Part shown: piece after piece, positions 1 through 64,000 of the stretch
How the letters are laid out: every line of letters starts with the position of its first letter
Numbering within the stretch: the first letter of the stretch is position 1
From: Methylomonas koyamae
Lineage (GTDB): Bacteria > Pseudomonadota > Gammaproteobacteria > Methylococcales > Methylomonadaceae
Length of the DNA: 64,000 nucleotides
Assembly (NCBI RefSeq): GCF_006483455.1
Contig: NZ_PPPU01000005.1
Coordinates: forward strand, 1-64,000
Direction: 5' to 3'
Position numbers and translations under genes: made by a program
Notes under the pieces: model-generated
Database searches by the model: none
Told to the model about the DNA's origin: nothing
What the model saw: only the letters and a program-made list of their open reading frames with translations

Positions 1-19
1 CAAATTTTTCTTTAGCCAT
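1..19 (-). CDS. tuf: Elongation factor Tu, first six codons only (cut by window edge)
   Basis: The reverse strand reads ATG GCT AAA GAA AAA TTT G, giving MAKEKF plus the first base of the next codon. This is the usual start of bacterial EF-Tu (MAKEKFER in most gammaproteobacteria). It lies directly downstream of tRNA-Tyr, tRNA-Gly and tRNA-Thr on the same strand, which matches the classic tyrU-glyT-thrT-tufB transcription unit. EF-Tu delivers aminoacyl-tRNA to the ribosome. Only 19 bases are present, so the call rests on this short match and on the gene order. Confidence 0.75.
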
Positions 20-54
20 TTCGAAACACCTACAACAATACGATCAAAATAAAC

Positions 55-130
<76 letters not shown>

Positions 131-149
131 AAAAACAACCTACTCAGAA

Positions 150-223
150 TGGAGCGGGTGATGGGAATCGAACCCACGCAATCAGCTTGGAAGGCTGGAG
201 TTCTACCATTGAACTACACCCGC
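150..223 (-). tRNA. glyT: tRNA-Gly (anticodon TCC)
   Basis: A 74-nt cloverleaf on the reverse strand with encoded CCA. The acceptor stem is GCGGGTG/CACCCGC, the anticodon loop CTTCCAA gives anticodon TCC, and the T loop is GTTCGATTC. It sits between tRNA-Tyr and tRNA-Thr with about 20-nt spacers, consistent with one processed precursor. Confidence 0.97.
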
Positions 224-242
224 AGGATTCCTCAAAATTAGA

Positions 243-327
243 TGGTGGAGGGGGGAGGATTCGAACCTCCGAAGGTAGAACCGGCAGATTTACAGTCTGA
301 TCCCTTTGGCCGCTCGGGAACCCCTCC
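243..327 (-). tRNA. tyrU: tRNA-Tyr (anticodon GTA)
   Basis: An 85-nt class II tRNA on the reverse strand with a long variable arm and encoded CCA. The acceptor stem is GGAGGGG/CCCCTCC and the anticodon loop CTGTAAA gives anticodon GTA. It is the first tRNA of the Tyr-Gly-Thr-tuf unit and lies about 60 bases downstream of the pth stop codon. Confidence 0.97.
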
Positions 328-342
328 GTACTTATTCGATCA

Positions 343-371
343 ATTTTCCTCTTTTTTACAAAAGAGGTCAA
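343..371 (-). promoter_or_regulatory. Candidate promoter of the tRNA-tuf unit
   Basis: On the reverse strand TTGACC is followed after 17 nt by GAAAAT, and the first tRNA begins about 15 nt further on. The spacer contains a CCTCTTTT/AAAAGAGG hairpin. The -35 box is good and the -10 box is weak (4 of 6), so this is a candidate only. Its position in the pth-tRNA gap is where a promoter would be expected. Confidence 0.4.
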
Positions 372-388
372 GCTTTTTATACGGCTTC

Positions 389-946
389 TTACGCAAGCGA
401 ATTAATTCGCGCCAAATCACCAGCCACCAACGCCTCAACATCCTTGAGCAACATATCGCACAAAGCCATAAACCTGAGCATCGCGCCATTAGAAAAACCA
501 GACAAAACGTAATCAGCCACGCCTCCATCAGACGGCCGACCTATACCAATCCGCAACCGGAAAAAATCTTTGGTCCCAGTGTTGGATATTATGTCTCGCA
601 GACCGTTATGCCCAGCATGACCACCATTGCGCTTGAGCCTCACCACGCCTTCCGCCAACTCAAGCTCATCATGAACAACCAAAAGCTCGCTGCAATCCAT
701 CTTATAAAACCGCATCAGCGCACCGACCGATGCACCACTTCTGTTCATAAAGGTCACTGGCTTCAGCAACAACACCCTACCAAGACCAATGCTGCAATCT
801 GCAACATCCCCTTGAAACTGAGCCGAGCGAGACCAGCGCGCTCCATGCACTTCAGCCAAACGATCCACAAACAAAAACCCGGCATTATGCCGGGTTCTTT
901 CGTACTGCTGACCAGGATTACCTAAACCAACAATCAACCTAATCAT
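389..946 (-). CDS. pth: Peptidyl-tRNA hydrolase
   Basis: A protein of 185 residues, a little shorter than E. coli Pth (194). It releases tRNA from peptidyl-tRNAs that drop off the ribosome, in the cytoplasm. The N-terminus has the family motif LIVGLGNPG followed by YERTRHNAGF, whose histidine is the catalytic residue. FMNRSG and the central VVHDELEL and GGHAGHNGLR motifs are also present. It follows rplY closely on the same strand, the usual rplY-pth pairing, and the tRNA-tuf unit lies downstream. A terminator-like palindrome lies within its early coding sequence and is listed separately. Confidence 0.97.
   Translation of the reverse strand: MIRLIVGLGNPGQQYERTRHNAGFLFVDRLAEVHGARWSRSAQFQGDVADCSIGLGRVLLLKPVTFMNRSGASVGALMRFYKMDCSELLVVHDELELAEGVVRLKRNGGHAGHNGLRDIISNTGTKDFFRLRIGIGRPSDGGVADYVLSGFSNGAMLRFMALCDMLLKDVEALVAGDLARINSLA
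868..896 (-). terminator. Terminator-like palindrome inside the pth coding sequence
   Basis: Read on the minus strand, arms AACCCGGCAT and ATGCCGGGTT are perfectly complementary around one central base, and the 3' arm runs directly into TTTTTG TTTG. As RNA this gives a GC-rich stem with a small loop followed by a U-rich stretch, the layout of an intrinsic terminator in the direction of pth transcription. It encodes the conserved RTRHNAGF segment, so codon constraint alone may explain part of it. Whether it stops transcription is unknown. Confidence 0.35.
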
Positions 947-962
947 TCAATGACTTTGGCAA

Positions 963-1559
963 TTACACAGATTCTTCAGCACCCCTGGTTTTAACAACCT
1001 GAGCCACAGGATGATTGTGCTCAGAACCATGAGCCAAAGCAGGCAACTCTACGCCAGCAGGCAACACCAAGTCAGACAAATGAATAGTCTCACCGATATC
1101 GATAGCTGCCAAATCCACCTCAATAAACTCGGGCAACACAGAAGGCATGCATATAACCTCAACATCAGTCATCGCATGCGTCACAACCCCACCTTTTTTA
1201 ACGCCAACGCACACAGCCTCGTTAACAAAATGCAACGGAACATGAACCTTCAGCTTGTGAGACTCATCGACACGCATGAAATCCATATGCAAAATCTGAG
1301 GCTTAGCCGGGTGACGCTGGATGTGCTTCAGCACCGCTTTTTCGGCCGCACCATCAACCATCACATCCAGAACATGAGAGTAAACCGCTTCGTGAGCCAG
1401 ATGCTTAACGACCTCGTTATGATCAAGAACCAGCATCAAAGGAGAAGCAGAACCGCCGTAAATAACCGCAGGAACCTTACCTTGCCGACGCACCGCTTTC
1501 GCCGAAGCACTACCAACACCAACACGAGCCTCTGCAATAAATTCAAACACGTTTGCCAT
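963..1559 (-). CDS. rplY: 50S ribosomal protein L25/general stress protein Ctc
   Basis: 198 residues, so the long (TL5/Ctc) form with the N-terminal L25 5S-rRNA-binding domain (about 1-90, with RRQGKVPAVIYGG) and a C-terminal beta domain (about 95-185), rather than the 94-residue E. coli form. It binds 5S rRNA in the central protuberance of the large subunit. It lies between prs and pth on the minus strand, the standard order. The start ATG has a GAGGAGAAAT ribosome-binding site directly upstream. Confidence 0.95.
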   Translation of the reverse strand: MANVFEFIAEARVGVGSASAKAVRRQGKVPAVIYGGSASPLMLVLDHNEVVKHLAHEAVYSHVLDVMVDGAAEKAVLKHIQRHPAKPQILHMDFMRVDESHKLKVHVPLHFVNEAVCVGVKKGGVVTHAMTDVEVICMPSVLPEFIEVDLAAIDIGETIHLSDLVLPAGVELPALAHGSEHNHPVAQVVKTRGAEESV

Positions 1560-1605
1560 TATTTCTCCTCACGCTTGCCACACAAGCACTACTTTAATTC
1601 TCAAT

Positions 1606-2559
1606 TTAATCAACATATAACGAACTTACGGATTCTCCAACCGCTATTCGCCTTATGGTTTCAGCCAACATTTCAGCGACACTCAACTGCCTGATTTTAC
1701 TGACACCCAACAACTCATCGGTTAAGGGAATCGTATCTGTGACGACCAGCTCATCAAGCACCGACTGCTTGACATTTTCAGCCGCAGCTCCAGAAAGCAC
1801 CGGATGAGTGCAATAAGCCACAACTTTTTTTGCCCCGTGCTTTTTTAATGCCGCAGCGGCGTGACACAGCGTACCAGCAGTATCCACCAGATCATCGACC
1901 ATCACACAAGTCCTACCGTCGACATCACCGATAATGTGCATGATTTCAGACACGTTAGGCCGAGGGCGGCGCTTATCGATAATCGCCAAGTCCGCATCAC
2001 CCAAGCGCTTTGCAATTGCTCGAGCCCTCACCACACCACCAACATCCGGCGACACCACAATCAAGTCCGGATATTCTTGCCGCCATATATCGCCAAGCAG
2101 AATTGGAGAAGCATATACATTGTCGACCGGAATTCCGAAAAAACCCATAATCTGGTCGGAGTGCAAATCTACCGTTAAGGCTCGATCAGCACCAGCATTG
2201 CCTATCATGTCGGCCACTAAACGCGCCGTAATCGGCACTCGCGCAGACCGAGACCTTCTATCCTGCCGCGCATAGCCGTAGTAAGGCATCACTGCAGTAA
2301 TCCGGGCCGCAGAGGCGCGCCGAAGAGCATCGATCATCACCAACAACTCCATCAAATTTTCGTTGGTGGGAGAACAGGTTGGCTGAATTACAAAGACATC
2401 CCTTCCCCTAACGTTTTCCTGGATCTCTACAAAAATCTCGCCATCGCTAAAGCGACCGACACTAGCCATGCCAAGGCGCATGTTCAGCTTTTTCACGATA
2501 CCTTCAGACAAAGCCTTATTGGCATTGCCAGAGAATACCATTACCGAAGCCTCGCGCAT
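1606..2559 (-). CDS. prs: Ribose-phosphate pyrophosphokinase (PRPP synthase)
   Basis: 317 residues from the chosen start (E. coli 315). It makes 5-phosphoribosyl diphosphate from ribose 5-phosphate and ATP for nucleotide, His, Trp and NAD synthesis. Visible motifs are the ATP/flexible-loop region [10 protein letters not shown], the PRPP-binding loop [12 protein letters not shown], and [19 protein letters not shown] near the N-terminus. The frame stays open upstream through tRNA-Gln, but that part is not coding. The start [11 protein letters not shown] has GGGAGTG about 5 nt upstream. A second ATG six codons later (2541) is possible. The gene sits between ispE/tRNA-Gln and rplY as in other gammaproteobacteria. 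Confidence 0.96.
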
Positions 2560-2594
2560 TAAAGCACTCCCAAGGGATTTAAATTTGGAAATTA

Positions 2595-2669
2595 TGGCTG
2601 GGCTGCTAGGATTCGAACCTAGGTATGCGGGGATCAAAACCCCGTGCCTTACCGCTTGGCGACAGCCCA
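2595..2669 (-). tRNA. glnU: tRNA-Gln (anticodon TTG)
   Basis: A 75-nt cloverleaf on the reverse strand with encoded CCA. The acceptor stem is TGGGCTG/CAGCCCA and the anticodon loop TTTTGAT is closed by CGGGG/CCCCG, giving anticodon TTG. The T arm contains GGTTCGAATCC. It lies between ispE and prs, a placement found in many gammaproteobacteria, and is probably cotranscribed with them. Confidence 0.97.
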
Positions 2670-2678
2670 ATATTTGAC

Positions 2679-3566
2679 TTAAAACACTCCCTGTTCCAAC
2701 TTAACGTGAAGCGGCGACTTATCCACCTCCTTGGCGAGATAAACCATCCACTCTTCAATCAGCCCGGAATACGCACACTTTGCCGCATCTTCGGAATCAA
2801 ATTCCGCAAAAACACAGGCACCGGTACCGGTTAACTTAGCCTCTCCGAATTCCGACAAAGCATGAATAGCCCTTACAATCGGAGGATACAACTCACTCAC
2901 AACCGAAAGACAATCGTTCCTTGCATCCCCTGCAAGAAAGTCAGTCATTTTGATTGGTTTACTATTTCTTGTCAACCCATTAGCCAAAAAAATTTGTTTG
3001 GTGTTTACGTGGCAATCCGGCTTAATCACAACAACCCACCTGCCCGGAACGTTCACCTCAGTCAACTTTTCTCCAACTCCCTCAGCCCAAGAGGTTCGAC
3101 CAAACACAAAAACAGGCACATCGGCGCCCAATCGCAACCCCAGATCCATTAAAGTCTCAAGAGAAAGGTTCAATCCCCAAAGCTTATTTAGTACCAGTAG
3201 CGTCGTGGCAGCATCCGAACTCCCCCCCCCCAATCCACCACCCATTGGAAGATTCTTTTCAATTTCAATCCACGCGCCCTCACGGCTTCCAGTATATTCT
3301 TTGAGTAAATTAGCAGCACGAACAGTCAAATCATCGCTCTCAGGCACCCCAGGAATCGGGTTGCGGAGCCTGACTTTGCCATCCTCCGCAGGACTAAACC
3401 TAATCCAATCACACAAGTCGATAATTCGGAACACCGTTTGCAACAAATGATAGCCATCCGGGCGACGGCCGATAATTCTCAACATCAGGTTTAATTTTGC
3501 CGGAGCTGGCCACTTCTCGCCCCATCCCTTCGAATTTAATTGACTTTCAGTCACGACAAATCCCAT
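2679..3566 (-). CDS. ispE: 4-diphosphocytidyl-2-C-methyl-D-erythritol kinase
   Basis: 295 residues; a GHMP-family kinase that phosphorylates CDP-methylerythritol in the MEP route to isoprenoids. The substrate motif [12 protein letters not shown] is at residues 20-31 and the glycine-rich ATP loop [16 protein letters not shown] is around residues 105-120. A late [12 protein letters not shown] matches the third GHMP motif. The start codon lies 16 bases inside the end of lolB, which suggests translational coupling. The position between lolB and prs is the usual one. Confidence 0.96.
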
Positions 3567-4120
3567 TGATCCACTATCAATTTTATTTTTGTACGATCTT
3601 TTTCAATATTGATTTTCTTAGGCAGAGAATCCGACGCTACCTTATACACGTCCCTAAAAGTGACCCTCCAACCCGCCTGCATAAAACCAGCATCCAATTC
3701 GACGCCCTGCAAACCCGGATCGAGAATCCCGAATACCCAATACCTCAACGAGTCGACAGGCATCACCACTCCCAACCGCTCCGACAAAACCTGCTCTGCC
3801 GAACCGTAAAATTCTTGCCGATTCTCGCCATCGTCGATTGTGACCGCGCCATCGACCACACTAATCGCCAAACGCCCCTGCGCCAACGGCCCCAACAACT
3901 CGATATCGTCCCTGCCGCCAAGATGCCGCCAATTGACCGATGCAGAAAACGACTCTCGCTCATCAGCAACCGCCAATCTTCCCGAGAATGCCCAACGACC
4001 GTGAGCCTGCAAGGCATGGGTTTCAAAGGGACGATAAACGCTGACTTCCGACTCAGAAACCAGCGAGCAAGCTGACAATGCCAAAATGCAACACACCCCC
4101 AGCCCACGCAGAATCATCAT
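3551..4120 (-). CDS. lolB: Outer-membrane lipoprotein LolB
   Basis: 189 residues with a short signal peptide and lipobox LSAC (Cys about residue 18), so it is lipid-anchored. LolB receives lipoproteins from periplasmic LolA and inserts them into the outer membrane. The domain is a single unclosed beta barrel. GRWAFSGRLAV and the middle segment YGSAEQVLSERLG ... LRYWVFG fit LolB family conservation. It overlaps the TPR gene upstream by one base and ispE downstream by 16 bases, so the three are likely one transcript. Confidence 0.92.
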   Translation of the reverse strand: MMILRGLGVCCILALSACSLVSESEVSVYRPFETHALQAHGRWAFSGRLAVADERESFSASVNWRHLGGRDDIELLGPLAQGRLAISVVDGAVTIDDGENRQEFYGSAEQVLSERLGVVMPVDSLRYWVFGILDPGLQGVELDAGFMQAGWRVTFRDVYKVASDSLPKKINIEKDRTKIKLIVDQWDLS

Positions 4121-5844
4121 TATTGGCCGCTCTGTAAAAAGCGCTTTTTGAATTCGAGCAAATATTCGTCCTCTGGAGATTTTTTAAAAGCAGCGTCAAA
4201 CAATTCCTTGGCCTGCTTTTTATCACCCATCTCCCACAACACCTCGGCAATATGGGCGGCAATCTCATTTTCAGGCTGTTTGTCGTAGGCTTTACGCAAA
4301 TATTCCAAGGCCAATTCCAACTTACCTTGTTTATATAGCAACCAACCGTAGCTATCGACGATCACCGGCTCTTCCGGCTGCAACTCGATGGCCTTTCCAA
4401 GATATTTGGCGGCCTCATCATAACGTTGCGTTCGGTCGACCAAGGTATAACCCAAAGCATTCAGAGCCGCGACGTCTTCCGGCTTTTTCTCCAGAATCTT
4501 CAGCAAATCTGCCTCAAGCACGTCGAGCTTATCCAAACGCTCAGCCACCAGAGCCCGAGCGTAAAGCACATCACGGTTATCCGGCGCCTCTTTCAACGCT
4601 GACGTCAGAGCATCGAACGCATCCTGATAGCGCCCGGACTGGTTATACAATTCGGCCTTTACCATCAGTATCCGCAAACGCTGCTCCGGATATTTGACAT
4701 CCATCCGATTGACTCGCGCTTCGACATCATCCAATCGCTTCTGATTCATCAAAAGTGAGACTGCGGCCATGTCGGCGTCGAAAGCGTAACTCCCCTCTTC
4801 GACCCGGTCGAACCAAGCCAAAGCTTTTTCCGGACGCTGTTGCTCCAGCGCTATTTTGCCCAGGTAAAAGCTGGCCTGGCCTTCCCAGTCCGGATTGGGC
4901 AACAACCTCTCCAAAGTGTTTTCGGCCTTATCTACCTGGTTTAGCTGCATATGAATCAAAGCCAGAGCAAACAAGGTCTCCGGATCGTCCGGCTTATCTT
5001 CAAGCACTGACTGGCAAAGCTTGATCGCGTCGTCATAATCGCGACTATTAACCAAAACCTCCAACAACATTTTTCGGAGCTGTTTGTCGTTCGGCGCCTG
5101 TTTCACGGCTTTTTCCAGATATTCTCTGGCCTTAGCCAAGTCGCCCGCCCGACCCGCCAACTGCGCCTGAAAAATAACCGCCTTGTTCCAATCGGGCTCC
5201 AACAACAAGGCCTGACTGATTTTTTGTTGGGCCAGTTCGCTCTGCTGCAATACCGAAGCCAATACCGCCTGGACGAAAAAGATGCCGGCATGGGCCGGAC
5301 GCATTTGCGCCAACTCATCCAACACATCGTAAGTAAACTGAGTCCGCCCCTCTTTTTCAAGCAGCTTGCTCATCTCCAGCAATCCGGCTTCAAAACCGGC
5401 AGGATCGTCGGCCAACATCGCGTCGAGATTATCCAGCGCTGCCTTATGATCGGAATTCTTAATAGCCAACAACACCGCAAACTTTCTGGCTGCCAAATTT
5501 TTGCCGTCCTTAGACAACCAAACCGTCAACGCTTCCCGCGTCCGCGCCTCATCCTTTAGGAACAAACCGATTTTCACCGCTCTTTCGGCAATCCGCGGAT
5601 CGTCGACCCGCTTAGCGGCCTGCAAATAGGCATCCATCGCCAAATCGTACTGGTTGCGCTGGCCCGCCAACTCAGCCGCCATCAACAGGTATAAAACCTC
5701 TTCGTCAATGACGGTGTTGCGGTTAACCCGGCTTTGCAGGCCATCAACCTTCGCCGGCTGATTCTCGACCGCAGCATCCTTGTCAGGCGCAACAGCACAT
5801 CCCGCTGCAGACAAAACTATTGCTATGGCTATCCATTTATTCAT
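4120..5844 (-). CDS. TPR-repeat lipoprotein
   Basis: 574 residues from MNKWIAIAIVL, with lipobox AAGC at about residue 14, so an outer-membrane or periplasm-facing lipoprotein. The rest is almost entirely tetratricopeptide helices (for example PEEPVIVDSYGWLLYKQGKLELALEYLRKAY near the C-terminus, given here in parts: PVIVDSYGWLLYKQGK then LELALEYLRKAY), with at least eight repeats. Such proteins often precede lolB in gammaproteobacteria, but their partner is not known to me. It shares one base with lolB. An upstream in-frame extension to 5937 lacks a signal-like N-terminus and is not used. The promoter region is shared with divergent hemA. Confidence 0.88.
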   Translation of the reverse strand: MNKWIAIAIVLSAAGCAVAPDKDAAVENQPAKVDGLQSRVNRNTVIDEEVLYLLMAAELAGQRNQYDLAMDAYLQAAKRVDDPRIAERAVKIGLFLKDEARTREALTVWLSKDGKNLAARKFAVLLAIKNSDHKAALDNLDAMLADDPAGFEAGLLEMSKLLEKEGRTQFTYDVLDELAQMRPAHAGIFFVQAVLASVLQQSELAQQKISQALLLEPDWNKAVIFQAQLAGRAGDLAKAREYLEKAVKQAPNDKQLRKMLLEVLVNSRDYDDAIKLCQSVLEDKPDDPETLFALALIHMQLNQVDKAENTLERLLPNPDWEGQASFYLGKIALEQQRPEKALAWFDRVEEGSYAFDADMAAVSLLMNQKRLDDVEARVNRMDVKYPEQRLRILMVKAELYNQSGRYQDAFDALTSALKEAPDNRDVLYARALVAERLDKLDVLEADLLKILEKKPEDVAALNALGYTLVDRTQRYDEAAKYLGKAIELQPEEPVIVDSYGWLLYKQGKLELALEYLRKAYDKQPENEIAAHIAEVLWEMGDKKQAKELFDAAFKKSPEDEYLLEFKKRFLQSGQ

Positions 5845-5930
5845 GCAATCAATCGACCTGTGTTCAGAAAATTGTTTTTTATAGATTACCAGAAAAACCC
5901 CGGCGAGTCGGACCGCTGTTTGATTGGATT

Positions 5931-5958
5931 TGGACAAAAACTGCGCATTCCTTAAAAT
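5931..5958 (+). promoter_or_regulatory. Candidate sigma-70 promoter of hemA
   Basis: TGGACA (5931-5936, 5 of 6 to TTGACA) and TAAAAT (5953-5958, 5 of 6 to TATAAT) are separated by 16 nt. The hemA start codon is 34 bases after the -10 box. The two boxes lie in the divergent gap between the TPR lipoprotein gene and hemA. Confidence 0.5.
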
Positions 5959-5991
5959 ACAGGAATTTTCTTAAGTGTTTATGCGTATTCG

Positions 5992-7242
5992 ATGACTCTT
6001 CTCGCCGTAGGGATAAATTACAACACCGCGCCGGTCGCCGTCCGCGAACGGCTGGCGTTCCCGTCGGAAGCCCTGGAGGCCACACTGAAAAATCTGTGGA
6101 GCATCCGTGAAATCAGCGAGGCCGCGATACTCTCTACCTGCAACCGCACCGAATTTTATTGCCAGGCCGAACACGACGCCCAAAGCTCACTAGTGACATG
6201 GATTGCCGACACCAAGCAGATCAAACCCGCCGAATTTACTCCTTACCTTTATAGTTACAAAGACAGCCAATCGATTCGCCACATGTTCCGCGTTGCATGC
6301 GGCCTGGACTCGATGATACTCGGCGAACCGCAGATTCTGGGCCAGATGAAAACCGCCTATCACGCAGCATCGCAAGCCGGCACGTTGGGCCGCAACCTGA
6401 GCAAGCTGTTCCAGCATACGTTCTCCGCGGCGAAAAAAGTCCGTACCGACACCGCAATCGGCTCCAGCCCGGTCTCGGTCGCTTTCGCCGCAGTACAACT
6501 GGCTCAGCAAATTTTCGACAAGCTAAGCGACCAAACCGCGCTACTGATCGGAGCCGGCGAAACCATAGAGCTCACGGCCCGCCATTTGTTCCAACACGGC
6601 ATCGGCCGGATCATCATCGCCAACCGCACCTACGACAAAGCGCACGTACTTGCCACCCAGTTCAACGGCTACGCTATCTCGTTGGCGGAACTGCCCAACC
6701 ATCTGGCCGAAGCCGACATCGTCGTCTCCTCCACCGCCAGCCAGTTGCCGATCCTGGGCAAGGGCCGGGTCGAGAGCGCAATCAAAATCCGCAAACACAA
6801 GCCGATGTTCATGGTCGATCTGGCCGTGCCGCGCGATATCGAAGCCGAAGTCGGCCAATTGCGCGACGTTTACCTGTACACCGTCGACGACCTGCAACAT
6901 ACCGTCAACCAGAACATGGACTCGCGCCGCCGCGCGGCGGAACAAGCCGAAGAAATCATCGACACCCAAGTCGAACATTTTCTGGCCTGGTTGCGCTCGC
7001 AGGGCGCTCAGGAAACCATCCGCGATTTCCGGGCGCAAGCGGAAAAGACCCGCGACGAGGCGTTGCAAAGAGCAATAGCCCAACTAAATACCGGCGCAAA
7101 TGCCGAAGACGTGTTACAACGTTTAGCCCATACCTTAACCAACAAATTGATCCACACGCCCTGCGCGCAACTGCGCGACGCCGGCGCCAACGAACGCCAC
7201 GACCTGATCGCCGCCTCGCGCGAAATTTTCAAATTAAGATAA
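5992..7242 (+). CDS. hemA: Glutamyl-tRNA reductase
   Basis: 416 residues. It reduces glutamyl-tRNA(Glu) to glutamate-1-semialdehyde with NADPH, the first committed step of C5-pathway tetrapyrrole synthesis. Motifs: LLAVGINYNTAPVAVRERL at the N-terminus, catalytic cysteine in ILSTCNRTEFY (about residue 50), GLDSMILGEPQILGQ (about 105), and the NADPH-binding LIGAGETIEL (about 185). A C-terminal dimerisation helix follows residue 310. It begins the hemA-prfA-prmC cluster, which is widely conserved in gammaproteobacteria. Confidence 0.97.
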   Translation: MTLLAVGINYNTAPVAVRERLAFPSEALEATLKNLWSIREISEAAILSTCNRTEFYCQAEHDAQSSLVTWIADTKQIKPAEFTPYLYSYKDSQSIRHMFRVACGLDSMILGEPQILGQMKTAYHAASQAGTLGRNLSKLFQHTFSAAKKVRTDTAIGSSPVSVAFAAVQLAQQIFDKLSDQTALLIGAGETIELTARHLFQHGIGRIIIANRTYDKAHVLATQFNGYAISLAELPNHLAEADIVVSSTASQLPILGKGRVESAIKIRKHKPMFMVDLAVPRDIEAEVGQLRDVYLYTVDDLQHTVNQNMDSRRRAAEQAEEIIDTQVEHFLAWLRSQGAQETIRDFRAQAEKTRDEALQRAIAQLNTGANAEDVLQRLAHTLTNKLIHTPCAQLRDAGANERHDLIAASREIFKLR

Positions 7243-7248
7243 CCGTTG

Positions 7249-8334
7249 ATGAAACCCTCGATACAAACCAAGCTGGAAAACCTCGGCGAGCGCTTCGAAG
7301 AAATTACCGCGCTGCTCACCCAACCGGAAGTGCAAAGCAACCAAAACCAATTTCGCAGCCTGAGCCAGGAATACGCTCAGCTGGAACCGATCGTCGCCTG
7401 CTACAGACAATATCAAGATAACGCAACCGATTTGGAATCGGCCAGGGAAATGGCCAAGGACAGCGATCCGGAGCTACGCGAGATGGCGAAGGAAGAAATC
7501 GCTGCGGCAGACAGCCGGCGCGAGGCCTTGGAACAAGAACTACAAATCCTGTTGCTACCGAAAGACCCCAACGATAATCACAACGTCTTTTTGGAGGTCC
7601 GGGCCGGCACCGGCGGCGACGAAGCGGCGATTTTCTCCGGCGATCTGGCGCGGATGTACCAACGCTACGCCGAGCGTCAGGGCTGGAATGTGGAAATCAT
7701 CAACGAAAACCGCGGCGAACACGGCGGTTATAAAGAGATCATCATGCGCGTGGCCGGCCAGAACGTATATTCGCAATTGAAGTTCGAATCCGGCACCCAT
7801 CGCGTGCAGCGGGTACCGGAAACCGAATCGCAAGGCCGGGTGCATACCTCGGCCTGCACCGTGGCGATCATGCCCGAAGTCGACAGCGTCGACGAAATCG
7901 AGATCAACCCGGCCGATTTGCGCATCGACACCTACCGCGCTTCCGGCGCCGGCGGCCAGCACGTCAACCGTACCGACTCGGCCATCCGCATCACCCACAT
8001 CCCAACCGGCGTCGTGGTGGAATGCCAGGACGAACGTTCGCAGCACAAAAACCGGGCCAGAGCGATGTCAGTATTGCAGGCGCGCTTATTGGCCGCCGAA
8101 CAGGAAAAAATCCACGCCGAACAGTCGGAAAGCCGGAAATTGCAGGTCGGCAGCGGCGACCGCTCTGAGCGCATCCGCACTTACAATTACCCGCAAGGCC
8201 GGCTGACCGACCACCGCATCAACCTGACCTTGTACAAACTGGAAGACATAATGGAAGGGGCGCTGGACCAAGTCATCCAACCGCTAATCCACGAACACCA
8301 AGCAGAATTGCTGACCCAGCTAGGCAATGCTTGA
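7249..8334 (+). CDS. prfA: Peptide chain release factor 1
   Basis: 361 residues, the usual length. RF1 reads UAA/UAG stop codons and triggers peptide release. The methylated GGQ motif is in [17 protein letters not shown] (about residue 234) and the HKNRARAM segment follows it. The ATG at 7249 is chosen because the TTG just before it is a less likely start. It lies 6 bases after hemA, and its last 8 bases overlap prmC, whose product methylates this protein. Confidence 0.97.
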
Positions 8335-9193
8335 CGGCGATCGCGTCCGGCCGGAAACCATCGCCGAGTTGCTGGCTTCCGCCGCAGCGGCATTGGCCGA
8401 CAGCTCCGAAACCGCCCAACTCGACGCCGAAGTCCTGCTCTGCCATTGTCTGGATAAACCGCGGGCGTTTCTGCGCGCCTGGCCGGAGCGCAGTCCGGAT
8501 GCCGAGCAGACCTCGAAATTCCACCGTTTGCTCGAGCAGCGCCGGCAAGGTGTTCCGGTGGCCTATTTGACCGGCCACCGAGAATTCTGGTCGCGCGAGT
8601 TTCTGGTCGGTCCGGAGGTGCTGATTCCGCGCCCGGATACCGAGCTGCTGGTCGAACTTAGCCTCGACTTGCTGCCGAGCGATCGGCCTTGCCGAGTCAT
8701 CGATCTGGGCACCGGCTCCGGGATATTGGCCATCACCCTCGCCGTCGAGCGTCCGCTGGCGCATGTAGTCGGCTTGGATATCAACCGCGCGGCACTGGAG
8801 ACAGCCCAACGCAATGCCGGACGGCTGCAGGTGGCCAACGTTAATTTCGCCGTTTCGAATTGGTTTGCGGACATAGCCGAATCCGATTTTGACCTGGTAG
8901 TGAGCAACCCACCCTACATCGCGGCGGACGACCCGCATCTGCGGCAAGGCGATGTTCGCTTCGAACCGGCCAACGCTTTGGTCAGCGCCGAAAACGGCCT
9001 GAAAGATATCCGCCTGATCGCCGAGCAGGCTCGCAGTCGGTTGAAACCGCATGGTCAACTGTTGCTCGAACACGGTTACAATCAAGCGACAGCCGTCCAG
9101 ACCATCTTGACGGCGCTCGGTTACCGGCACGTCGCCACGCACCACGATTTAGCAAATAATCCTCGCGTTACCAGAGGGGTATGGAATCCATGA
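8327..9193 (+). CDS. prmC: Release factor glutamine N5-methyltransferase
   Basis: 288 residues. It methylates the glutamine of the GGQ motif of RF1 and RF2 using S-adenosylmethionine. The SAM-binding motif is [13 protein letters not shown] (about residue 125) and the substrate-glutamine motif NPPYI lies at about residue 195. The N-terminal helical domain (1-85) contains [12 protein letters not shown]. The start overlaps the end of prfA by 8 bases and the end overlaps the next gene by 4 bases, so the three are coupled. Confidence 0.96.
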
Positions 9194-9615
9194 CCAATAC
9201 TTTAGAAATCAGCCTGCCGCGCAAATTAACCAACCAACTGCTGCATCTGGCGCAACTGTCCCCGGAAGCGGAAGTCTGCGGCTTGATCGGCGCCGATGCC
9301 AGCGGCAAACCGGTCGCTTGCTATCCGGTCAATAACAGCGCCGCCGACCCGAAACGCCGGTTTTTATTGGATGCCGCCGAACAAATCGCGGCGATGAAAC
9401 AAATGCGGGAAAACGGCGAAAGCCTGTTTGCGATTTACCACTCGCATCCGGACACGCCGGCCACGCCCTCGGCCACCGACATTGCCGAAGCGGCTTATCC
9501 GAATGCGCTGAATCTGATTATTTCCTTGAACACCAAAGGCGTATTGGAAATGCGCGGTTTCAAAATCGACGGCAATAGCGTCACCGAAGCCGTGTTGAAT
9601 CTGATCGAAGCCTAG
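9190..9615 (+). CDS. JAB/MPN-domain zinc metalloprotease-like protein
   Basis: 141 residues, a single JAMM domain. The full zinc signature is present: Glu28 in EVCGLIG, then His84-Ser-His86, with Ser94 and Asp97 in HSHPDTPATPSATD. Bacterial members of this M67 type include enzymes that act on ubiquitin-like sulfur carriers or isopeptides; no such partner is visible here. The ATG at 9190 overlaps the prmC stop as ATGA; an in-frame ATG at 9181 has the AGGGG too close to it. It runs 4 bases into the convergent response-regulator gene. Confidence 0.85.
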   Translation: MTNTLEISLPRKLTNQLLHLAQLSPEAEVCGLIGADASGKPVACYPVNNSAADPKRRFLLDAAEQIAAMKQMRENGESLFAIYHSHPDTPATPSATDIAEAAYPNALNLIISLNTKGVLEMRGFKIDGNSVTEAVLNLIEA

Positions 9616-11000
9616 GAGCCCTTGCACTTCAAGTTATATTTCTGTACCCGGTAACGCAAAGTCTCGCGGGTGGTACCCAGCATCCGCGCCGCGGCGGTGA
9701 CGTTTTCGTCGGTGCGGTTCAATACTTCCTGGATCAAGTATTTCTCCATATCGTGCAGGCTCAGGCTGCCGTCCAACGGCAGGAAAATACCGTTTTCGTT
9801 TTGCTGCACGGTCGGGCTGCTCGGCGCATTCGGCAGTTGCAGCCAATGCTCCGGAAAATTTTCGTCGCTCGCGAGCAATACGCAACGCTCGATCACATTC
9901 CGCAGTTCGCGCACGTTGCCGGGCCAATCGTAAGCTTTCAACAAAGCCCAGGCCTGTTTGGAAATTTTGCTGACATTTTTCGCCGACTTGCGGTTGCTCT
10001 CGGCGATAAAAAACGGCACCAGCTCGTCCAAATCCTGCTTGCGCTCGCGTAACGCCGGCACCCGCAAGCTCATCACGTTCAAGCGGTGGTACAAATCGCT
10101 GCGGAACAAGCCCAGCTCGACTTTTTGCAGCAAATTCAAATTGGTGGCAGCGATGATTTGCACGTCTATCGCAATTTCGGCCTCGCCGCCCAACCGCCGA
10201 ATCCGGAGATCTTCCACCGCCTTCAGCAACTTGGTCTGCAAATCCAGATCCATCTCGCCGATTTCGTCGAGGAACAGCGTGCCGGTGTGGGCTTGCTCGA
10301 ACAAGCCGCGATGGCGCTTTTTGGCGCCGGTAAAGGCGCCGGCTTCATAACCGAATAATTCCGATTCCAGCAACTCGCGCGGCAGCGCGGCACAGTTGAC
10401 TTCGACCAGCGGCGCATTGGCCCGGTTGCCGGACGCATGCAGTATCCGTGCGATCAAACCCTTGCCGGTACCGGTTTCGCCGGAAATGATCAAGCTGGAA
10501 AACGGCGTTTTCGCCACTTGCGAAATCATAGTCCGCAGCAAAGTGGCGGCCTGACTACTGCCGACCAGGGCGTCCACCGTATGCTTGCTGTTGCGGGCCA
10601 TGGCTTGCTGCTGCACCTGGCGCTGGGCTCGAGCACTGCGCGCCGCCCCTTCGACCAACAGGTTCAAGCGTTCCAGTTCGCAAGGCTTTTCGACGAAATC
10701 GTAAGCCCCGAGCCGCACCGCCCGCACCGAATCGGCCACTCCGCCGTAACCGGTCAAAAACACCCATTCGCTGCTGCCGATCTTGTCCTTGATTCTTTCC
10801 AACAAATCCAGGGCATTGCCGTCCGGTAAGTTCATGTCGGACAACACCACCAACGGGTCGGTAGTCTGGCTCAGCAAATGTCGCTCGGCTTGCTGCAAAT
10901 TCTCGCTGACCGTAACTTCCCAATTTTTTTTCCGAAAGAAACGCGCCAGCTCGGAACCGAGCAGAGCCTCGTCTTCAATGATTAACAGCGTATCCGGCAT
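9612..11000 (-). CDS. Sigma-54-dependent response regulator (NtrC family)
   Basis: 462 residues in three parts: receiver (1-120, acidic pair EDE at 9-11, phosphoacceptor Asp55 in LSDMNLPDG, Lys in VEKPC), AAA+ domain (about 145-370, Walker A GETGTGKG, GAFTGA loop that contacts sigma-54, LFLDEIGEM Walker B), and a C-terminal Fis-type helix-turn-helix (TAAARMLGTTRETLRYRVQKY). It activates sigma-54 promoters when phosphorylated. The likely kinase is encoded two genes upstream (12009-13436), with the CDF exporter gene between them ending 5 bases before this start. Confidence 0.93.
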   Translation of the reverse strand: MPDTLLIIEDEALLGSELARFFRKKNWEVTVSENLQQAERHLLSQTTDPLVVLSDMNLPDGNALDLLERIKDKIGSSEWVFLTGYGGVADSVRAVRLGAYDFVEKPCELERLNLLVEGAARSARAQRQVQQQAMARNSKHTVDALVGSSQAATLLRTMISQVAKTPFSSLIISGETGTGKGLIARILHASGNRANAPLVEVNCAALPRELLESELFGYEAGAFTGAKKRHRGLFEQAHTGTLFLDEIGEMDLDLQTKLLKAVEDLRIRRLGGEAEIAIDVQIIAATNLNLLQKVELGLFRSDLYHRLNVMSLRVPALRERKQDLDELVPFFIAESNRKSAKNVSKISKQAWALLKAYDWPGNVRELRNVIERCVLLASDENFPEHWLQLPNAPSSPTVQQNENGIFLPLDGSLSLHDMEKYLIQEVLNRTDENVTAAARMLGTTRETLRYRVQKYNLKCKGS

Positions 11001-11005
11001 AGGCT

Positions 11006-11950
11006 TTATTTATGCTCCCAGGAGGCAAGGTCTTCGATCGGTTCCAGGTGGGTATCGATATCGATATTGTCCAAATTGTCCATGATTTGCCGCTCGATAT
11101 CCTCCAGCAAATCGTGACCCTGCTGCACGCTCCATTGGCCGGGCACCAGTACATGTACCGACATGAAGCGGCGGGCGCCGGCGTAACGGGTACGCAAGGC
11201 GTGATAAGCGATGGCATGGCTGGCAACATATTGCTCCAACACCGCGATGATGGCTTTCACTTCGTCTGCGGGCAACGCCGCATCGAGCAATCCGGAAACG
11301 GTACGCCGGATCAACTGCAATCCGGCCCAGACGATATGGAAGGCGACGCCGATCGCCAGCAACGGATCCAAAATTTCCCAGCCGTTCATACCCAAACTTT
11401 GCGCCAGATTCAAACTGGCTTCGAAGCGGTTACCCACCGAGATCAAGGCGATGCCGACCAGAATGCCGACCGTGGTCCAGACGTCGGTCATCAAATGCTT
11501 GCCGTCGGCTTCCAGGGTGATCGACTGCCGCTTCCGCCCGACACCGATCAGTACCCGCGCTACCGCCAGATTGATCAACGACGCGAACACCGAGACCGCG
11601 ATACCCAAGTCCAGTTGTTGCAAAGCCTGCGGGTGCCATAAACGCTCCCAAGCCGAAAAACCGATACTGAACGCCGCCAACAGAATCATCACGCCCTCGG
11701 CACCACTGGAAAAGTACTCGATTTTCTCATGGCCGTAGGCGTGGGTATCGTCCGGTGGCCGCGCGGAAATACTCAACACCGCGACCATAATCACCGCCGC
11801 CACCAAATTGATTACAGATTCCAGCGCGTCGGACAGTAAGCCCACCGAACCGGTCAGCCAATAGGCGTAGCTTTTCAGGCCGATGGTAGACACGGCTGCG
11901 GCGATGGAGAGCCAACCGTAGGCGGCGAGAGATTTCGGTGCGTTAGCCAT
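11006..11950 (-). CDS. Cation diffusion facilitator (CDF) family transporter
   Basis: 314 residues. CDF proteins export divalent metals (Zn, Fe, Mn, Co, Cd, Ni) across the inner membrane by proton antiport. Six helices can be placed in about 10-215. The metal-site pattern is SDALES in helix 2 and HLMTDVWTT in helix 5 (family HD-x3-D style site with H and D present). The C-terminal cytoplasmic domain (about 215-300) has HALRTRYAGARRFMSVHVLV. The specificity cannot be read from the sequence. It lies between the kinase and response-regulator genes on the same strand, suggesting that the pair senses something linked to metal or envelope state. Confidence 0.9.
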   Translation of the reverse strand: MANAPKSLAAYGWLSIAAAVSTIGLKSYAYWLTGSVGLLSDALESVINLVAAVIMVAVLSISARPPDDTHAYGHEKIEYFSSGAEGVMILLAAFSIGFSAWERLWHPQALQQLDLGIAVSVFASLINLAVARVLIGVGRKRQSITLEADGKHLMTDVWTTVGILVGIALISVGNRFEASLNLAQSLGMNGWEILDPLLAIGVAFHIVWAGLQLIRRTVSGLLDAALPADEVKAIIAVLEQYVASHAIAYHALRTRYAGARRFMSVHVLVPGQWSVQQGHDLLEDIERQIMDNLDNIDIDTHLEPIEDLASWEHK

Positions 11951-12008
11951 TAGCGGAGGACATGCATAAAGAATCGAATTTTAGCAGACTGCGTCGCACC
12001 GGACCGAT

Positions 12009-13436
12009 TCAGGCAGCGAGCGGGAAAGTCAAGGTCACGCAAGCGTGGCCCTGTTCGTCGTTTTGTAAACGCATCCCCCCCTGGTGGTCTTTGACGAAAC
12101 GTCTTACCATCGCCAGCCCCAAGCCGCTGCCGCCGTCTTTCAGGCTGACGAAAGGCCGAATGCCGTGGCGTAAAAAGTCGGCGCTGAAACCCGGTCCGGA
12201 ATCGACCACGGTAAGCTCCAATTTACCGTCAAGGATGTCGGCGTTGACGTTGACTTCGCCATTGCTAGCCCCGATAGCCTGGACCGCGTTCAACAGCAAG
12301 TTCAACACCGCCTGACGGAACTCGCTCTCCGGCAAAAACACATACAGTTCTTCGGCCACCCGACAGTTGAAGCTTACGTTTTCCCGCGCCTGATATTTCA
12401 GCAAGGTCAACAATTCTTCCAACAACGGCTGCACGGCGACACGTTGCGATGTCTCGCCGTTACTGCGGGCAGAGGCCAATAGATCGTTCAAATTGCGGGT
12501 CAGGCGTTGCACTTCGCGGTACACCATCTGCAACCGTTCCGCCAGATCACTGTCGCGGCACTCTTCCAGCATGTTCTCCATCGCCAATTGGATACTGGCC
12601 AGCGGATTGCGCAGTTCATGGGCGGTGCTGGCCGCCAATTCAGCCAGTGCGGCCAAACGCTCAGCCTTGGCCAACTGCTGGCTGCGCTCCAGCAAGGCGT
12701 GACTGGTTTGCCGGACCCGGTATTCGAGCAATTCGGTGTGCTCCAGATGTTCGCGTTCCAACTCGACCAGACGCGAAACCAAATGGTTATAGCGATCGAA
12801 CAAGGCGTGCAGCAACGGGTCCGAGGTGCTGCGCTTGATCGGTTTCATCTCGCCCTCGGCCAGGCCGGACAACAGTTCTTTCAAGCAGTCCAGCGGCTCC
12901 AACACATTGGTGCGAAAGAAGTAGCCGACGATCCACAACAACAACAGCGGCAACAAGATCGCCAACTGCATTTCCAATTCGCCGTCGTCTTCAATGTTGA
13001 TCAACAAGCGCTCTTCTTCCTGAGCCTGCCGGTCCAGAACCTGTTTAATCAACTGCAACGCGGTGACCAAATTAGCCTGGTCGCCCTGCACCGCCTTGCC
13101 GAACACTTCCTGCAGTTGCTGCAGATTAGCCGGTATCGCACTGTCGTAATCGCTCAAACCGCCGATCAATTGCTCCTGAATATCGGCTAACTGACTTTTC
13201 TCGGCCTCGGAAGCGCTCTGATTGGTCGACAGCGTCAATTGCAGTTGCAGCAGTTCGAACAGCGTATCTTCCAAACGATGGCCGCGGCCGATGTCGCGTT
13301 CGATGATGTGGATACGCTGATCGTTGACCCAGGTCAGGCGGCCGATCGCCAGCAATTCGGCAATCACCAACAAACCGAGAACGAAACTGACGAAGATAAC
13401 CGGCCGAAACAGCAAGCGGCGCATGGTGGGATACAT
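12009..13436 (-). CDS. Membrane sensor histidine kinase
   Basis: 475 residues from MYPTMRRLLFR. Transmembrane helices are at about 10-31 and 157-174, enclosing a helical periplasmic sensor rich in Gln and Leu (four-helix-bundle style). A HAMP-like linker and coiled coil (about 175-260) lead to the phosphoacceptor His273 in TAHELRNPL. The ATPase domain has NLLLNAVQAIG, DSGPGF and GSGLGLAM. The start is uncertain: ATG at 13424 is also possible and no clear ribosome-binding site is seen; the frame is open to 13538. It is first in the kinase-CDF-regulator unit. Confidence 0.88.
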   Translation of the reverse strand: MYPTMRRLLFRPVIFVSFVLGLLVIAELLAIGRLTWVNDQRIHIIERDIGRGHRLEDTLFELLQLQLTLSTNQSASEAEKSQLADIQEQLIGGLSDYDSAIPANLQQLQEVFGKAVQGDQANLVTALQLIKQVLDRQAQEEERLLINIEDDGELEMQLAILLPLLLLWIVGYFFRTNVLEPLDCLKELLSGLAEGEMKPIKRSTSDPLLHALFDRYNHLVSRLVELEREHLEHTELLEYRVRQTSHALLERSQQLAKAERLAALAELAASTAHELRNPLASIQLAMENMLEECRDSDLAERLQMVYREVQRLTRNLNDLLASARSNGETSQRVAVQPLLEELLTLLKYQARENVSFNCRVAEELYVFLPESEFRQAVLNLLLNAVQAIGASNGEVNVNADILDGKLELTVVDSGPGFSADFLRHGIRPFVSLKDGGSGLGLAMVRRFVKDHQGGMRLQNDEQGHACVTLTFPLAA

Positions 13437-13507
13437 AGGCGGATACCGGGAACATGAATGAGTCGTGCAATTTAGCATGGCGAATTGTCGACGCCCAAAC
13501 CCAGGCC

Positions 13508-13551
13508 AAAAAAAACCGCCTCGCCCTTGGGGGGACACGAGACGGTTTTTT
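13508..13551 (-). terminator. Rho-independent terminator after the porin gene
   Basis: A hairpin AACCGCCTCG / CGAGACGGTT (one mismatch) with a 14-nt loop is flanked by A-rich sequence on the left and T-rich sequence on the right. It therefore works as a terminator in either direction. It lies 41 bases beyond the porin stop codon on the minus strand, upstream of the kinase gene. Confidence 0.75.
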
Positions 13552-13591
13552 GTTTAAAAAGTGAGGCTATCCTTGCCTCCGCGACGACCGA

Positions 13592-15241
13592 TTAGAAATC
13601 GACCTGACCGCGCATTTCGAACATATCAAGATTACCGCCATCCCAAGAAGCGCCTCTGGCTCCGCCCAAGGTGGTGTTAGCTTGTTGAACATCCAAAACG
13701 TGAATGTAGTTGGCCATAAATTTGAAATGAGAGTGCGGATACCAGTTGACACCAAATTTCGCGGTAGAAGCTTCCCCACCGTTAATGCCGGCGCTGTTCA
13801 AATTAAGATGATCATAACCGGCGGCAATTTCCCAAGCACCTAAACCACCTTTGCCATCAAAGTTTCTGTTTGGCTTTATGCGATCCCATGCACCGGTTTT
13901 TGCTTTGTAGGCGCGAGATTCGCCTGTCAGGAAATAACTGACATATCCATAATAACCGGATAGTGTCGCACCATCGGCAAATCTGGCGTTGGTCGCGTTA
14001 GATGAGTTACTGATATCCGTTTGAATATACTCGGCCTGAGCTGAGAATGGCCCGTACAGTAATGCTGTTTCCCCACCCATTCTCGTCAAAGTCGAACCGA
14101 GCGGCAACGTACCGGTATTCAGAATACTGGTTCTATCGACGTTACTATTCACCGCGGCAGTGTATGCCATATTATTGGCGCCGCCGCCCAAATTGTTGGG
14201 CATAAACCGTTCGGAACCGGATGCGCCAATATGCAAGAACTTGGTTTTGTCTTCATACCAAGGCAAACCGGTCACGCGCCCGGTAACTTCCCAGCCCATA
14301 TCGCCCGAGCCACCGTTACGATTGTTGTCGCCATTACTATTAACTACAACCGTTGTCGTACATCCGGCATTTGTACACACCGAGTTACCGTTTTTCGAGG
14401 TAGAGTAAGCCCAACCGCCGCCGACTGGTTCGGTCATCACGGCGCCGGTTACGGTCCAACGCGGCTCTGTCCAAGACAACCCGATACCGGTTTTATAGGC
14501 ATTAGGGTTATCCGAGAACGAGTTAACAGCCATGTTACGTTCGATAAAAGTTAACCAGCGATTACTGGTGGCCTCTTCCAAACTGAATGGTTCTTTGAAC
14601 GACCCGATTTTTACGCCCAGGTTGCTGTAACCTTTCCAGTTAAGGTAGGCATCGGTAATGCCTGCCGCCACAGAGCCGTTGCCGCGGCTGAAGTCGTACT
14701 CGAATTTATATTCGTAGTCTTTAAAGAAACTGCCTTCGACGCCCAAACGCGCTCGACGGATATTTGCGCCATCTGCCAATTGTTGCGTGCTATTTGGAGT
14801 ACTACCCGTTGTCGTGTTCGCATCTTTGACGTTCATCTGCGCATCAACCTGCATCCGACCGTTGATCGCCATCTCAAAATTGCCGTCCTTACTTTCGAAC
14901 TTGATGCCTTTCTCACTAAGCTCCAATTCACTGAACTTAGGATCTTTAATATGCTCGTCAAGCGCCTTCAGTTCGTTGTTTTTCAAGGCCAGATCTTCTC
15001 TAATTTGAGCAATCTCAGCCTTTTGAGCCTGAGCCTCGGCTTTTTGAGCTTGCATTTCGGCTTTCTGGGCAGCCGTGTCTTCAACTTTTTCGAAAGAGCC
15101 CAATTTAGTCCGCCCCGGCCCCGGCTCGGCGAAAATCTGTTTGGTCTTTGCGTCAACGTACAAATCCAGAGCCATCGCTTCAGCGCAAATACCGCCGCCG
15201 AAAACAGCCATCATTGCCAGGCTCAGTTTAGAGAGTCTCAT
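13592..15241 (-). CDS. Phosphate-selective porin (OprP/OprO family)
   Basis: 549 residues with a signal peptide ending around AMA at residue 24. After a short N-terminal segment there is a coiled coil of repeated QKAE units (about 58-100), then a beta barrel starting with FEMAINGRMQVDAQMN and containing NIRRARLGVEGSFFKDYEYKFEYDF (in parts: NIRRARLGVEGSFF, KDYEYKFEYDF), typical of OprP/OprO trimeric porins. It ends in the aromatic RGQVDF. These channels take up phosphate or polyphosphate under starvation. The upstream Pho box and -10 element support that role. A terminator follows. Confidence 0.9.
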   Translation of the reverse strand: MRLSKLSLAMMAVFGGGICAEAMALDLYVDAKTKQIFAEPGPGRTKLGSFEKVEDTAAQKAEMQAQKAEAQAQKAEIAQIREDLALKNNELKALDEHIKDPKFSELELSEKGIKFESKDGNFEMAINGRMQVDAQMNVKDANTTTGSTPNSTQQLADGANIRRARLGVEGSFFKDYEYKFEYDFSRGNGSVAAGITDAYLNWKGYSNLGVKIGSFKEPFSLEEATSNRWLTFIERNMAVNSFSDNPNAYKTGIGLSWTEPRWTVTGAVMTEPVGGGWAYSTSKNGNSVCTNAGCTTTVVVNSNGDNNRNGGSGDMGWEVTGRVTGLPWYEDKTKFLHIGASGSERFMPNNLGGGANNMAYTAAVNSNVDRTSILNTGTLPLGSTLTRMGGETALLYGPFSAQAEYIQTDISNSSNATNARFADGATLSGYYGYVSYFLTGESRAYKAKTGAWDRIKPNRNFDGKGGLGAWEIAAGYDHLNLNSAGINGGEASTAKFGVNWYPHSHFKFMANYIHVLDVQQANTTLGGARGASWDGGNLDMFEMRGQVDF

Positions 15242-15575
15242 TAAAATGCTCCAAAATTTAAATAAATCAATAAATTAAGACAGACCAACCGGCTTGACCG
15301 GCGAGTTTGGAGGCATTTTAGGGGGGTAATATGACAGCTTTGTGACAATTCGGTTTTAGCAACGCAAATGTTGCTTGAATGCAACGCTTTTACCAAACCG
15401 GATCGATAATATTCGACGCCACGCACAGATTCGACCGCGCAGCTTGTCAGCCGCAGCAATGCCACGGAACTGTAATTTGCGGATTAGCGTAAGAAGCGGC
15501 GGGAAAACGGCCGTAATATTTGCGTCACACATCCGGCCGGAAACTTGAACGAGCCGGCGCGGAGAATCGGGGAAA
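15242..15575 (-). other. Intergenic region between porin and HDOD genes
   Basis: 334 bases. The porin-proximal part holds the PhoB-type promoter described separately. Position 15361-15390 has a repeated GCAA/TTGC pattern without a clear fold. I see no gene and no convincing terminator for the HDOD gene, whose transcript would read toward the porin promoter. Confidence 0.6.
15315..15348 (-). promoter_or_regulatory. Pho box and -10 element of the porin promoter
   Basis: On the minus strand TTGTCAC AAAG CTGTCAT (15348-15331) has two TGTCA repeats exactly 11 bases apart, matching the PhoB consensus CTGTCAT AAAT CTGTCAC layout. Ten bases after it is TAAAAT (15320-15315), a good -10 box. In PhoB-dependent promoters the Pho box replaces the -35 element about 10 bases before the -10 box, exactly as here. 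The porin start codon is about 75 bases downstream. Confidence 0.8.
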
Positions 15576-16433
15576 TTAGCGGGAGGGGTAAAACAGCTTA
15601 AAGATGACTTCGAATTCGTCGCTGATCTTATCCAGCACGAAACTGATTTGTTCCGGGGACAGATTGAGCGCGCTGACCGCGAAAGCGTCATAGGGATTTT
15701 CGATCCGGCTCAGACAATTGGCCAAGCGGACCATCGCCGCCAAATCCGAAAACGGACCGATCGTATCGGGAAAACAATGCAAGCGGATGCTTTCGACGAT
15801 GGCTTCCGGCAAATTCCACAGCTGGCATAGTTGTGCACCGACCTGAAAGTGGTCGAAACCGATCACGTTTTGTTCGATGTGTACGTCGTCGTCGACCTCC
15901 AGGTGCGCCTGGGATTGTAGTAATAAATCCACTTCTCGCGCCAAAACCGGAATCCGGCGGTAGAACACCAACTGCCCCAGGTTATGGAGCAAACCGCAGA
16001 TGAAGGCAACATCCGTATAGTGCTTGCCGAATTGCAGATCCAGCTCCCTGGCAATCAGCGCGCAACGCAGATTGCGCGCCCAAAAATCGTGGATGGTGAA
16101 AACTTGGCCGGGCAAGTCGGAAAAGCGCTCGACGACAACCGCCCCCAGCACCAGGTTCTGCAACTCGCGGGTACCGATCAGCGTGATCGCCTTGGCGATC
16201 GAACCGATCTGAGCCGGGAAACCGTAAAACGCGCTATTCACGATCTTCAACAACTTGGCGGCCAGTGCCGCGTCATTTTCGATCACAAACGCCGCGTCCT
16301 TCGCAGTCTTGGTCGGATCCTCCACCACCTTCTTGAGCTGGAAATAAACATTCGGCGGCGATGCGAGTTGAAGATCGCCCCGCAACAGATCGGTAATGGT
16401 TAACGTGGATGGTGAGGATACTATCATCAACAA
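15576..16433 (-). CDS. HDOD-domain signalling protein
   Basis: 285 residues, a single HDOD domain (about 20-225), a degenerate relative of HD phosphohydrolases found in bacterial signalling proteins, often near cyclic-di-GMP enzymes. LASPPNVYFQLKKVVEDP at about 23-40, VNSAFYGFP and FICGLLHNLGQLVFYR match the family. Only part of the HD metal site is kept (LLHNLG in place of LLHDIG), so hydrolase activity is doubtful. An ATG two codons in (16427) is an alternative start. It is divergent from the GGDEF/EAL gene at 16609, with a shared 175-base promoter region. Confidence 0.88.
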   Translation of the reverse strand: MLMIVSSPSTLTITDLLRGDLQLASPPNVYFQLKKVVEDPTKTAKDAAFVIENDAALAAKLLKIVNSAFYGFPAQIGSIAKAITLIGTRELQNLVLGAVVVERFSDLPGQVFTIHDFWARNLRCALIARELDLQFGKHYTDVAFICGLLHNLGQLVFYRRIPVLAREVDLLLQSQAHLEVDDDVHIEQNVIGFDHFQVGAQLCQLWNLPEAIVESIRLHCFPDTIGPFSDLAAMVRLANCLSRIENPYDAFAVSALNLSPEQISFVLDKISDEFEVIFKLFYPSR

Positions 16434-16608
16434 TTCTAAAATTATGAATTTGCACCTATACTAGCAAGCGATAGCATAGAAACGACTTTAAAGTTTGCGG
16501 TTAACCCTAGTCCATTTCAATGGAATTACAAGCTTTGCAAATGCCGGCCGCCCTCCCTACCCATGTTTGAAGCCCCCCCATTTTCAACAAATACCTGGAT
16601 GGTATTAA

Positions 16609-18444
16609 ATGTTTGCCAGTGACGCGCTCAAAGAAAAACTCATCGTCGTAGCGGAACACGACGAAATCTCGGCGTTGAAAATCGTTTCCACGCTTAAAGC
16701 CAAAGGCTTTACCAATATTAGCCAAGCCGGCAGCGGCGAGCAAATTTACCAACTACTGCGCCCGCACAGCAGCACCCCGGAAGCCATCGGCCTGATCGTC
16801 TTGAATACGGCTTTGCCTCTGTGCAAAGTCCATGAAATGTGCCGCAACCTTTCGAGCACCGCGGCGGCTTCGGTGATTCCCGTGGTCTTGTTGGACAACG
16901 AAAACTTCGACTGCCCCTCCGATCACTGCTCGATCGAACCGGAAACCGATTGCCTCACTTATAGAATCCACACCCCGGTCAATACTCAAGAGTTGTTGCT
17001 GGCGGTGAAATTTTTGCTGAGTCTGAAACAAGAACGCCAACTTCGTCAGCGCCAGGAAGAGCAATTGATTAACGAGTTGGCGGCAAAAAACGTCATCGAC
17101 GCCAAACTCAAGTTTCTGGTAGCGCACGACGAACTAACCGGCTTGTTCAATCGCAGCAGCTTCGAACGCCAGTTGCGGCTGATTTTGAATCGCAGCAACA
17201 AAACCCAAAAAGACGGCGCGTTGTTGTTCATCGACGTTGACCGCTTCAGCCTGATCAACGAGTTGGAAGGTTTCGAAGTCGGCGACCGTCTGCTGGTGGA
17301 GCTGGCCATTCTGGTCCGCAAACTAACCCCCCCGGCCAGCCTGTTCGCCCGCATCGGTGCCGACGAGTTTTGCCTGTTCGTCGAGAACAAGACCAAAAAA
17401 CAGGCGCAGATACTGGCCGAAACCATCAAAAATACGGTCGACAATTTCCGTTTTTTCACCGGCGAAGTTTGCTACAGCGCCTCGGTTTCGATCGGTATTG
17501 CCACGCTGGACAACTCGGTATCGGCCTTTCATCCGGGGGAAATGATCCTGCATGCACGCCAGGCCTGCAATTTCGCGAAAAACACAGGCCGCGACAAGGT
17601 CTGCGTGTATAACAGCGAAGACGTTACCGTCAAGGAAAGGCGACGCGATATCTATTGGGTGCCGTTAATCCGTAGGGCATTGCGCGACAACAATTTGTTT
17701 CTGGTCTTCCAGCCCGTGGTGCAGTTGACCGACGGCAATATTTCCCATTACGAAGTTTTGCTCAGAATGCGCGGCGAGGGCGACGAGATCATCACCCCGG
17801 ACCAATTCATTCCGGTCGCTGAGCGCACCGGTTTAATCCATGCAATCGACTTATGGGTGGTGGAAAACGCGATCGATTTTCTGGCGGCGTTGCCGTCGTA
17901 TATGTCATACGTGTCGCTGGCCATTAACCTGTCGAGTACCGCTTTTCAATACCCGGATTTGTTGTCTACGATCAGCGACAAGCTGGAAATGACCTGGATC
18001 GATGCCGGCCGCCTGACCTTCGAAATTACCGAAACCGCCGCCGTCGACAACTTCGACAAGACCCGGCACATGATCAACAAAATCCGCTCCTTGGGCTGTA
18101 AATTCGCGCTCGACGATTTCGGTGCCGGATTTTGTTCCTTCAATTACCTGAAAACCTTTCCGGTCGATTACGTAAAAATCGACGGCCAATTTATTAGAAA
18201 CCTGCTGGAAAACGAAACCGACCAGATTCTGGTGAAATCGATGGTAGAAATCGCTTCCAAACTGGGCAAGAAAACCATTGCCGAATTTGTCGAATCCACC
18301 GGCACCGCACTCAAGTTAAAAGAAATCGGCGTTAATTTCGGCCAGGGTTACGCATTCGGGAAACCCGACCGCAATTTAATCGATAGCCAGGTTTCCAATG
18401 CAATATTGTTCGCTGCCCCGAAGTCGACGACCACGATCAATTAG
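16609..18444 (+). CDS. GGDEF/EAL protein with degenerate receiver domain
   Basis: 611 residues: an N-terminal receiver-like domain (1-135), coiled-coil linker, GGDEF domain (about 165-325) and EAL domain (about 345-595). The receiver has Asn66 where the phosphorylated Asp normally lies (LIVLNTALP) and Thr122 in place of the conserved Lys, so it probably cannot be phosphorylated. The cyclase signature is GADEF (250-254). The EAL side keeps Glu382 in EVLLRM, NLSS, EITE, LDDFGAG, VKID and GQGYAFGKP, so cyclic-di-GMP phosphodiesterase activity is plausible. It is cytoplasmic with no membrane helix. Divergent to the HDOD gene. Confidence 0.92.
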   Translation: MFASDALKEKLIVVAEHDEISALKIVSTLKAKGFTNISQAGSGEQIYQLLRPHSSTPEAIGLIVLNTALPLCKVHEMCRNLSSTAAASVIPVVLLDNENFDCPSDHCSIEPETDCLTYRIHTPVNTQELLLAVKFLLSLKQERQLRQRQEEQLINELAAKNVIDAKLKFLVAHDELTGLFNRSSFERQLRLILNRSNKTQKDGALLFIDVDRFSLINELEGFEVGDRLLVELAILVRKLTPPASLFARIGADEFCLFVENKTKKQAQILAETIKNTVDNFRFFTGEVCYSASVSIGIATLDNSVSAFHPGEMILHARQACNFAKNTGRDKVCVYNSEDVTVKERRRDIYWVPLIRRALRDNNLFLVFQPVVQLTDGNISHYEVLLRMRGEGDEIITPDQFIPVAERTGLIHAIDLWVVENAIDFLAALPSYMSYVSLAINLSSTAFQYPDLLSTISDKLEMTWIDAGRLTFEITETAAVDNFDKTRHMINKIRSLGCKFALDDFGAGFCSFNYLKTFPVDYVKIDGQFIRNLLENETDQILVKSMVEIASKLGKKTIAEFVESTGTALKLKEIGVNFGQGYAFGKPDRNLIDSQVSNAILFAAPKSTTTIN

Positions 18445-18593
18445 AGTTATTCGGGGGAAATTCCCGTTGATATCGGCCGGCCAATTAGTTTACCGGCATG
18501 CTTTGCTCTGGTATATTCGGATTCGGCAACAATATTTGCCTTTACATCGTGCTTAAACTTTAATAAATAAAATTAAAACAAGGGGGAAGGACT

Positions 18594-19070
18594 ATGGCTG
18601 AATTGCTTTTCATAGCGACCACTATTTTTGTGGCTTATGTGATATTTGTAGTGCTGGGGGGGAAGAAAGATACGTCGGAAAGCCCGCAAGCCGAGGCAGC
18701 AAAACCTGAAGCCGCCAAACCGGCGCCGCAGCCGGAACCAGCCGCCCCGCCCGCCGCCGTCAAAACCGCAGAAAAACCCGCAAAACCAGCCCCCGCCAAA
18801 CCTTCCGCAAAAACCGCAACCAAGGCCGCTCCGGCCAAACCGGCCACAACCAAACCGGCCGCTAACGCCGACAGCCTGAAAAACCCGAAAACCGGCGAAG
18901 TCGCCAAGTTTCCGGCCAGCTACGCCTTTGCCAAACGCTGGATTAAAGATGCACTGGTAGAAGAAGGCCTGCTGGACAAGGTTTACAAGAACAATGAGCT
19001 GGACGAGGCCGTCAATGCCAAAATTCAGGCCGCGCTGCAACAGTTAAGAACATTGGACAAATACCAGTAA
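18594..19070 (+). CDS. Membrane-anchored Lys/Pro/Ala-rich protein of unknown function
   Basis: 158 residues. One N-terminal membrane helix (about 3-21, LLFIATTIFVAYVIFVVLG) is followed by a low-complexity linker of Ala, Lys and Pro (about 30-100) and a small charged helical C-terminal domain (about 103-158, containing FAKRWIKDALVEEGLLDKVY). A strong ribosome-binding site (GGGGGAAGG) precedes the ATG. The linker resembles histone-H1-like tails and TonB-type periplasm-spanning linkers, but composition alone cannot decide. I do not recognise the C-terminal domain. It stands between the GGDEF/EAL gene and convergent pilR. Confidence 0.75.
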   Translation: MAELLFIATTIFVAYVIFVVLGGKKDTSESPQAEAAKPEAAKPAPQPEPAAPPAAVKTAEKPAKPAPAKPSAKTATKAAPAKPATTKPAANADSLKNPKTGEVAKFPASYAFAKRWIKDALVEEGLLDKVYKNNELDEAVNAKIQAALQQLRTLDKYQ

Positions 19071-19084
19071 CCACGCAGCGCCTG

Positions 19085-19112
19085 CGGCAGCCTTGCGGGC
19101 GACAGGCTGCCG
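19085..19112. terminator. Hairpin between convergent genes
   Basis: CGGCAGCC (19085-19092) and GGCTGCCG (19105-19112) are perfect complements around a 12-nt loop. It lies in the 47-base gap between the Lys/Pro/Ala-rich gene and the end of pilR, where a bidirectional terminator would be useful. There is no T tract on either side, so intrinsic termination is uncertain. Confidence 0.45.
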
Positions 19113-19117
19113 GCCGC

Positions 19118-20458
19118 TTATTCCAGGCCGAGTTTCTTCAAGCGGTAACGCAATGAGCGGAAACTCATCCCCAAATATTTGGCTGTCGCCGTTTTGTTCC
19201 AGCGGTTTTCTTCCAGGGCCGAACTCAATGCCTTTTTCTCGATATCTTCCAAATAGCTTTCCAGCGACATTTTTTCGGCATTGAAATCTTCGGCCACAGC
19301 CAAATCCAAGCCCATCGGTAAATTCAGATCGTCCACCTGAATCACGCCGCCCTCGTGCAACGCCAGAGCTCGCTCCAGAATATTTTCCAACTCGCGGACG
19401 TTGCCGGGAAAATAATATTGCTTCAACGCGCTGAGCGCCGCATCGGATAACTCCGGCTTGGCAATGCCGTTGTTACGGGCCAAGCCTTGCAACAGATGTG
19501 CGGTCAATTGCGGAATATCGGCCGCCCGCGCCCTTAACGGCGGCAAACTCAACTCGATCACATTGATCCGGTAATACAAGTCCTGCCGAAAACTGCCTTC
19601 CTGGACCATTTTGGCTAAATCCCGGTGGGTGGCACTCAGCAGGCGCACATCCACCGGAATCTCGAGTTGCTCGCCAATCGGCCGGATTTTCTTTTCTTGT
19701 ATCGCTCTCAGTAATTTGACTTGCAGCGCCAACGGCAAATCGGCCACTTCGTCCAAAAACAGGGTGCCGCCGTCCGCAGCTTGGAACAAGCCCTGCTTGT
19801 CGCTGACCGCCCCGGTAAAACTGCCTTTTTTATGGCCGAAGAACTCGCTTTCCATCAATTCATGCGGGATCGCACCGCAGTTAATCGCGACAAATGCCTT
19901 ATCGCTACGGGGGCTTTGCTGATGGATCAACCGCGCCACCAACTCCTTGCCGGAGCCGGATTCGCCGCTGATATATACCGGCGCCTGATTGCGCGCGACC
20001 TTATCGATCTTCGAGCGGATATTGCGCATTGGCATCGATTCGCCGAGTAACAAATCACGAGTGCGACGTTCTTTTTCCGCCACCCGGTTCAACGAGATCT
20101 GCAAGGCATGACTGACCAACTGCCGCAACACCGCCAGATCGACCGGTTTCGACAGAAAATCGAAAGCGCCTTTTTTCATGGCCTTGATCGCAACATCCAT
20201 ACTGCCGTGGGCCGTAATCACCGCCACCGGCAATTGCAAACCTTGGCTCTGGATGTAATCGACCAGTTCCAGACCGTCGCCATCCGGCAAGCGCATGTCG
20301 GTCAGACATAAATCGAAAGATCGGCTGGTTAACCAATGCTTGGCTTCGGCTAGCGTCGCCGCGCAGCAGGTTTGGATTTGCATCCGGTTTAGCGTGATCT
20401 CCAATAACTCCCGAATATCGGGTTCGTCATCAACCAACAAAGTAACAGGCATATTCAT
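19118..20458 (-). CDS. pilR: Type IV pilus response regulator PilR-like (sigma-54 activator)
   Basis: 446 residues: receiver (1-120, Asp10-Asp11 pair, phosphoacceptor Asp54 in LTDMRLPDG, Lys in FLSKPVD), AAA+ domain (about 135-370, Walker A GESGSGKE, sigma-54 loop GSFTGA, the serine variant seen in PilR, and LFLDEVADL), and Fis-type helix-turn-helix (NKTATAKYLGMSFRSLRYRLKK). PilR activates sigma-54 transcription of the major pilin gene. It overlaps the kinase gene by 4 bases (ATGA). No pilin gene is in the window, so the pilus role follows from the family and from pairing with a PilS-type kinase. Confidence 0.9.
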   Translation of the reverse strand: MNMPVTLLVDDEPDIRELLEITLNRMQIQTCCAATLAEAKHWLTSRSFDLCLTDMRLPDGDGLELVDYIQSQGLQLPVAVITAHGSMDVAIKAMKKGAFDFLSKPVDLAVLRQLVSHALQISLNRVAEKERRTRDLLLGESMPMRNIRSKIDKVARNQAPVYISGESGSGKELVARLIHQQSPRSDKAFVAINCGAIPHELMESEFFGHKKGSFTGAVSDKQGLFQAADGGTLFLDEVADLPLALQVKLLRAIQEKKIRPIGEQLEIPVDVRLLSATHRDLAKMVQEGSFRQDLYYRINVIELSLPPLRARAADIPQLTAHLLQGLARNNGIAKPELSDAALSALKQYYFPGNVRELENILERALALHEGGVIQVDDLNLPMGLDLAVAEDFNAEKMSLESYLEDIEKKALSSALEENRWNKTATAKYLGMSFRSLRYRLKKLGLE

Positions 20459-22077
20459 ATTTCAATCGCCGCGCGATCGGCGTTCGCCAATAACAAGGTA
20501 AAACAGGATTTTTCGCCGGGGGCGTAATACAACTCCGCCCGATTCAATTCGGCCAATTCCCTGGAGATATAGAGCCCTAGCCCGGTACCCTGGTGAGACG
20601 TGGTGAAAAACGGTTCGAACAGATGCTGTAGGTTGTCGGCATTTATCCCCGGACCGTTGTCGATGACGCTGATGTAAGGCGAGCCCTGAGCCATGCCCGC
20701 TTCGATCATCAGCGGTCCAGCTTCCGGGCGGCCATACTTCAGCGCGTTGGCGCACAGATTATCCAGAATCTGTTTCAAATGCCCGCCGTCGATGTATGCG
20801 CCCAGGCCTTGGGCTTTAAACGACACATTAAATGTGTCTTCTTTCAGCCCCAGATTCAGCCGTTGCTCGCTCAAGTAGGCCGGCAGCCACTGGTCCAGCG
20901 CAATTGTCTGCTTATGCGAGGGCGTCCGCCGCGACAGCTTGAGAATATCCTCGATAATACCATTCACCCGCTGGCAATGAACCCGGACGATTTCGGTTAA
21001 GCGCAAATCCTGGGCCTCCAGGGCGCGGGACTCGGCCAGCAATTGGCCGGCATGACTGATAGCCGCTAGCGGGTTGCGGATTTCGTGGGCGATACTGGCC
21101 GTCAGTCGACCCAAAGAAGCCAGTTTGCTTTGTTGCAGGCGCTGGTTGTACAAGGCGATGTCTTCGAAAATCAGCATATTCAAGGTTTCGCCGTCCATCA
21201 GCAGTGCCGAGAACCGGACTTGAATTTCACTTCGATCGGGCAAAGACACGATGGCAAAATCCTGTTCCCGGTGTTCGCGCCACAACTCGAAAGCCTGTTG
21301 CAATTGCGGCGAGATGTCGGCCAATGTGGCTGGCTGCCGTTCCAGCCCCAATAAGCGCAATGCCGACTGGTTGGATAACTGGGTCGCCTCACCGTCGTCG
21401 ACAATCATGATGCCGGATTGTAAATGCTGAATGATGTAGCGGTTCAAGCTTTCCAGCCGGGCGATGGTCTGCGCGTGGCGTTGCGCCAGAATCGCGGCCT
21501 GCTCGGCCCGCTGCGCCATTATCACCGACAGAAAAGCGATCGAAAAGAACGCCACGCCAAGCATGCCGGCATAGGTGAGCGTGGTAGTTTCAAACGCCCG
21601 AGTCTGAATCGCATACACTTCTTCGGTCAGAATCGCCACACTCGCCAACGCGGCAAACAAGATCGCACACCGCCCGCCGACCAACAGCCCGCCGGCCGCA
21701 ATCGAAATCGCCAGCAAGATGCCAATGCCGCTACCGACCCCGCCGCTGGCATGCATCATCAGCGTAATCAATACGATATCGGTAAAAATAAACAGTTGGG
21801 CCAATCTGGCGTAACCCAAACGCTGTCGAAATGCGATTGGCGCGGCAATCAGCGAAATCGCCAAATAAGCCAAACTGGCGAACTGGTACAATGCGGTGTC
21901 GTAAGAGCCGAGTAGGGACGGACCGAAACGCAAATAAAACAGCATTGCGAACAGGCTGGCGGTTACGAAACGGTACAAGGCAAAGATTTTCAGCATCAGC
22001 CAAGCCTGCAGACTGGGAATACCGTAACCTTTGGAAAAGGGACAGGGGTATAAAGTATCGGCCGCTGGCATTCGCAT
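20455..22077 (-). CDS. pilS: Type IV pilus sensor kinase PilS-like
   Basis: 540 residues from ATG at 22077. The N-terminal half has six predicted membrane helices (about 30-205), as in PilS, without a large periplasmic domain. A PAS domain (about 225-325) follows, then the dimerisation domain with SIAHEIRNPLAAI and an ATPase domain (NLCANALKYG, DNGPGI, GTGLGLYISREL). It would phosphorylate PilR. The frame is open to a TTG at 22122, but the ATG is preferred; no strong ribosome-binding site is visible. Divergent from sucC with about 100 bases between. Confidence 0.9.
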   Translation of the reverse strand: MRMPAADTLYPCPFSKGYGIPSLQAWLMLKIFALYRFVTASLFAMLFYLRFGPSLLGSYDTALYQFASLAYLAISLIAAPIAFRQRLGYARLAQLFIFTDIVLITLMMHASGGVGSGIGILLAISIAAGGLLVGGRCAILFAALASVAILTEEVYAIQTRAFETTTLTYAGMLGVAFFSIAFLSVIMAQRAEQAAILAQRHAQTIARLESLNRYIIQHLQSGIMIVDDGEATQLSNQSALRLLGLERQPATLADISPQLQQAFELWREHREQDFAIVSLPDRSEIQVRFSALLMDGETLNMLIFEDIALYNQRLQQSKLASLGRLTASIAHEIRNPLAAISHAGQLLAESRALEAQDLRLTEIVRVHCQRVNGIIEDILKLSRRTPSHKQTIALDQWLPAYLSEQRLNLGLKEDTFNVSFKAQGLGAYIDGGHLKQILDNLCANALKYGRPEAGPLMIEAGMAQGSPYISVIDNGPGINADNLQHLFEPFFTTSHQGTGLGLYISRELAELNRAELYYAPGEKSCFTLLLANADRAAIEI

Positions 22078-22175
22078 TGCCCGTCGTTTTTTCAGGAGTT
22101 GGTTAAAATTAGCGTCCGGCAATCATAGCACCAACTCGAAACGCCGCGATGCCCGCCTCAATATGGAGCACCTAG

Positions 22176-23344
<1,169 letters not shown>

Positions 23345-23345
<1 letters not shown>

Positions 23346-24217
23346 TGAGCATTTTGATCGACAAAAACACTAAAGTCATTTGCCAGGGCTTTACCGGCAA
23401 ACAAGGCACCTTCCACTCCGAACAGGCCCTGGCCTACGGCACCCAACTGGTCGGCGGCGTCACGCCGGGCCGCGGCGGTTCCACTCACCTGGAGCTACCG
23501 GTGTTCGATACGGTGGAGCAAGCGGTCAAAGCCACCGGCGCCAATGCGACGATGATCTACGTGCCGCCGTTTTTCGCCGCCGATGCGATTTTGGAAGCGG
23601 TCGCGGCCGGCATCGAATTGATCGTCTGCATCACCGAGGGTATTCCGGTACTGCAGATGCTGAAAGTCAAAGCCGCGATGCAAGGCACCCAATCCTTGCT
23701 GGTCGGCCCCAACTGCCCCGGCGTGATCACGCCCGGCCAATGCAAGATCGGCATCATGCCCGGCCATATTCACCAGCCCGGCAAAATCGGCATCGTCTCC
23801 CGCTCCGGCACCCTGACCTACGAAGCGGTACACCAAACCACCCGCGAAGGCTTGGGCCAGAGCACCTGCGTCGGCATCGGCGGCGACCCGATCCACGGCA
23901 TGAACTTCATCGACGTGTTGCGCCGGTTCCAGGACGATCCGCAAACCGAGGGCATCGTCATGGTCGGCGAAATCGGCGGTAGCGACGAGGAACAGGCCGC
24001 GGAATTCATCAAAGCCCAGGTCACGAAACCGGTGGTCGGTTACATCGCCGGCCAGACTGCACCGCCCGGTAAACGCATGGGCCACGCCGGTGCCATCGTC
24101 ACCGGCGGCAGCGGCACGGCAGAAGGCAAGGTCGCAGCGATGAAAGCGGCCGGCGTCAGCATGGTCAGTTCGCCGTCGGATATCGGTGCGGCCATGCGGG
24201 ATTGTTTTTCGAAGTAG
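23345..24217 (+). CDS. sucD: Succinyl-CoA synthetase alpha subunit
   Basis: 290 residues (E. coli 289). It carries the CoA-binding Rossmann domain and the phosphohistidine. [18 protein letters not shown] starts the CoA fold; [11 protein letters not shown] and [16 protein letters not shown] are typical; the active-site His lies in [11 protein letters not shown] (about residue 246). The start overlaps the sucC stop, so the two are translationally coupled. nadE begins 3 bases after its stop. Confidence 0.95.
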
Positions 24218-24220
24218 CCA

Positions 24221-25867
24221 ATGCCGTTGAAAATCGCGTTAGCCCAACTCAATTTCACCGTCGCCGACATTGCCGACAACGTGGGCAAAATCCTGGCCGC
24301 AGCCGAACAAGCCCGCGAGCGGCGAGCCGACATCGTTGTGTTCCCCGAATTGTGCGTGACCGGCTATCCGCCGGAAGACCTGTTACTGCGAGCCGATTTC
24401 TTGGCTCAATCGGAACAGGCCGTTCGGCAACTGGTCGCGCAAATTCAAGGCATCGTCGCAGTGATCGGCTTCCCGCGCCGCCGGGATGGCAAGTTGTACA
24501 ACGCCGCGGCTGCCATCCGCGACGGAGCCATCGTCGCCGAGTACCATAAAACCGCGCTGCCCAACTACGGCGTGTTCGACGAGCAACGCTATTTCGAGCC
24601 CGGAACCGGCTGTTGCGTATTCGAAGCCAATGGCCGCAAGTTGGCACTGGCGATCTGCGAGGATGTCTGGCTGCCCGCCACCATGGCCGCTAACCGCGAT
24701 GCCGGCGCCGACATCGTGCTGGCCTTGAATGCGTCGCCGTTCCACGCCTGCAAGATGCAGCAGCGCGAGGACATCATCTGCAATCATGTCCGCACCGCCG
24801 GCATCCCGCTGGTGTACGTCAACCAGATCGGCGGCCAGGACGAACTGATATTCGACGGCGCCTCGTTCGTCGCCGATAAAAGCGGCGAAGTGGTTTATCG
24901 CGCGGCGGAATTCGAAGAGCAACTCGATGTAGTCGAATTCGACGGCACTTTGCCGGCCCAAACCGGCATCGTTGCGCTGTACCAGCCCATCGTCAGCGAA
25001 TACAAGGCCTTGTTGCTTGGGATTCGCGACTACGTGCGCAAGAACGGCTTTCACGGCGCAATTCTGGGCCTGTCCGGCGGCATCGATTCAGCGCTGGTAC
25101 TGGCACTGGCCGCCGATGCGCTCGGCGCCGACCGGGTGGAGGCGGTGGCAATGCCGTCGCGCTATACCGCCGACATCAGCAACGAAGACGCCAGACTGGA
25201 AGCCGAAGCCCTCGGCGTGAAATTCCATACCCTACCGATCGAACCGGCAGTCAACGCCTTCAACCAGATGCTGGCGCCCCTGTTCGCCGGCAGCCGGAAA
25301 GACACCACCGAGGAAAATATCCAGGCCCGCTGCCGCGGCGTATTGCTGATGGCCTTATCCAACAAGCAGGGTAAACTGCTGCTGACCACCGGCAACAAGA
25401 GCGAAATGAGCGTTGGCTACGCCACGCTTTACGGCGACATGGCCGGCGGTTTTGCGCCGTTGAAGGATGTATCCAAATTGATGGTTTATAAACTGGCCGA
25501 ATACCGCAACAGCCTGTCGCCGGTGATTCCGGAGCGGGTCATCACCCGGCCGCCGTCGGCCGAACTGGCGCCGGACCAAAAAGACGAAGACTCGCTGCCG
25601 CCCTACTCGATCCTGGATCCGATTCTGGCCCTCTACATCGAGCAGGACCAATCAGCCGCAGACATCGTCGCCCTGGGTTATCCGCGCGACGCGGTCGAAC
25701 GCGCCATCTCGCTGGTCGACCGCAACGAATACAAACGCCGGCAATCGCCGCCGGGCATTCGCATTACGCCTAGAGCCTTCGGCCGCGACCGGCGTTACCC
25801 CATTTCATCGGCTTACCGCGGCACCGCCGCGCTTAATCCAACAGCGCCCGACAACGTTAAGGAGTAA
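24221..25867 (+). CDS. nadE: Glutamine-dependent NAD+ synthetase
   Basis: 548 residues, the bacterial two-domain form. The N-terminal nitrilase-like glutaminase (about 1-250) has Glu in VVFPELCVTGYPPEDLLLR, the Lys region YHKTALPNYGVFDE and catalytic Cys in LAICEDVW. The C-terminal synthetase (about 270-548) has the PP-loop LGLSGGIDSALVLALAADAL (in parts: LSGGIDSAL) and TTGNKSEMSVGYATLYGD. It converts deamido-NAD+ to NAD+ using ammonia channelled from glutamine. It follows sucD directly, probably in one operon. Confidence 0.96.
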   Translation: MPLKIALAQLNFTVADIADNVGKILAAAEQARERRADIVVFPELCVTGYPPEDLLLRADFLAQSEQAVRQLVAQIQGIVAVIGFPRRRDGKLYNAAAAIRDGAIVAEYHKTALPNYGVFDEQRYFEPGTGCCVFEANGRKLALAICEDVWLPATMAANRDAGADIVLALNASPFHACKMQQREDIICNHVRTAGIPLVYVNQIGGQDELIFDGASFVADKSGEVVYRAAEFEEQLDVVEFDGTLPAQTGIVALYQPIVSEYKALLLGIRDYVRKNGFHGAILGLSGGIDSALVLALAADALGADRVEAVAMPSRYTADISNEDARLEAEALGVKFHTLPIEPAVNAFNQMLAPLFAGSRKDTTEENIQARCRGVLLMALSNKQGKLLLTTGNKSEMSVGYATLYGDMAGGFAPLKDVSKLMVYKLAEYRNSLSPVIPERVITRPPSAELAPDQKDEDSLPPYSILDPILALYIEQDQSAADIVALGYPRDAVERAISLVDRNEYKRRQSPPGIRITPRAFGRDRRYPISSAYRGTAALNPTAPDNVKE

Positions 25868-25871
25868 ATTC

Positions 25872-26996
25872 ATGTCAATATTGCGTACCGTTTTAATCTC
25901 TACCGCACTGCTGCTGACGGCTGAGAACGGTCTAGCCCGCGAAATTAATATTCCAGTGCCGATGGAATACCGCTTTATCAAGAGCGTTTTGGTTAACCAA
26001 CTCTACACCGGCCCGGACGAATCGGTGCGGGCCTGGAAAGACGGCAAACAATGCAGCTATCTGGACCTGGACCATCCGCAAATCAGCGGCGAAAACGGCC
26101 AAGTCAAAATCCAGAACAACGTCCAGGCCCGGATCGGCACCGCTTTGGGCGGCAAATGCATGGCGCTGGTGGAATGGTCCGGTATCCTGCAGACCTTTCA
26201 GCAACCCACCGTGGACGCTTCGGGAAATGTGCTGAGCTTTCCGGTCACCCAGCTCAACGCGTTCGACCGCAACGGCCAGCCGCTGAATATCAGCCAGTTG
26301 CAATCCTTGATCAAGAAAGCCGCCGAACCGAAACTGTCCGGTTTGAAAATCGACTTGAACCAGGTCCGGCCGGACATCGCTAAAGCTCTGGTGCCTTACA
26401 TCGCCGCCGATCACAGCGAAGACTTGCACGATACGATCAACAGCTTGCGCTTCAACCAAGCCAAGGCCGACGCCAACGGCTTACAAATCAATTTGGGCTA
26501 CACGGCCGACAACCCGAACCCGAACAACGTCAAACCGGCTGCGGTTCTAACCGAAACCGAATTGAAACAATGGCGCGCGCTGTGGCAGAACTGGCAGGCT
26601 TCCCTGGACAAATCGATCGCCACTGCCCAGTTGGGCGGCAATGCCGAGGACACCCGGGCCAAACTGCACGAAGTGTTGCAAAAAGCCGGCACGGCCTTCG
26701 AGCAAGGCCTGAGCAGCGAATCGGTCGCCGAGAACGACCCGGTGCGCAAGTTTTTCAACAGCTCGTGGGATACCTTCGCCCCGTTGTTGCGCGACGCCTC
26801 CAGCCAATTGCCGGGCGGCGAAAAATTGCGTTACGTCACGCTGATTGCCGCGACCGACTTGATGTACGAATTGGAATCGATCGGCTCACCGTTGGGCCTG
26901 GAAGTCTCTTCCAACGGTTTGCGCAAACTGGCCCGCTCTTTGATCGCTCAGGAATCGGTTAAAAACAAGGGCAAGAAAGGCAAGCGCAAAGGCTGA
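25872..26996 (+). CDS. Exported protein of unknown function
   Basis: 374 residues with a signal peptide (cleavage near GLA-RE, about residue 22). There are no further membrane helices, so it should be periplasmic. The N-terminal half (about 25-150) looks beta-rich, with EINIPVPMEYRFIKSVLVNQLYTG opening the mature chain (in parts: EINIPVPMEYRF, IKSVLVNQLY); the C-terminal half is helical and ends in a basic tail (KNKGKKGKRKG). AAGGAG lies 7 bases before the ATG. It starts 4 bases after nadE and is probably the last gene of the sucCD-nadE operon. I do not recognise the family. Confidence 0.8.
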   Translation: MSILRTVLISTALLLTAENGLAREINIPVPMEYRFIKSVLVNQLYTGPDESVRAWKDGKQCSYLDLDHPQISGENGQVKIQNNVQARIGTALGGKCMALVEWSGILQTFQQPTVDASGNVLSFPVTQLNAFDRNGQPLNISQLQSLIKKAAEPKLSGLKIDLNQVRPDIAKALVPYIAADHSEDLHDTINSLRFNQAKADANGLQINLGYTADNPNPNNVKPAAVLTETELKQWRALWQNWQASLDKSIATAQLGGNAEDTRAKLHEVLQKAGTAFEQGLSSESVAENDPVRKFFNSSWDTFAPLLRDASSQLPGGEKLRYVTLIAATDLMYELESIGSPLGLEVSSNGLRKLARSLIAQESVKNKGKKGKRKG

Positions 26997-27336
26997 TCCG
27001 GCGGGTGTCGCCTCCTTGACGCTCGTCAAACCCAGCCTGCAGCCCTGAATAACGCTTTAGTCTGCCGGGTCGCGCCGACATATCTATCTCCACGGGATTA
27101 AAGCCCGCACGCTTCCGGCTAGGCTGCGGCGGGCGGTGCATCCCGATCTAGGGCACTTGGACAGCGTTTCCGGTGCCGATAGCCTCCGCCGCTTAACTTG
27201 TTTGTTTTAGCGAAAATTTACGTTAAGCTTGCCAGCCAGCCGCACGGAACGCGAGTATCCCAACCCGCAGGGCCGGATCGTCGGTGCCTCGCCCGACAGC
27301 TTTCCGGCGCTCGAGAAACTCCAAAGCGAGCGAAAC
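26997..27336. other. Intergenic region before the ethylene-receptor-like gene
   Basis: 340 bases without a convincing gene. It holds an inverted repeat GCCCGC (27103-27108) / GCGGGC (27129-27134) with a 20-base loop that lacks a T tract, and a short AT-rich stretch around 27196-27230 that may contain the promoter of the following gene. I do not recognise a riboswitch. Confidence 0.5.
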
Positions 27337-29424
27337 ATGCCAGATCACCTGTTCGACATTCACCCGTACATGCCGCACGGCCAATGTTATATGTGGCAAA
27401 GCGATCTGCTGATGCTGCACGTGGTGTCCGACGCGCTAATCGTTTTGTCTTATTACTCGATCCCGTTCGCACTGCTCTACATCCTGAAAAAGCGCCTGGA
27501 CATTCCGTTCAGCTGGATTTACTGGCTGTTCGGCCTGTTCATCTTTCTATGCGGCACGACCCACTTGCTCAGCATCTGGAATGTCTGGATACCGGACTAT
27601 TGGCTGTCCGGTTTCGTCAAACTGGCAACGGCAATGGTTTCGATCAGCACAGCCGCGTTAGTTTGGCCGTTGGTTCCGAAAATCCTGGCTATCCCCAGCC
27701 AAGCGCAATTGGTCGCGGCAAATTCGGCACTGGCCAGGGAGATCGAGAATCACAAAAACACCGAACGCGAGCTGCGCAAACTCACCCTGGCGATGCAATA
27801 CAGCTCCAGCATGGTGATGGTCACCGATGCGCAAACCCAAATCGAATATTGCAATCCCGCCTTCTACCAGATTACCGGCTACACGGCGGACGAAGTGATC
27901 GGGCGCCGAGCCAATCTGCTGAAGTCAGACCTGACCGCCGAAGACACCTACAAGAATCTTTGGACCACCCTGTTGAGCGGCACCGCCTGGCACGGCGAAT
28001 TTTTGAACCGTAAGAAAAACGGCGAACTGTTTTGGTGCCTGGAATCGATCGCCCCGATCCTGGCCGACGACAACTCGATCAGCCATTTCGTTTCCATCAT
28101 TCACGACATCAGCGACCGCAAGGATACCGAGGAAATCATTCGCCATATGGCGTACTACGACCCGTTGACCGATCTGGCCAACCGCTCGCTGTTCAACGAA
28201 CGGCTCGAACAAGCCATCCACCTGGCCAAGCGCAATCCGCAGATCTTTGCGCTGTTCTATCTGGACCTGGACCGTTTCAAAAACATTAACGATACCCTGG
28301 GGCATTTGGTCGGCGACAAATTGCTGATCGAAGTCGGGAAACGAATTGCGGCCTGCTTGCGCCAGCAAGAAACCGTCGCCCGCCTCGGCGGCGACGAATT
28401 CGCGCTGATCAGTTTGAATCTCACCAGTCCCGCCGACGCCGGCGATATCGCCCAACGCGTGATCAACACCATCAACGAGCCGTATTTCATCGACGACCAT
28501 CAATTGTTCGTCGGCACCAGCCTCGGTATCAGCGTGTATCCGCAGGACGCCAACACCAGCGAACAATTGCTGAAACACGCCGACGACGCACTGTATCTGG
28601 CAAAACAGCACGGCCGTAACACCTTCGAATTCTACAACGCCGCGTCCAACGCCTTATCCCTGCGCCGACTGAACCTGGAAAACCATTTGCGCCACGGCCT
28701 GGCCCGCAACGAATTCTCGCTGGTCTACCAACCTCAAGTCGATCTGGCCAGCGGCAGCATCATCGGCTCGGAGGTATTACTACGCTGGACGCCGGCAATC
28801 GGCGCCGTCGGTCCGGACGAATTCATCCCGATCGCCGAGAACAGCGGCTTAATCGTCGAAATCGGCGAATGGGTCATACGCACCGCCTGCCGCGACTATA
28901 TGTGTTCACCGTTGCGGGAGCGCCATTTGTTTTTGGCTATCAATTTGTCGGCGCGGCAGTTCAAGAAAACTTCACTGGTCGACAGTGTGGGCGACATTTT
29001 GCGCGAAACGGGTTTTCCGGCCGAACGCCTGGAACTGGAAATTACCGAGAGCATGCTGGTGGACGACATCGAGACCGCCATCAAGCACATGCAAGACTTG
29101 AAAAACCTCGGCATTCGTCTGGCGATCGACGATTTCGGCACGGGCTTTTCGTCACTCAGTTATTTGAAACGGTTTCCGGTAGACACGCTGAAAATCGACA
29201 AATCCTTCGTCGCCGACATTTACGACAACCAGAACGACGCCTGCATCGTGCGCTCGATCATCGGCTTGGGGCACGGCTTGAATCTGAAAGTCCAAGCCGA
29301 AGGCGTCGAAACCGAGCAACAATTGACCTTATTGAAGCAGAACAACTGCGACCGCGGCCAGGGCTATTTCTTCCACAAGCCGCTGCCGATAGACGAATTT
29401 CGCCGGCTGTTCGCCCGGTTTTAA
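27337..29424 (+). CDS. Ethylene-receptor-like membrane GGDEF/EAL protein
   Basis: 695 residues. The first 115 form three membrane helices that align without gaps, at a constant +7 offset, to the ethylene-binding domain of plant ETR1: Asp32, Tyr39, Ile42, Pro43, Ile69, Cys72 and His76 correspond to ETR1 Asp25, Tyr32, Ile35, Pro36, Ile62, Cys65 and His69. Cys and His bind the copper cofactor in ETR1. Then follow a coiled coil, a PAS domain (about 148-265), GGDEF domain (intact RLGGDEF at 349-355) and EAL domain (Glu479 in EVLLRW, NLSARQF, DDFGTGFSS, EGVETE). It likely links a small ligand to cyclic-di-GMP turnover. ATG at 27337 is chosen; the frame opens upstream at a non-ATG codon. Confidence 0.88.
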   Translation: MPDHLFDIHPYMPHGQCYMWQSDLLMLHVVSDALIVLSYYSIPFALLYILKKRLDIPFSWIYWLFGLFIFLCGTTHLLSIWNVWIPDYWLSGFVKLATAMVSISTAALVWPLVPKILAIPSQAQLVAANSALAREIENHKNTERELRKLTLAMQYSSSMVMVTDAQTQIEYCNPAFYQITGYTADEVIGRRANLLKSDLTAEDTYKNLWTTLLSGTAWHGEFLNRKKNGELFWCLESIAPILADDNSISHFVSIIHDISDRKDTEEIIRHMAYYDPLTDLANRSLFNERLEQAIHLAKRNPQIFALFYLDLDRFKNINDTLGHLVGDKLLIEVGKRIAACLRQQETVARLGGDEFALISLNLTSPADAGDIAQRVINTINEPYFIDDHQLFVGTSLGISVYPQDANTSEQLLKHADDALYLAKQHGRNTFEFYNAASNALSLRRLNLENHLRHGLARNEFSLVYQPQVDLASGSIIGSEVLLRWTPAIGAVGPDEFIPIAENSGLIVEIGEWVIRTACRDYMCSPLRERHLFLAINLSARQFKKTSLVDSVGDILRETGFPAERLELEITESMLVDDIETAIKHMQDLKNLGIRLAIDDFGTGFSSLSYLKRFPVDTLKIDKSFVADIYDNQNDACIVRSIIGLGHGLNLKVQAEGVETEQQLTLLKQNNCDRGQGYFFHKPLPIDEFRRLFARF

Positions 29425-29454
29425 GGTTCCGGACGGCCAGACGGCTATCGGGCT

Positions 29455-32400
29455 TTATCCGTTACGGCAGCGGTAAGGCCCCAGCGGATCGGCGCCCAAA
29501 GTACCGACCAGCGATTTCAAATACTCCGGACCCGACACTTGCTGCAGTTTGCGTTGCGCTTGCTGCAATCGTTCCGCCAGCTTCAATTGGCCGACCATGG
29601 CCTGATGACTGTTGTCGCGTAAAAATCCCTCCAGATAGCCGACGTGGCGCCGCCACAAAGCCATTTCCCGCTGCTGTTTGAGTTCCAGCCGCTCATGGTA
29701 CCAATCCGCCGCCAGCAGATACTCGCGGCTAAACATGGCTCTGATCTCCGGATGGTGAGCGTCCTTACCTTCGTAATGGCCGAGCGCCATGATGTGCAGC
29801 AGCGCATACAACGGCGGGCAGGCGTCTTCGATGCTGCCGTCGTCCAGATATTGCTGGGCCACCCGCTGCTGAGTCTCGACGATGTTGTTGACGCCGTCGA
29901 CGAACACCTCCAGGTCTTGCCGCTCCGGTTGCAGGATCTCGTCGGTGAACACCGCGTAAGGATTGTCGAAGATCTTGCCCATCAGGCTATGCACGAAATG
30001 GCTGGTGATGCGGTAGCCGAGCCGGCTGGCCATGACCAGTTGACCTTTGTACTCAAAATCGGTCAACGGCTCCAGGTAACCGTGTTGCAACAGGTAATCG
30101 GCTTCGCGTTCCTGCCGCGACAAGCGGGCCCAGATTTCCGGAATCAACAAGCTGATGTCGTGGTCGACCCGGGTGTCGGGCCCGATATGACCGGCCGAGC
30201 TGGAAAACCCCGGATAGCCGGTCAGGATATAAGACACCAAGGTGTTGTTCAGGTCGGTGATGCCGCGCAAGGCGTTGAACGGGCCTTTGGTCAGCGCGCC
30301 CTCGCTGCCGGCGCCGGTGGTCGACGGCGACTTGCCGGTCAGCGAGCTGATGAAGTCCATGAACAGCTCCGGCAACTCCTGGTAATGAATCGGGTTGTAC
30401 ACCGCCAGCGGCCGGATTCCAGGCTCGGGCGGATTGTTGCGCCGGCCGGTCAGCACCGCATCGACCGGATGGCACAAGGGCTGATTCAGCGGAATCTTCC
30501 GGTGCAGGCGGGCCCCGACTTCGGCGACATATTTACGCAGCGGCTTGACCACATCGACCCGGGTTTCCAGGTAGCGCGGATTTTTCGAGGGTTTGCCATC
30601 CACCAAACGCGGATGCGCGGAAGACACGACAAAGCCCTTGCCGTCCTGATAGGCATCGCTCAACAGGTTTTGCATCGGCGGGGTAAATTTGGAGAAGGTC
30701 ATCACGTCTTCGACCACCGCGGCCAGTTTTGCCGGATCCAACGGCTCGAAATTAGCCATGAAATTGCCGGGGCCGGACATGTTGGCTTCGGTCTGCTTGT
30801 CGTAGCCGGGGATGATCGCATCGTCCGGCCGCTGAAACAGCCGGTATTCGCAGTTGGTGACCAGTTTCAAGCTCATCTGGTAACCGGTATCCGGTAACCA
30901 CGGCTGTACTGACGTGGTCGGTACCACCACCGAGGCGCTGATATCGTCTTCCATCTGCACTTTCTCGCAGGCGATGTAGTCCTGGCGAACTTTAAACGTA
31001 CGCCAGCCGCCTTCGGCGTCGAAACCGACCCGCAAATAGGTGGCGACGATCTTCCGCTGGTTCAGTTTCAGCTCGTGGCCCGGCGCACCGTCGATGACAT
31101 CCACCGACAAATGGTCACGCCAGTGTTCGCCCCACTCCTCGCGGTAAAAACGTTTGATCAGGAACACCAACGCCAGAATGCTGGGCGGAATCGATTTCAG
31201 CCAGTTGTTGAACTCCGGGGTGTGATAACTGGACGGCGTCAATAATTTGATCACCGAGCCCAGGCTGCGCTCCGGACTCAGAATCTTGCGGGCCGAATCG
31301 CGATCTTCGTGCTCGTAGCCCGGCAGGAAGCGGCCGGTGTAATCCTTGTCGAAAATCGCCTGCACCCGGTCCAGATCGTGCTGCAAGTCGTCGACGAACA
31401 ACGGCCCGTAAATCACCGCATCCTCGATGGATTTGGAAATTTCCGACTTGCCGCCGCCGGACACGGTACACGGCTTGTGGCAAAAGGTACCTTCGGCGAC
31501 GGTACCGATCAACCGCCAGGACGGCGCGCCGGGGTGCTTGCACATCTCGATCTTATAGCCGTTGGGCTGCACGTAAATCTTGCCCGGTTGCAGCCGGATG
31601 CTATGGCTCTGGCCGTTTCTGATCCAGGTGATTTTCTGGTTGTTCAGGCTCATCCGCAGGTCTTGCGGCACGTAAATGATGTCCGGATATTGCTTGTCGA
31701 TGGCGTAGCCTTCCGGCTGCATGTCCATGATGGCGCCGTAACGATAAACCATGTCGTCGAAATCATAGCCCGGCTCGCGGGTCAGGCTACCGATGCCGAA
31801 TTCGTCGCCGTGGTTGAAGCGGCGGAAGGCCAGCGCGCCGCCGGCATGCTCCTCCTCGGCCAAACCGAACAGATTGGCGGCATAGCTGATTTGGGTTTTC
31901 ACTTCCTTTTTGCAGTAGCCGTAATAGTTGTCGGCGACGAGCGTGACAATGACGCCGGAACGATCGCGGGCGGTCAGTTTAAAGGCCTGGCCGTCGTTAT
32001 ACAGTTCGGCCGGGTTCTGCCAACACATGCCTTCGGCGCGCTGGCGTTCGCTGGCATCATCCCAGTGCGGCAAGCCCAACTGTTTTTTGGTGAGCTTGAC
32101 CAGATGCGGCGCCAGAATCACGCAGCCGCTGTGGCCGGACCAATGTTCGACGTCCAGCGCCGCGTCGCATTCCGGCAAGGCCGGATTGCCGCCGTTGCCG
32201 AAAATACTCTCGACGAAATCGAGGTTGCTGACCAGATTTCCAGGGGCGAAAAAACGGATTTCCATCGATTTTTCGGCTGCAACGCCAGGGATTTCCGGGC
32301 AAACCACCGGCCGCAACAGCAAGGAGGCGAACATGCGCGCCGGCTGGGGTTGATTGGCGGTAAACGGCAGGGTCAGCAAGTCTGGCGGCGGATTCAGAGC

Positions 32401-32931
32401 TTCGGCCAGCATCAAGGCGAAGGTCAGCTTCGGTACCTGTTTTTTGTCGCCGGGCACCGGCAAACCGCCTTCGGCGATATGAAACGAGCCTTGGGTGGTA
32501 CGGCGGTCGCTGGCCGGATTATGCAACACCCCCTGTTTGACGCGGAAACTGGACACGATTTCGGAACGGAATTCGTCTTCGCCCATCGGCAACGACAATT
32601 CTCGCGCTACGCCGTGGCGGTCCAGCTCGAAGGTCATGGTCGGCAACGACGGCACCTTGTCCAGACCGACATCGCCGCAGTAACGGTCGAGAAAATCCTG
32701 GATCCGGCGGTCGGCCGGATACAACGAGGAGCTGGCCAATTGCCGGCTTTTTTCCAGGTAGCTGTTCAATAAATCCTGAGCGGTATCCATGAATTGGGCC
32801 GACGCGTGATCAATACATGCCGGCTGGCCGCAGGATGCCAGTTTTAAATTGATGTAAAGATGCAATTGGCGTTTCACCGCCTGCTCGTCTTGACCGGCGG
32901 GTCCCAGACCCAGCGCTCTGAGTTTATCCAT
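29455..32931 (-). CDS. Probable PPi-type phosphoenolpyruvate carboxykinase
   Basis: 1158 residues from ATG 32931, which has AAGGGGGAGG 2 bases upstream. The size and motifs fit, from memory, the diphosphate-dependent PEP carboxykinases of Propionibacterium and Entamoeba (about 1100-1150 residues): TVSGGGKSEISKSI (K495), DNYYGYCKKEVKTQISYAAN (split: DNYYGYCKKEV, KTQISYAAN), GKSPSTTGAGSEGALTK (about 865), RRNNPPEPGIRPL and SSAGHIGPDTRVDHDISLLIPE (in parts). The reaction would be oxaloacetate plus PPi to PEP, CO2 and Pi, or the reverse. ATP- and GTP-type PEPCKs are about half this size. It is convergent with the preceding GGDEF/EAL gene. The family call rests on recognition, not a search. Confidence 0.7.
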   Translation of the reverse strand: MDKLRALGLGPAGQDEQAVKRQLHLYINLKLASCGQPACIDHASAQFMDTAQDLLNSYLEKSRQLASSSLYPADRRIQDFLDRYCGDVGLDKVPSLPTMTFELDRHGVARELSLPMGEDEFRSEIVSSFRVKQGVLHNPASDRRTTQGSFHIAEGGLPVPGDKKQVPKLTFALMLAEALNPPPDLLTLPFTANQPQPARMFASLLLRPVVCPEIPGVAAEKSMEIRFFAPGNLVSNLDFVESIFGNGGNPALPECDAALDVEHWSGHSGCVILAPHLVKLTKKQLGLPHWDDASERQRAEGMCWQNPAELYNDGQAFKLTARDRSGVIVTLVADNYYGYCKKEVKTQISYAANLFGLAEEEHAGGALAFRRFNHGDEFGIGSLTREPGYDFDDMVYRYGAIMDMQPEGYAIDKQYPDIIYVPQDLRMSLNNQKITWIRNGQSHSIRLQPGKIYVQPNGYKIEMCKHPGAPSWRLIGTVAEGTFCHKPCTVSGGGKSEISKSIEDAVIYGPLFVDDLQHDLDRVQAIFDKDYTGRFLPGYEHEDRDSARKILSPERSLGSVIKLLTPSSYHTPEFNNWLKSIPPSILALVFLIKRFYREEWGEHWRDHLSVDVIDGAPGHELKLNQRKIVATYLRVGFDAEGGWRTFKVRQDYIACEKVQMEDDISASVVVPTTSVQPWLPDTGYQMSLKLVTNCEYRLFQRPDDAIIPGYDKQTEANMSGPGNFMANFEPLDPAKLAAVVEDVMTFSKFTPPMQNLLSDAYQDGKGFVVSSAHPRLVDGKPSKNPRYLETRVDVVKPLRKYVAEVGARLHRKIPLNQPLCHPVDAVLTGRRNNPPEPGIRPLAVYNPIHYQELPELFMDFISSLTGKSPSTTGAGSEGALTKGPFNALRGITDLNNTLVSYILTGYPGFSSSAGHIGPDTRVDHDISLLIPEIWARLSRQEREADYLLQHGYLEPLTDFEYKGQLVMASRLGYRITSHFVHSLMGKIFDNPYAVFTDEILQPERQDLEVFVDGVNNIVETQQRVAQQYLDDGSIEDACPPLYALLHIMALGHYEGKDAHHPEIRAMFSREYLLAADWYHERLELKQQREMALWRRHVGYLEGFLRDNSHQAMVGQLKLAERLQQAQRKLQQVSGPEYLKSLVGTLGADPLGPYRCRNG

Positions 32932-33273
32932 AGCCTCCCCCTTGGAATTTTTTAATTGATGGTAGCGGCATGATATAGCAAACCCCAAGCCGAGGTCAGC
33001 AAGCTATCGGCGGTCGTCATCCGCCTCCCGGCAAAACGCCTTACGGCGGCCGAACCTAGGCCGATTTGGCTCGCAGCCGAATATTTTGACTCGCATAAAA
33101 CTGCGTGATTTGCCGATGCAATTGAGTCATTTAACTTAGATTAATTATTCCGCCTGCACTTTTCTGCCGCCTGATCCGCCTGCGGCCTTGAAAACCGGCA
33201 CCTATACCGGCGCGGCTCGACTGGCAAATTAATTGCTTCAATCTAACTCCATCTGTTCTCACCGGAGCCCGTC
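32932..33273. other. Divergent promoter region between PEPCK-like gene and ECF sigma gene
   Basis: 342 bases with no gene. The right half has AT-rich stretches (33085-33150), including TTGACT near 33090 and TTAACTTAGATTAATTATT near 33132, where promoters for the sigma factor could lie. No clear Fur box is visible. A weak ORF on the minus strand (33131-33313) has no ribosome-binding site and was not accepted. Confidence 0.5.
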
Positions 33274-33789
33274 TTGTCCGCTGCCGCCATTCCCGCCGAT
33301 CAGGTTGCCGCACTATTCCGCGACCATAAGGAAGCGATCGTGCATTTTCTGTTACAGCGCGTCAAATGCCCCGACACGGCACAGGACTTGAGCCAGGAAA
33401 CCTATTTACGCCTGTTGCGGAAAGACGGGCTGGTCCATACCGACAACCTGAGCGGTTACCTGTTCCGCACCGCCGAGCGGCTGGCAATCGATTTCGTCCG
33501 CCACAACCAGCGCCACAGCGCCCGCCAAGAGCCGTTAGCGGAAGACGCCCTTTGCCCGCTGCCGCAACCGGAGGACGCCGCAATCGTCACTCAGCGTTAC
33601 CGCCGGGTACTGGAAGCGATCGCCGCCTTGCCGGCGCAATGCCGCCACATATTGTTGCTACGCAAGGTAGACGAACTCGGTTACCGCGAAATTGCCGATC
33701 GGCTGGGCGTATCCGAAAAAACCGTACAGCGCCAGTTGGTCAAAGCGATGCTGCATTGCCACCAATATTGCCTGGACATGTTGCCTTAG
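33274..33789 (+). CDS. FecI-type ECF sigma factor
   Basis: 171 residues starting at TTG, with GGAG 6-7 bases upstream. Region 2 (about 10-80) has DLSQETYLRLLR and the promoter-melting stretch GYLFRTAERLAIDFVRHNQR (in parts: GYLFRTAERLA, IDFVRHNQR). Region 4 (about 108-165) has LPAQCRHILLLRKVDELGYREIA (in parts) and the recognition helix RLGVSEKTVQRQLVKAM. This group directs transcription of TonB-dependent receptor genes after an outer-membrane signal. It is followed by FecR and a receptor with an STN domain, a complete FecIRA set. Confidence 0.92.
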   Translation: MSAAAIPADQVAALFRDHKEAIVHFLLQRVKCPDTAQDLSQETYLRLLRKDGLVHTDNLSGYLFRTAERLAIDFVRHNQRHSARQEPLAEDALCPLPQPEDAAIVTQRYRRVLEAIAALPAQCRHILLLRKVDELGYREIADRLGVSEKTVQRQLVKAMLHCHQYCLDMLP

Positions 33790-33880
33790 CACCCCACGAC
33801 CGATACGTCTCAACTCTTGTTTAGCAAAACCGGCTAAACTGACTAAGAGTTAACTCCGTTGACTAACCTGGTACCACCCG

Positions 33881-34834
33881 ATGTCATCAACCTCGCCCTC
33901 GCAACGCACTCTGAGGCAGGCCACGACTTGGTTCGTAGCGCTGCAATCAGAGCATGTCGCCGCCGCAGAACGCCAGCAATTCGAGCAATGGCTGGCGGCA
34001 AGTGCGGAGCATCGCCGCGCCTTTTGCGAAGTCGAACAAGTTTGGGGCAATCTGGACACGCTGAAGTCGCAAGACTTGGCGGAATTGAACCAGGCCAGAT
34101 CGGTTCGTCCGCAACGATGGCACCATAGCCGGCAACTCTTGTCCGGGATATTACTGGCGACGGTACTCGGCGGAGCATGGCAGGAATTCTCCACACCAAC
34201 CACTACTTACCAAACCGGAATCGGCGAACGCCGCACATTGGCGCTGGCGGACGGCTCGCGCTTGGAAATGAACACCGCTACTCGCCTGCGAACCCGCATA
34301 TCCTGGTTACGCCGAGATATCGAACTGGAGCAAGGCGAAGCGGTATTCGAGGTCGCCCACGAGCGCTGGCGTCCGTTTCGGGTCCATGCCGGGAAACTGC
34401 ACATTAGCGATATCGGCACGCTGTTCAATGTCCGCCATCAGGATGCCGACGGCACCTCCGTTGCGGTGTTGGAAGGGGAAGTGGAAATGCGGGTCGGCAG
34501 CCGTTGGCTGGGAGAACCATTGCGCGCCGGATTCAGCCGCCGCCTCGATCCGGAGGGACACTGGCAGAGGCAGGAAAAAGTCGACGCCGAACCGGTTTTG
34601 GCCTGGACCCGCGGCCAGTTATTATTCGACCACACGCCGCTAGCCGACGTAATCAAAGAACTAGAACGCTACCATAGCCTTCACTTCGTGCTCGCCGACG
34701 CGTCGCTCGGCCGACAAACCCTAAGCGGACGTTTCGACGCCACCGATCTCCAGCCGTTTCTACAGGCCGTGCAAAGCATATTGCCGCTACGGGTACAACG
34801 CAGTAAAGACACTATCGTACTGCACAAACACTAA
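33881..34834 (+). CDS. FecR-type anti-sigma/sigma regulator
   Basis: 317 residues. The cytoplasmic N-terminal domain (1-85, TTWFVALQSEHVAAAERQQFEQWLA in parts: ERQQFEQWLA) carries the typical WxxxLxS-style FecR segment. One membrane helix at about 86-103 (LLSGILLATVLGGAW) is followed by the periplasmic FecR domain (about 110-240, with GERRTLALADGSRLEMNTAT and ELEQGEAVFEV) and a C-terminal STN-like part that contacts the receptor. It relays receptor occupancy to the sigma factor encoded 91 bases upstream. Confidence 0.93.
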   Translation: MSSTSPSQRTLRQATTWFVALQSEHVAAAERQQFEQWLAASAEHRRAFCEVEQVWGNLDTLKSQDLAELNQARSVRPQRWHHSRQLLSGILLATVLGGAWQEFSTPTTTYQTGIGERRTLALADGSRLEMNTATRLRTRISWLRRDIELEQGEAVFEVAHERWRPFRVHAGKLHISDIGTLFNVRHQDADGTSVAVLEGEVEMRVGSRWLGEPLRAGFSRRLDPEGHWQRQEKVDAEPVLAWTRGQLLFDHTPLADVIKELERYHSLHFVLADASLGRQTLSGRFDATDLQPFLQAVQSILPLRVQRSKDTIVLHKH

Positions 34835-34960
34835 GCGCAGCCGCTACGCGGAACTCCCCCGAACCAATTTTTTTCGGCAAAACTGTCCAGTTTCCTTGTT
34901 CTGCTTCGTTATGAACGGTATGCCCAGGCACAGGTCTGGCCAACCTTCATAAATCAGGAG

Positions 34961-37297
34961 ATGAAAATGACTCTATCAAGCAGTCCAACTGACCGGCAGC
35001 GCAGCGGACGCCGCATCGTTTTGCCGATGCTGGCCCTGTCTCTGGCAATCGCCGGCAATACCTGGGCCGGCGCAGCCGTATCGAGCAAACTCGATCTGCC
35101 GGCCCAAAGCCTCGCCGCCAGCCTGGACAGTTTGGCAAAGACCAGCGGCGCCAAATTGATCTACGCCGACTCGATCGTCAACGGCATTCAAGCCGATGCG
35201 CTGCGCGGCGAATTCACCGTACAGCAAGCGCTGGACCGGTTGCTGCATAAACACGGGCTGCAGTCGGAGATTGTCGGCGGCGTGATTACCATCAAGAAGG
35301 CCCCACCGGCGCCGAAACCGCAAGCCATCCGCGACGATTCGATCATCTCGCTCGGCGAAGTTACGGTCAACGAACAGCCGGACAACGGCAAATTGACTAG
35401 CAAGGACATCGCGACATCAGTCGACATCATGTACGCCGACAAGATCGCCGACCAGAACGTATTGACCGCATTCGACTTAATGCATCGGATGCCGGGCATC
35501 CAAATCACCCAATTCGGCCAAGGCACCACCACCGGCAAATTTTCCTTCCGCGGCTTCAATGGAGAGGGCAATATCAATGCCGTCAAGCTATTGATCGATG
35601 GCATCCCCAGCAACACCAATGACGGTAACATGCCGTTTATCGACGCGTTATTTCCGCTGGACATCGAATCGATAGAAGTCGTGCGGGGTACCAACGACCC
35701 GCGCTATGGCCTGCATAACATCGCCGGCAACGTCAACATGACCACCACCACCGGTGGTAATTATGTCAAAGGCCGAGTTAGCTACGGCAGTTTCGATACT
35801 CACGATATTCAATCCGGATTGGGTTATGAAAAGGACGGTTTCTCGCAAAACTACCAGGTTTCGTACCGTGCTAGCGACGGTTATCGCGATCACAGCGACA
35901 CCGACAAAAACAGCTTTTCCGGGAAATGGTTCTATACCCCTGAGGACAAAAAATACAAAGTCGGTTTGATAGCTCGCTGGAGCGAAGCCGACGCCCAAGA
36001 ACCCGGCTACCTCACCTACCAAGAACAATATGCCAATCCTGAGCAATCGATGCCCCGAAACGCTACCGACGGCGGCAAACGCCAATTGGGCCAAGTCAGC
36101 GCGCACCTGGATATCAACTTAACCGATCAGTTGTTTTGGTCGACTAAAGGCTATAGCAATACGTTTGAAGATCAACGATTTGTGAAATTTTACGGCAATA
36201 GCCCCACATCACCTTTTCAGCAAGAACGCACTACCGAAGAAGTACAGTATGGCGCGATGACCTCGCTGACCTACCACCCGCAAATTTCCTGGTTAAACGA
36301 TTTTTCCCTGGAAGGCGGTTTCGATTTTCAACAACAAGAAAACAAGTCGCTACGTTTCACCACAATCAATACAGTCAGAAGAGCCCAAACTAGAGATCAG
36401 AACTTTAATTTCTTGGTTTACGGCGGCTATCTGCAAGCCGTGATAAAACCAACTGCATGGTTAAAAATCACTCCTGGTTATCGGGCAGATCAGATTGACG
36501 GTAGTTTCATCAACCGAATGGAGGGCAGTACAGCAAATGTCAACGATTACGGCACGATTTCACAGCCAAAAATCGGCGCAGTGATCACCCCGATCGATGG
36601 TTACAGTCTTTACGGTAACTGGGGACGTACTTTCCAAGTAGGGGTAGGCGCCGCCACCTACAAAATTGCACGGGGAGCTACTGACATTGCGCCATCAATC
36701 AACGAAGGCTGGGAGGTCGGTGTCAAACTTAAACCTGTCGACTGGGCGGAGGCTCGTGTCGCTTACTGGCGACAAGACGCAACCAACGAGTCCAGCCGAG
36801 TTTTAAACAGCGCCCAAAATGATTCCATATCCATTGGCTCCACCGAACGCCAAGGAGTCGACCTGGAATTCAAAATCAGCCCAATCGAACCGGTCAACAT
36901 TTGGGCAGCTTATTCATTACAAGAAGCTATCGTTACCAAAGCTCCCAACGCTAGTTACCGAATCGGCAACCAGATCATCAACACGCCAGATTACTTATTC
37001 TCTGCGGGCCTGGATTACCAGATCACTCGGCAGATCAGGTCATCACTGTGGACTACTGGCCAGGGAGACTATTACATCGATCCGCAAAACAATTTGGATA
37101 ATTTTGGCGAATATGCCACTCTCAACCTGGACCTTGGATACCAAGTTACCAAAGAAGTTGACTTACAGTTCCAAGTCAAAAACTTGGCAGATGTTAATCG
37201 TGAATACGTGTGGTACGACGCTACGGGCGGAGCGCTGTACTCACCTGGCGACGGTCGCGCTTTCTACGGCGCAGTCAGTGTCAAGTTCGACTACTAA
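34961..37297 (+). CDS. FecA-like TonB-dependent receptor with STN signalling domain
   Basis: 778 residues: signal peptide (to about 36, GNTWA), STN domain (about 45-95, LPAQSLAASLDSLAKTSGAK), plug domain (about 130-260, with FRGFNGEGNINAVKLLIDG and VVRGTNDPRYGLHNIAGNVN) and a 22-strand barrel ending in the aromatic SVKFDY. It imports a metal chelate and signals through FecR and FecI upstream. The substrate is unknown; siderophore-iron, or a copper chelate of methanobactin type, are candidates by family. AGGAGATGAAA precedes the start. The barrel half is much more AT-rich than the plug half, noted under findings. Confidence 0.92.
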   Translation: MKMTLSSSPTDRQRSGRRIVLPMLALSLAIAGNTWAGAAVSSKLDLPAQSLAASLDSLAKTSGAKLIYADSIVNGIQADALRGEFTVQQALDRLLHKHGLQSEIVGGVITIKKAPPAPKPQAIRDDSIISLGEVTVNEQPDNGKLTSKDIATSVDIMYADKIADQNVLTAFDLMHRMPGIQITQFGQGTTTGKFSFRGFNGEGNINAVKLLIDGIPSNTNDGNMPFIDALFPLDIESIEVVRGTNDPRYGLHNIAGNVNMTTTTGGNYVKGRVSYGSFDTHDIQSGLGYEKDGFSQNYQVSYRASDGYRDHSDTDKNSFSGKWFYTPEDKKYKVGLIARWSEADAQEPGYLTYQEQYANPEQSMPRNATDGGKRQLGQVSAHLDINLTDQLFWSTKGYSNTFEDQRFVKFYGNSPTSPFQQERTTEEVQYGAMTSLTYHPQISWLNDFSLEGGFDFQQQENKSLRFTTINTVRRAQTRDQNFNFLVYGGYLQAVIKPTAWLKITPGYRADQIDGSFINRMEGSTANVNDYGTISQPKIGAVITPIDGYSLYGNWGRTFQVGVGAATYKIARGATDIAPSINEGWEVGVKLKPVDWAEARVAYWRQDATNESSRVLNSAQNDSISIGSTERQGVDLEFKISPIEPVNIWAAYSLQEAIVTKAPNASYRIGNQIINTPDYLFSAGLDYQITRQIRSSLWTTGQGDYYIDPQNNLDNFGEYATLNLDLGYQVTKEVDLQFQVKNLADVNREYVWYDATGGALYSPGDGRAFYGAVSVKFDY

Positions 37298-37300
37298 AAC

Positions 37301-38467
37301 ATGGCTGCGCCAGCTTTAACAGCCAAAAGGAAACAGACCGCCCGCCAGCTTTGGTTGGCGGTCCATCTTCATTTGGGTCTGAGCTTGGGCTTGGTTATTG
37401 CAGTCGCCGGTCTGACCGGCAGCCTGTTGGTGTTCTATCTGGATCTCGACGAATGGCTGAATCCGCAATTGGTAATCGCCCAGCCCAATGCACAGCGGCA
37501 AAGCTACGAAGCCCTGTACCAGGCTTTACGCCAGGCGGAACCTGGCCGGCAACGCGGCTGGCGCCTGGAAATTCCTGCAGACCCGCACCGCGCCGTCACC
37601 GCCCGCTATTACAAACCGGAAGAAACCGCCCACCACGGTTTCGCCCCTTTGATGGTTTCGCTGGACCCTTACACCGGCCAGGTGCTGGCGAACCGCTTTT
37701 GGGGCGAGTTTGCGATGACCTGGCTGTACGACCTGCATTACAAACTGTTACTGGACGAGCCCGGTAAAATTTTGATGGCGATTGTCGGCGGCTTTTTGTT
37801 GATTTCGCTGATCTCCGGCCTCTACCTGTGGTGGCCGCCGCTAAGCAAACTAAAAACCGCGCTGACGGTTAAGGCCAAGGCCAGCAAGGAAAGGCTGAAT
37901 TACGATCTGCATAAATTGGCGGGTTTTTACACTTTCATCGTGATGCTGGTTTTGGCGCTGAGCGGCGTTGCCCTGGAAATCCCACAATACGCCAATCCGC
38001 TGTTCGGCTATTTTTCGCCCCTGCAGCCCACGCCCAAACCGCAATCTTTCCCGGCCCGCGCCGGACAGCAGCGGATAAGCCTCGATCAAGCCGTCGCCGC
38101 CGGCCAGTCGGTTTTTCCCGACGCCCGCTTGTGCTGGATCGAAACTCCGCACGATGCTGGCGGCAGTTTCCGCATCAATCTGCGCCAAGACGGCGAGCCC
38201 AGCCAACGCTTCCCGAAAACCAATGTCTGGGTGGATCAATACAGCGGCCGAGTATTGGCGGTCAGCAATCCCGCCGAGCTGGGCGGTTCCGACACGCTGA
38301 TCAATTGGCTGCATCCCTTGCATACCGGCGAAGCCTTCGGTTTGACCGGACAATTGCTGGTGTTGATTTCCGGATTGGCCTGTCCGCTGCTGTTCGTCAC
38401 CGGCCTGATTCGCTGGCTGCAAAAACGCCAAGCCCGTCACAAATTCAAACTGCGCAGCAGCATCTGA
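37301..38467 (+). CDS. PepSY-associated membrane protein
   Basis: 388 residues with four membrane helices (about 18-42, 152-175, 205-227 and 342-365) and PepSY-type periplasmic segments between them. ARQLWLAVHLHLGLSLGLV and LYDLHYKLLLDEPGKILMAIVGG (in parts) are the family's conserved His-containing helices. Such proteins accompany TonB-dependent siderophore receptors and several are thought to be ferric-chelate reductases. It begins 3 bases after the receptor stop, so it is the last gene of the sigma-FecR-receptor unit. Confidence 0.9.
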   Translation: MAAPALTAKRKQTARQLWLAVHLHLGLSLGLVIAVAGLTGSLLVFYLDLDEWLNPQLVIAQPNAQRQSYEALYQALRQAEPGRQRGWRLEIPADPHRAVTARYYKPEETAHHGFAPLMVSLDPYTGQVLANRFWGEFAMTWLYDLHYKLLLDEPGKILMAIVGGFLLISLISGLYLWWPPLSKLKTALTVKAKASKERLNYDLHKLAGFYTFIVMLVLALSGVALEIPQYANPLFGYFSPLQPTPKPQSFPARAGQQRISLDQAVAAGQSVFPDARLCWIETPHDAGGSFRINLRQDGEPSQRFPKTNVWVDQYSGRVLAVSNPAELGGSDTLINWLHPLHTGEAFGLTGQLLVLISGLACPLLFVTGLIRWLQKRQARHKFKLRSSI

Positions 38468-38709
38468 CCCGAAAGCCGCCGGTTTTTGCTATTTTGCCGA
38501 TCGGTGCCCGCGGAGAGCGATTTCGGCGCCAAGATTGGCACTACGATACGGTAGAGCGTGGTTTTCCGGGCCGATCCCGGTAAAAATCCACCACTCGGCC
38601 AGTCGAATCCATCCAACCCGCCACGAAATCCGCCTTTGTCGAAATTGAAATTTCTGATTAAATAATATCGTCAAACGCTTACACAACCTTCCTGGAGCAA
38701 AGTAATAAC

Positions 38710-40038
38710 TTGAGCCGCCTGCCTAAGCCCCGTTTCGCCCTGATATCCCTGGCTTGCCTGATGCTGCAGAGCCCGTTTGCGGCCGCCCGCTATGCGGCCA
38801 TTGTAATCGACGCCGACAGCGGCCGGGTAATACACGAGAATGAATCCACCCAGCGCTGGTATCCGGCCTCGCTGACCAAAGTCATGACCATGTACATGAC
38901 GTTTGCCGCGCTGGAATCCGGCAACCTGAAACTAACCGATACGGTTTACGCATCGAAACACGCCGCATCTATGCCCAGTTCCAAATTGGGCTTGCGCACC
39001 GGGCAAAGCCTGACCGTCGAACAAGCCATCATGGCCGTCACCACCCGCTCGGCCAACGATGCGGCGGTGGTGTTGGCGGAAAGATTGGGCGGAACCGAAT
39101 CCAATTTCGCGGCGATGATGACGCAAACCGCCCACCGCCTGGGCATGAGCAGCAGTTCGTTCGAAAACGCCAGCGGCCTGCCGGACGACGGCCAAATCAG
39201 CAGCGCCCGCGACCTGGCATTGTTATCGGCGGCGGTGCTGCGCGATTTCCCGCAGTATTACCATTACTTTTCGGCCACCGAATTCCGTTACAAAGGCCGG
39301 GTAATGCCGAATACCAACAAGATCCTGAAAACCTACCCCGACGCCGACGGCTTCAAAACCGGTTTTACCTGCGGCTCCGGTTATAACCTGATCGCTTCGG
39401 CCAAACGCAACGGCCACCGGATCATCGGCGTACTGCTCGGCGCCCACAGCAGCGGCGAACGTTTCGAGCAAATGGGCAACCTGTTGGATATGGGCTTTGC
39501 CAAGAGCGGCAACAGCCAGTTGGGCGAACACATCTCGCAATTGCACGATACCGCGCAATTGCCGCCGCCGTTTCAATTGGCATCTAACCGTTGCGCCGGC
39601 AGTGCCGCGCAAATGGGCGCAGACTCCGGCGCCATCAGCCGTTACGAACCGATTCGGATCAACGAAACGCCGGAAAGCCGCGAGCGCCGGCTGCTGGCGG
39701 CAAACAAGCCGCAGCCCCGCTATAGCGCCGCATCATGGAACGTCAGCCTGGGCAGCTTTCCGCGCAAAATCGATGCCGACATCAACCTGCAGCGGGTCCG
39801 CAACGCATTAGGCCCGTTGGCAAAAAGCGGCCAACCGCGTATCGTCAAGAGCAAAAACAAAAGAGGCACCGTCTGGCTCAGCCAATGGACCGGCCTGCAA
39901 CAGGACGACAGCCGCGATTTCTGCCGCCGCCTGCACGGCAAAAATCTGGATTGCAGCTCCTTTCCGCAACCTAAACAAACCGTGGCTGCGACCGGCAACC
40001 ACGGCAAAATCGGTCACCGCAACCGCTCCAAGTCTTAA
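38710..40038 (+). CDS. D-alanyl-D-alanine carboxypeptidase (penicillin-binding protein, S11 family)
   Basis: 442 residues from a TTG start with GGAG 11 bases upstream. A signal peptide (to about residue 26) is followed by the S11 serine peptidase domain with all three active-site motifs: Ser54-Leu-Thr-Lys57, Ser114-Ala-Asn116 and Lys216-Thr-Gly218. It trims the terminal D-Ala from peptidoglycan pentapeptides in the periplasm. The C-terminal part (about 340-415, WNVSLGSFPRKIDADINLQRVRNAL in parts) resembles a SPOR peptidoglycan-binding domain. A strong terminator follows. Confidence 0.93.
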   Translation: MSRLPKPRFALISLACLMLQSPFAAARYAAIVIDADSGRVIHENESTQRWYPASLTKVMTMYMTFAALESGNLKLTDTVYASKHAASMPSSKLGLRTGQSLTVEQAIMAVTTRSANDAAVVLAERLGGTESNFAAMMTQTAHRLGMSSSSFENASGLPDDGQISSARDLALLSAAVLRDFPQYYHYFSATEFRYKGRVMPNTNKILKTYPDADGFKTGFTCGSGYNLIASAKRNGHRIIGVLLGAHSSGERFEQMGNLLDMGFAKSGNSQLGEHISQLHDTAQLPPPFQLASNRCAGSAAQMGADSGAISRYEPIRINETPESRERRLLAANKPQPRYSAASWNVSLGSFPRKIDADINLQRVRNALGPLAKSGQPRIVKSKNKRGTVWLSQWTGLQQDDSRDFCRRLHGKNLDCSSFPQPKQTVAATGNHGKIGHRNRSKS

Positions 40039-40041
40039 CCG

Positions 40042-40074
40042 GCCGCCGCTCAGCTCAGTAATGCGGCGGCTTTT
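40042..40074 (+). terminator. Rho-independent terminator of the carboxypeptidase gene
   Basis: GCCGCCGC (40042-40049) and GCGGCGGC (40063-40070) are perfect complements around a 13-nt loop, followed by TTTTC. The structure begins 4 bases after the carboxypeptidase stop and overlaps the last codons of convergent slyX. Confidence 0.7.
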
Positions 40075-40267
40075 CGTCGAGCGGCAGTAACGGCCGCTCG
40101 GCCATGCTCAGCGCCAAACTCTTAATCTTGTCGTGCAGCAACTTGCAGGTCTCCTCCAATTTGCCGATCTGTTTTTGCTGGTCGGCCACCACTTGGTTCA
40201 AAGCCTGAATCAGGTCTTCCTGATACGCTTGCTTAATCTCCAATTCGATAATGCGTTCTTCGTTCAT
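40055..40267 (-). CDS. slyX: SlyX family protein
   Basis: 70 residues, the usual SlyX length (72 in E. coli). It is one long coiled coil (RIIELEIKQAYQEDLIQALN, split from QVVADQQKQIGKLEE) ending in the typical PPHY tail. The function of SlyX is unknown. It is convergent with the carboxypeptidase gene, whose terminator covers its 3' end. Confidence 0.9.
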   Translation of the reverse strand: MNEERIIELEIKQAYQEDLIQALNQVVADQQKQIGKLEETCKLLHDKIKSLALSMAERPLLPLDEKPPHY

Positions 40268-40396
40268 AACGGCCTAAAGCTGCAAGTAATGGCACATTCT
40301 AATCGAATTTGATCGCGGTTTTACGCCTGCGCACTCGCACCGCCCCGCCAAACTCGCTATCATTGCCCACCACATCAACACAGCGAGGATGCAACC

Positions 40397-40699
40397 ATGA
40401 CAACCATTGCAGATCCGGTCATCGGCCGTTGGTATAAAGATTTGGAAAGCAATCTTACTTTCAAGGTAGTGGCGATCGAAGGAGCCGACGAATCGATCGA
40501 AGTGCAATACGCCAACGGCGATTTAGGCGAGTACGATAACGAGTCGTGGTATGGCTCGACCATCGATTACATCGAAGATCCGGACGACTGGAGCGCACCG
40601 TTCGACGATCTGGAAGCCGACGATCTCGGCTATACCGATCCGGACCGCCACAGCCGGGCCGATTCGGAAGATTTGGATATCAGCGACTTTTTGGATTAA
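40397..40699 (+). CDS. DUF6763-like acidic protein
   Basis: 100 residues, very acidic. The N-terminal part (about 8-60) reads PVIGRWYKDLESNLTFKVVA then YANGDLGEYDNESWY, as in the small gammaproteobacterial family DUF6763 (as I recall it): a beta-rich domain that opens with a P-V-x-G-x-W-Y motif. The C-terminus is mostly Asp and Glu. The function is unknown. GCGAGGATG precedes the ATG at a usable distance. The next gene (P-loop ATPase) begins 10 bases after its stop. Confidence 0.85.
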   Translation: MTTIADPVIGRWYKDLESNLTFKVVAIEGADESIEVQYANGDLGEYDNESWYGSTIDYIEDPDDWSAPFDDLEADDLGYTDPDRHSRADSEDLDISDFLD

Positions 40700-40709
40700 A
40701 CACGACCTT

Positions 40710-41558
40710 ATGAGAATGACCCCGCAACAGTTTTTGGACTGGGAGTCCAAAAGCATCACCCTGTTAGCCATGTCCGGCGCCGGCAAAACCACGCTATCGG
40801 CCAAACTGCCCAAAGACAAATGGTTCCATTATTCCGGCGACTACCGGATCGGCACCAAATACCTGGAAGAACCGATATTGGACAACATCAAACAGCAAGC
40901 GATGGGCGTGCCGTTTTTGCGGGACCTGCTTAAGTCCGACTCGATCTATATTTGCAGCAACATCACCGTCGACAATCTGGCGCCGGTATCCAGCTTCCTC
41001 GGCAAAATCGGCGACCCCGGCAAAGGCGGCTTGAGCCAGGCCGAATTCAAGCGCCGCCAGGCCCTGCACCATCAAGCCGAAATCGCGGCGATGAACGACG
41101 TGCCGGATTTCATCCATAAAGCCGAAGCCATCTACGGCTACAAGCATTTCATCAACGACGCCGGCGGCAGCGTCTGCGAACTGGATTGCCCGGAAGTGCT
41201 GGAAAACCTGGCCAAGCATACGCTGATCGTTTACATCAAAATTCCGCCGGCATTGGAACAGACCATCATCGACCGCGCCAAGCAAGATCCGAAACCGCTG
41301 TATTACCGGCCGGAATTCGTCGATGAAAAGCTGGCGCAATTCATGCGCGAACGCAACTACCAGAACACCGACCAGATTCCGCCGGACGAATTCGTCAGCT
41401 GGGTGTTTCCGGAATTGTTCAAGGCCCGGGTGCCGCGTTACGAGGCAATCGCCGCCCAGTACGGTTACACGATCAGCGCCGACGAAACCGCCAAAGTGCA
41501 AACCGAGGACGATTTCGTCCAACTGATCGCCGCGGCGATCGCCCGCCAAAGCGCTTGA
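40710..41558 (+). CDS. P-loop ATPase of unknown function
   Basis: 282 residues. A Walker A motif lies near the N-terminus (AMSGAGKTTL, K26). The following YSGDYRIGTKYLEEPI and YGYKHFINDAGGSVCELD (candidate Walker B/acidic region about 150-165) look like a small-molecule or nucleotide-kinase-type fold. No membrane segment is seen. ATG 40716, two codons on, is an alternative start. It lies between the DUF6763 gene and metA on the same strand with short gaps. I do not recognise a substrate. Confidence 0.8.
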   Translation: MRMTPQQFLDWESKSITLLAMSGAGKTTLSAKLPKDKWFHYSGDYRIGTKYLEEPILDNIKQQAMGVPFLRDLLKSDSIYICSNITVDNLAPVSSFLGKIGDPGKGGLSQAEFKRRQALHHQAEIAAMNDVPDFIHKAEAIYGYKHFINDAGGSVCELDCPEVLENLAKHTLIVYIKIPPALEQTIIDRAKQDPKPLYYRPEFVDEKLAQFMRERNYQNTDQIPPDEFVSWVFPELFKARVPRYEAIAAQYGYTISADETAKVQTEDDFVQLIAAAIARQSA

Positions 41559-41571
41559 GCGGCCCACTGAC

Positions 41572-42636
41572 ATGCCTTTAGTTGCTCATACCGAATTACC
41601 GACTTTCCGCCGCTTGCAGGAAGAAGGCGAAGAGATTCTGACGCCGGACCGCGCCGCCCACCAATCCATCCGCGAATTGCACATCGGCCTGTTGAACATC
41701 ATGCCGGATGCCGCGCTGGAAGCCACCGAACGCCAGTTTTTCCGTCTGGTCGGCGCCTGCAACCAAATTGCCCAGTTCCACGTCCACCCGTTTACCATCG
41801 ACGGCCTGGAGCGCGGCCCGGAAACTCTGGCGCATATCGCCAAGTATTACGAAAGCTTCGAACAGATCAAACGCGACGGCCTGGACGCCTTGATCATCAG
41901 CGGCGCCAACGTCACCCACGACCATTTACAGGAAGAGGATTTTTGGCGGCCGCTGACCGAAGTGTTCGAGTGGGCCAAGGAAAACGTCACTTCGGTGCTC
42001 TGTTCCTGCCTCGCCACCCATGCTCTGATTCAGCATTGTTACGGTATCGAACGCACCCGGCTGCCGGCCAAGCGTTGGGGGGTCTACTCGCACAAGGTGG
42101 TCGATCGCAACCACCCGCTGGTATCCGAAATCAATACCCGCTTCGATGTACCGCATTCTCGGTTCAACGAGGTTTTCCGTAGCGACATGGAAAAACAAGG
42201 CTTGAAGGTATTAGTCGCCAGCGACCAGGCCGGCGTACATTTGGCGGTCAGCCCGGACGGCTTCCGGATCGTGTTCTTCCAGGGCCATCCGGAGTACGAC
42301 GACATCAGCTTGTTGAAGGAATATAAACGCGAGGTACTGCGCTATTACCGCGCCGAACGCGACGATTATCCGCCCTATCCGGAACACTATTTCGACGAAA
42401 CGGCGAAACGCCTGCTGGCCGACTACGCCAGCCACGTCCAGGCCGCCCGCCACGGCGGCCGGCAGCTAACGGCAATGCCGGAGGAGCAAATCGTCGAACG
42501 TCTGGACATCACCTGGCGCGACTCGGCCAAAGCCGTATTCAACAACTGGCTGGGCAAGGTCTACCAAATCACCAACGAAGACCGCCGACTGCCGTTCATG
42601 GACGGCGTCGATCCGCGCAATCCGCTGGGCCTGTGA
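41572..42636 (+). CDS. metA: Homoserine O-acyltransferase MetA (succinyl/acetyl transferase)
   Basis: 354 residues. It acylates homoserine as the first step from homoserine to methionine. The HTS-family motifs are IGLLNIMPDAALEATERQF, the active-site Cys146 in CSCLATHAL (equivalent to E. coli Cys142) and the catalytic His and Glu in FQGHPEYD. MetA proteins may use succinyl- or acetyl-CoA and I cannot decide this from the sequence. The stop shares one base with the guaD start (TGATG). Confidence 0.93.
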   Translation: MPLVAHTELPTFRRLQEEGEEILTPDRAAHQSIRELHIGLLNIMPDAALEATERQFFRLVGACNQIAQFHVHPFTIDGLERGPETLAHIAKYYESFEQIKRDGLDALIISGANVTHDHLQEEDFWRPLTEVFEWAKENVTSVLCSCLATHALIQHCYGIERTRLPAKRWGVYSHKVVDRNHPLVSEINTRFDVPHSRFNEVFRSDMEKQGLKVLVASDQAGVHLAVSPDGFRIVFFQGHPEYDDISLLKEYKREVLRYYRAERDDYPPYPEHYFDETAKRLLADYASHVQAARHGGRQLTAMPEEQIVERLDITWRDSAKAVFNNWLGKVYQITNEDRRLPFMDGVDPRNPLGL

Positions 42637-43100
42637 TGCACCAGGACTTTCTGCATCAAGCGGTAGAACTGGCTTGCTTCAACGTCAGCAACGGCGGCGG
42701 CCCGTTCGGCGCGCTGATCGTGCGAGACCAGCGCATCATCGCCGCCAGCGGCAATCGCGTCACCGAGAACATGGACCCGACCGCCCATGCCGAGGTTCTG
42801 GCGATCCGCCAAGCCTGCCAGTATTTGCAAGACTTTCAATTGAAACACTGCGTGCTCTACACCAGTTGTGAACCCTGCCCGATGTGTCTGGGCGCGATTT
42901 ATTGGTCCCGGCTGGACGCAGTCTATTTCGCCAGTAGTCGCGACGATGCCGCCCAAGCCGGCTTTGACGACAGCCTGATTTACACTGAAATCGACAAACC
43001 TGCCGAGCAGCGCCAGATCGTTATGCGGCATCTGCCGCTCGAATCTGCCGCGGAACCGTTCCGCTTATGGCAAATCCAGACCGATAAAATCCGCTACTGA
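42636..43100 (+). CDS. guaD: Guanine deaminase
   Basis: 154 residues, a cytidine-deaminase-fold enzyme. Zinc ligands and catalytic Glu are His51-Ala-Glu53 and Cys81-Pro-Met-Cys84. The lines GGPFGALIVRD, NDPTAHAE-like MDPTAHAEVLAIR, LYTSCEPCPMCLGAIYW and DDSLIYTEIDKPAEQRQI closely follow Bacillus-type GuaD, which converts guanine to xanthine; a tRNA adenosine deaminase (TadA) is less likely. It is coupled to metA by the TGATG overlap and overlaps the convergent next gene by 7 bases. Confidence 0.9.
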   Translation: MHQDFLHQAVELACFNVSNGGGPFGALIVRDQRIIAASGNRVTENMDPTAHAEVLAIRQACQYLQDFQLKHCVLYTSCEPCPMCLGAIYWSRLDAVYFASSRDDAAQAGFDDSLIYTEIDKPAEQRQIVMRHLPLESAAEPFRLWQIQTDKIRY

Positions 43101-43540
43101 GCCGCTGCCGGAACTGCCGGCTTGGCCGCAGCCTCTTCACCCTTGATTTTGATCAACCAGCCGTCCTGCCCCCAGCAGCCGGACTCGACTTTGCTTTCGG
43201 CCGATTTGGCCATGACGTGGATCCGGGCGAATCCCGGACTGAGTTGCGGCAATTTGGATTTAACGAAATAAAAAGTCTTTTTATCGACCACCTCGACCTT
43301 CATTTTCTCGCCGCGGGCCTCGGCACTGATGGACAACGGATCGGCATTGTGCGAGACATGGAACGACATATCGACCCCAGCATCGACTTCGGCCTTATGT
43401 TCGGGTACGAAATCGCGAAATTTGGGCCGTTTGCATTCCTTTAACCGTTCCTCCTCCTCCGGTGTCAGCGCCAACGCCACACTCGAAAAAACCATCGCGC
43501 CCAACAGCAGCGCGCTTTTCCAGCGAATCGACAAATTCAT
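43094..43540 (-). CDS. Small periplasmic protein of unknown function
   Basis: 148 residues from ATG 43540. A signal peptide (about 1-24, ending VALA) precedes a mature chain starting LTPEEEERLKECKRPKFRDF, then a beta-rich domain (VDMSFHVSHNADPLSISAEA in parts) that resembles an immunoglobulin-like fold, with two cysteines (ECKRP and SGCWGQ) that could form a disulphide. The tail is Ala/Pro-rich. The frame is open further upstream, but that part encodes a run of Asn and lacks a signal. I do not recognise the family. Confidence 0.75.
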   Translation of the reverse strand: MNLSIRWKSALLLGAMVFSSVALALTPEEEERLKECKRPKFRDFVPEHKAEVDAGVDMSFHVSHNADPLSISAEARGEKMKVEVVDKKTFYFVKSKLPQLSPGFARIHVMAKSAESKVESGCWGQDGWLIKIKGEEAAAKPAVPAAAQ

Positions 43541-43755
43541 GACTAGCCTCTTGTTGTTATTGTTGTTGTAATGTTGGAAGCGCCCGACAAAACGGCGCAT
43601 CCTTAAAATACCAGCAGTTTCAACTTTAATCAGTTTTAGTGCTTTGTTCAATCTCCGAACCTTTTTCCGACAAGGCCTGCGCTTGCTAAACTTCTAACCC
43701 ATCCAAGCCCAGAACATGTAAAATCGCCGCCTTTCCGTTTTCAGTTTCCCAGCTT

Positions 43756-44319
43756 ATGACCAACTTCAGAGGCACCACAATTCTATCGGTCCGGCGCGGC
43801 GACAAGGTCGTGATCGGCGGCGACGGTCAGGTTACTTTGGGCAACACCGTAATGAAAGGCAATGCCAGAAAAGTCAGACGCTTGTACCACGACAAAGTGA
43901 TAGCCGGTTTCGCCGGCGCCACTGCCGACGCCTTCACCCTGTTCGAACATTTCGAAGGCAAACTGGAAAAACACCGCGGCAACCTGACCCGCGCCGCTGT
44001 AGAAATGGCCAAAGACTGGCGTACCGATCGAGCCCTGCGTAAACTGGAAGCACTGCTGATCATCGCCGACAGCAAAACTTCCCTGGTCATCTCCGGCACC
44101 GGCGACGTAATCGAACCGGAACACGATTTCATCGCCATCGGCTCCGGCGGCGCCTTCGCCCAAAGCGCCGCCCGCGCCTTGCTGGAAAATACCGAACTTA
44201 GTGCGCGCGACATCGTCGAAAAGGCCTTGAATATCGCCGCCGACATCTGCATTTATACCAACCACAACTTACGCATCGAAGAATTGGACGCCGAACCGCA
44301 AGCGGCGCCGCAAGAGTAA
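43756..44319 (+). CDS. hslV: ATP-dependent protease subunit HslV
   Basis: 187 residues. HslV is the proteasome-like peptidase of the HslUV complex in the cytoplasm. The N-terminal nucleophile is Thr7 ([20 protein letters not shown] in parts), so a six-residue propeptide MTNFRG must be removed, whereas E. coli HslV needs only Met removal. [17 protein letters not shown] and [14 protein letters not shown] are family motifs. hslU follows after 3 bases. Confidence 0.97.
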
Positions 44320-44322
44320 ACC

Positions 44323-45642
44323 ATGAGTCAAATGACCCCGAGAGAAATCGTCAGCGAACTGGACAAACACATCGTCGGTCAGGCCGACGCCAAGCGTTCA
44401 GTCGCCATTGCCTTGCGTAACCGCTGGCGCCGTAGTCAGGTCGCGCCCGAGTTGCGCGACGAAATCACGCCGAAAAACATCCTGATGATAGGCCCGACCG
44501 GTGTCGGTAAAACCGAAATCGCCCGCCGCCTGGCCAAACTGGCCAATGCGCCGTTTATCAAGATTGAGGCCACCAAATTCACCGAGGTCGGCTACGTTGG
44601 CCGCGACGTGGAATCCATCATCCGCGATCTGATCGACAGCGCAGTAAAAATGACGCGGGTATCGGCCATGGAAAAGGTGCAAAACCGCGCCGCCGACGCC
44701 GCCGAAGACAAAGTACTGGACATTCTTTTGCCGCGGGCCGAGGGCGGCATGCTGTCGGATACCGAGGAATCCACCCGGCAGAAAATGCGCAAAAAATTGC
44801 GCGAAGGTGATTTGAACGATAAGGAAATCCAAATCGACGTGTCCGCACCGTCGGTCGGCGTCGAAATCATGGCGCCGCCGGGCATGGAAGAAATGACCAG
44901 CCAGTTGCAGGGCATGTTTCAGAACCTGAACAGCGGCCGCACCAAATCGCGCAAACTGAAAATCAAGGACGCGCTGAAACTGCTTCAGGAAGAGGAAGCC
45001 GGCAAATTGGTCAACGAAGAGGAAATCAAACAATCGGCGCTGGAAGCGGTTGAACAGCACGGCATCGTGTTTCTGGACGAGATCGACAAGATTTGCAAAC
45101 GCGCGGAAACGGGCGGCGGCGAAGTCTCCCGCGAAGGCGTGCAGCGCGATTTGCTGCCGCTGGTCGAGGGCAGCACCGTCACCACCAAATACGGCATGAT
45201 CAAGACCGACCATATCCTGTTCATCGCCTCCGGCGCGTTCCATTTAACCAAACCGTCCGACCTGATCCCGGAGCTGCAAGGCCGTTTTCCGATCCGGGTC
45301 GAGTTGAACGCACTCAGCGCCGACGACTTCGTCCGCATTCTGACCGAACCGGATGCGTCCTTGACCGAGCAGTACCAAGCCTTGCTAAAAACCGAAGGCG
45401 TCGATCTGCAATTTACCGCCGACGGCATCAAACGCATTGCCGAACTGGGCTGGCAGGTCAACGAAAAGACCGAGAACATCGGTGCCCGCCGCCTGCATAC
45501 GATTCTGGAAAAACTGCTGGAAGACATTTCCTTCAGCGCGCCAGATCTGCCGGAGAAATCGGTCGTCATCGACGCCGCTTACGTCGACGCCCACCTATTA
45601 GAACTGGCCGACGACGAAGACTTGAGCCGCTACATTTTATAA
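44323..45642 (+). CDS. hslU: ATP-dependent protease ATPase subunit HslU
   Basis: 439 residues, family length. HslU is the AAA+ unfoldase that feeds Hsl[18 protein letters not shown] starts the protein; Walker A is [16 protein letters not shown] (about residue 60); Walker B is GIVFLDEID (about 248); the I domain (about 110-230) contains the double-loop regions; the C-terminal tail DEDLSRYIL inserts into HslV. Start is 3 bases after hslV, so a two-gene operon at least. Confidence 0.98.
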
Positions 45643-45648
45643 CCGACC

Positions 45649-46038
45649 ATGCGCGTAGCCATCACTCCCTGCCATTGCCAACCCACCGAAATCAAGCTGC
45701 ACAAAGTGTCGGCGATTTTGGAAATCCATTTCGACGACGGCAGCATCTTCGAGATGCCCAGCGAGTATCTGCGGGTTTTCACCCAATCCGCGGAAGCGGT
45801 CGGCCACGGCCCCGGTCAGGAAACTCTGCAGACCGGCAAGGAAGACGTCACCATTACCGACATTCAGCCGGTCGGCAATTACGCGGTGAAACTCATCTTC
45901 AGCGACGGCCACGACACCGGCATTTATAGCTGGGACTTGCTGTACAAGCTGGGTTCCGATTTCCCGCTGCTCTGGTCGGCTTACCTGGAAGCATTGCAAG
46001 CCGCCGGCATCAGCCGCCGCTCGCCCTTACACAACTGA
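45649..46038 (+). CDS. DUF971 protein (gamma-butyrobetaine hydroxylase-like N-terminal domain)
   Basis: 129 residues. The [20 protein letters not shown] segment, [12 protein letters not shown] and [17 protein letters not shown] are the DUF971 signature, a small beta-barrel domain also found at the N-terminus of gamma-butyrobetaine hydroxylase. The isolated bacterial protein has no firmly known role. In many gammaproteobacteria it lies between hslU and ubiE, as here, starting 6 bases after hslU. Confidence 0.88.
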
Positions 46039-46046
46039 ATCGAATC

Positions 46047-46796
46047 ATGACAAACGACAATACCACCCATTTCGGCTTCAAACAGGTCCCCAAGGCAGAT
46101 AAAGTCGCGCTGGTGCGCGGCGTTTTCGATTCGGTCGCCCGCCAATACGACGTGATGAACGACCTGATGTCGCTCGGCATCCACCGGATTTGGAAACGGG
46201 TTGCGGTGCAACTGGCCAATGTTCGCGAGGGCGATAAGGTTTTGGACTTGGCCGGCGGTACCGGCGACCTGACCTTGCTGTTCGAGAAACGGGTCGGCAA
46301 ATCCGGCCAGGTGGTATTGGCCGACATCAATTCGGAAATGCTGCGCACCGGCCGCGACCGCTTGATCGACAAAGGCGTTGCCGGCAATATCCGCTATGCC
46401 CAGGTCAACGCCGAATGCCTGCCGTTCGCCGACAATACCTTCGACTGCGTGACAATAGGCTTCGGCTTGCGCAACGTCACCGATAAGGACGCCGCATTGC
46501 GTTCGATGTACCGGGTTTTGAAGCCGGGCGGCCGCGTCATCGTGCTGGAGTTTTCGCATCCGATCGACCCGATCACCGAAAAAGTCTACGACTTTTATTC
46601 GTTCAACATCCTGCCGAAAATCGGCGCCGTGGTGGCCAAGGACGAGGACAGTTACCGCTATCTGGCCGAATCGATCCGGATGCACCCGAAGCAGGACGAA
46701 TTGAAGCAAATGATGGAAAACGCCGGCCTGGAGCGTTGCGAATATTTCAACATGACCCAAGGCATCGTTGCCGTGCACCGGGGTTACAAGTTTTAA
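46047..46796 (+). CDS. ubiE: Ubiquinone/menaquinone C-methyltransferase UbiE
   Basis: 249 residues (E. coli 251). It methylates the benzoquinol ring in ubiquinone synthesis (and naphthoquinol in menaquinone-makers). SAM-binding motif [15 protein letters not shown] at about 68-82; [11 protein letters not shown] and [16 protein letters not shown] at the N-terminus; [10 protein letters not shown] and [14 protein letters not shown] later. Followed by a small gene, ubiJ and ubiB on the same strand, the usual ubiE-ubiJ-ubiB set with an extra small gene. Confidence 0.97.
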
Positions 46797-46829
46797 GCCG
46801 ACCTACGGACCCGGTAGCGAGATTCGAAG

Positions 46830-47018
46830 ATGGCTCTGCAACAGGCGCAATATCCGATCAGCGAAGCCGATTGGCGACCGACGCACTCCTCTCTCGACGA
46901 CAATATCAGCTTCGACAGCGTCGGTCTGAGCTTAGCCGTCGCCGATTTATACCATCGGATCGATAACGAAGACATGCGGGATTATCTGCAGCAACAACAG
47001 CAGCAGCAGGCTCAATAA
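46830..47018 (+). CDS. Small protein between ubiE and ubiJ
   Basis: 62 residues. The stop TAA directly abuts the ubiJ ATG, and the start is 33 bases after ubiE, so the frame fills the gap between two operon genes. It has a helical centre (SVGLSLAVADLYHRIDNEDM) and ends in a Gln-rich tail. A weak GCGAGA element lies upstream. No membrane helix or known domain is seen. That it is translated is likely from its fit in the operon, but not certain. Confidence 0.55.
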   Translation: MALQQAQYPISEADWRPTHSSLDDNISFDSVGLSLAVADLYHRIDNEDMRDYLQQQQQQQAQ

Positions 47019-47654
47019 ATGCCCGGCTCGCTTAAACCACTGCTGATATCCGCACTCGAAGCGGCACTGGTCCGCTATCTGGCGCTGGACAGCCACAGCG
47101 AACAATATCTGGCGCCGATGGCGGGCAAGGTCATTGAATTGCGGATCGATACCTTCGGCAGCAGCCTGTTTTTATGTCCCGGCAGCGACACTATCCGTAT
47201 CCTGGACAGTTATCCGGCGGCGGCCGACGCCACCCTGAGCGGTTCCTTATCGTCGCTGGGCCTGATGGGCCTCAGCGCCACGCCGATGCGTTCGCTGTTC
47301 AAGGGCGAAGTGCGCCTGGCCGGCGACGTACAACTGGCCCGCAAATTCCAGCGCCTGTTCGAAAAACTCGATATCGATCTGCAGGGCAAACTGGCCCGCG
47401 TCACCGGCGAGCGACTGGCGCGGCAACTGGGCGATATCGTTCGCGGCGGCCAACGCTGGACCGGTCAAAACCTGCATACGCTGCGGCTAAACCTGGAAGA
47501 ATTTCTGCAGGAGGAAACCCGCGAACTGCCGGCCAAGGCCGAAGCCGAATTGCTGTTCCGCGGCATCGACGCCTGCCGTAGCGATTGCGACCGCCTTGCC
47601 GCCCGGCTGGATCGGCTGACCACAACTTCCGACAACACCTCTGAGTCTGACTAA
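47019..47654 (+). CDS. ubiJ: Ubiquinone biosynthesis accessory factor UbiJ
   Basis: 211 residues (E. coli 201). An SCP2 lipid-binding domain lies in about 10-115 (for example ADATLSGSLSSLGLMGLS and GEVRLAGDVQLARKFQRLF), and a helical tail (about 150-205) follows. UbiJ and UbiK support the ubiquinone-modifying enzymes in a soluble complex that carries the hydrophobic intermediates. Position between ubiE and ubiB is diagnostic. It begins immediately after the small gene's stop. Confidence 0.93.
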   Translation: MPGSLKPLLISALEAALVRYLALDSHSEQYLAPMAGKVIELRIDTFGSSLFLCPGSDTIRILDSYPAAADATLSGSLSSLGLMGLSATPMRSLFKGEVRLAGDVQLARKFQRLFEKLDIDLQGKLARVTGERLARQLGDIVRGGQRWTGQNLHTLRLNLEEFLQEETRELPAKAEAELLFRGIDACRSDCDRLAARLDRLTTTSDNTSESD

Positions 47655-47666
47655 AGGACCGCCACC

Positions 47667-49235
47667 GTGATTCGCCCCAAAATACTGCTACGCCTGATGC
47701 ATATCAATTGGGTGATGATGTTTCACGGTCTGGACGAAATCGTACTCAGAACTCATCTGTTCCGACCGATCCGGTTTCTGGCGTTCTTTTCGCCGAATTA
47801 CTGGACCCGCAACTCACGCGAACCGCGCGGCGTACGTATCCGTCGTACCCTGGAAGACCTGGGGCCGATTTACGTCAAATTCGGCCAGACCCTGTCGACC
47901 CGCAAGGATTTGCTGCCGGAAGACATCGCCGAAGAATTGGTCAAATTGCAGGACCGGGTGCCGCCGTTCTCGATCGACACCGCCCGCAAAATCATCGAAC
48001 AACAGCTCGGCCAATCGATAGAGGAAGCGTTCGCCGAATTCGACTCGACGCCGCTGGCCTCGGCCTCGGTGGCCCAAGTCCATACCGCAACGCTACCCAG
48101 CGGCGAGAAAGTCATCGTCAAGGTACTACGGCCCGACATCGAAGACAAAATCCATTCCGACGTCGGCTTGTTGTACGAACTGGCCCGCCTGGCCGAACGC
48201 TTCTGGGCCGACGCCCGCCGGCTGCGGGCAATGGAAATCGTTGCCGAATTCGAGAAAACCATACTCGACGAACTGGACCTGGTCCGCGAAGCCGCCAATG
48301 CCAGCGCGATCCGCGCCAATTTCAAAAACTCGGAGATGCTTTACATCCCGGAAATCCATTGGCCATTGACCCGGCGGAAAGTACTGGTGATGGAACGCAT
48401 CTACGGCGTCCCGGTCGGCGATATCGATGCCTTGCGCCGCGGCGGGGCCGATTTCAAAAAGCTGGCCGAGCGCGGCGTCGAAATTTTCTTCACCCAGGTG
48501 TTCCGCGACAATTTCTTTCATGCCGACATGCATCCCGGCAACATTTTCGTGCAACTGCCGGATAAATACCTGGCCGTGGATTTCGGTATCGTCGGCAGCT
48601 TGTCGGACAGCGACCAGCGTTATCTGGCCGAAAACTTTCTGGCGTTTTTCAATCACGACTACCGGAAAGTGGCGAAAATGCACATCGAATCGGGCTGGGT
48701 GCCGCCAACCACCCGGATCGAGGAATTCGAAGCGGCGATCCGCGCGGTATGCGAACCGATTTTCGAAAAGCCGCTGAAGGACATTTCCTTCGGCCTGCTG
48801 TTGCTGCGCCTGTTCCAGACCGCGCGTCGGTTCGACATGGTGGTACAACCGCAACTGGTACTGCTGCAAAAAACCCTGCTCAACATCGAAGGCCTGGGCC
48901 GCCAGCTTTATCCGGAATTGGACCTGTGGCAAACCGCCAAGCCGTTCCTGGAAAACTGGTTCAAACAACGCATCGGTCCGGAAAAGAAAATCAAGGAATT
49001 GCTGGGCAAGTTTCCGGAAATCGGCGAACAACTGCCGGAAGTGCCGGGCCTGGTGTTTCAAGCCCTGCAAAGCGCCGCGCATATGCAGCAGCAATTGCAA
49101 CACCAGCAAAAGGAAATGATCCAACTGCGCAAACAACTCAAGCGCAACAACACCCGCACCCTGCGCGCCATCTTCGGCGCCGCGGTGCTGATTACGGCAG
49201 CGCTGATCCTGCAATCGCCGTTGTTGCGGGGCTGA
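47667..49235 (+). CDS. ubiB: Ubiquinone biosynthesis regulatory protein kinase-like UbiB
   Basis: 522 residues, starting at GTG with AAAGGA 8 bases before. It belongs to the ADCK3/UbiB atypical kinase-like family needed for ubiquinone synthesis, with ATPase activity. The family K-x-G-Q motif is in [11 protein letters not shown] (about residue 75); ATP-site motifs [11 protein letters not shown] and [16 protein letters not shown] and AVDFGIVG follow. Two hydrophobic C-terminal stretches (about 493-520) anchor it in the membrane. It ends the ubi cluster. Confidence 0.96.
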
Positions 49236-49297
49236 TTCGCCGCGACATTTCGGCTCCGACTTATTACAGGCTCGAACGCTGGGCCAACTTGCCCACC

Positions 49298-50776
49298 TCA
49301 GAAACTATATTTCGCCGAAAACTGCACCCGTTGCAGCACCCCGTCGCGGCCGTCGATCAGTTCTCGGTCGGCATAGGTGTATTCCACGCCCAGCATGGCC
49401 TGGCTGACCGGGCTCCATAACAAATTCGCGTGCAGCGATTGCACCTGCCGGGTCAATACCGGATTGGCATAGTACGGATAGTCGGTTTGGGCGAAGCCGT
49501 AAGTCAGGCTGGAACGCCATTGCTTGTCCCACCAATGCTGGTAGGCCAGCATAGCGCCGTAGCTCTCCGACAACTCTATCGCGCCGTGGCTATCCAGCGC
49601 CGCATCGGCGAAGGTGTTGGTTGTCGACACGTAACGAGCATCGCCCTTGCCGTAATGCGCCATGAAACGGATGTTATCCAGGCCGACGGTATTGATCCTG
49701 CCGGATAAATTGACACCGCCGCCCCAAGCATCCTGGCGATAACCGTTGCTGCTATTGGTGTAACGCAACTGCCTGCCCAATGCGGCCAGCGACATGTTGC
49801 CCCATTCCGGATTCAAATTCAGGCGAGCAACCAAATCCGGATAGCGATCCGCGTTCGGCGTCGTCCAATAGGCGGCATCCAGATTAGGATCGCCGGCCGC
49901 CGCCCGGTTCGCGCTTCCCGTCTCCAGATGGTTATCCACCCATAGCCGGCTGCGCGGCGTTTCCAGCGCCAATAGCCCTTCCATCGGCGTATCCAGCCAG
50001 GTAAACGGCTCGGTCCAGCGCACCAGAGGCTGACGCAGACTAGCCAGGGCGCCGGCCGAGCCGCCCACATCCAGGTTGTCGGGCAAAGCCGACGCGTTCA
50101 AAAACGTAGTCCAGGTTTGGCCGGCCAGCAGATGGCCGAACGAACCGTAGGCATGGCGCAAGCGCGGCGTATAACTATAGGTGGCCGGATCGCCGTAAAA
50201 ATCCAGTTCGACGAAGGTGTTGACGTCGCCCCACTCACTCGGCGTAAACGACTTGAACCACAAGCGGCTTTCCTTGGCGTGGAAAGCAATCTGGCTACGT
50301 TCGCCGGCAGCGCCGACCGGAATTTGCGACATCGCCAATTGCTGGTCGCCCAAACGGTCGCGACCGGCGCTGACGCTGTTGAACAGCAGGTCGGTTTTGA
50401 CAAATCCGCCCAGACCTAACGAAGTATCGGTCCCCGGAATTTTGAATGTGCCTTTAGTATCGCCAACCGTTACAACCGCTTTTTCCTTGGAATTACCGGC
50501 GCCGGCGGCCGAGGCCGGTAATGGCTGAACGCCCGCAGCCCCGACCAAATTGGCTTGTGGCGATTGCTGCTCGCTTTTATAGACCTTCAGCGCCTGCTCC
50601 AACTGGCCGATGCGCTGATTGGACTGCGCCACCTGCTGTTTCAAGTCCTCGATCTGCCGGCTCATCGCCCCCAATAGAGCCTTGATGTCGTCGTCCGCTG
50701 CCGCCGAACCGGACAACGCTCCGCACAAGGCAAGCAGCGCCGCCAATTTCAGTAAAAAATTGCCCGCTCTACTCAC
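49298..50776 (-). CDS. DcaP-like outer-membrane porin
   Basis: 492 residues from a GTG start that has GGGAGG 5 bases upstream and lies 1 base after the preceding stop. A signal peptide (to about residue 29) is followed by a coiled coil (about 30-65, DIKALLGAMSRQIEDLKQQ and QRIGQLEQALKVYK) and a beta barrel with the DcaP pattern LGLGGFVKTDLLFN, WTTFLNASALPDNLD and AKYSF at the end. DcaP porins are trimeric and import dicarboxylic or other organic acids; the substrate here is unknown. It is preceded by the cytochrome lipoprotein gene in one unit. Confidence 0.88.
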   Translation of the reverse strand: MSRAGNFLLKLAALLALCGALSGSAAADDDIKALLGAMSRQIEDLKQQVAQSNQRIGQLEQALKVYKSEQQSPQANLVGAAGVQPLPASAAGAGNSKEKAVVTVGDTKGTFKIPGTDTSLGLGGFVKTDLLFNSVSAGRDRLGDQQLAMSQIPVGAAGERSQIAFHAKESRLWFKSFTPSEWGDVNTFVELDFYGDPATYSYTPRLRHAYGSFGHLLAGQTWTTFLNASALPDNLDVGGSAGALASLRQPLVRWTEPFTWLDTPMEGLLALETPRSRLWVDNHLETGSANRAAAGDPNLDAAYWTTPNADRYPDLVARLNLNPEWGNMSLAALGRQLRYTNSSNGYRQDAWGGGVNLSGRINTVGLDNIRFMAHYGKGDARYVSTTNTFADAALDSHGAIELSESYGAMLAYQHWWDKQWRSSLTYGFAQTDYPYYANPVLTRQVQSLHANLLWSPVSQAMLGVEYTYADRELIDGRDGVLQRVQFSAKYSF

Positions 50777-50777
50777 A

Positions 50778-51257
50778 CTAACCTCCCAGCTTGCGGAACA
50801 AGGCGTGGCACGAGGTACAGGTGGTGTTGATTTCATGCAGGTTGTCGCTGATTTGATCGATACGATTCGATTCGGCTTGCTGTTGCAACAAGCCCATTTC
50901 GCTGCGCAGTTTTGCCGCCAACGCCCGAAACGCGGTTTGTTCGTCAGCGGTAAGGTTCAGACCGGGCAGGCTGGCGATGATGGCGTCGACGTTCGCCGAC
51001 AGGCTATGCGCAGTCTCGGCAATCTGCCGCGCGTACTTGCGCCGCTCGGCATCGATTTGGGTCTCTGTCATAAATCGCTCATGCATCAGGCTGTCCATTC
51101 GATCCATCAGTTCACGTAATTTGCCGTCGCGAACCGCATGCAGGGCCGGCGTTCCGGTTTGGCTCCAACCGCTTGAGCTACTCAAGTTTTTTGGCTCCGG
51201 CGCCGAACAGGCCGCCGCTGCCGCGGATAAAACGAGTATCGGGTAAATTTTTTTCAT
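50778..51257 (-). CDS. Cytochrome c'-like lipoprotein
   Basis: 159 residues from ATG 51257 (GGGGG 10 bases upstream). A signal peptide with lipobox AAAC (Cys17) shows it is a lipoprotein. A helical bundle (LMDRMDSLMHERFMTET and ETAHSLSANVDAII) ends in one heme-binding motif Cys147-Thr-Ser-Cys150-His151 near the C-terminus, the layout of class II cytochromes c'. Many such proteins bind NO or other small ligands or pass single electrons. The porin gene starts one base after this stop, so both are probably made together. Confidence 0.85.
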   Translation of the reverse strand: MKKIYPILVLSAAAAACSAPEPKNLSSSSGWSQTGTPALHAVRDGKLRELMDRMDSLMHERFMTETQIDAERRKYARQIAETAHSLSANVDAIIASLPGLNLTADEQTAFRALAAKLRSEMGLLQQQAESNRIDQISDNLHEINTTCTSCHALFRKLGG

Positions 51258-51423
51258 GGTGAAAGCCCCCTTTGGGCTGGCTGCGTGCAGGCGCAAAGCG
51301 TCAACGCCGGAACGCCGGGAAAACGCTGCGGAAACATGCCTTAATCATAGTGTGGATATTGTTATTCAGACCTCGGCAGTTTAGGTATCATGCCCTTCCG
51401 TTTACAACTACAGGAACCGGCCA

Positions 51424-54300
51424 ATGACGCTTTTCGATACGTTGTCGCAGCATTCGGCGCATTTACCCGATGAATTGCAAGCCTGGGCCGGCGATTTTTG
51501 CGCCAGACTGACCGAGGTTTCTAGCCCCGAGCATCTGGCCGCATTCGGCGACGACCGCTTCCGCGCTTCGGTATTGAAGGTTTGCGCCTGCAGCCAGTTC
51601 ATCAGCGACAACTGGCTGCGCCACCCCGGTCTGCTGCCGGAACTGATCGACTCGGGCGACCTGTTCGCCCCGCTACGCCGGCAGGACTACGCCGCCGCGC
51701 TGGCGCCGAGCGCGGTCTCGGCCGATTCTGAACCGACTCTGGCCCGCGCGTTGCGGCTGTTTCGGCGCCGGGAAATGGTCAGAATCGCCTGGCGCGATCT
51801 GGCCGGCTGGTCCGATCTGGACGAAACCCTGGCCGATCTGACCGCACTAGCGGAAACCTGCATCCAGACCGCGCTGGATTTTTTATACCGCCAGGCCTGC
51901 CAGCGCTGGGGCACGCCGACGCTGGCCGCCGGTACTCCGTTCAATATCGTGGTATTGGGCATGGGCAAACTCGGCGCCTGGGAGCTGAATTATTCGTCCG
52001 ACATCGACCTGATTTTCGCCTACGCCGAGGACGGCGTACTGAGCGGCAAAAAAGAAATCAGCTACGAGGAATTCTTCACCCGGCTATGCCGCTCGCTGGT
52101 GAAAATGCTGGACGAAATCACCGTGGACGGTTTCGTGTTCCGCACCGACGTCCGGTTGCGACCGTTCGGCGACAGCGGCCCGCTGATCATGAATTTCGAC
52201 GGCATGGAACAGTATTACCTGACCCAAGCTCGGGAATGGGAACGCTACGCGATGATCAAGGCGCGCCAAGTGGCGGGCGATTTCGTCAGCGGCAAGCAAC
52301 TGGCGGCGATGATCAAACCCTTCGTTTACCGGCGTTATCTGGACTACGGCGCCTTCGAAGAATTGCGTTCGTTGAAATTCCAGATCACGCAGGAATTGCG
52401 GCGCAAAGACCGGATGGAAAACGTCAAGCTCGGCCCCGGCGGTATCCGAGAAGTGGAGTTCATCGGCCAGGCCTTCCAACTGATCCGCGGCGGCCAGGAC
52501 GTCGCGCTGCAGCAACGGGAAATCCAGACTGTATTGGACGTACTGCGCGATTTGCAATTGATGGGCGACGACGACGTCGCCACGCTGAAATTCGGTTACC
52601 GCTTTCTGCGCCGGGTGGAAAACCACATCCAGGAATACCAGGACAAACAAACCCACGATTTGCCCGCCGAGCCGCGGGCACAGCTGTTGCTGGCCTATTC
52701 GCTGGATTTCGCCGACTGGCAGGAATTCAAGCAGGAACTGGATCGGGTGCGTGCCTCGGTCCACGAAATTTTCGAACAGGTGTTCTCGCTCAGCGACCAG
52801 GACAACAAGCGGCAAAGCGCGCGCCTGATCTGGACCGCCGGGGCCGACGACGAACAGGCGCTGGAGGCGCTGGCCGATTACGGTTTCGCCGACCCGCTAG
52901 CCATGCAAAAAGCCGTCGCCGATTTCAAGGACTCCCACGCAGTAAAACGCATGACCGCCAAAGGCGCCGGCGTGCTGGACCGGCTGATGCCGAAGCTGAT
53001 CGAACAGGTTGCCGGCAGCGAGCATGCCGACACCACCTTGCTGCGCATCTTGCAACTGTTCGAAGCCGTATCCGGCCGTAACGTCTATCTGGCCTTGCTC
53101 GCGGAAAATCCCGATGCCTTGCAACAACTGATCACGCTGGCCGCGGCCAGTCCCTGGATCTGCGAGTATCTGGCACAGTATCCGATCTTGTTCGACGAAC
53201 TGCTGGACACCCGCTCGCTGTACGAGCCGTTGCAGAAACAGGCCTTGCGCGAAGACTTGCAGCGGGCGCTGAATAAAGTCGACCAGCAGGACGGCGAACA
53301 GCTGATGATTGCGCTGCGCCAGTTCAAACACCTGAACGTGTTGCGGGTCGCCGCCGCCGACATCATGGGCGCGATTCCGGTGATGATCGTCAGCGATTAT
53401 CTGACCTGGATCGCCGAAGCGATTCTGGAGCAGGTACTGGAACGGGCCTGGCACATGCTGGCCGCCAAACACGGCTGCCCGCCCGGCACCGGACCGGACC
53501 CGGCGGCTTTCGCCGTGATTGCGTTCGGCAAATTCGGCGGCATCGAGCTCGGTTACGGCTCCGACCTGGACCTGGTGTTTCTGTACGATTGCGCCGACGG
53601 CAACGCTACCACCGACGGCGAAAAACCGATCGGCACGGCCCAGTTCTATTTGCGGCTGGGCCAGAAAATCCGCCATATCCTGGATACCAAGATGCTGTCC
53701 GGCGTGCTATACGAGGCCGACCTGCGGCTGCGGCCGAACGGCGACTCCGGCTTGCTCGTAACCCATATCGGCCACTACGAAGCCTATCTGCGGGACCAAG
53801 CCTGGACCTGGGAACACCAGGCCCTGGTGCGCGGCCGTTTCGTGGCCGGCGACAAGCATTTACAAGCCGATTACGAAGCGATTCGGGCCCGAATTCTGGC
53901 GCTGCCGCGCGATCCGGCCGAATTGCAGACCCAGGTGCGGGAAATGCGGGAAAAGATGCGCGACAATCTGGCGCCGAAAGACCCGGCGGTATTCGACCTG
54001 AAACACAGCGCCGGCGGCATCGCCGACATCGAGTTCATCGTCCAATACTCGATTCTGGCCGGCACCGCACACTATCCGGACCTTGCCACCTACACCGACA
54101 ACGTGCGTCTGTTAGCAGGCTTGCAACAGCACGGTTTGATGCCGGCCGCTGACGCAGACTTGCTGAAGCAAGCCTACTGCGCTTACCGGGATTACGGCCA
54201 CCACCAGGTCCTGCAAGGACTCAGCGCCACCGCAGACGGCGCCGAGTTTGCCGAATTGCGCGGCGAAGTCGAGCGGCTGTGGCGGCACTATATGCTGTGA
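51424..54300 (+). CDS. glnE: Bifunctional glutamine synthetase adenylyltransferase/deadenylase
   Basis: 958 residues (E. coli 946). It adenylylates and deadenylylates glutamine synthetase in response to PII and glutamine. Two nucleotidyltransferase centres are visible: the N-terminal deadenylase with GMGKLGAWELNYSSDIDLIF (about 175) and the C-terminal adenylylase with GKFGGIELGYGSDLDLVFLY (about 701). A linker with a regulatory role lies between. AGGA precedes the ATG by 7 bases. It stands alone in its transcription unit here. Confidence 0.97.
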   Translation: MTLFDTLSQHSAHLPDELQAWAGDFCARLTEVSSPEHLAAFGDDRFRASVLKVCACSQFISDNWLRHPGLLPELIDSGDLFAPLRRQDYAAALAPSAVSADSEPTLARALRLFRRREMVRIAWRDLAGWSDLDETLADLTALAETCIQTALDFLYRQACQRWGTPTLAAGTPFNIVVLGMGKLGAWELNYSSDIDLIFAYAEDGVLSGKKEISYEEFFTRLCRSLVKMLDEITVDGFVFRTDVRLRPFGDSGPLIMNFDGMEQYYLTQAREWERYAMIKARQVAGDFVSGKQLAAMIKPFVYRRYLDYGAFEELRSLKFQITQELRRKDRMENVKLGPGGIREVEFIGQAFQLIRGGQDVALQQREIQTVLDVLRDLQLMGDDDVATLKFGYRFLRRVENHIQEYQDKQTHDLPAEPRAQLLLAYSLDFADWQEFKQELDRVRASVHEIFEQVFSLSDQDNKRQSARLIWTAGADDEQALEALADYGFADPLAMQKAVADFKDSHAVKRMTAKGAGVLDRLMPKLIEQVAGSEHADTTLLRILQLFEAVSGRNVYLALLAENPDALQQLITLAAASPWICEYLAQYPILFDELLDTRSLYEPLQKQALREDLQRALNKVDQQDGEQLMIALRQFKHLNVLRVAAADIMGAIPVMIVSDYLTWIAEAILEQVLERAWHMLAAKHGCPPGTGPDPAAFAVIAFGKFGGIELGYGSDLDLVFLYDCADGNATTDGEKPIGTAQFYLRLGQKIRHILDTKMLSGVLYEADLRLRPNGDSGLLVTHIGHYEAYLRDQAWTWEHQALVRGRFVAGDKHLQADYEAIRARILALPRDPAELQTQVREMREKMRDNLAPKDPAVFDLKHSAGGIADIEFIVQYSILAGTAHYPDLATYTDNVRLLAGLQQHGLMPAADADLLKQAYCAYRDYGHHQVLQGLSATADGAEFAELRGEVERLWRHYML

Positions 54301-54465
54301 ACGGTTTCCGGTGTAAACCGCAAGCCGGGTGCAACAGTAATCCGTTGCGGCGACCCCGTGCTATGATGCCTTAGATCGCCCTGCCCGAGCGGGTAGCGAC
54401 TGGAGGAATTTGATCGGCCAAACCGGACGGCAACGTTGACTAACCGCTGTTGGGGAGGCTCAAAT

Positions 54466-56862
54466 ATGACGCGACGTTGGCCAAGATTCGGTGGACTTGG
54501 CGCGGTTGCGACCGGTTTGGCGCTCGGGGTCGCGCCGACGGCGAAAACGAGCGCGGAAGTCGGCGAGGTTTACCGGCCGGCATCCACCCCGGAAGCGGCA
54601 GCAACAACCAAAAACGTCGCCGACATGGACATCGACGAACTGGTCGGCGTCAAGGTCTCGCCGTTCGAAGTGTCCAGCCAACTCGACCGCGGTTACAGCG
54701 CATCCAATTCGGTATCCGGCTCCCGTTTCGATTCGCCGATCCGCGAGCTGCCGTTCGCTTTGCAGGCCTTCACCGAGTCGTTCATTGCCGACCAGAAACC
54801 GCGCGACATTTTCGATATCGCCCGCTATTCGCCCGGCGTCACCTACCGCAGCAACGATTTCAACGAAGGCAATGCCAATCTGGCCATCCGCGGCTTCACC
54901 GTGGGCTCGCTGGCCGGCGGCAATATCCAGATCCTGCGTGACGGCGTGCACGGCCCTTCGATATTCGACTTCACCAATATTTCCCGGGTCGAGGTGGTTA
55001 AAGGCCCGGCCTCGTTTTTATACGGCCAGGTCGCGCCGGGCGGCATCGTCAACGTCATCACCAAACAACCGCAGCGCCGGTTTGCCGCCAGCGCCGACGC
55101 CCGCTACGGCTCTTACGGCGAATACCGCTTCGATGCCGACGTCACCGGCCCGGCCTCCGCCACGCTGGCCTACCGCCTGGCGGCGTCCTACGACCAGGAC
55201 ATGCATTACTGGGACGCTTACGACGCCCATTCCTGGAACCTATCGCCATCCCTGCTGTGGCAGCCTAGCGACCGGCTCAGCGTCTCGCTGAAATTCGAAC
55301 ACTTCGAAAAGATCGAAGAACCGCAATTGATGCAAAAACCCGGCTACAGCACCTGGGCCGGACTGATCCCCAGCACGGCGGACCCCAACCTGTCCGGCGT
55401 CGACGTGCCGGGGCTGGCGGACACCTGGAACAGCATGGCCTATAGCGACTTCCGCCACAGCAAAACCAATAATTTCAGCAGTTGGATCGACTTCAAAGCC
55501 AACGAACACTGGAATCTGCGCGCCGGCTATTCGCATCTGGAATACGATATCGACGCCGTGTTCAGCGGCAACCTGGGGATGTCGAACAACGCCACGCTAA
55601 TACAAGGCCGGCGGGTACGGCTGCAAAACTATACCAACCGCGACGACACCATCGAAATTCAGGGCGTCGGTAAATACGACCTGGGTTTCGCCAGCCTGCG
55701 CTTGTTGCTCGGCGGCCAGTATGTCGACCGCAATTTCCACCGCAATGCCGGCCAGGCGCCGAACGATCCGGCCTTGGGCAACAACCCGATCGCCTCGCCG
55801 CTGCCGCGGTGGGACTTGGGCAACCCGGCAACCTGGAACCGGAATACCGCGATTCCGCTATCGGCCTTGACCGCCGGCCGCTTCAACCAGGACGTCGGCG
55901 CCGTTGACAAATCGGTTTACGGCGGCGGCACCCTGGGCCTGTTCGGCGACCGGCTACTGGCGTTGGCCGGCTGGCGCTGGACTTCCACGACCAGCCAAGT
56001 CAGCGACGGTCTGACCAATGTCGCCCAACCGCAAACCAGCGTCAGCAAACTCACGCCCCAGTACGGCCTGCTCTACAAAATCACGCCGGAATGGACCGCC
56101 TTCGCCACCTATGCCGAATCCTTCGTTCCCGCCACGTTTTTGGTCAACAACCTGGACGGCAGCCGCGGCATCCCTGTACCGAGCGAAGGCCGCGGGGTCG
56201 ACATCGGCCTGAAAGCCGACCTGTTCGCCGGCCGCCTGTCGAGCACGCTGACCTTCTTCGACATCGAAAACAAAAACATCGTCAACGATCTGGCCGTAAC
56301 CGACGGCTTGGGTATCACCACCATCTACGGCGTCCCCACCGGCAAGCAACGCTCGCGCGGTATCGAATGGGACGCTACGGCCAGGCTGGCCGAGAACTGG
56401 CAGTTGTACCTGTCCTACAGTTTCATGGATGCCAAAATTACCGAATTCACCGGCAACGACGCCGCCATCCTGGCCCAGGATCCGAACACGCTGGACGCGA
56501 CCGGCCGCGCCTATTACAAGAACGCGTGGCGCTTTCACAATGCGCCGCTACAAATGAGCGCGCCGCATCTGGCCAATCTGTGGACCCGCTACGATTTCGA
56601 CGCCGGCCCGCTGCAAGGGCTGCATATCGGCGGTGGCGTCAACTTGGTGTTCGACCAGACCTTGTTACCGGACACGCCGAGTTCGGCCTACCAGACCTAC
56701 GCCCTACTGAATGCCTTGGTCGGTTACACCTGGCAAGTGGGCGGCCACAGCATCAGCGTCGACCTGATCGGTAAAAACCTGCTCGACGAACATTACCGGC
56801 CGTCGCAGAGCAGCCGCGGTCGACCGCAAGAGTTGATGGTCAACTTTTCGGTCAAGTACTGA
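54466..56862 (+). CDS. TonB-dependent receptor (siderophore-type, YfiR-linked)
   Basis: 798 residues from ATG 54466, which has GGGGAGG 7 bases upstream; the frame opens at a TTG 30 bases before. Signal peptide ends about residue 28. An N-terminal MDIDELVGVKVSPFEVSS box is followed by RGYSASNSVSGSRFDSPIRELP, then the plug domain (FRGFTV-type IRGFTVGSLAG, VEVVKGPASFLYGQVAPGGI) and barrel ending NFSVKY. The ligand is unknown. YfiR, a hybrid kinase and a GGDEF-EAL protein follow on the same strand (16, 3 and -4 bases apart), so it is the likely input of that cassette. Confidence 0.9.
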   Translation: MTRRWPRFGGLGAVATGLALGVAPTAKTSAEVGEVYRPASTPEAAATTKNVADMDIDELVGVKVSPFEVSSQLDRGYSASNSVSGSRFDSPIRELPFALQAFTESFIADQKPRDIFDIARYSPGVTYRSNDFNEGNANLAIRGFTVGSLAGGNIQILRDGVHGPSIFDFTNISRVEVVKGPASFLYGQVAPGGIVNVITKQPQRRFAASADARYGSYGEYRFDADVTGPASATLAYRLAASYDQDMHYWDAYDAHSWNLSPSLLWQPSDRLSVSLKFEHFEKIEEPQLMQKPGYSTWAGLIPSTADPNLSGVDVPGLADTWNSMAYSDFRHSKTNNFSSWIDFKANEHWNLRAGYSHLEYDIDAVFSGNLGMSNNATLIQGRRVRLQNYTNRDDTIEIQGVGKYDLGFASLRLLLGGQYVDRNFHRNAGQAPNDPALGNNPIASPLPRWDLGNPATWNRNTAIPLSALTAGRFNQDVGAVDKSVYGGGTLGLFGDRLLALAGWRWTSTTSQVSDGLTNVAQPQTSVSKLTPQYGLLYKITPEWTAFATYAESFVPATFLVNNLDGSRGIPVPSEGRGVDIGLKADLFAGRLSSTLTFFDIENKNIVNDLAVTDGLGITTIYGVPTGKQRSRGIEWDATARLAENWQLYLSYSFMDAKITEFTGNDAAILAQDPNTLDATGRAYYKNAWRFHNAPLQMSAPHLANLWTRYDFDAGPLQGLHIGGGVNLVFDQTLLPDTPSSAYQTYALLNALVGYTWQVGGHSISVDLIGKNLLDEHYRPSQSSRGRPQELMVNFSVKY

Positions 56863-56878
56863 CTGCGGCGGCACGAGC

Positions 56879-57469
56879 ATGCAATACGGCATCAAGTTTT
56901 CGCATAGCGGCTCCGGCCGAATCCGGGCATTCGGCCTGCTGACTCTGCTGCTCTGCGCGTTAGCGCCGGCTCCGGCCTCGACTCAGGAAAACCCGTACCG
57001 GGTCAAAGCCGCCTTTCTGCGCAATTTCGCCCATTATGTGGTCTGGCCGGACCAAGCCTTGCCGGACAACGGTGCCCCCTGGTGCGTCGGCATCCTCGGT
57101 CCGGACCCGTTCGGCGAGATTCTGGACGATACCTTGCGCAACCGCACCGAGCAAGGCCGCGGCTTCCGCATCGTTCGCGCCCAGCGGCCGGCGGAATTGC
57201 CGGCTTGCCAATTGGTTTACATTGCTTACCCGGAACCTTGGCAACGCCAACAAGCACTCGCCGAATTGCGCAACAAGCCGGTATTGACGATCGGCGACGC
57301 GCCGGATTTTCTCGACGCCGGCGGAGTCGTGGGCTTCGTTGTGGATGACCGGGTGGGCATGAGCATCAATCTGGACCAAGCGCGAGCGGTTTCGCTGACC
57401 ATTCAAACCAAGATGCTGGAGGTGTCCACCAGCGTCCTGTTCAACGGCGCCTTGCGCCGGATGAGGTAA
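56879..57469 (+). CDS. YfiR-like periplasmic regulator (DUF4154)
   Basis: 196 residues. A signal peptide (to about residue 36) precedes the DUF4154 domain, with ENPYRVKAAFLRNFAHYVVWP at its start, VGILGPDPFGEILDD, and the end EVSTSVLFNGALRRMR. In Pseudomonas, YfiR is a periplasmic inhibitor of the cyclase YfiN and binds its CHASE8-type domain. The next gene has such a sensor, which makes direct control plausible. It starts 16 bases after the receptor gene. Confidence 0.9.
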   Translation: MQYGIKFSHSGSGRIRAFGLLTLLLCALAPAPASTQENPYRVKAAFLRNFAHYVVWPDQALPDNGAPWCVGILGPDPFGEILDDTLRNRTEQGRGFRIVRAQRPAELPACQLVYIAYPEPWQRQQALAELRNKPVLTIGDAPDFLDAGGVVGFVVDDRVGMSINLDQARAVSLTIQTKMLEVSTSVLFNGALRRMR

Positions 57470-57472
57470 GCA

Positions 57473-60415
57473 ATGCCGATGCGATTGAACATTCACCACC
57501 GGCTATCTCTGATATTGTGGGGATCGGCTGTCTTGATCTTCATATTGCTCGGCGGCGGTTTGCTGATATATCAAAACCTGACTTTGGAGCAACGGGTCCA
57601 TCAGATCATGGAACCCTACGCAGAATTGATCGCGGTCGGCACCGACAGCGCGGTGGCTTTCGAGGACGGCCAACGCGCCCAGGAAATTCTGGATACGCTG
57701 AAACACAATCCGCAATTGCTGGGGGCACACATCGTCCTCAGCGACGGCCGACTGCTGGCTCAGCTCGGCAATCAGGCTGAAACCAATTTCGCCGGCCTCG
57801 ACAACCGCGACGGCATTTATCTGGCTTCGGCTCATGCCGACTGGGTGCAAACCCTCCCCAGCGGCGCCCGTCTGCGCCTGAGCATGAATCTGAAACAATT
57901 GAACCGCGAAACGCGTCAGACCCTGTGGTTATTCGGCGCCGGGGTCTTGATCCTGATGGGAGTTACCTGGAGCCAGTTGATGGTTTTGCGCCGCACGGTG
58001 GTAAGGCCGATCGCGGCGTTAACCGAAGCCACCGAGCGGGTGCGAGCCGAAGCCGATTACCGGCAACGGGTGCCGGCCGACGGCAACGACGAACTGGCCC
58101 GGCTCGGCCGCAATTTCAACGCCATGATGGCGGCGATTCAACAACGCGACGACGCCTTGCACCAGCTCAACCTGTTTCAACGCACTATTCTGGACAACGC
58201 CGCCCACGGTATCGTATCCACCAACTGCGACGGCATCGTCACCAGTTTTAACCCGGCCGCGGAACGGTTGTTGGGCTACCCGGCCGCAGAGGTGGTCGGG
58301 CGGGCAACACCGGCGTTGTGGCACGATAGCGAAGAGATCGCACTCTGCGCTGGCGAGCTCTCGGCGCAATTCGGCCAAACCATAACGCCGGACTTCGGCG
58401 TGTTCACTGCCCTGGCGCAATATCATTCGCCTGAAGAACGCCAATGGACGTTTATCCGCAGCGATGGCAGCCGCTTGCCGGTCAATCTTTCGGTGACGGC
58501 ACTGCGCGACGAAAGCGGCCGTATCGGCGGTTTCGTCGGCTTGTTTTATGATCTGTCCGAACGCAAACAGGCGCAACAGCGTTTGCAATTGCTGAGCTTC
58601 GCACTGGACAAAGTCAGGGAAACCATCCTGCTGATGGGCGAAAACGACCCGCGGTTTTTGTACGTCAATCAAAGCGGAGCCCATACCCTGGGTTACAGTG
58701 TCGCCGAATTGACAGGGGGTATGAGCGTGTACGACATCGACCCGACTTGGACGCCGGAAATGTGGCGAGAATTCTGGCCGCAGTTGTTGGAACACCGGCA
58801 AATTCAGTTCGAATCCATGCATTGCACCCGTCAAGGCCGCGTGTTTCCGGTGGAAATCACCGGCAACGCTTTCGAGTTCGACGGCAAAACTTACAATTTG
58901 GCGATCTGCCGCGACATCAGCCAGCGCAAGCGAGCCGAAGAAGAACTGCGCCATTACCGCGACCGCTTGGAAGAAACCGTGCAGCACCGTACCGAAGAAC
59001 TGCAAATGGCGCGAGACGCGGCGGAAACTGCGAATAAAGCCAAGAGCGCATTCCTGGCTAATATGAGCCACGAACTGCGCACACCGTTGAACGCGATTCT
59101 GGGATTCTCCAGCCTGATGCGTAAAAGCGCACAACTGGCGGAGCGCGATCTGCGCAATCTGGACATCATCAATCGTAGCGGCGAACATCTCCTCAGCCTG
59201 ATCAACCAAGTGTTGGAAATGGCCAAAATCGAATCCGGCCAAGTACCGTTGGCGGAAGCGACTTTCGACCTGCAGGCGATGGTCGACGACGTGCTGAACA
59301 TGATGCGCGCGCGCGCCACCGAAAAAGGGCTCAGCCTGGCGCTCGATCGGGCATCGGCGTTTCCGCAGTTCATCGTCGGCGACCAATCCCGCTTACGCCA
59401 AGTCTTGATCAATCTGGTCGGCAATGCTTTGAAATTCACGTTCAAGGGCGGCGTCACCGTTCGCCTGCGCAGCAAACTTAACGCCACTGCGCACCTGCTG
59501 ATAGAGGTAGAAGACACCGGCATCGGTATCGCCGAGCAAGACCGGCAACGCATCTTCGAACCCTTCGTCCAGATCGGCCAAACCGCCGCGAGCAAAGGCA
59601 CCGGTCTGGGCCTGAGCATCACCCGCCAATTCGTACAATTGATGAACGGCAGTATCGGGCTGGAAAGCGTCGAGGGCCAGGGATCGCTGTTCCGAGTCGA
59701 ACTGCCGCTACGCATATCGGAACCGGCCAAAGGCGCCCCTCAGCAGGCCGCGGCAGACGAACGCGAAGTGTTGGGGCTGGCACCGGACCAACCTGAGTAC
59801 CGGATTCTGATCGTCGAAGACCAGACCGACAATCAACTGCTGCTTTCCTGGATCTTGGAAGCCGTCGGTTTCAAGGTCAAATTGGCCGAAAACGGCCGGG
59901 ACGGGGTGGAACTGTTCCAAAGTTGGAAACCGCACCTGATCTGGATGGATCGGCAAATGCCGGTGATGGACGGTCTGGAAGCCACCCAAACCATTCGGGC
60001 CTTACCGGGCGGCAATGCGGTAAAAATCATCGGTGTGTCGGCGTCGGCATTTGCCGAACAGCGCGACGAAATTTTGGCAGCGGGCATGGACGAATTTATC
60101 GGCAAGCCCTACCATCCGGCCGAAATCTACGATTGCCTGGCCCGGCAATTGGGGGTACGTTACCGCTGTGCCAATGCGCCGGCCACCGAGACGCCGGCCT
60201 TCAGCACGGAGAGCCTGCGCAAGCTGCCGGCTGCGGTGCGCTACGATCTGGAAAATGCCTTGAAAAGCCTGGAAAACCAACGTATCGCCGACGCCATCGG
60301 CCAAGTCCGGGCGCATGATGAGCAACTGGCCGCAGCACTGGCGCTGCAGGCCGAAAACTATAACTATCCAGCGATATTGAAAGCATTGCGAGCCAATCGA
60401 GGCGATTCGACATGA
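57473..60415 (+). CDS. Hybrid sensor histidine kinase with CHASE8-type periplasmic domain
   Basis: 980 residues: membrane helix (about 12-32), small periplasmic CHASE8-like domain (about 35-140), second helix (about 145-167), HAMP (about 170-220), two PAS domains (about 235-365 and 372-490), dimerisation domain with His533 in SHELRTPLNAI, ATPase (NLVGNALKF, DTGIGI, GTGLGLSI) and a C-terminal receiver (about 775-895, Asp826 in MDRQMPVMDG, Lys in GKPYHP). The tail (about 905-980) may be an Hpt-like helical part without a clear His motif. The last 4 bases overlap the next gene. It is likely governed by the YfiR protein upstream. Confidence 0.92.
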   Translation: MPMRLNIHHRLSLILWGSAVLIFILLGGGLLIYQNLTLEQRVHQIMEPYAELIAVGTDSAVAFEDGQRAQEILDTLKHNPQLLGAHIVLSDGRLLAQLGNQAETNFAGLDNRDGIYLASAHADWVQTLPSGARLRLSMNLKQLNRETRQTLWLFGAGVLILMGVTWSQLMVLRRTVVRPIAALTEATERVRAEADYRQRVPADGNDELARLGRNFNAMMAAIQQRDDALHQLNLFQRTILDNAAHGIVSTNCDGIVTSFNPAAERLLGYPAAEVVGRATPALWHDSEEIALCAGELSAQFGQTITPDFGVFTALAQYHSPEERQWTFIRSDGSRLPVNLSVTALRDESGRIGGFVGLFYDLSERKQAQQRLQLLSFALDKVRETILLMGENDPRFLYVNQSGAHTLGYSVAELTGGMSVYDIDPTWTPEMWREFWPQLLEHRQIQFESMHCTRQGRVFPVEITGNAFEFDGKTYNLAICRDISQRKRAEEELRHYRDRLEETVQHRTEELQMARDAAETANKAKSAFLANMSHELRTPLNAILGFSSLMRKSAQLAERDLRNLDIINRSGEHLLSLINQVLEMAKIESGQVPLAEATFDLQAMVDDVLNMMRARATEKGLSLALDRASAFPQFIVGDQSRLRQVLINLVGNALKFTFKGGVTVRLRSKLNATAHLLIEVEDTGIGIAEQDRQRIFEPFVQIGQTAASKGTGLGLSITRQFVQLMNGSIGLESVEGQGSLFRVELPLRISEPAKGAPQQAAADEREVLGLAPDQPEYRILIVEDQTDNQLLLSWILEAVGFKVKLAENGRDGVELFQSWKPHLIWMDRQMPVMDGLEATQTIRALPGGNAVKIIGVSASAFAEQRDEILAAGMDEFIGKPYHPAEIYDCLARQLGVRYRCANAPATETPAFSTESLRKLPAAVRYDLENALKSLENQRIADAIGQVRAHDEQLAAALALQAENYNYPAILKALRANRGDST

Positions 60416-63153
60416 CCAGCCGTCAATCCAGAATTCTTGTCGTCGACGACACCCCGGCATCGCTGAAGCTGTTGTCGGAACTGCTGCGGGCGGAAGGCTA
60501 CGTGGTCCGCTCCGCCATCGACGGCGAATTGGCACTGGAATCGGCGTTCGACAACCCACCGGATCTGGTGATGTTGGACATCATGATGCCCGGCATCGAC
60601 GGCTTCGAAGTCTGCCGTCGGCTGAAAGCGCACCCGGCCACGCGGCAAGTGCCGGTCATCTTCGTCAGTACGCTCTCGGAAACCGAAGAAAAAGTACAAG
60701 GCTTCCATTTGGGGGCGGTGGACTATGTGTCCAAGCCTTATCAGCGCGAAGAACTGCTGGCGCGGGTGCGGACCCATCTGGAAATCGAACGCCTGCGCAA
60801 CCGGCTGGAAGAGGCGGTGGCGGAACGCAGCAGCCAACTTTACCAGAGCGAGCAAAAACTCAGAACCACGCTGGACGATTACATTTCAGCCCACACCCAA
60901 TTGCACACCCTGCTGGATACCATTCCCGATCTGGTCTGGCTGAAAGATCCGAACGGGGTGTATTTGACCTGTAACCTCCAATTCGAACGCCTGTACGGTG
61001 CCGGCGAAGCCGAGATCGTCGGCAAAACCGACCGCGACTTCGTCTCCGCCGAACTGGCCGACTTTTTCCGCGACAACGACCAAAAAGCAGTGCGGGCCGG
61101 CAAGGTATGCGCCAACGAGGAATGGCTGGAATTTGCCGACAACGGCTACCGCGGCCTGTTCGAAACCCTGAAAACTCCGGTACTGGACCGAAACGGCAAG
61201 TTGATCGGCGTGCTGGGTATCGCCCGCGACATTAGCGAACGCCGGGCGGCCCAGGCCAAAATCCAGCGCCACATGCAACTCTACGCCGCATTGAGCCGGT
61301 GCAATAAAGCCATCGTCCAGTCCGCCGACGAGGCGGACCTTTTCCTCAGCGTTTGTCAGGCTGCGGTGGAATTCGGCGGCATGAAGATGGCATGGGTCGG
61401 CCTGCTGACTGCCGACCGGAGCGCGCTTCGCCCATGCGCCAGTTTCGGCGAGGGCGCCGACGAACTGCAAACCATCGACATGGCCTTGACCGCCGGCAGC
61501 ACCTTCGGCCGCAGTCCCACCAGCGTTGCGATCCGCGAACAACGGCCTTATTGGTGTCAGGACTTTCAAAACGATCCGTTAACGCTGCCATGGCGAGCCC
61601 AAGCGCTAAAAGCCAATTGGAAAGCGTCTGCCGCTCTGCCCTTGCACCAGGGCGCCGGCGTGTTCGTGTTGTATGCCGACGAAGTGGACGCTTTCGACGC
61701 CGACGCCCGCGGCCTGTTGCTGGAAATGGCTACCGACATTGATATTGCGTTGGACAACTTCAGCCGCCGCAGGGCCCAGCAACAAGCCGAAGCCGAAATA
61801 GAGCGGCTGGCATTTTACGACCCGCTGACTGGCCTGCCCAACCGCCGCCTGCTTTACGACCGCCTGCATCAGGCCATCGTCGCCAACGCCCGCGCCGCCA
61901 GCCACGGTGCGGCGCTCTTCATCGATCTGGACAATTTCAAGACGCTGAACGACACCAAAGGCCATAACCACGGCGACTTGTTGCTGGTCGAAGTGGCTCG
62001 CCGTCTGGAAGACAGCGTACGCGAAGGCGACACCGTAGCCAGGCTGGGAGGCGACGAGTTCGTCGTGATTTTGAACGGCCTTAACGCCGATCCGGGGCAG
62101 GCTTCGGCCCAAACCAAAATGATAGGCAGCAAAATCCTGACCGCGATCAGCCGCCCCTACCCGCTGCAAGGCTACGAGCACCATTGCTCGGCCAGCATGG
62201 GCGTCGGCTTGTTTCGCGATCCGGATACCACGGTAGAAGAGCTGCTGAAATGCATCGATACCGCGCTGTATCAGGCAAAACGCAGCGGCCGCAACAGCAT
62301 GCAGTTTTACGACCCGGCAATGCAACAAGCGCTGGAGACCAAAGCCGCGCTGGAAAACGACTTACGCCGGGCACTGGAAGAAAACGGTTTCCTGCTCTAT
62401 TTTCAGCCGCAAGTCGACCAGGACGGCAACATTGTCGGCGCCGAAGTCTTGATCCGTTGGCAACATCCGCAACGCGGTCTGGTCGGGCCGGCGGAATTCA
62501 TCCCGCTGGCCGAGGAAACCGGGCTGATTGTGCCAATCGGCAATTGGGTGGTGGATAGCGCCTGCGCCCAGTTGAAAAATTGGGAGGGCCGAGCCGGATT
62601 CGACGGCCTGCAACTGGCGGTCAACGTCAGCGCGCCGCAATTTCGCCAGGCCGATTTCGTCGCCCAGGTCCGCCGGACGATTGCGCGTCACGGACTCTGT
62701 CCCAGCCGCCTGAAACTGGAACTGACCGAAAGCCTGGTGTTGGCCGATATCGACGATACCATCGTCAAAATGCAGCAACTCAGGGAAAGCGGCGTCAGTT
62801 TTTCGATGGACGATTTCGGCACCGGCTATTCGTCGCTGTATTACCTGACCAAGCTGCCGTTCGATCAGTTAAAAATCGACCGTTCCTTCGTGCACAATCT
62901 GGGCGTGAGCCAAAACGACGCGGTCATCGTCCAAACCATCATCGGCATGGCCGACAATTTGGGTATAGAGTGCTTGGCCGAAGGCGTCGAAACCGAAGAA
63001 CAGCTCGCCTTTCTGAAAGCCCACGGCTGCCATTTCTACCAGGGCTTTCTGTTCGGCCGGCCGCTGCCGCTGGAACAATTCCAGGCCCGGTTACAGGAAG
63101 CCAGCGACCAACCGACAAACCTCGACCTACGCCTCTTGGATAGCCGCCCCTAG
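60412..63153 (+). CDS. Receiver-PAS-GAF-GGDEF-EAL response regulator
   Basis: 913 residues, cytoplasmic. Receiver (1-125, VVDD acidic pair, phosphoacceptor in MLDIMMPGIDG, Lys in SKPYQ), coiled coil, PAS (about 165-285), GAF (about 305-450), GGDEF (intact RLGGDEF at 544-550) and EAL (Glu678 in EVLIRW, NVSAPQF, ELTES, DDFGTGYSS, GVETEEQ). It can be the output of the hybrid kinase encoded just upstream (ATGA overlap), changing cyclic-di-GMP after phosphorylation. Both catalytic domains look active. No start doubt: ATG 60412 is the overlapping codon. Confidence 0.94.
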   Translation: MTSRQSRILVVDDTPASLKLLSELLRAEGYVVRSAIDGELALESAFDNPPDLVMLDIMMPGIDGFEVCRRLKAHPATRQVPVIFVSTLSETEEKVQGFHLGAVDYVSKPYQREELLARVRTHLEIERLRNRLEEAVAERSSQLYQSEQKLRTTLDDYISAHTQLHTLLDTIPDLVWLKDPNGVYLTCNLQFERLYGAGEAEIVGKTDRDFVSAELADFFRDNDQKAVRAGKVCANEEWLEFADNGYRGLFETLKTPVLDRNGKLIGVLGIARDISERRAAQAKIQRHMQLYAALSRCNKAIVQSADEADLFLSVCQAAVEFGGMKMAWVGLLTADRSALRPCASFGEGADELQTIDMALTAGSTFGRSPTSVAIREQRPYWCQDFQNDPLTLPWRAQALKANWKASAALPLHQGAGVFVLYADEVDAFDADARGLLLEMATDIDIALDNFSRRRAQQQAEAEIERLAFYDPLTGLPNRRLLYDRLHQAIVANARAASHGAALFIDLDNFKTLNDTKGHNHGDLLLVEVARRLEDSVREGDTVARLGGDEFVVILNGLNADPGQASAQTKMIGSKILTAISRPYPLQGYEHHCSASMGVGLFRDPDTTVEELLKCIDTALYQAKRSGRNSMQFYDPAMQQALETKAALENDLRRALEENGFLLYFQPQVDQDGNIVGAEVLIRWQHPQRGLVGPAEFIPLAEETGLIVPIGNWVVDSACAQLKNWEGRAGFDGLQLAVNVSAPQFRQADFVAQVRRTIARHGLCPSRLKLELTESLVLADIDDTIVKMQQLRESGVSFSMDDFGTGYSSLYYLTKLPFDQLKIDRSFVHNLGVSQNDAVIVQTIIGMADNLGIECLAEGVETEEQLAFLKAHGCHFYQGFLFGRPLPLEQFQARLQEASDQPTNLDLRLLDSRP

Positions 63154-63490
63154 CGGGGTCTTGCCGCTGGGCGTCCTAGTTCCTGGCGTTCTACGGCTTT
63201 GGTCCGGCCGGCGCGCAGACCTCAATCTCTCCGCATCCATCCCGAATTTTCATCCGCTGACGCTTGCATTCGGCCCCGTCCGGCTCGAGCGTTCGCGCGG
63301 GAATATATTTTTGCTTGACTTATAATTGCGAATCATTATCATTTGTATCAAATGCTATTGCTTCTCTCGCGGTGGCATCTCCGCATCTTCGGTCTCGTTT
63401 GGAGAATGCGGTTTTTTAAGCCCGTTAATCCGGTGTCCTCGCTAACAGTAAAGCGGCCGCCGGGTTAGCCCCCCTGACAACGAGGTCTCT
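63154..63490 (+). other. Intergenic region before the hemP unit
   Basis: 337 bases without a gene. A hairpin of two short stems near 63146-63175 follows the preceding stop but has no T tract. The right half has the Fur box listed separately and an AT-rich stretch (63301-63360) likely to contain the promoter. Confidence 0.55.
63329..63347 (+). promoter_or_regulatory. Fur box upstream of the hemP unit
   Basis: GCGAATCATTATCATTTGT, whose complement contains ATGATAATGATT, matches the GATAATGATAATCATTATC repeat pattern closely (the GATAATGAT core is complete). TTGACT at 63315-63320 and TATAAT at 63321-63326 lie just upstream and could be promoter boxes, although they are directly next to each other and so not a normal pair. 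Iron-loaded Fur bound here would repress the downstream small gene and hemP. Confidence 0.75.
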
Positions 63491-63769
63491 ATGGACGAAG
63501 CCGAAACCACGGCCGGATCACAAGCGGAATTGACCCGTTTGCATGCGACCACCTGCCTGTTGATGACTCAGTTCATCAGCGGCCGGCACTGCCCGAAACT
63601 GTCGCAGCAAATCGTCAGCCAGCTCGGTCATTTGTTATCTCATCCGCAATCGCAAACGCGGTCAGAAAGCCGCGAGCTATACCAACAACTACTGACGCAC
63701 TGGCAAGGAGTGACCCAACAATTGATAGACCATAAGCAGCAACAGCGGCAAACCGCCGTTTACCACTGA
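63491..63769 (+). CDS. Small protein of unknown function upstream of hemP
   Basis: 92 residues. ATG is preceded by CGAGG 8 bases upstream. The sequence is hydrophilic and helical, with two Cys (TTCLLM, RHCPK) and a long Gln-rich C-terminus (LLTHWQGVTQQLIDHKQQQR). No signal peptide or membrane helix. It lies between the Fur box and hemP with a gap of 8 bases, so it is probably iron-repressed together with hemP. I do not recognise the family. Confidence 0.7.
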   Translation: MDEAETTAGSQAELTRLHATTCLLMTQFISGRHCPKLSQQIVSQLGHLLSHPQSQTRSESRELYQQLLTHWQGVTQQLIDHKQQQRQTAVYH

Positions 63770-63777
63770 ACCTTGTT

Positions 63778-63954
63778 ATGAATGAGCTTAACCCTAAAAA
63801 CAAAGACGTTCGAATCTCCGCCACCGTCGCCAACCGCCCGCGCCTCAGTACCCGCGAGTTGTTCGCCGCCCAGAGCGAAGTGATTATCGAGCACCAAGGC
63901 GAAGAATATCGCTTACGCATCACCAGCAACGGCAAATTGATTTTGACCAAATAA
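63778..63954 (+). CDS. hemP: Hemin uptake protein HemP
   Basis: 58 residues from ATG 63778 to TAA 63954. The C-terminal half carries the HemP signature: STRELFAAQSEVIIEHQGEE then YRLRITSNGKLILTK. HemP/HmuP is a small cytoplasmic protein encoded with heme receptor genes, and in some bacteria it is needed for heme-receptor expression. The Fur box 430 bases upstream fits. Any heme receptor gene would lie beyond the window's right end. Confidence 0.9.
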   Translation: MNELNPKNKDVRISATVANRPRLSTRELFAAQSEVIIEHQGEEYRLRITSNGKLILTK

Positions 63955-64000
63955 ACCGTAGTACCGCATAGCCAGCCAACCGGACGGTAGCCAGCCAAGC

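Follow-up and report, generated by a model that had tools for sequence, protein, structure and literature searches.

Here we describe P0001, a protein encoded in a window of 64,000 nucleotides of the Methylomonas koyamae genome (contig NZ_PPPU01000005.1), in which an ethylene-binding domain (EBD) of the plant receptor type is joined to a PAS domain and to the GGDEF and EAL domains of cyclic-di-GMP (c-di-GMP) metabolism (Table 1). Judged by its domains, ligand residues and catalytic residues and by their conservation and distribution, all of which are evident in the sequences compared here, P0001 is probably a diguanylate cyclase controlled by ethylene through Cu(I), with an opposing phosphodiesterase in the same polypeptide. 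The mechanism that we infer extends to copper, ethylene as the ligand, coupling to the cyclase and not the phosphodiesterase, the direction of the response and the physiological role. The three N-terminal helices would bind Cu(I) via C72 and H76, which D32 would position, and ethylene would bind to this copper; this would shift helix 3, and the shift would be passed on by the helix at 122-149 to the PAS domain, whose signal would alter the cyclase activity of the GGDEF domain, with the EAL domain clearing c-di-GMP. P0001 would serve as a sensor of ethylene, a gas that becomes toxic epoxyethane when methane monooxygenase co-oxidises it, and its output would change attachment or motility.

Table 1. 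Features of the P0001 gene and protein; positions are those of the window
Feature	Position	Strand	Remarks
P0001 gene, EBD-PAS-GGDEF-EAL	27337..29424	+	695 aa; ATG 27337, TAA 29424
Motif P13-H14-G-x-C17-Y-x-W20, N-terminal to helix 1	27373..27396	+	typical of bacterial EBDs
Ethylene-binding domain (EBD; Pfam ETR1_N, PF25487)	27406..27693	+	residues 24-119
Ligand residues D32, Y39, I42, P43, I69, C72, H76	27430..27564	+	
Predicted helix 122-149, linking helix 3 with the PAS domain	27700..27783	+	AlphaFold2
PAS domain (PAS_9)	27811..28116	+	residues 159-260; Pfam
GGDEF domain	28150..28620	+	residues 272-428; Pfam, E=2.7e-50; RLGGDEF intact, RxxE for RxxD
EAL domain	28681..29382	+	residues 449-682; Pfam, E=7.6e-71; motif EVL; ENEEDDKEQ intact

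The identity of the sensory domain is confirmed by sequence comparison. The initial annotation had proposed a profile search against bacterial ethylene-binding domains and had named the lack of a significant match to ETR1-type domains as counterevidence; the search returned a highly significant match to ETR1_N (129.1 bits against a curated cut-off of 27, E=7.6e-38), and since none of 14 control genomes matched this model, chance is excluded for the EBD of P0001. The seven ETR1 ligand residues that had been claimed at a constant offset of +7 are likewise all present; Y32, I35, P36 and I62 are what we take to be four of these positions in ETR1. The others are D25, C65 and H69 in the published ETR1 numbering, which also includes K91, the residue aligned there with K98 of the Azospirillum brasilense receptor AzoEtr1 (PMC11819568). 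K95 of P0001 aligns with AzoEtr1 K98 as well. An AlphaFold2 model of residues 1-150, built on 57 aligned rows, has helices at 22-52, 59-84, 89-118 and 122-149 with a mean pLDDT of 87.5 (below 50 at residues 1-3 and 13-16), and the EBD is predicted to insert in the membrane with three transmembrane helices, as in ETR1-type domains. Solved structures gave no match to the EBD by profile at E<=1 or, by fold, at E<=0.001 among the 104 matches listed. The start of the gene at 27337 is supported by the orthologues L078 and L079, whose stop-to-stop frames are just 699 aa long.

The closest functional anchor is AzoEtr1, an EBD-PAS-histidine kinase that has the ligand residues, the PHGxC motif and the PAS domain after the EBD in common with P0001, whereas its output runs through a histidine kinase and a response regulator and that of P0001 through GGDEF and EAL domains in one chain. 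In a translated plasmid search, Azospirillum records ranked first. The locus of A. brasilense Sp7 (L321) encodes a protein starting MFGGVEAF, in agreement with the published AzoEtr1 cloning primer, and its D35, C75, H79 and K98 sit at the AzoEtr1 positions as numbered in the same paper (PMC11819568). P0001 and AzoEtr1 are identical at 76 of 141 residues with no gaps (54%), and residues 1-130 of AzoEtr1 conferred saturable ethylene binding in yeast (PMC11819568); ethylene binding by P0001 is expected chiefly on the strength of this likeness. Another bacterial EBD ethylene receptor of this kind, SynEtr1/UirS (Slr1212) of Synechocystis, affects motility and differs from P0001 in being also a UV-A photoreceptor and in its two-component kinase output (PMC5812497). 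The EBD of Methylomonas sp. SURF-1 is 91% identical to that of P0001.

Among 135 EBDs the residues of the P-H-G-x-C-x-x-W motif are found in large majority (P in 131, H in 126, G in 128, C in 126 and W in 128), and the motif, with its H14 and C17, might mark a copper-entry or second copper site in bacterial EBDs; to our knowledge, it is absent from plant ETR1. Copper supply governs which methane monooxygenase methanotrophs use, and it is conceivable, if quite unlikely, that the EBD is a sensor of copper (Cu(I)) or a general small-molecule sensor (of CO, acetylene or other alkenes) and not an ethylene receptor. The counterpart ligand set of ETR1 does bind copper, and the conserved H14/C17 pair could aid copper loading. 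However, the same PHGxC motif occurs in the ethylene-binding AzoEtr1, families of the order that carry pmoA (f6 and f7) have no EBD, and ETR1, SynEtr1 and AzoEtr1, all the functionally tested EBDs mentioned in the portions of the literature available, bind ethylene (PMC11819568, PMC5812497).

The enzymatic half of the protein agrees with the fusion to PAS, an intact RLGGDEF and EAL described in the initial annotation, both in its Pfam domains and in the catalytic positions scored. Neither HisKA nor HATPase has a Pfam match in P0001, and GGDEF and EAL stand in their place. All eight GGDEF active-site positions scored (DND and GGDEF) are intact, with GGDEF at 351-355 within RLGGDEF at 349-355; at the EAL motif (479-481) the sequence is EVL, and the nine EAL positions ENEEDDKEQ, presumably the catalytic ones, are intact and align to MorA without exception. 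An RxxE product-inhibition site is shared by P0001, its nine orthologues from the Methylomonas group and L088; most other frames that were scored have RxxD.

The orthologue search covered 301 genomes of the order, with at most three candidates scored per genome at E<=1e-150. Orthologues of P0001 were found in 12 other genomes, nine of the same species or genus and three of other genera, with 53-98% identity over almost the full length; the alignment scored for one of them (in G011) includes a TGA, although the 707-aa frame there has all four domains. All 12 retain K95 and PHGxC together with the full set of seven ligand residues (which is thus complete in 13 of 13 with P0001). EBD identity exceeds that of the EAL domain in 12 of 12 orthologues and that of the PAS domain in 11, being equal in one, and equals or exceeds that of the GGDEF domain in 11 of 12. 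A reading in which the EBD has become a mere relic that anchors the protein in the membrane, with sensing left to the PAS domain that is also present, is very improbable: the EBD is the best conserved domain in most orthologues, and it falls below the other domains (28-31% identity) only in L092 and L093. These two relatives, from two related genomes (G029 and G067), are 45-46% identical to P0001 and are the only ones with a diverged EBD; it is without PHGxC, Y39 and I69 and retains D32, I42, P43, C72, H76 and K95, so that it looks diverged rather than clearly dead. Their GGDEF motif reads GDDEF, and their EAL domain is complete.

These relatives bear also on the direction of the output. RbdA and MorA of Pseudomonas are PAS-GGDEF-EAL enzymes in which a regulatory GGDEF domain controls the EAL domain. 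By analogy, the same ethylene receptor might have c-di-GMP breakdown as its net output, with a mainly regulatory, GTP-binding GGDEF domain and ethylene controlling the EAL phosphodiesterase, and MorA and RbdA (PA0861), which unlike P0001 have no EBD, are indeed the best PDB sequence matches to its GGDEF-EAL half (4rnh, 5xgb), the nearest solved structures being MorA and other GGDEF-EAL proteins. The intact EAL positions of P0001 and its RxxE, a departure from the usual product-inhibition site, fit this scheme as well. We nevertheless consider it rather unlikely in view of the fate of the EAL domain. In three related orthologues of the Methylomonas genus (L080-L082; genomes G173, G155 and G074) its catalytic residues are lost, KIDKSF being replaced by IIAPAF or TIPPAF and AEGVE by AKGVE, with DDFG changed to NNFG in two of them; in a further relative, L185, an EAL domain is undetectable; and all four proteins keep the EBD and the GGDEF domain. 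The EAL domain has been lost twice in the family, while an intact EBD and an intact GGDEF domain occur together in 14 of 14 members (P0001, its 12 orthologues and L185). Joint retention or joint drift of sensor and GGDEF domain, seen in about three events, suggests that the EBD controls the cyclase, as in the mechanism that we prefer. Genome G029 has both L185 (intact EBD and GGDEF, no EAL) and L092 (diverged EBD, GDDEF, intact EAL), a possible division of the two enzyme functions between a pair of genes.

The fusion of an EBD to c-di-GMP domains had been taken as unusual in the initial annotation, a view that does not hold within the order Methylococcales. Output classes were assigned with phmmer, using P0001 and the window domains as queries, to 97 EBD frames of the order, namely 15 chosen relatives of P0001 (itself included), L224, L225 and 80 frames from the upper part of the score ranking, which under-samples lower-scoring EBDs. 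Of these, 48 have GGDEF and EAL domains and four only GGDEF, a histidine kinase is present in 41, and four have neither; with the 15 chosen relatives set aside (n=82), there are 37 c-di-GMP proteins, 41 kinases and four unclassified. None of 38 EBD frames from outside the order, taken from the class and phylum draws, has GGDEF; 28 are kinases and 10 are unclassified. A search of named loci, with six EBDs as the query, five of them of the c-di-GMP type, found GGDEF in 18 of 80, that is in all 11 from Methylococcales and in seven others (one Noviherbaspirillum, two deltaproteobacterial MAGs and four cyanobacteria). EBD-GGDEF-EAL proteins of Methylobacter, Methyloglobulus, Nostoc, Noviherbaspirillum and the deltaproteobacterial MAGs share the fusion with P0001 and differ from it in length and PAS number (the named-locus frames span 612-1499 aa), and several of their EBDs fall elsewhere in the tree.

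In a tree of 162 EBDs, P0001 belongs to a weakly supported group (SH-aLRT 84) of 26, in which 23 are of the c-di-GMP type, three unclassified and none a kinase. A single origin of the fusion is not supported, as nine changes between kinase and c-di-GMP output were counted on this poorly resolved tree of 118 columns; its well supported branches force at least three changes of the c-di-GMP label. Several other loci deserve mention. L203 (143 aa) and L188 (203 aa) are short open frames with little besides the EBD, possibly stand-alone ethylene-binding proteins. L333 (G1091) has EBD, GGDEF and EAL in one frame, and its family includes a genome rich in AMO-family genes and perhaps ammonia oxidisers. 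In L334, a GGDEF domain is in frame with an EBD whose Asp is replaced by Asn.

The chromosomal neighbourhood was rejected as a functional clue. P0001 has pilR-pilS, sucC-sucD-nadE and two genes that lack a Pfam match as its neighbours in 8 of 14 orthologue regions, every one of them from the window's genus; these genes are missing in the other six, one of which (G115) is of that genus too, a pattern that reflects descent, not function. The two Pfam-less genes (no match at E<=1e-5) encode 1177 aa (29455-32988, minus strand), with 83-99% identity in the eight regions, and 374 aa just 5' of P0001 (25872-26996, plus strand), present in the same eight. The window also contains a gene for a PilS-like histidine kinase (6TM_PilS) with one for an NtrC-type regulator (19118-22122, minus strand), apparently pilS-pilR of type IV pili, and a surface-signalling uptake set of an ECF sigma factor, a FecR-like protein and a TonB receptor with an STN domain (33274-37297, plus strand).

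The genome as a whole (4.54 Mb in 89 contigs) has 78 places that match P0001 at E<=0.001, mostly in GGDEF, EAL or PAS regions, which points to a large c-di-GMP network. Its second EBD gene encodes an EBD-HisKA-HATPase-REC protein of 590 aa (L240:9926-12720, contig C2), with Tyr where P0001 has I42, and 23 bases downstream lies a gene for a REC-HD protein whose sequence resembles HD-GYP, so that c-di-GMP may be the target of both EBD proteins. A neighbouring HD-GYP gene was rejected as a rule for EBD kinases, the one in this genome being the only case among 117 kinase-type loci; any GGDEF, EAL or HD-GYP neighbour was seen at 8 of the 117, many of which have short flanking stretches.

The supposition that the host is a methanotroph is borne out by two pmoA/amoA-family genes in the genome and by Methylomonas as the nearest named relatives. 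Of 301 genomes of the order, 152 have an ETR1_N match above the cut-off, all of them from families f1 and f4 and none from the pmoA-bearing f6 and f7. The class draw gave 15 of 370 genomes, four of them in the order, leaving about 11 of 365 elsewhere (an approximate denominator, order members among the misses being uncounted), and the phylum draw 31 of 397, of which two belong to the order. A distant genus that carries pmoA, with the AMO family in 28 of 32 genomes, has an EBD in 14 of 39, and at 8 of 8 loci examined it feeds kinases, not c-di-GMP. The enrichment is marked (order, Fisher p=2e-50; distant genus, 3e-6; descriptive values only, as the genomes share ancestry), and from these sequence counts ethylene sensors look unusually common in methanotrophs. 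Methanotrophy does not require the sensor, because f6, f7 and half of the genomes drawn have no EBD. As a general marker of copper monooxygenases the EBD is not supported: in the family of the AMO-rich genome G582, which has three AMO-family genes, it was found in 4 of 51 genomes (p=0.10 versus the class draw).

The connection between ethylene and methanotrophy drawn in the initial annotation has independent support. Ethylene strongly inhibits a methanotroph, in which its co-oxidation by pMMO yields toxic epoxyethane, and 3-50 ppmv of ethylene inhibited methane oxidation in forest soils (PMC11507031). An epoxide-removal cluster is present in about 10% of methanotroph genomes; in Methylohalobius a MEDS-domain regulator was predicted, the gene for which is missing from the clusters of other methanotrophs (PMC11507031, 2024), and a term search of the main text of that paper does not return the word 'receptor'. 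Ethylene receptors of methanotrophs are not evident among the papers listed, nor was a bench test of an EBD-c-di-GMP fusion found in the literature searched. A description of an EBD-GGDEF protein was likewise not found there, the available portions of PMC5812497, PMC11819568 and PMC4686702 included. The putative EBD-c-di-GMP receptors are widespread, prominent in methanotrophs and unstudied in the literature searched. A sensor of ethylene would suit this physiology, and biofilm or motility is affected by the kinase-type receptors AzoEtr1 (PMC11819568) and SynEtr1 (PMC5812497).

A broader proposal, which we put forward tentatively and would sooner doubt than assert, is that the methanotroph guild relies on ethylene receptors of the plant type to be warned early of an alkene that its own monooxygenase converts to epoxyethane, that many of the gammaproteobacterial receptors are themselves diguanylate cyclases, and that c-di-GMP is the target of both EBD receptors of the present genome, directly for P0001 and via the REC-HD gene for the second one. 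If our reading of P0001 is true, a single protein would link a gaseous plant hormone to the chief messenger of biofilm formation and motility in bacteria, with a direct enzymatic read-out for EBD signalling that is missing in the plant pathway. The setting is that of bacteria limiting methane release from wetlands and rice fields, and the protein would offer a testable answer to the question of how methanotrophs notice ethylene.
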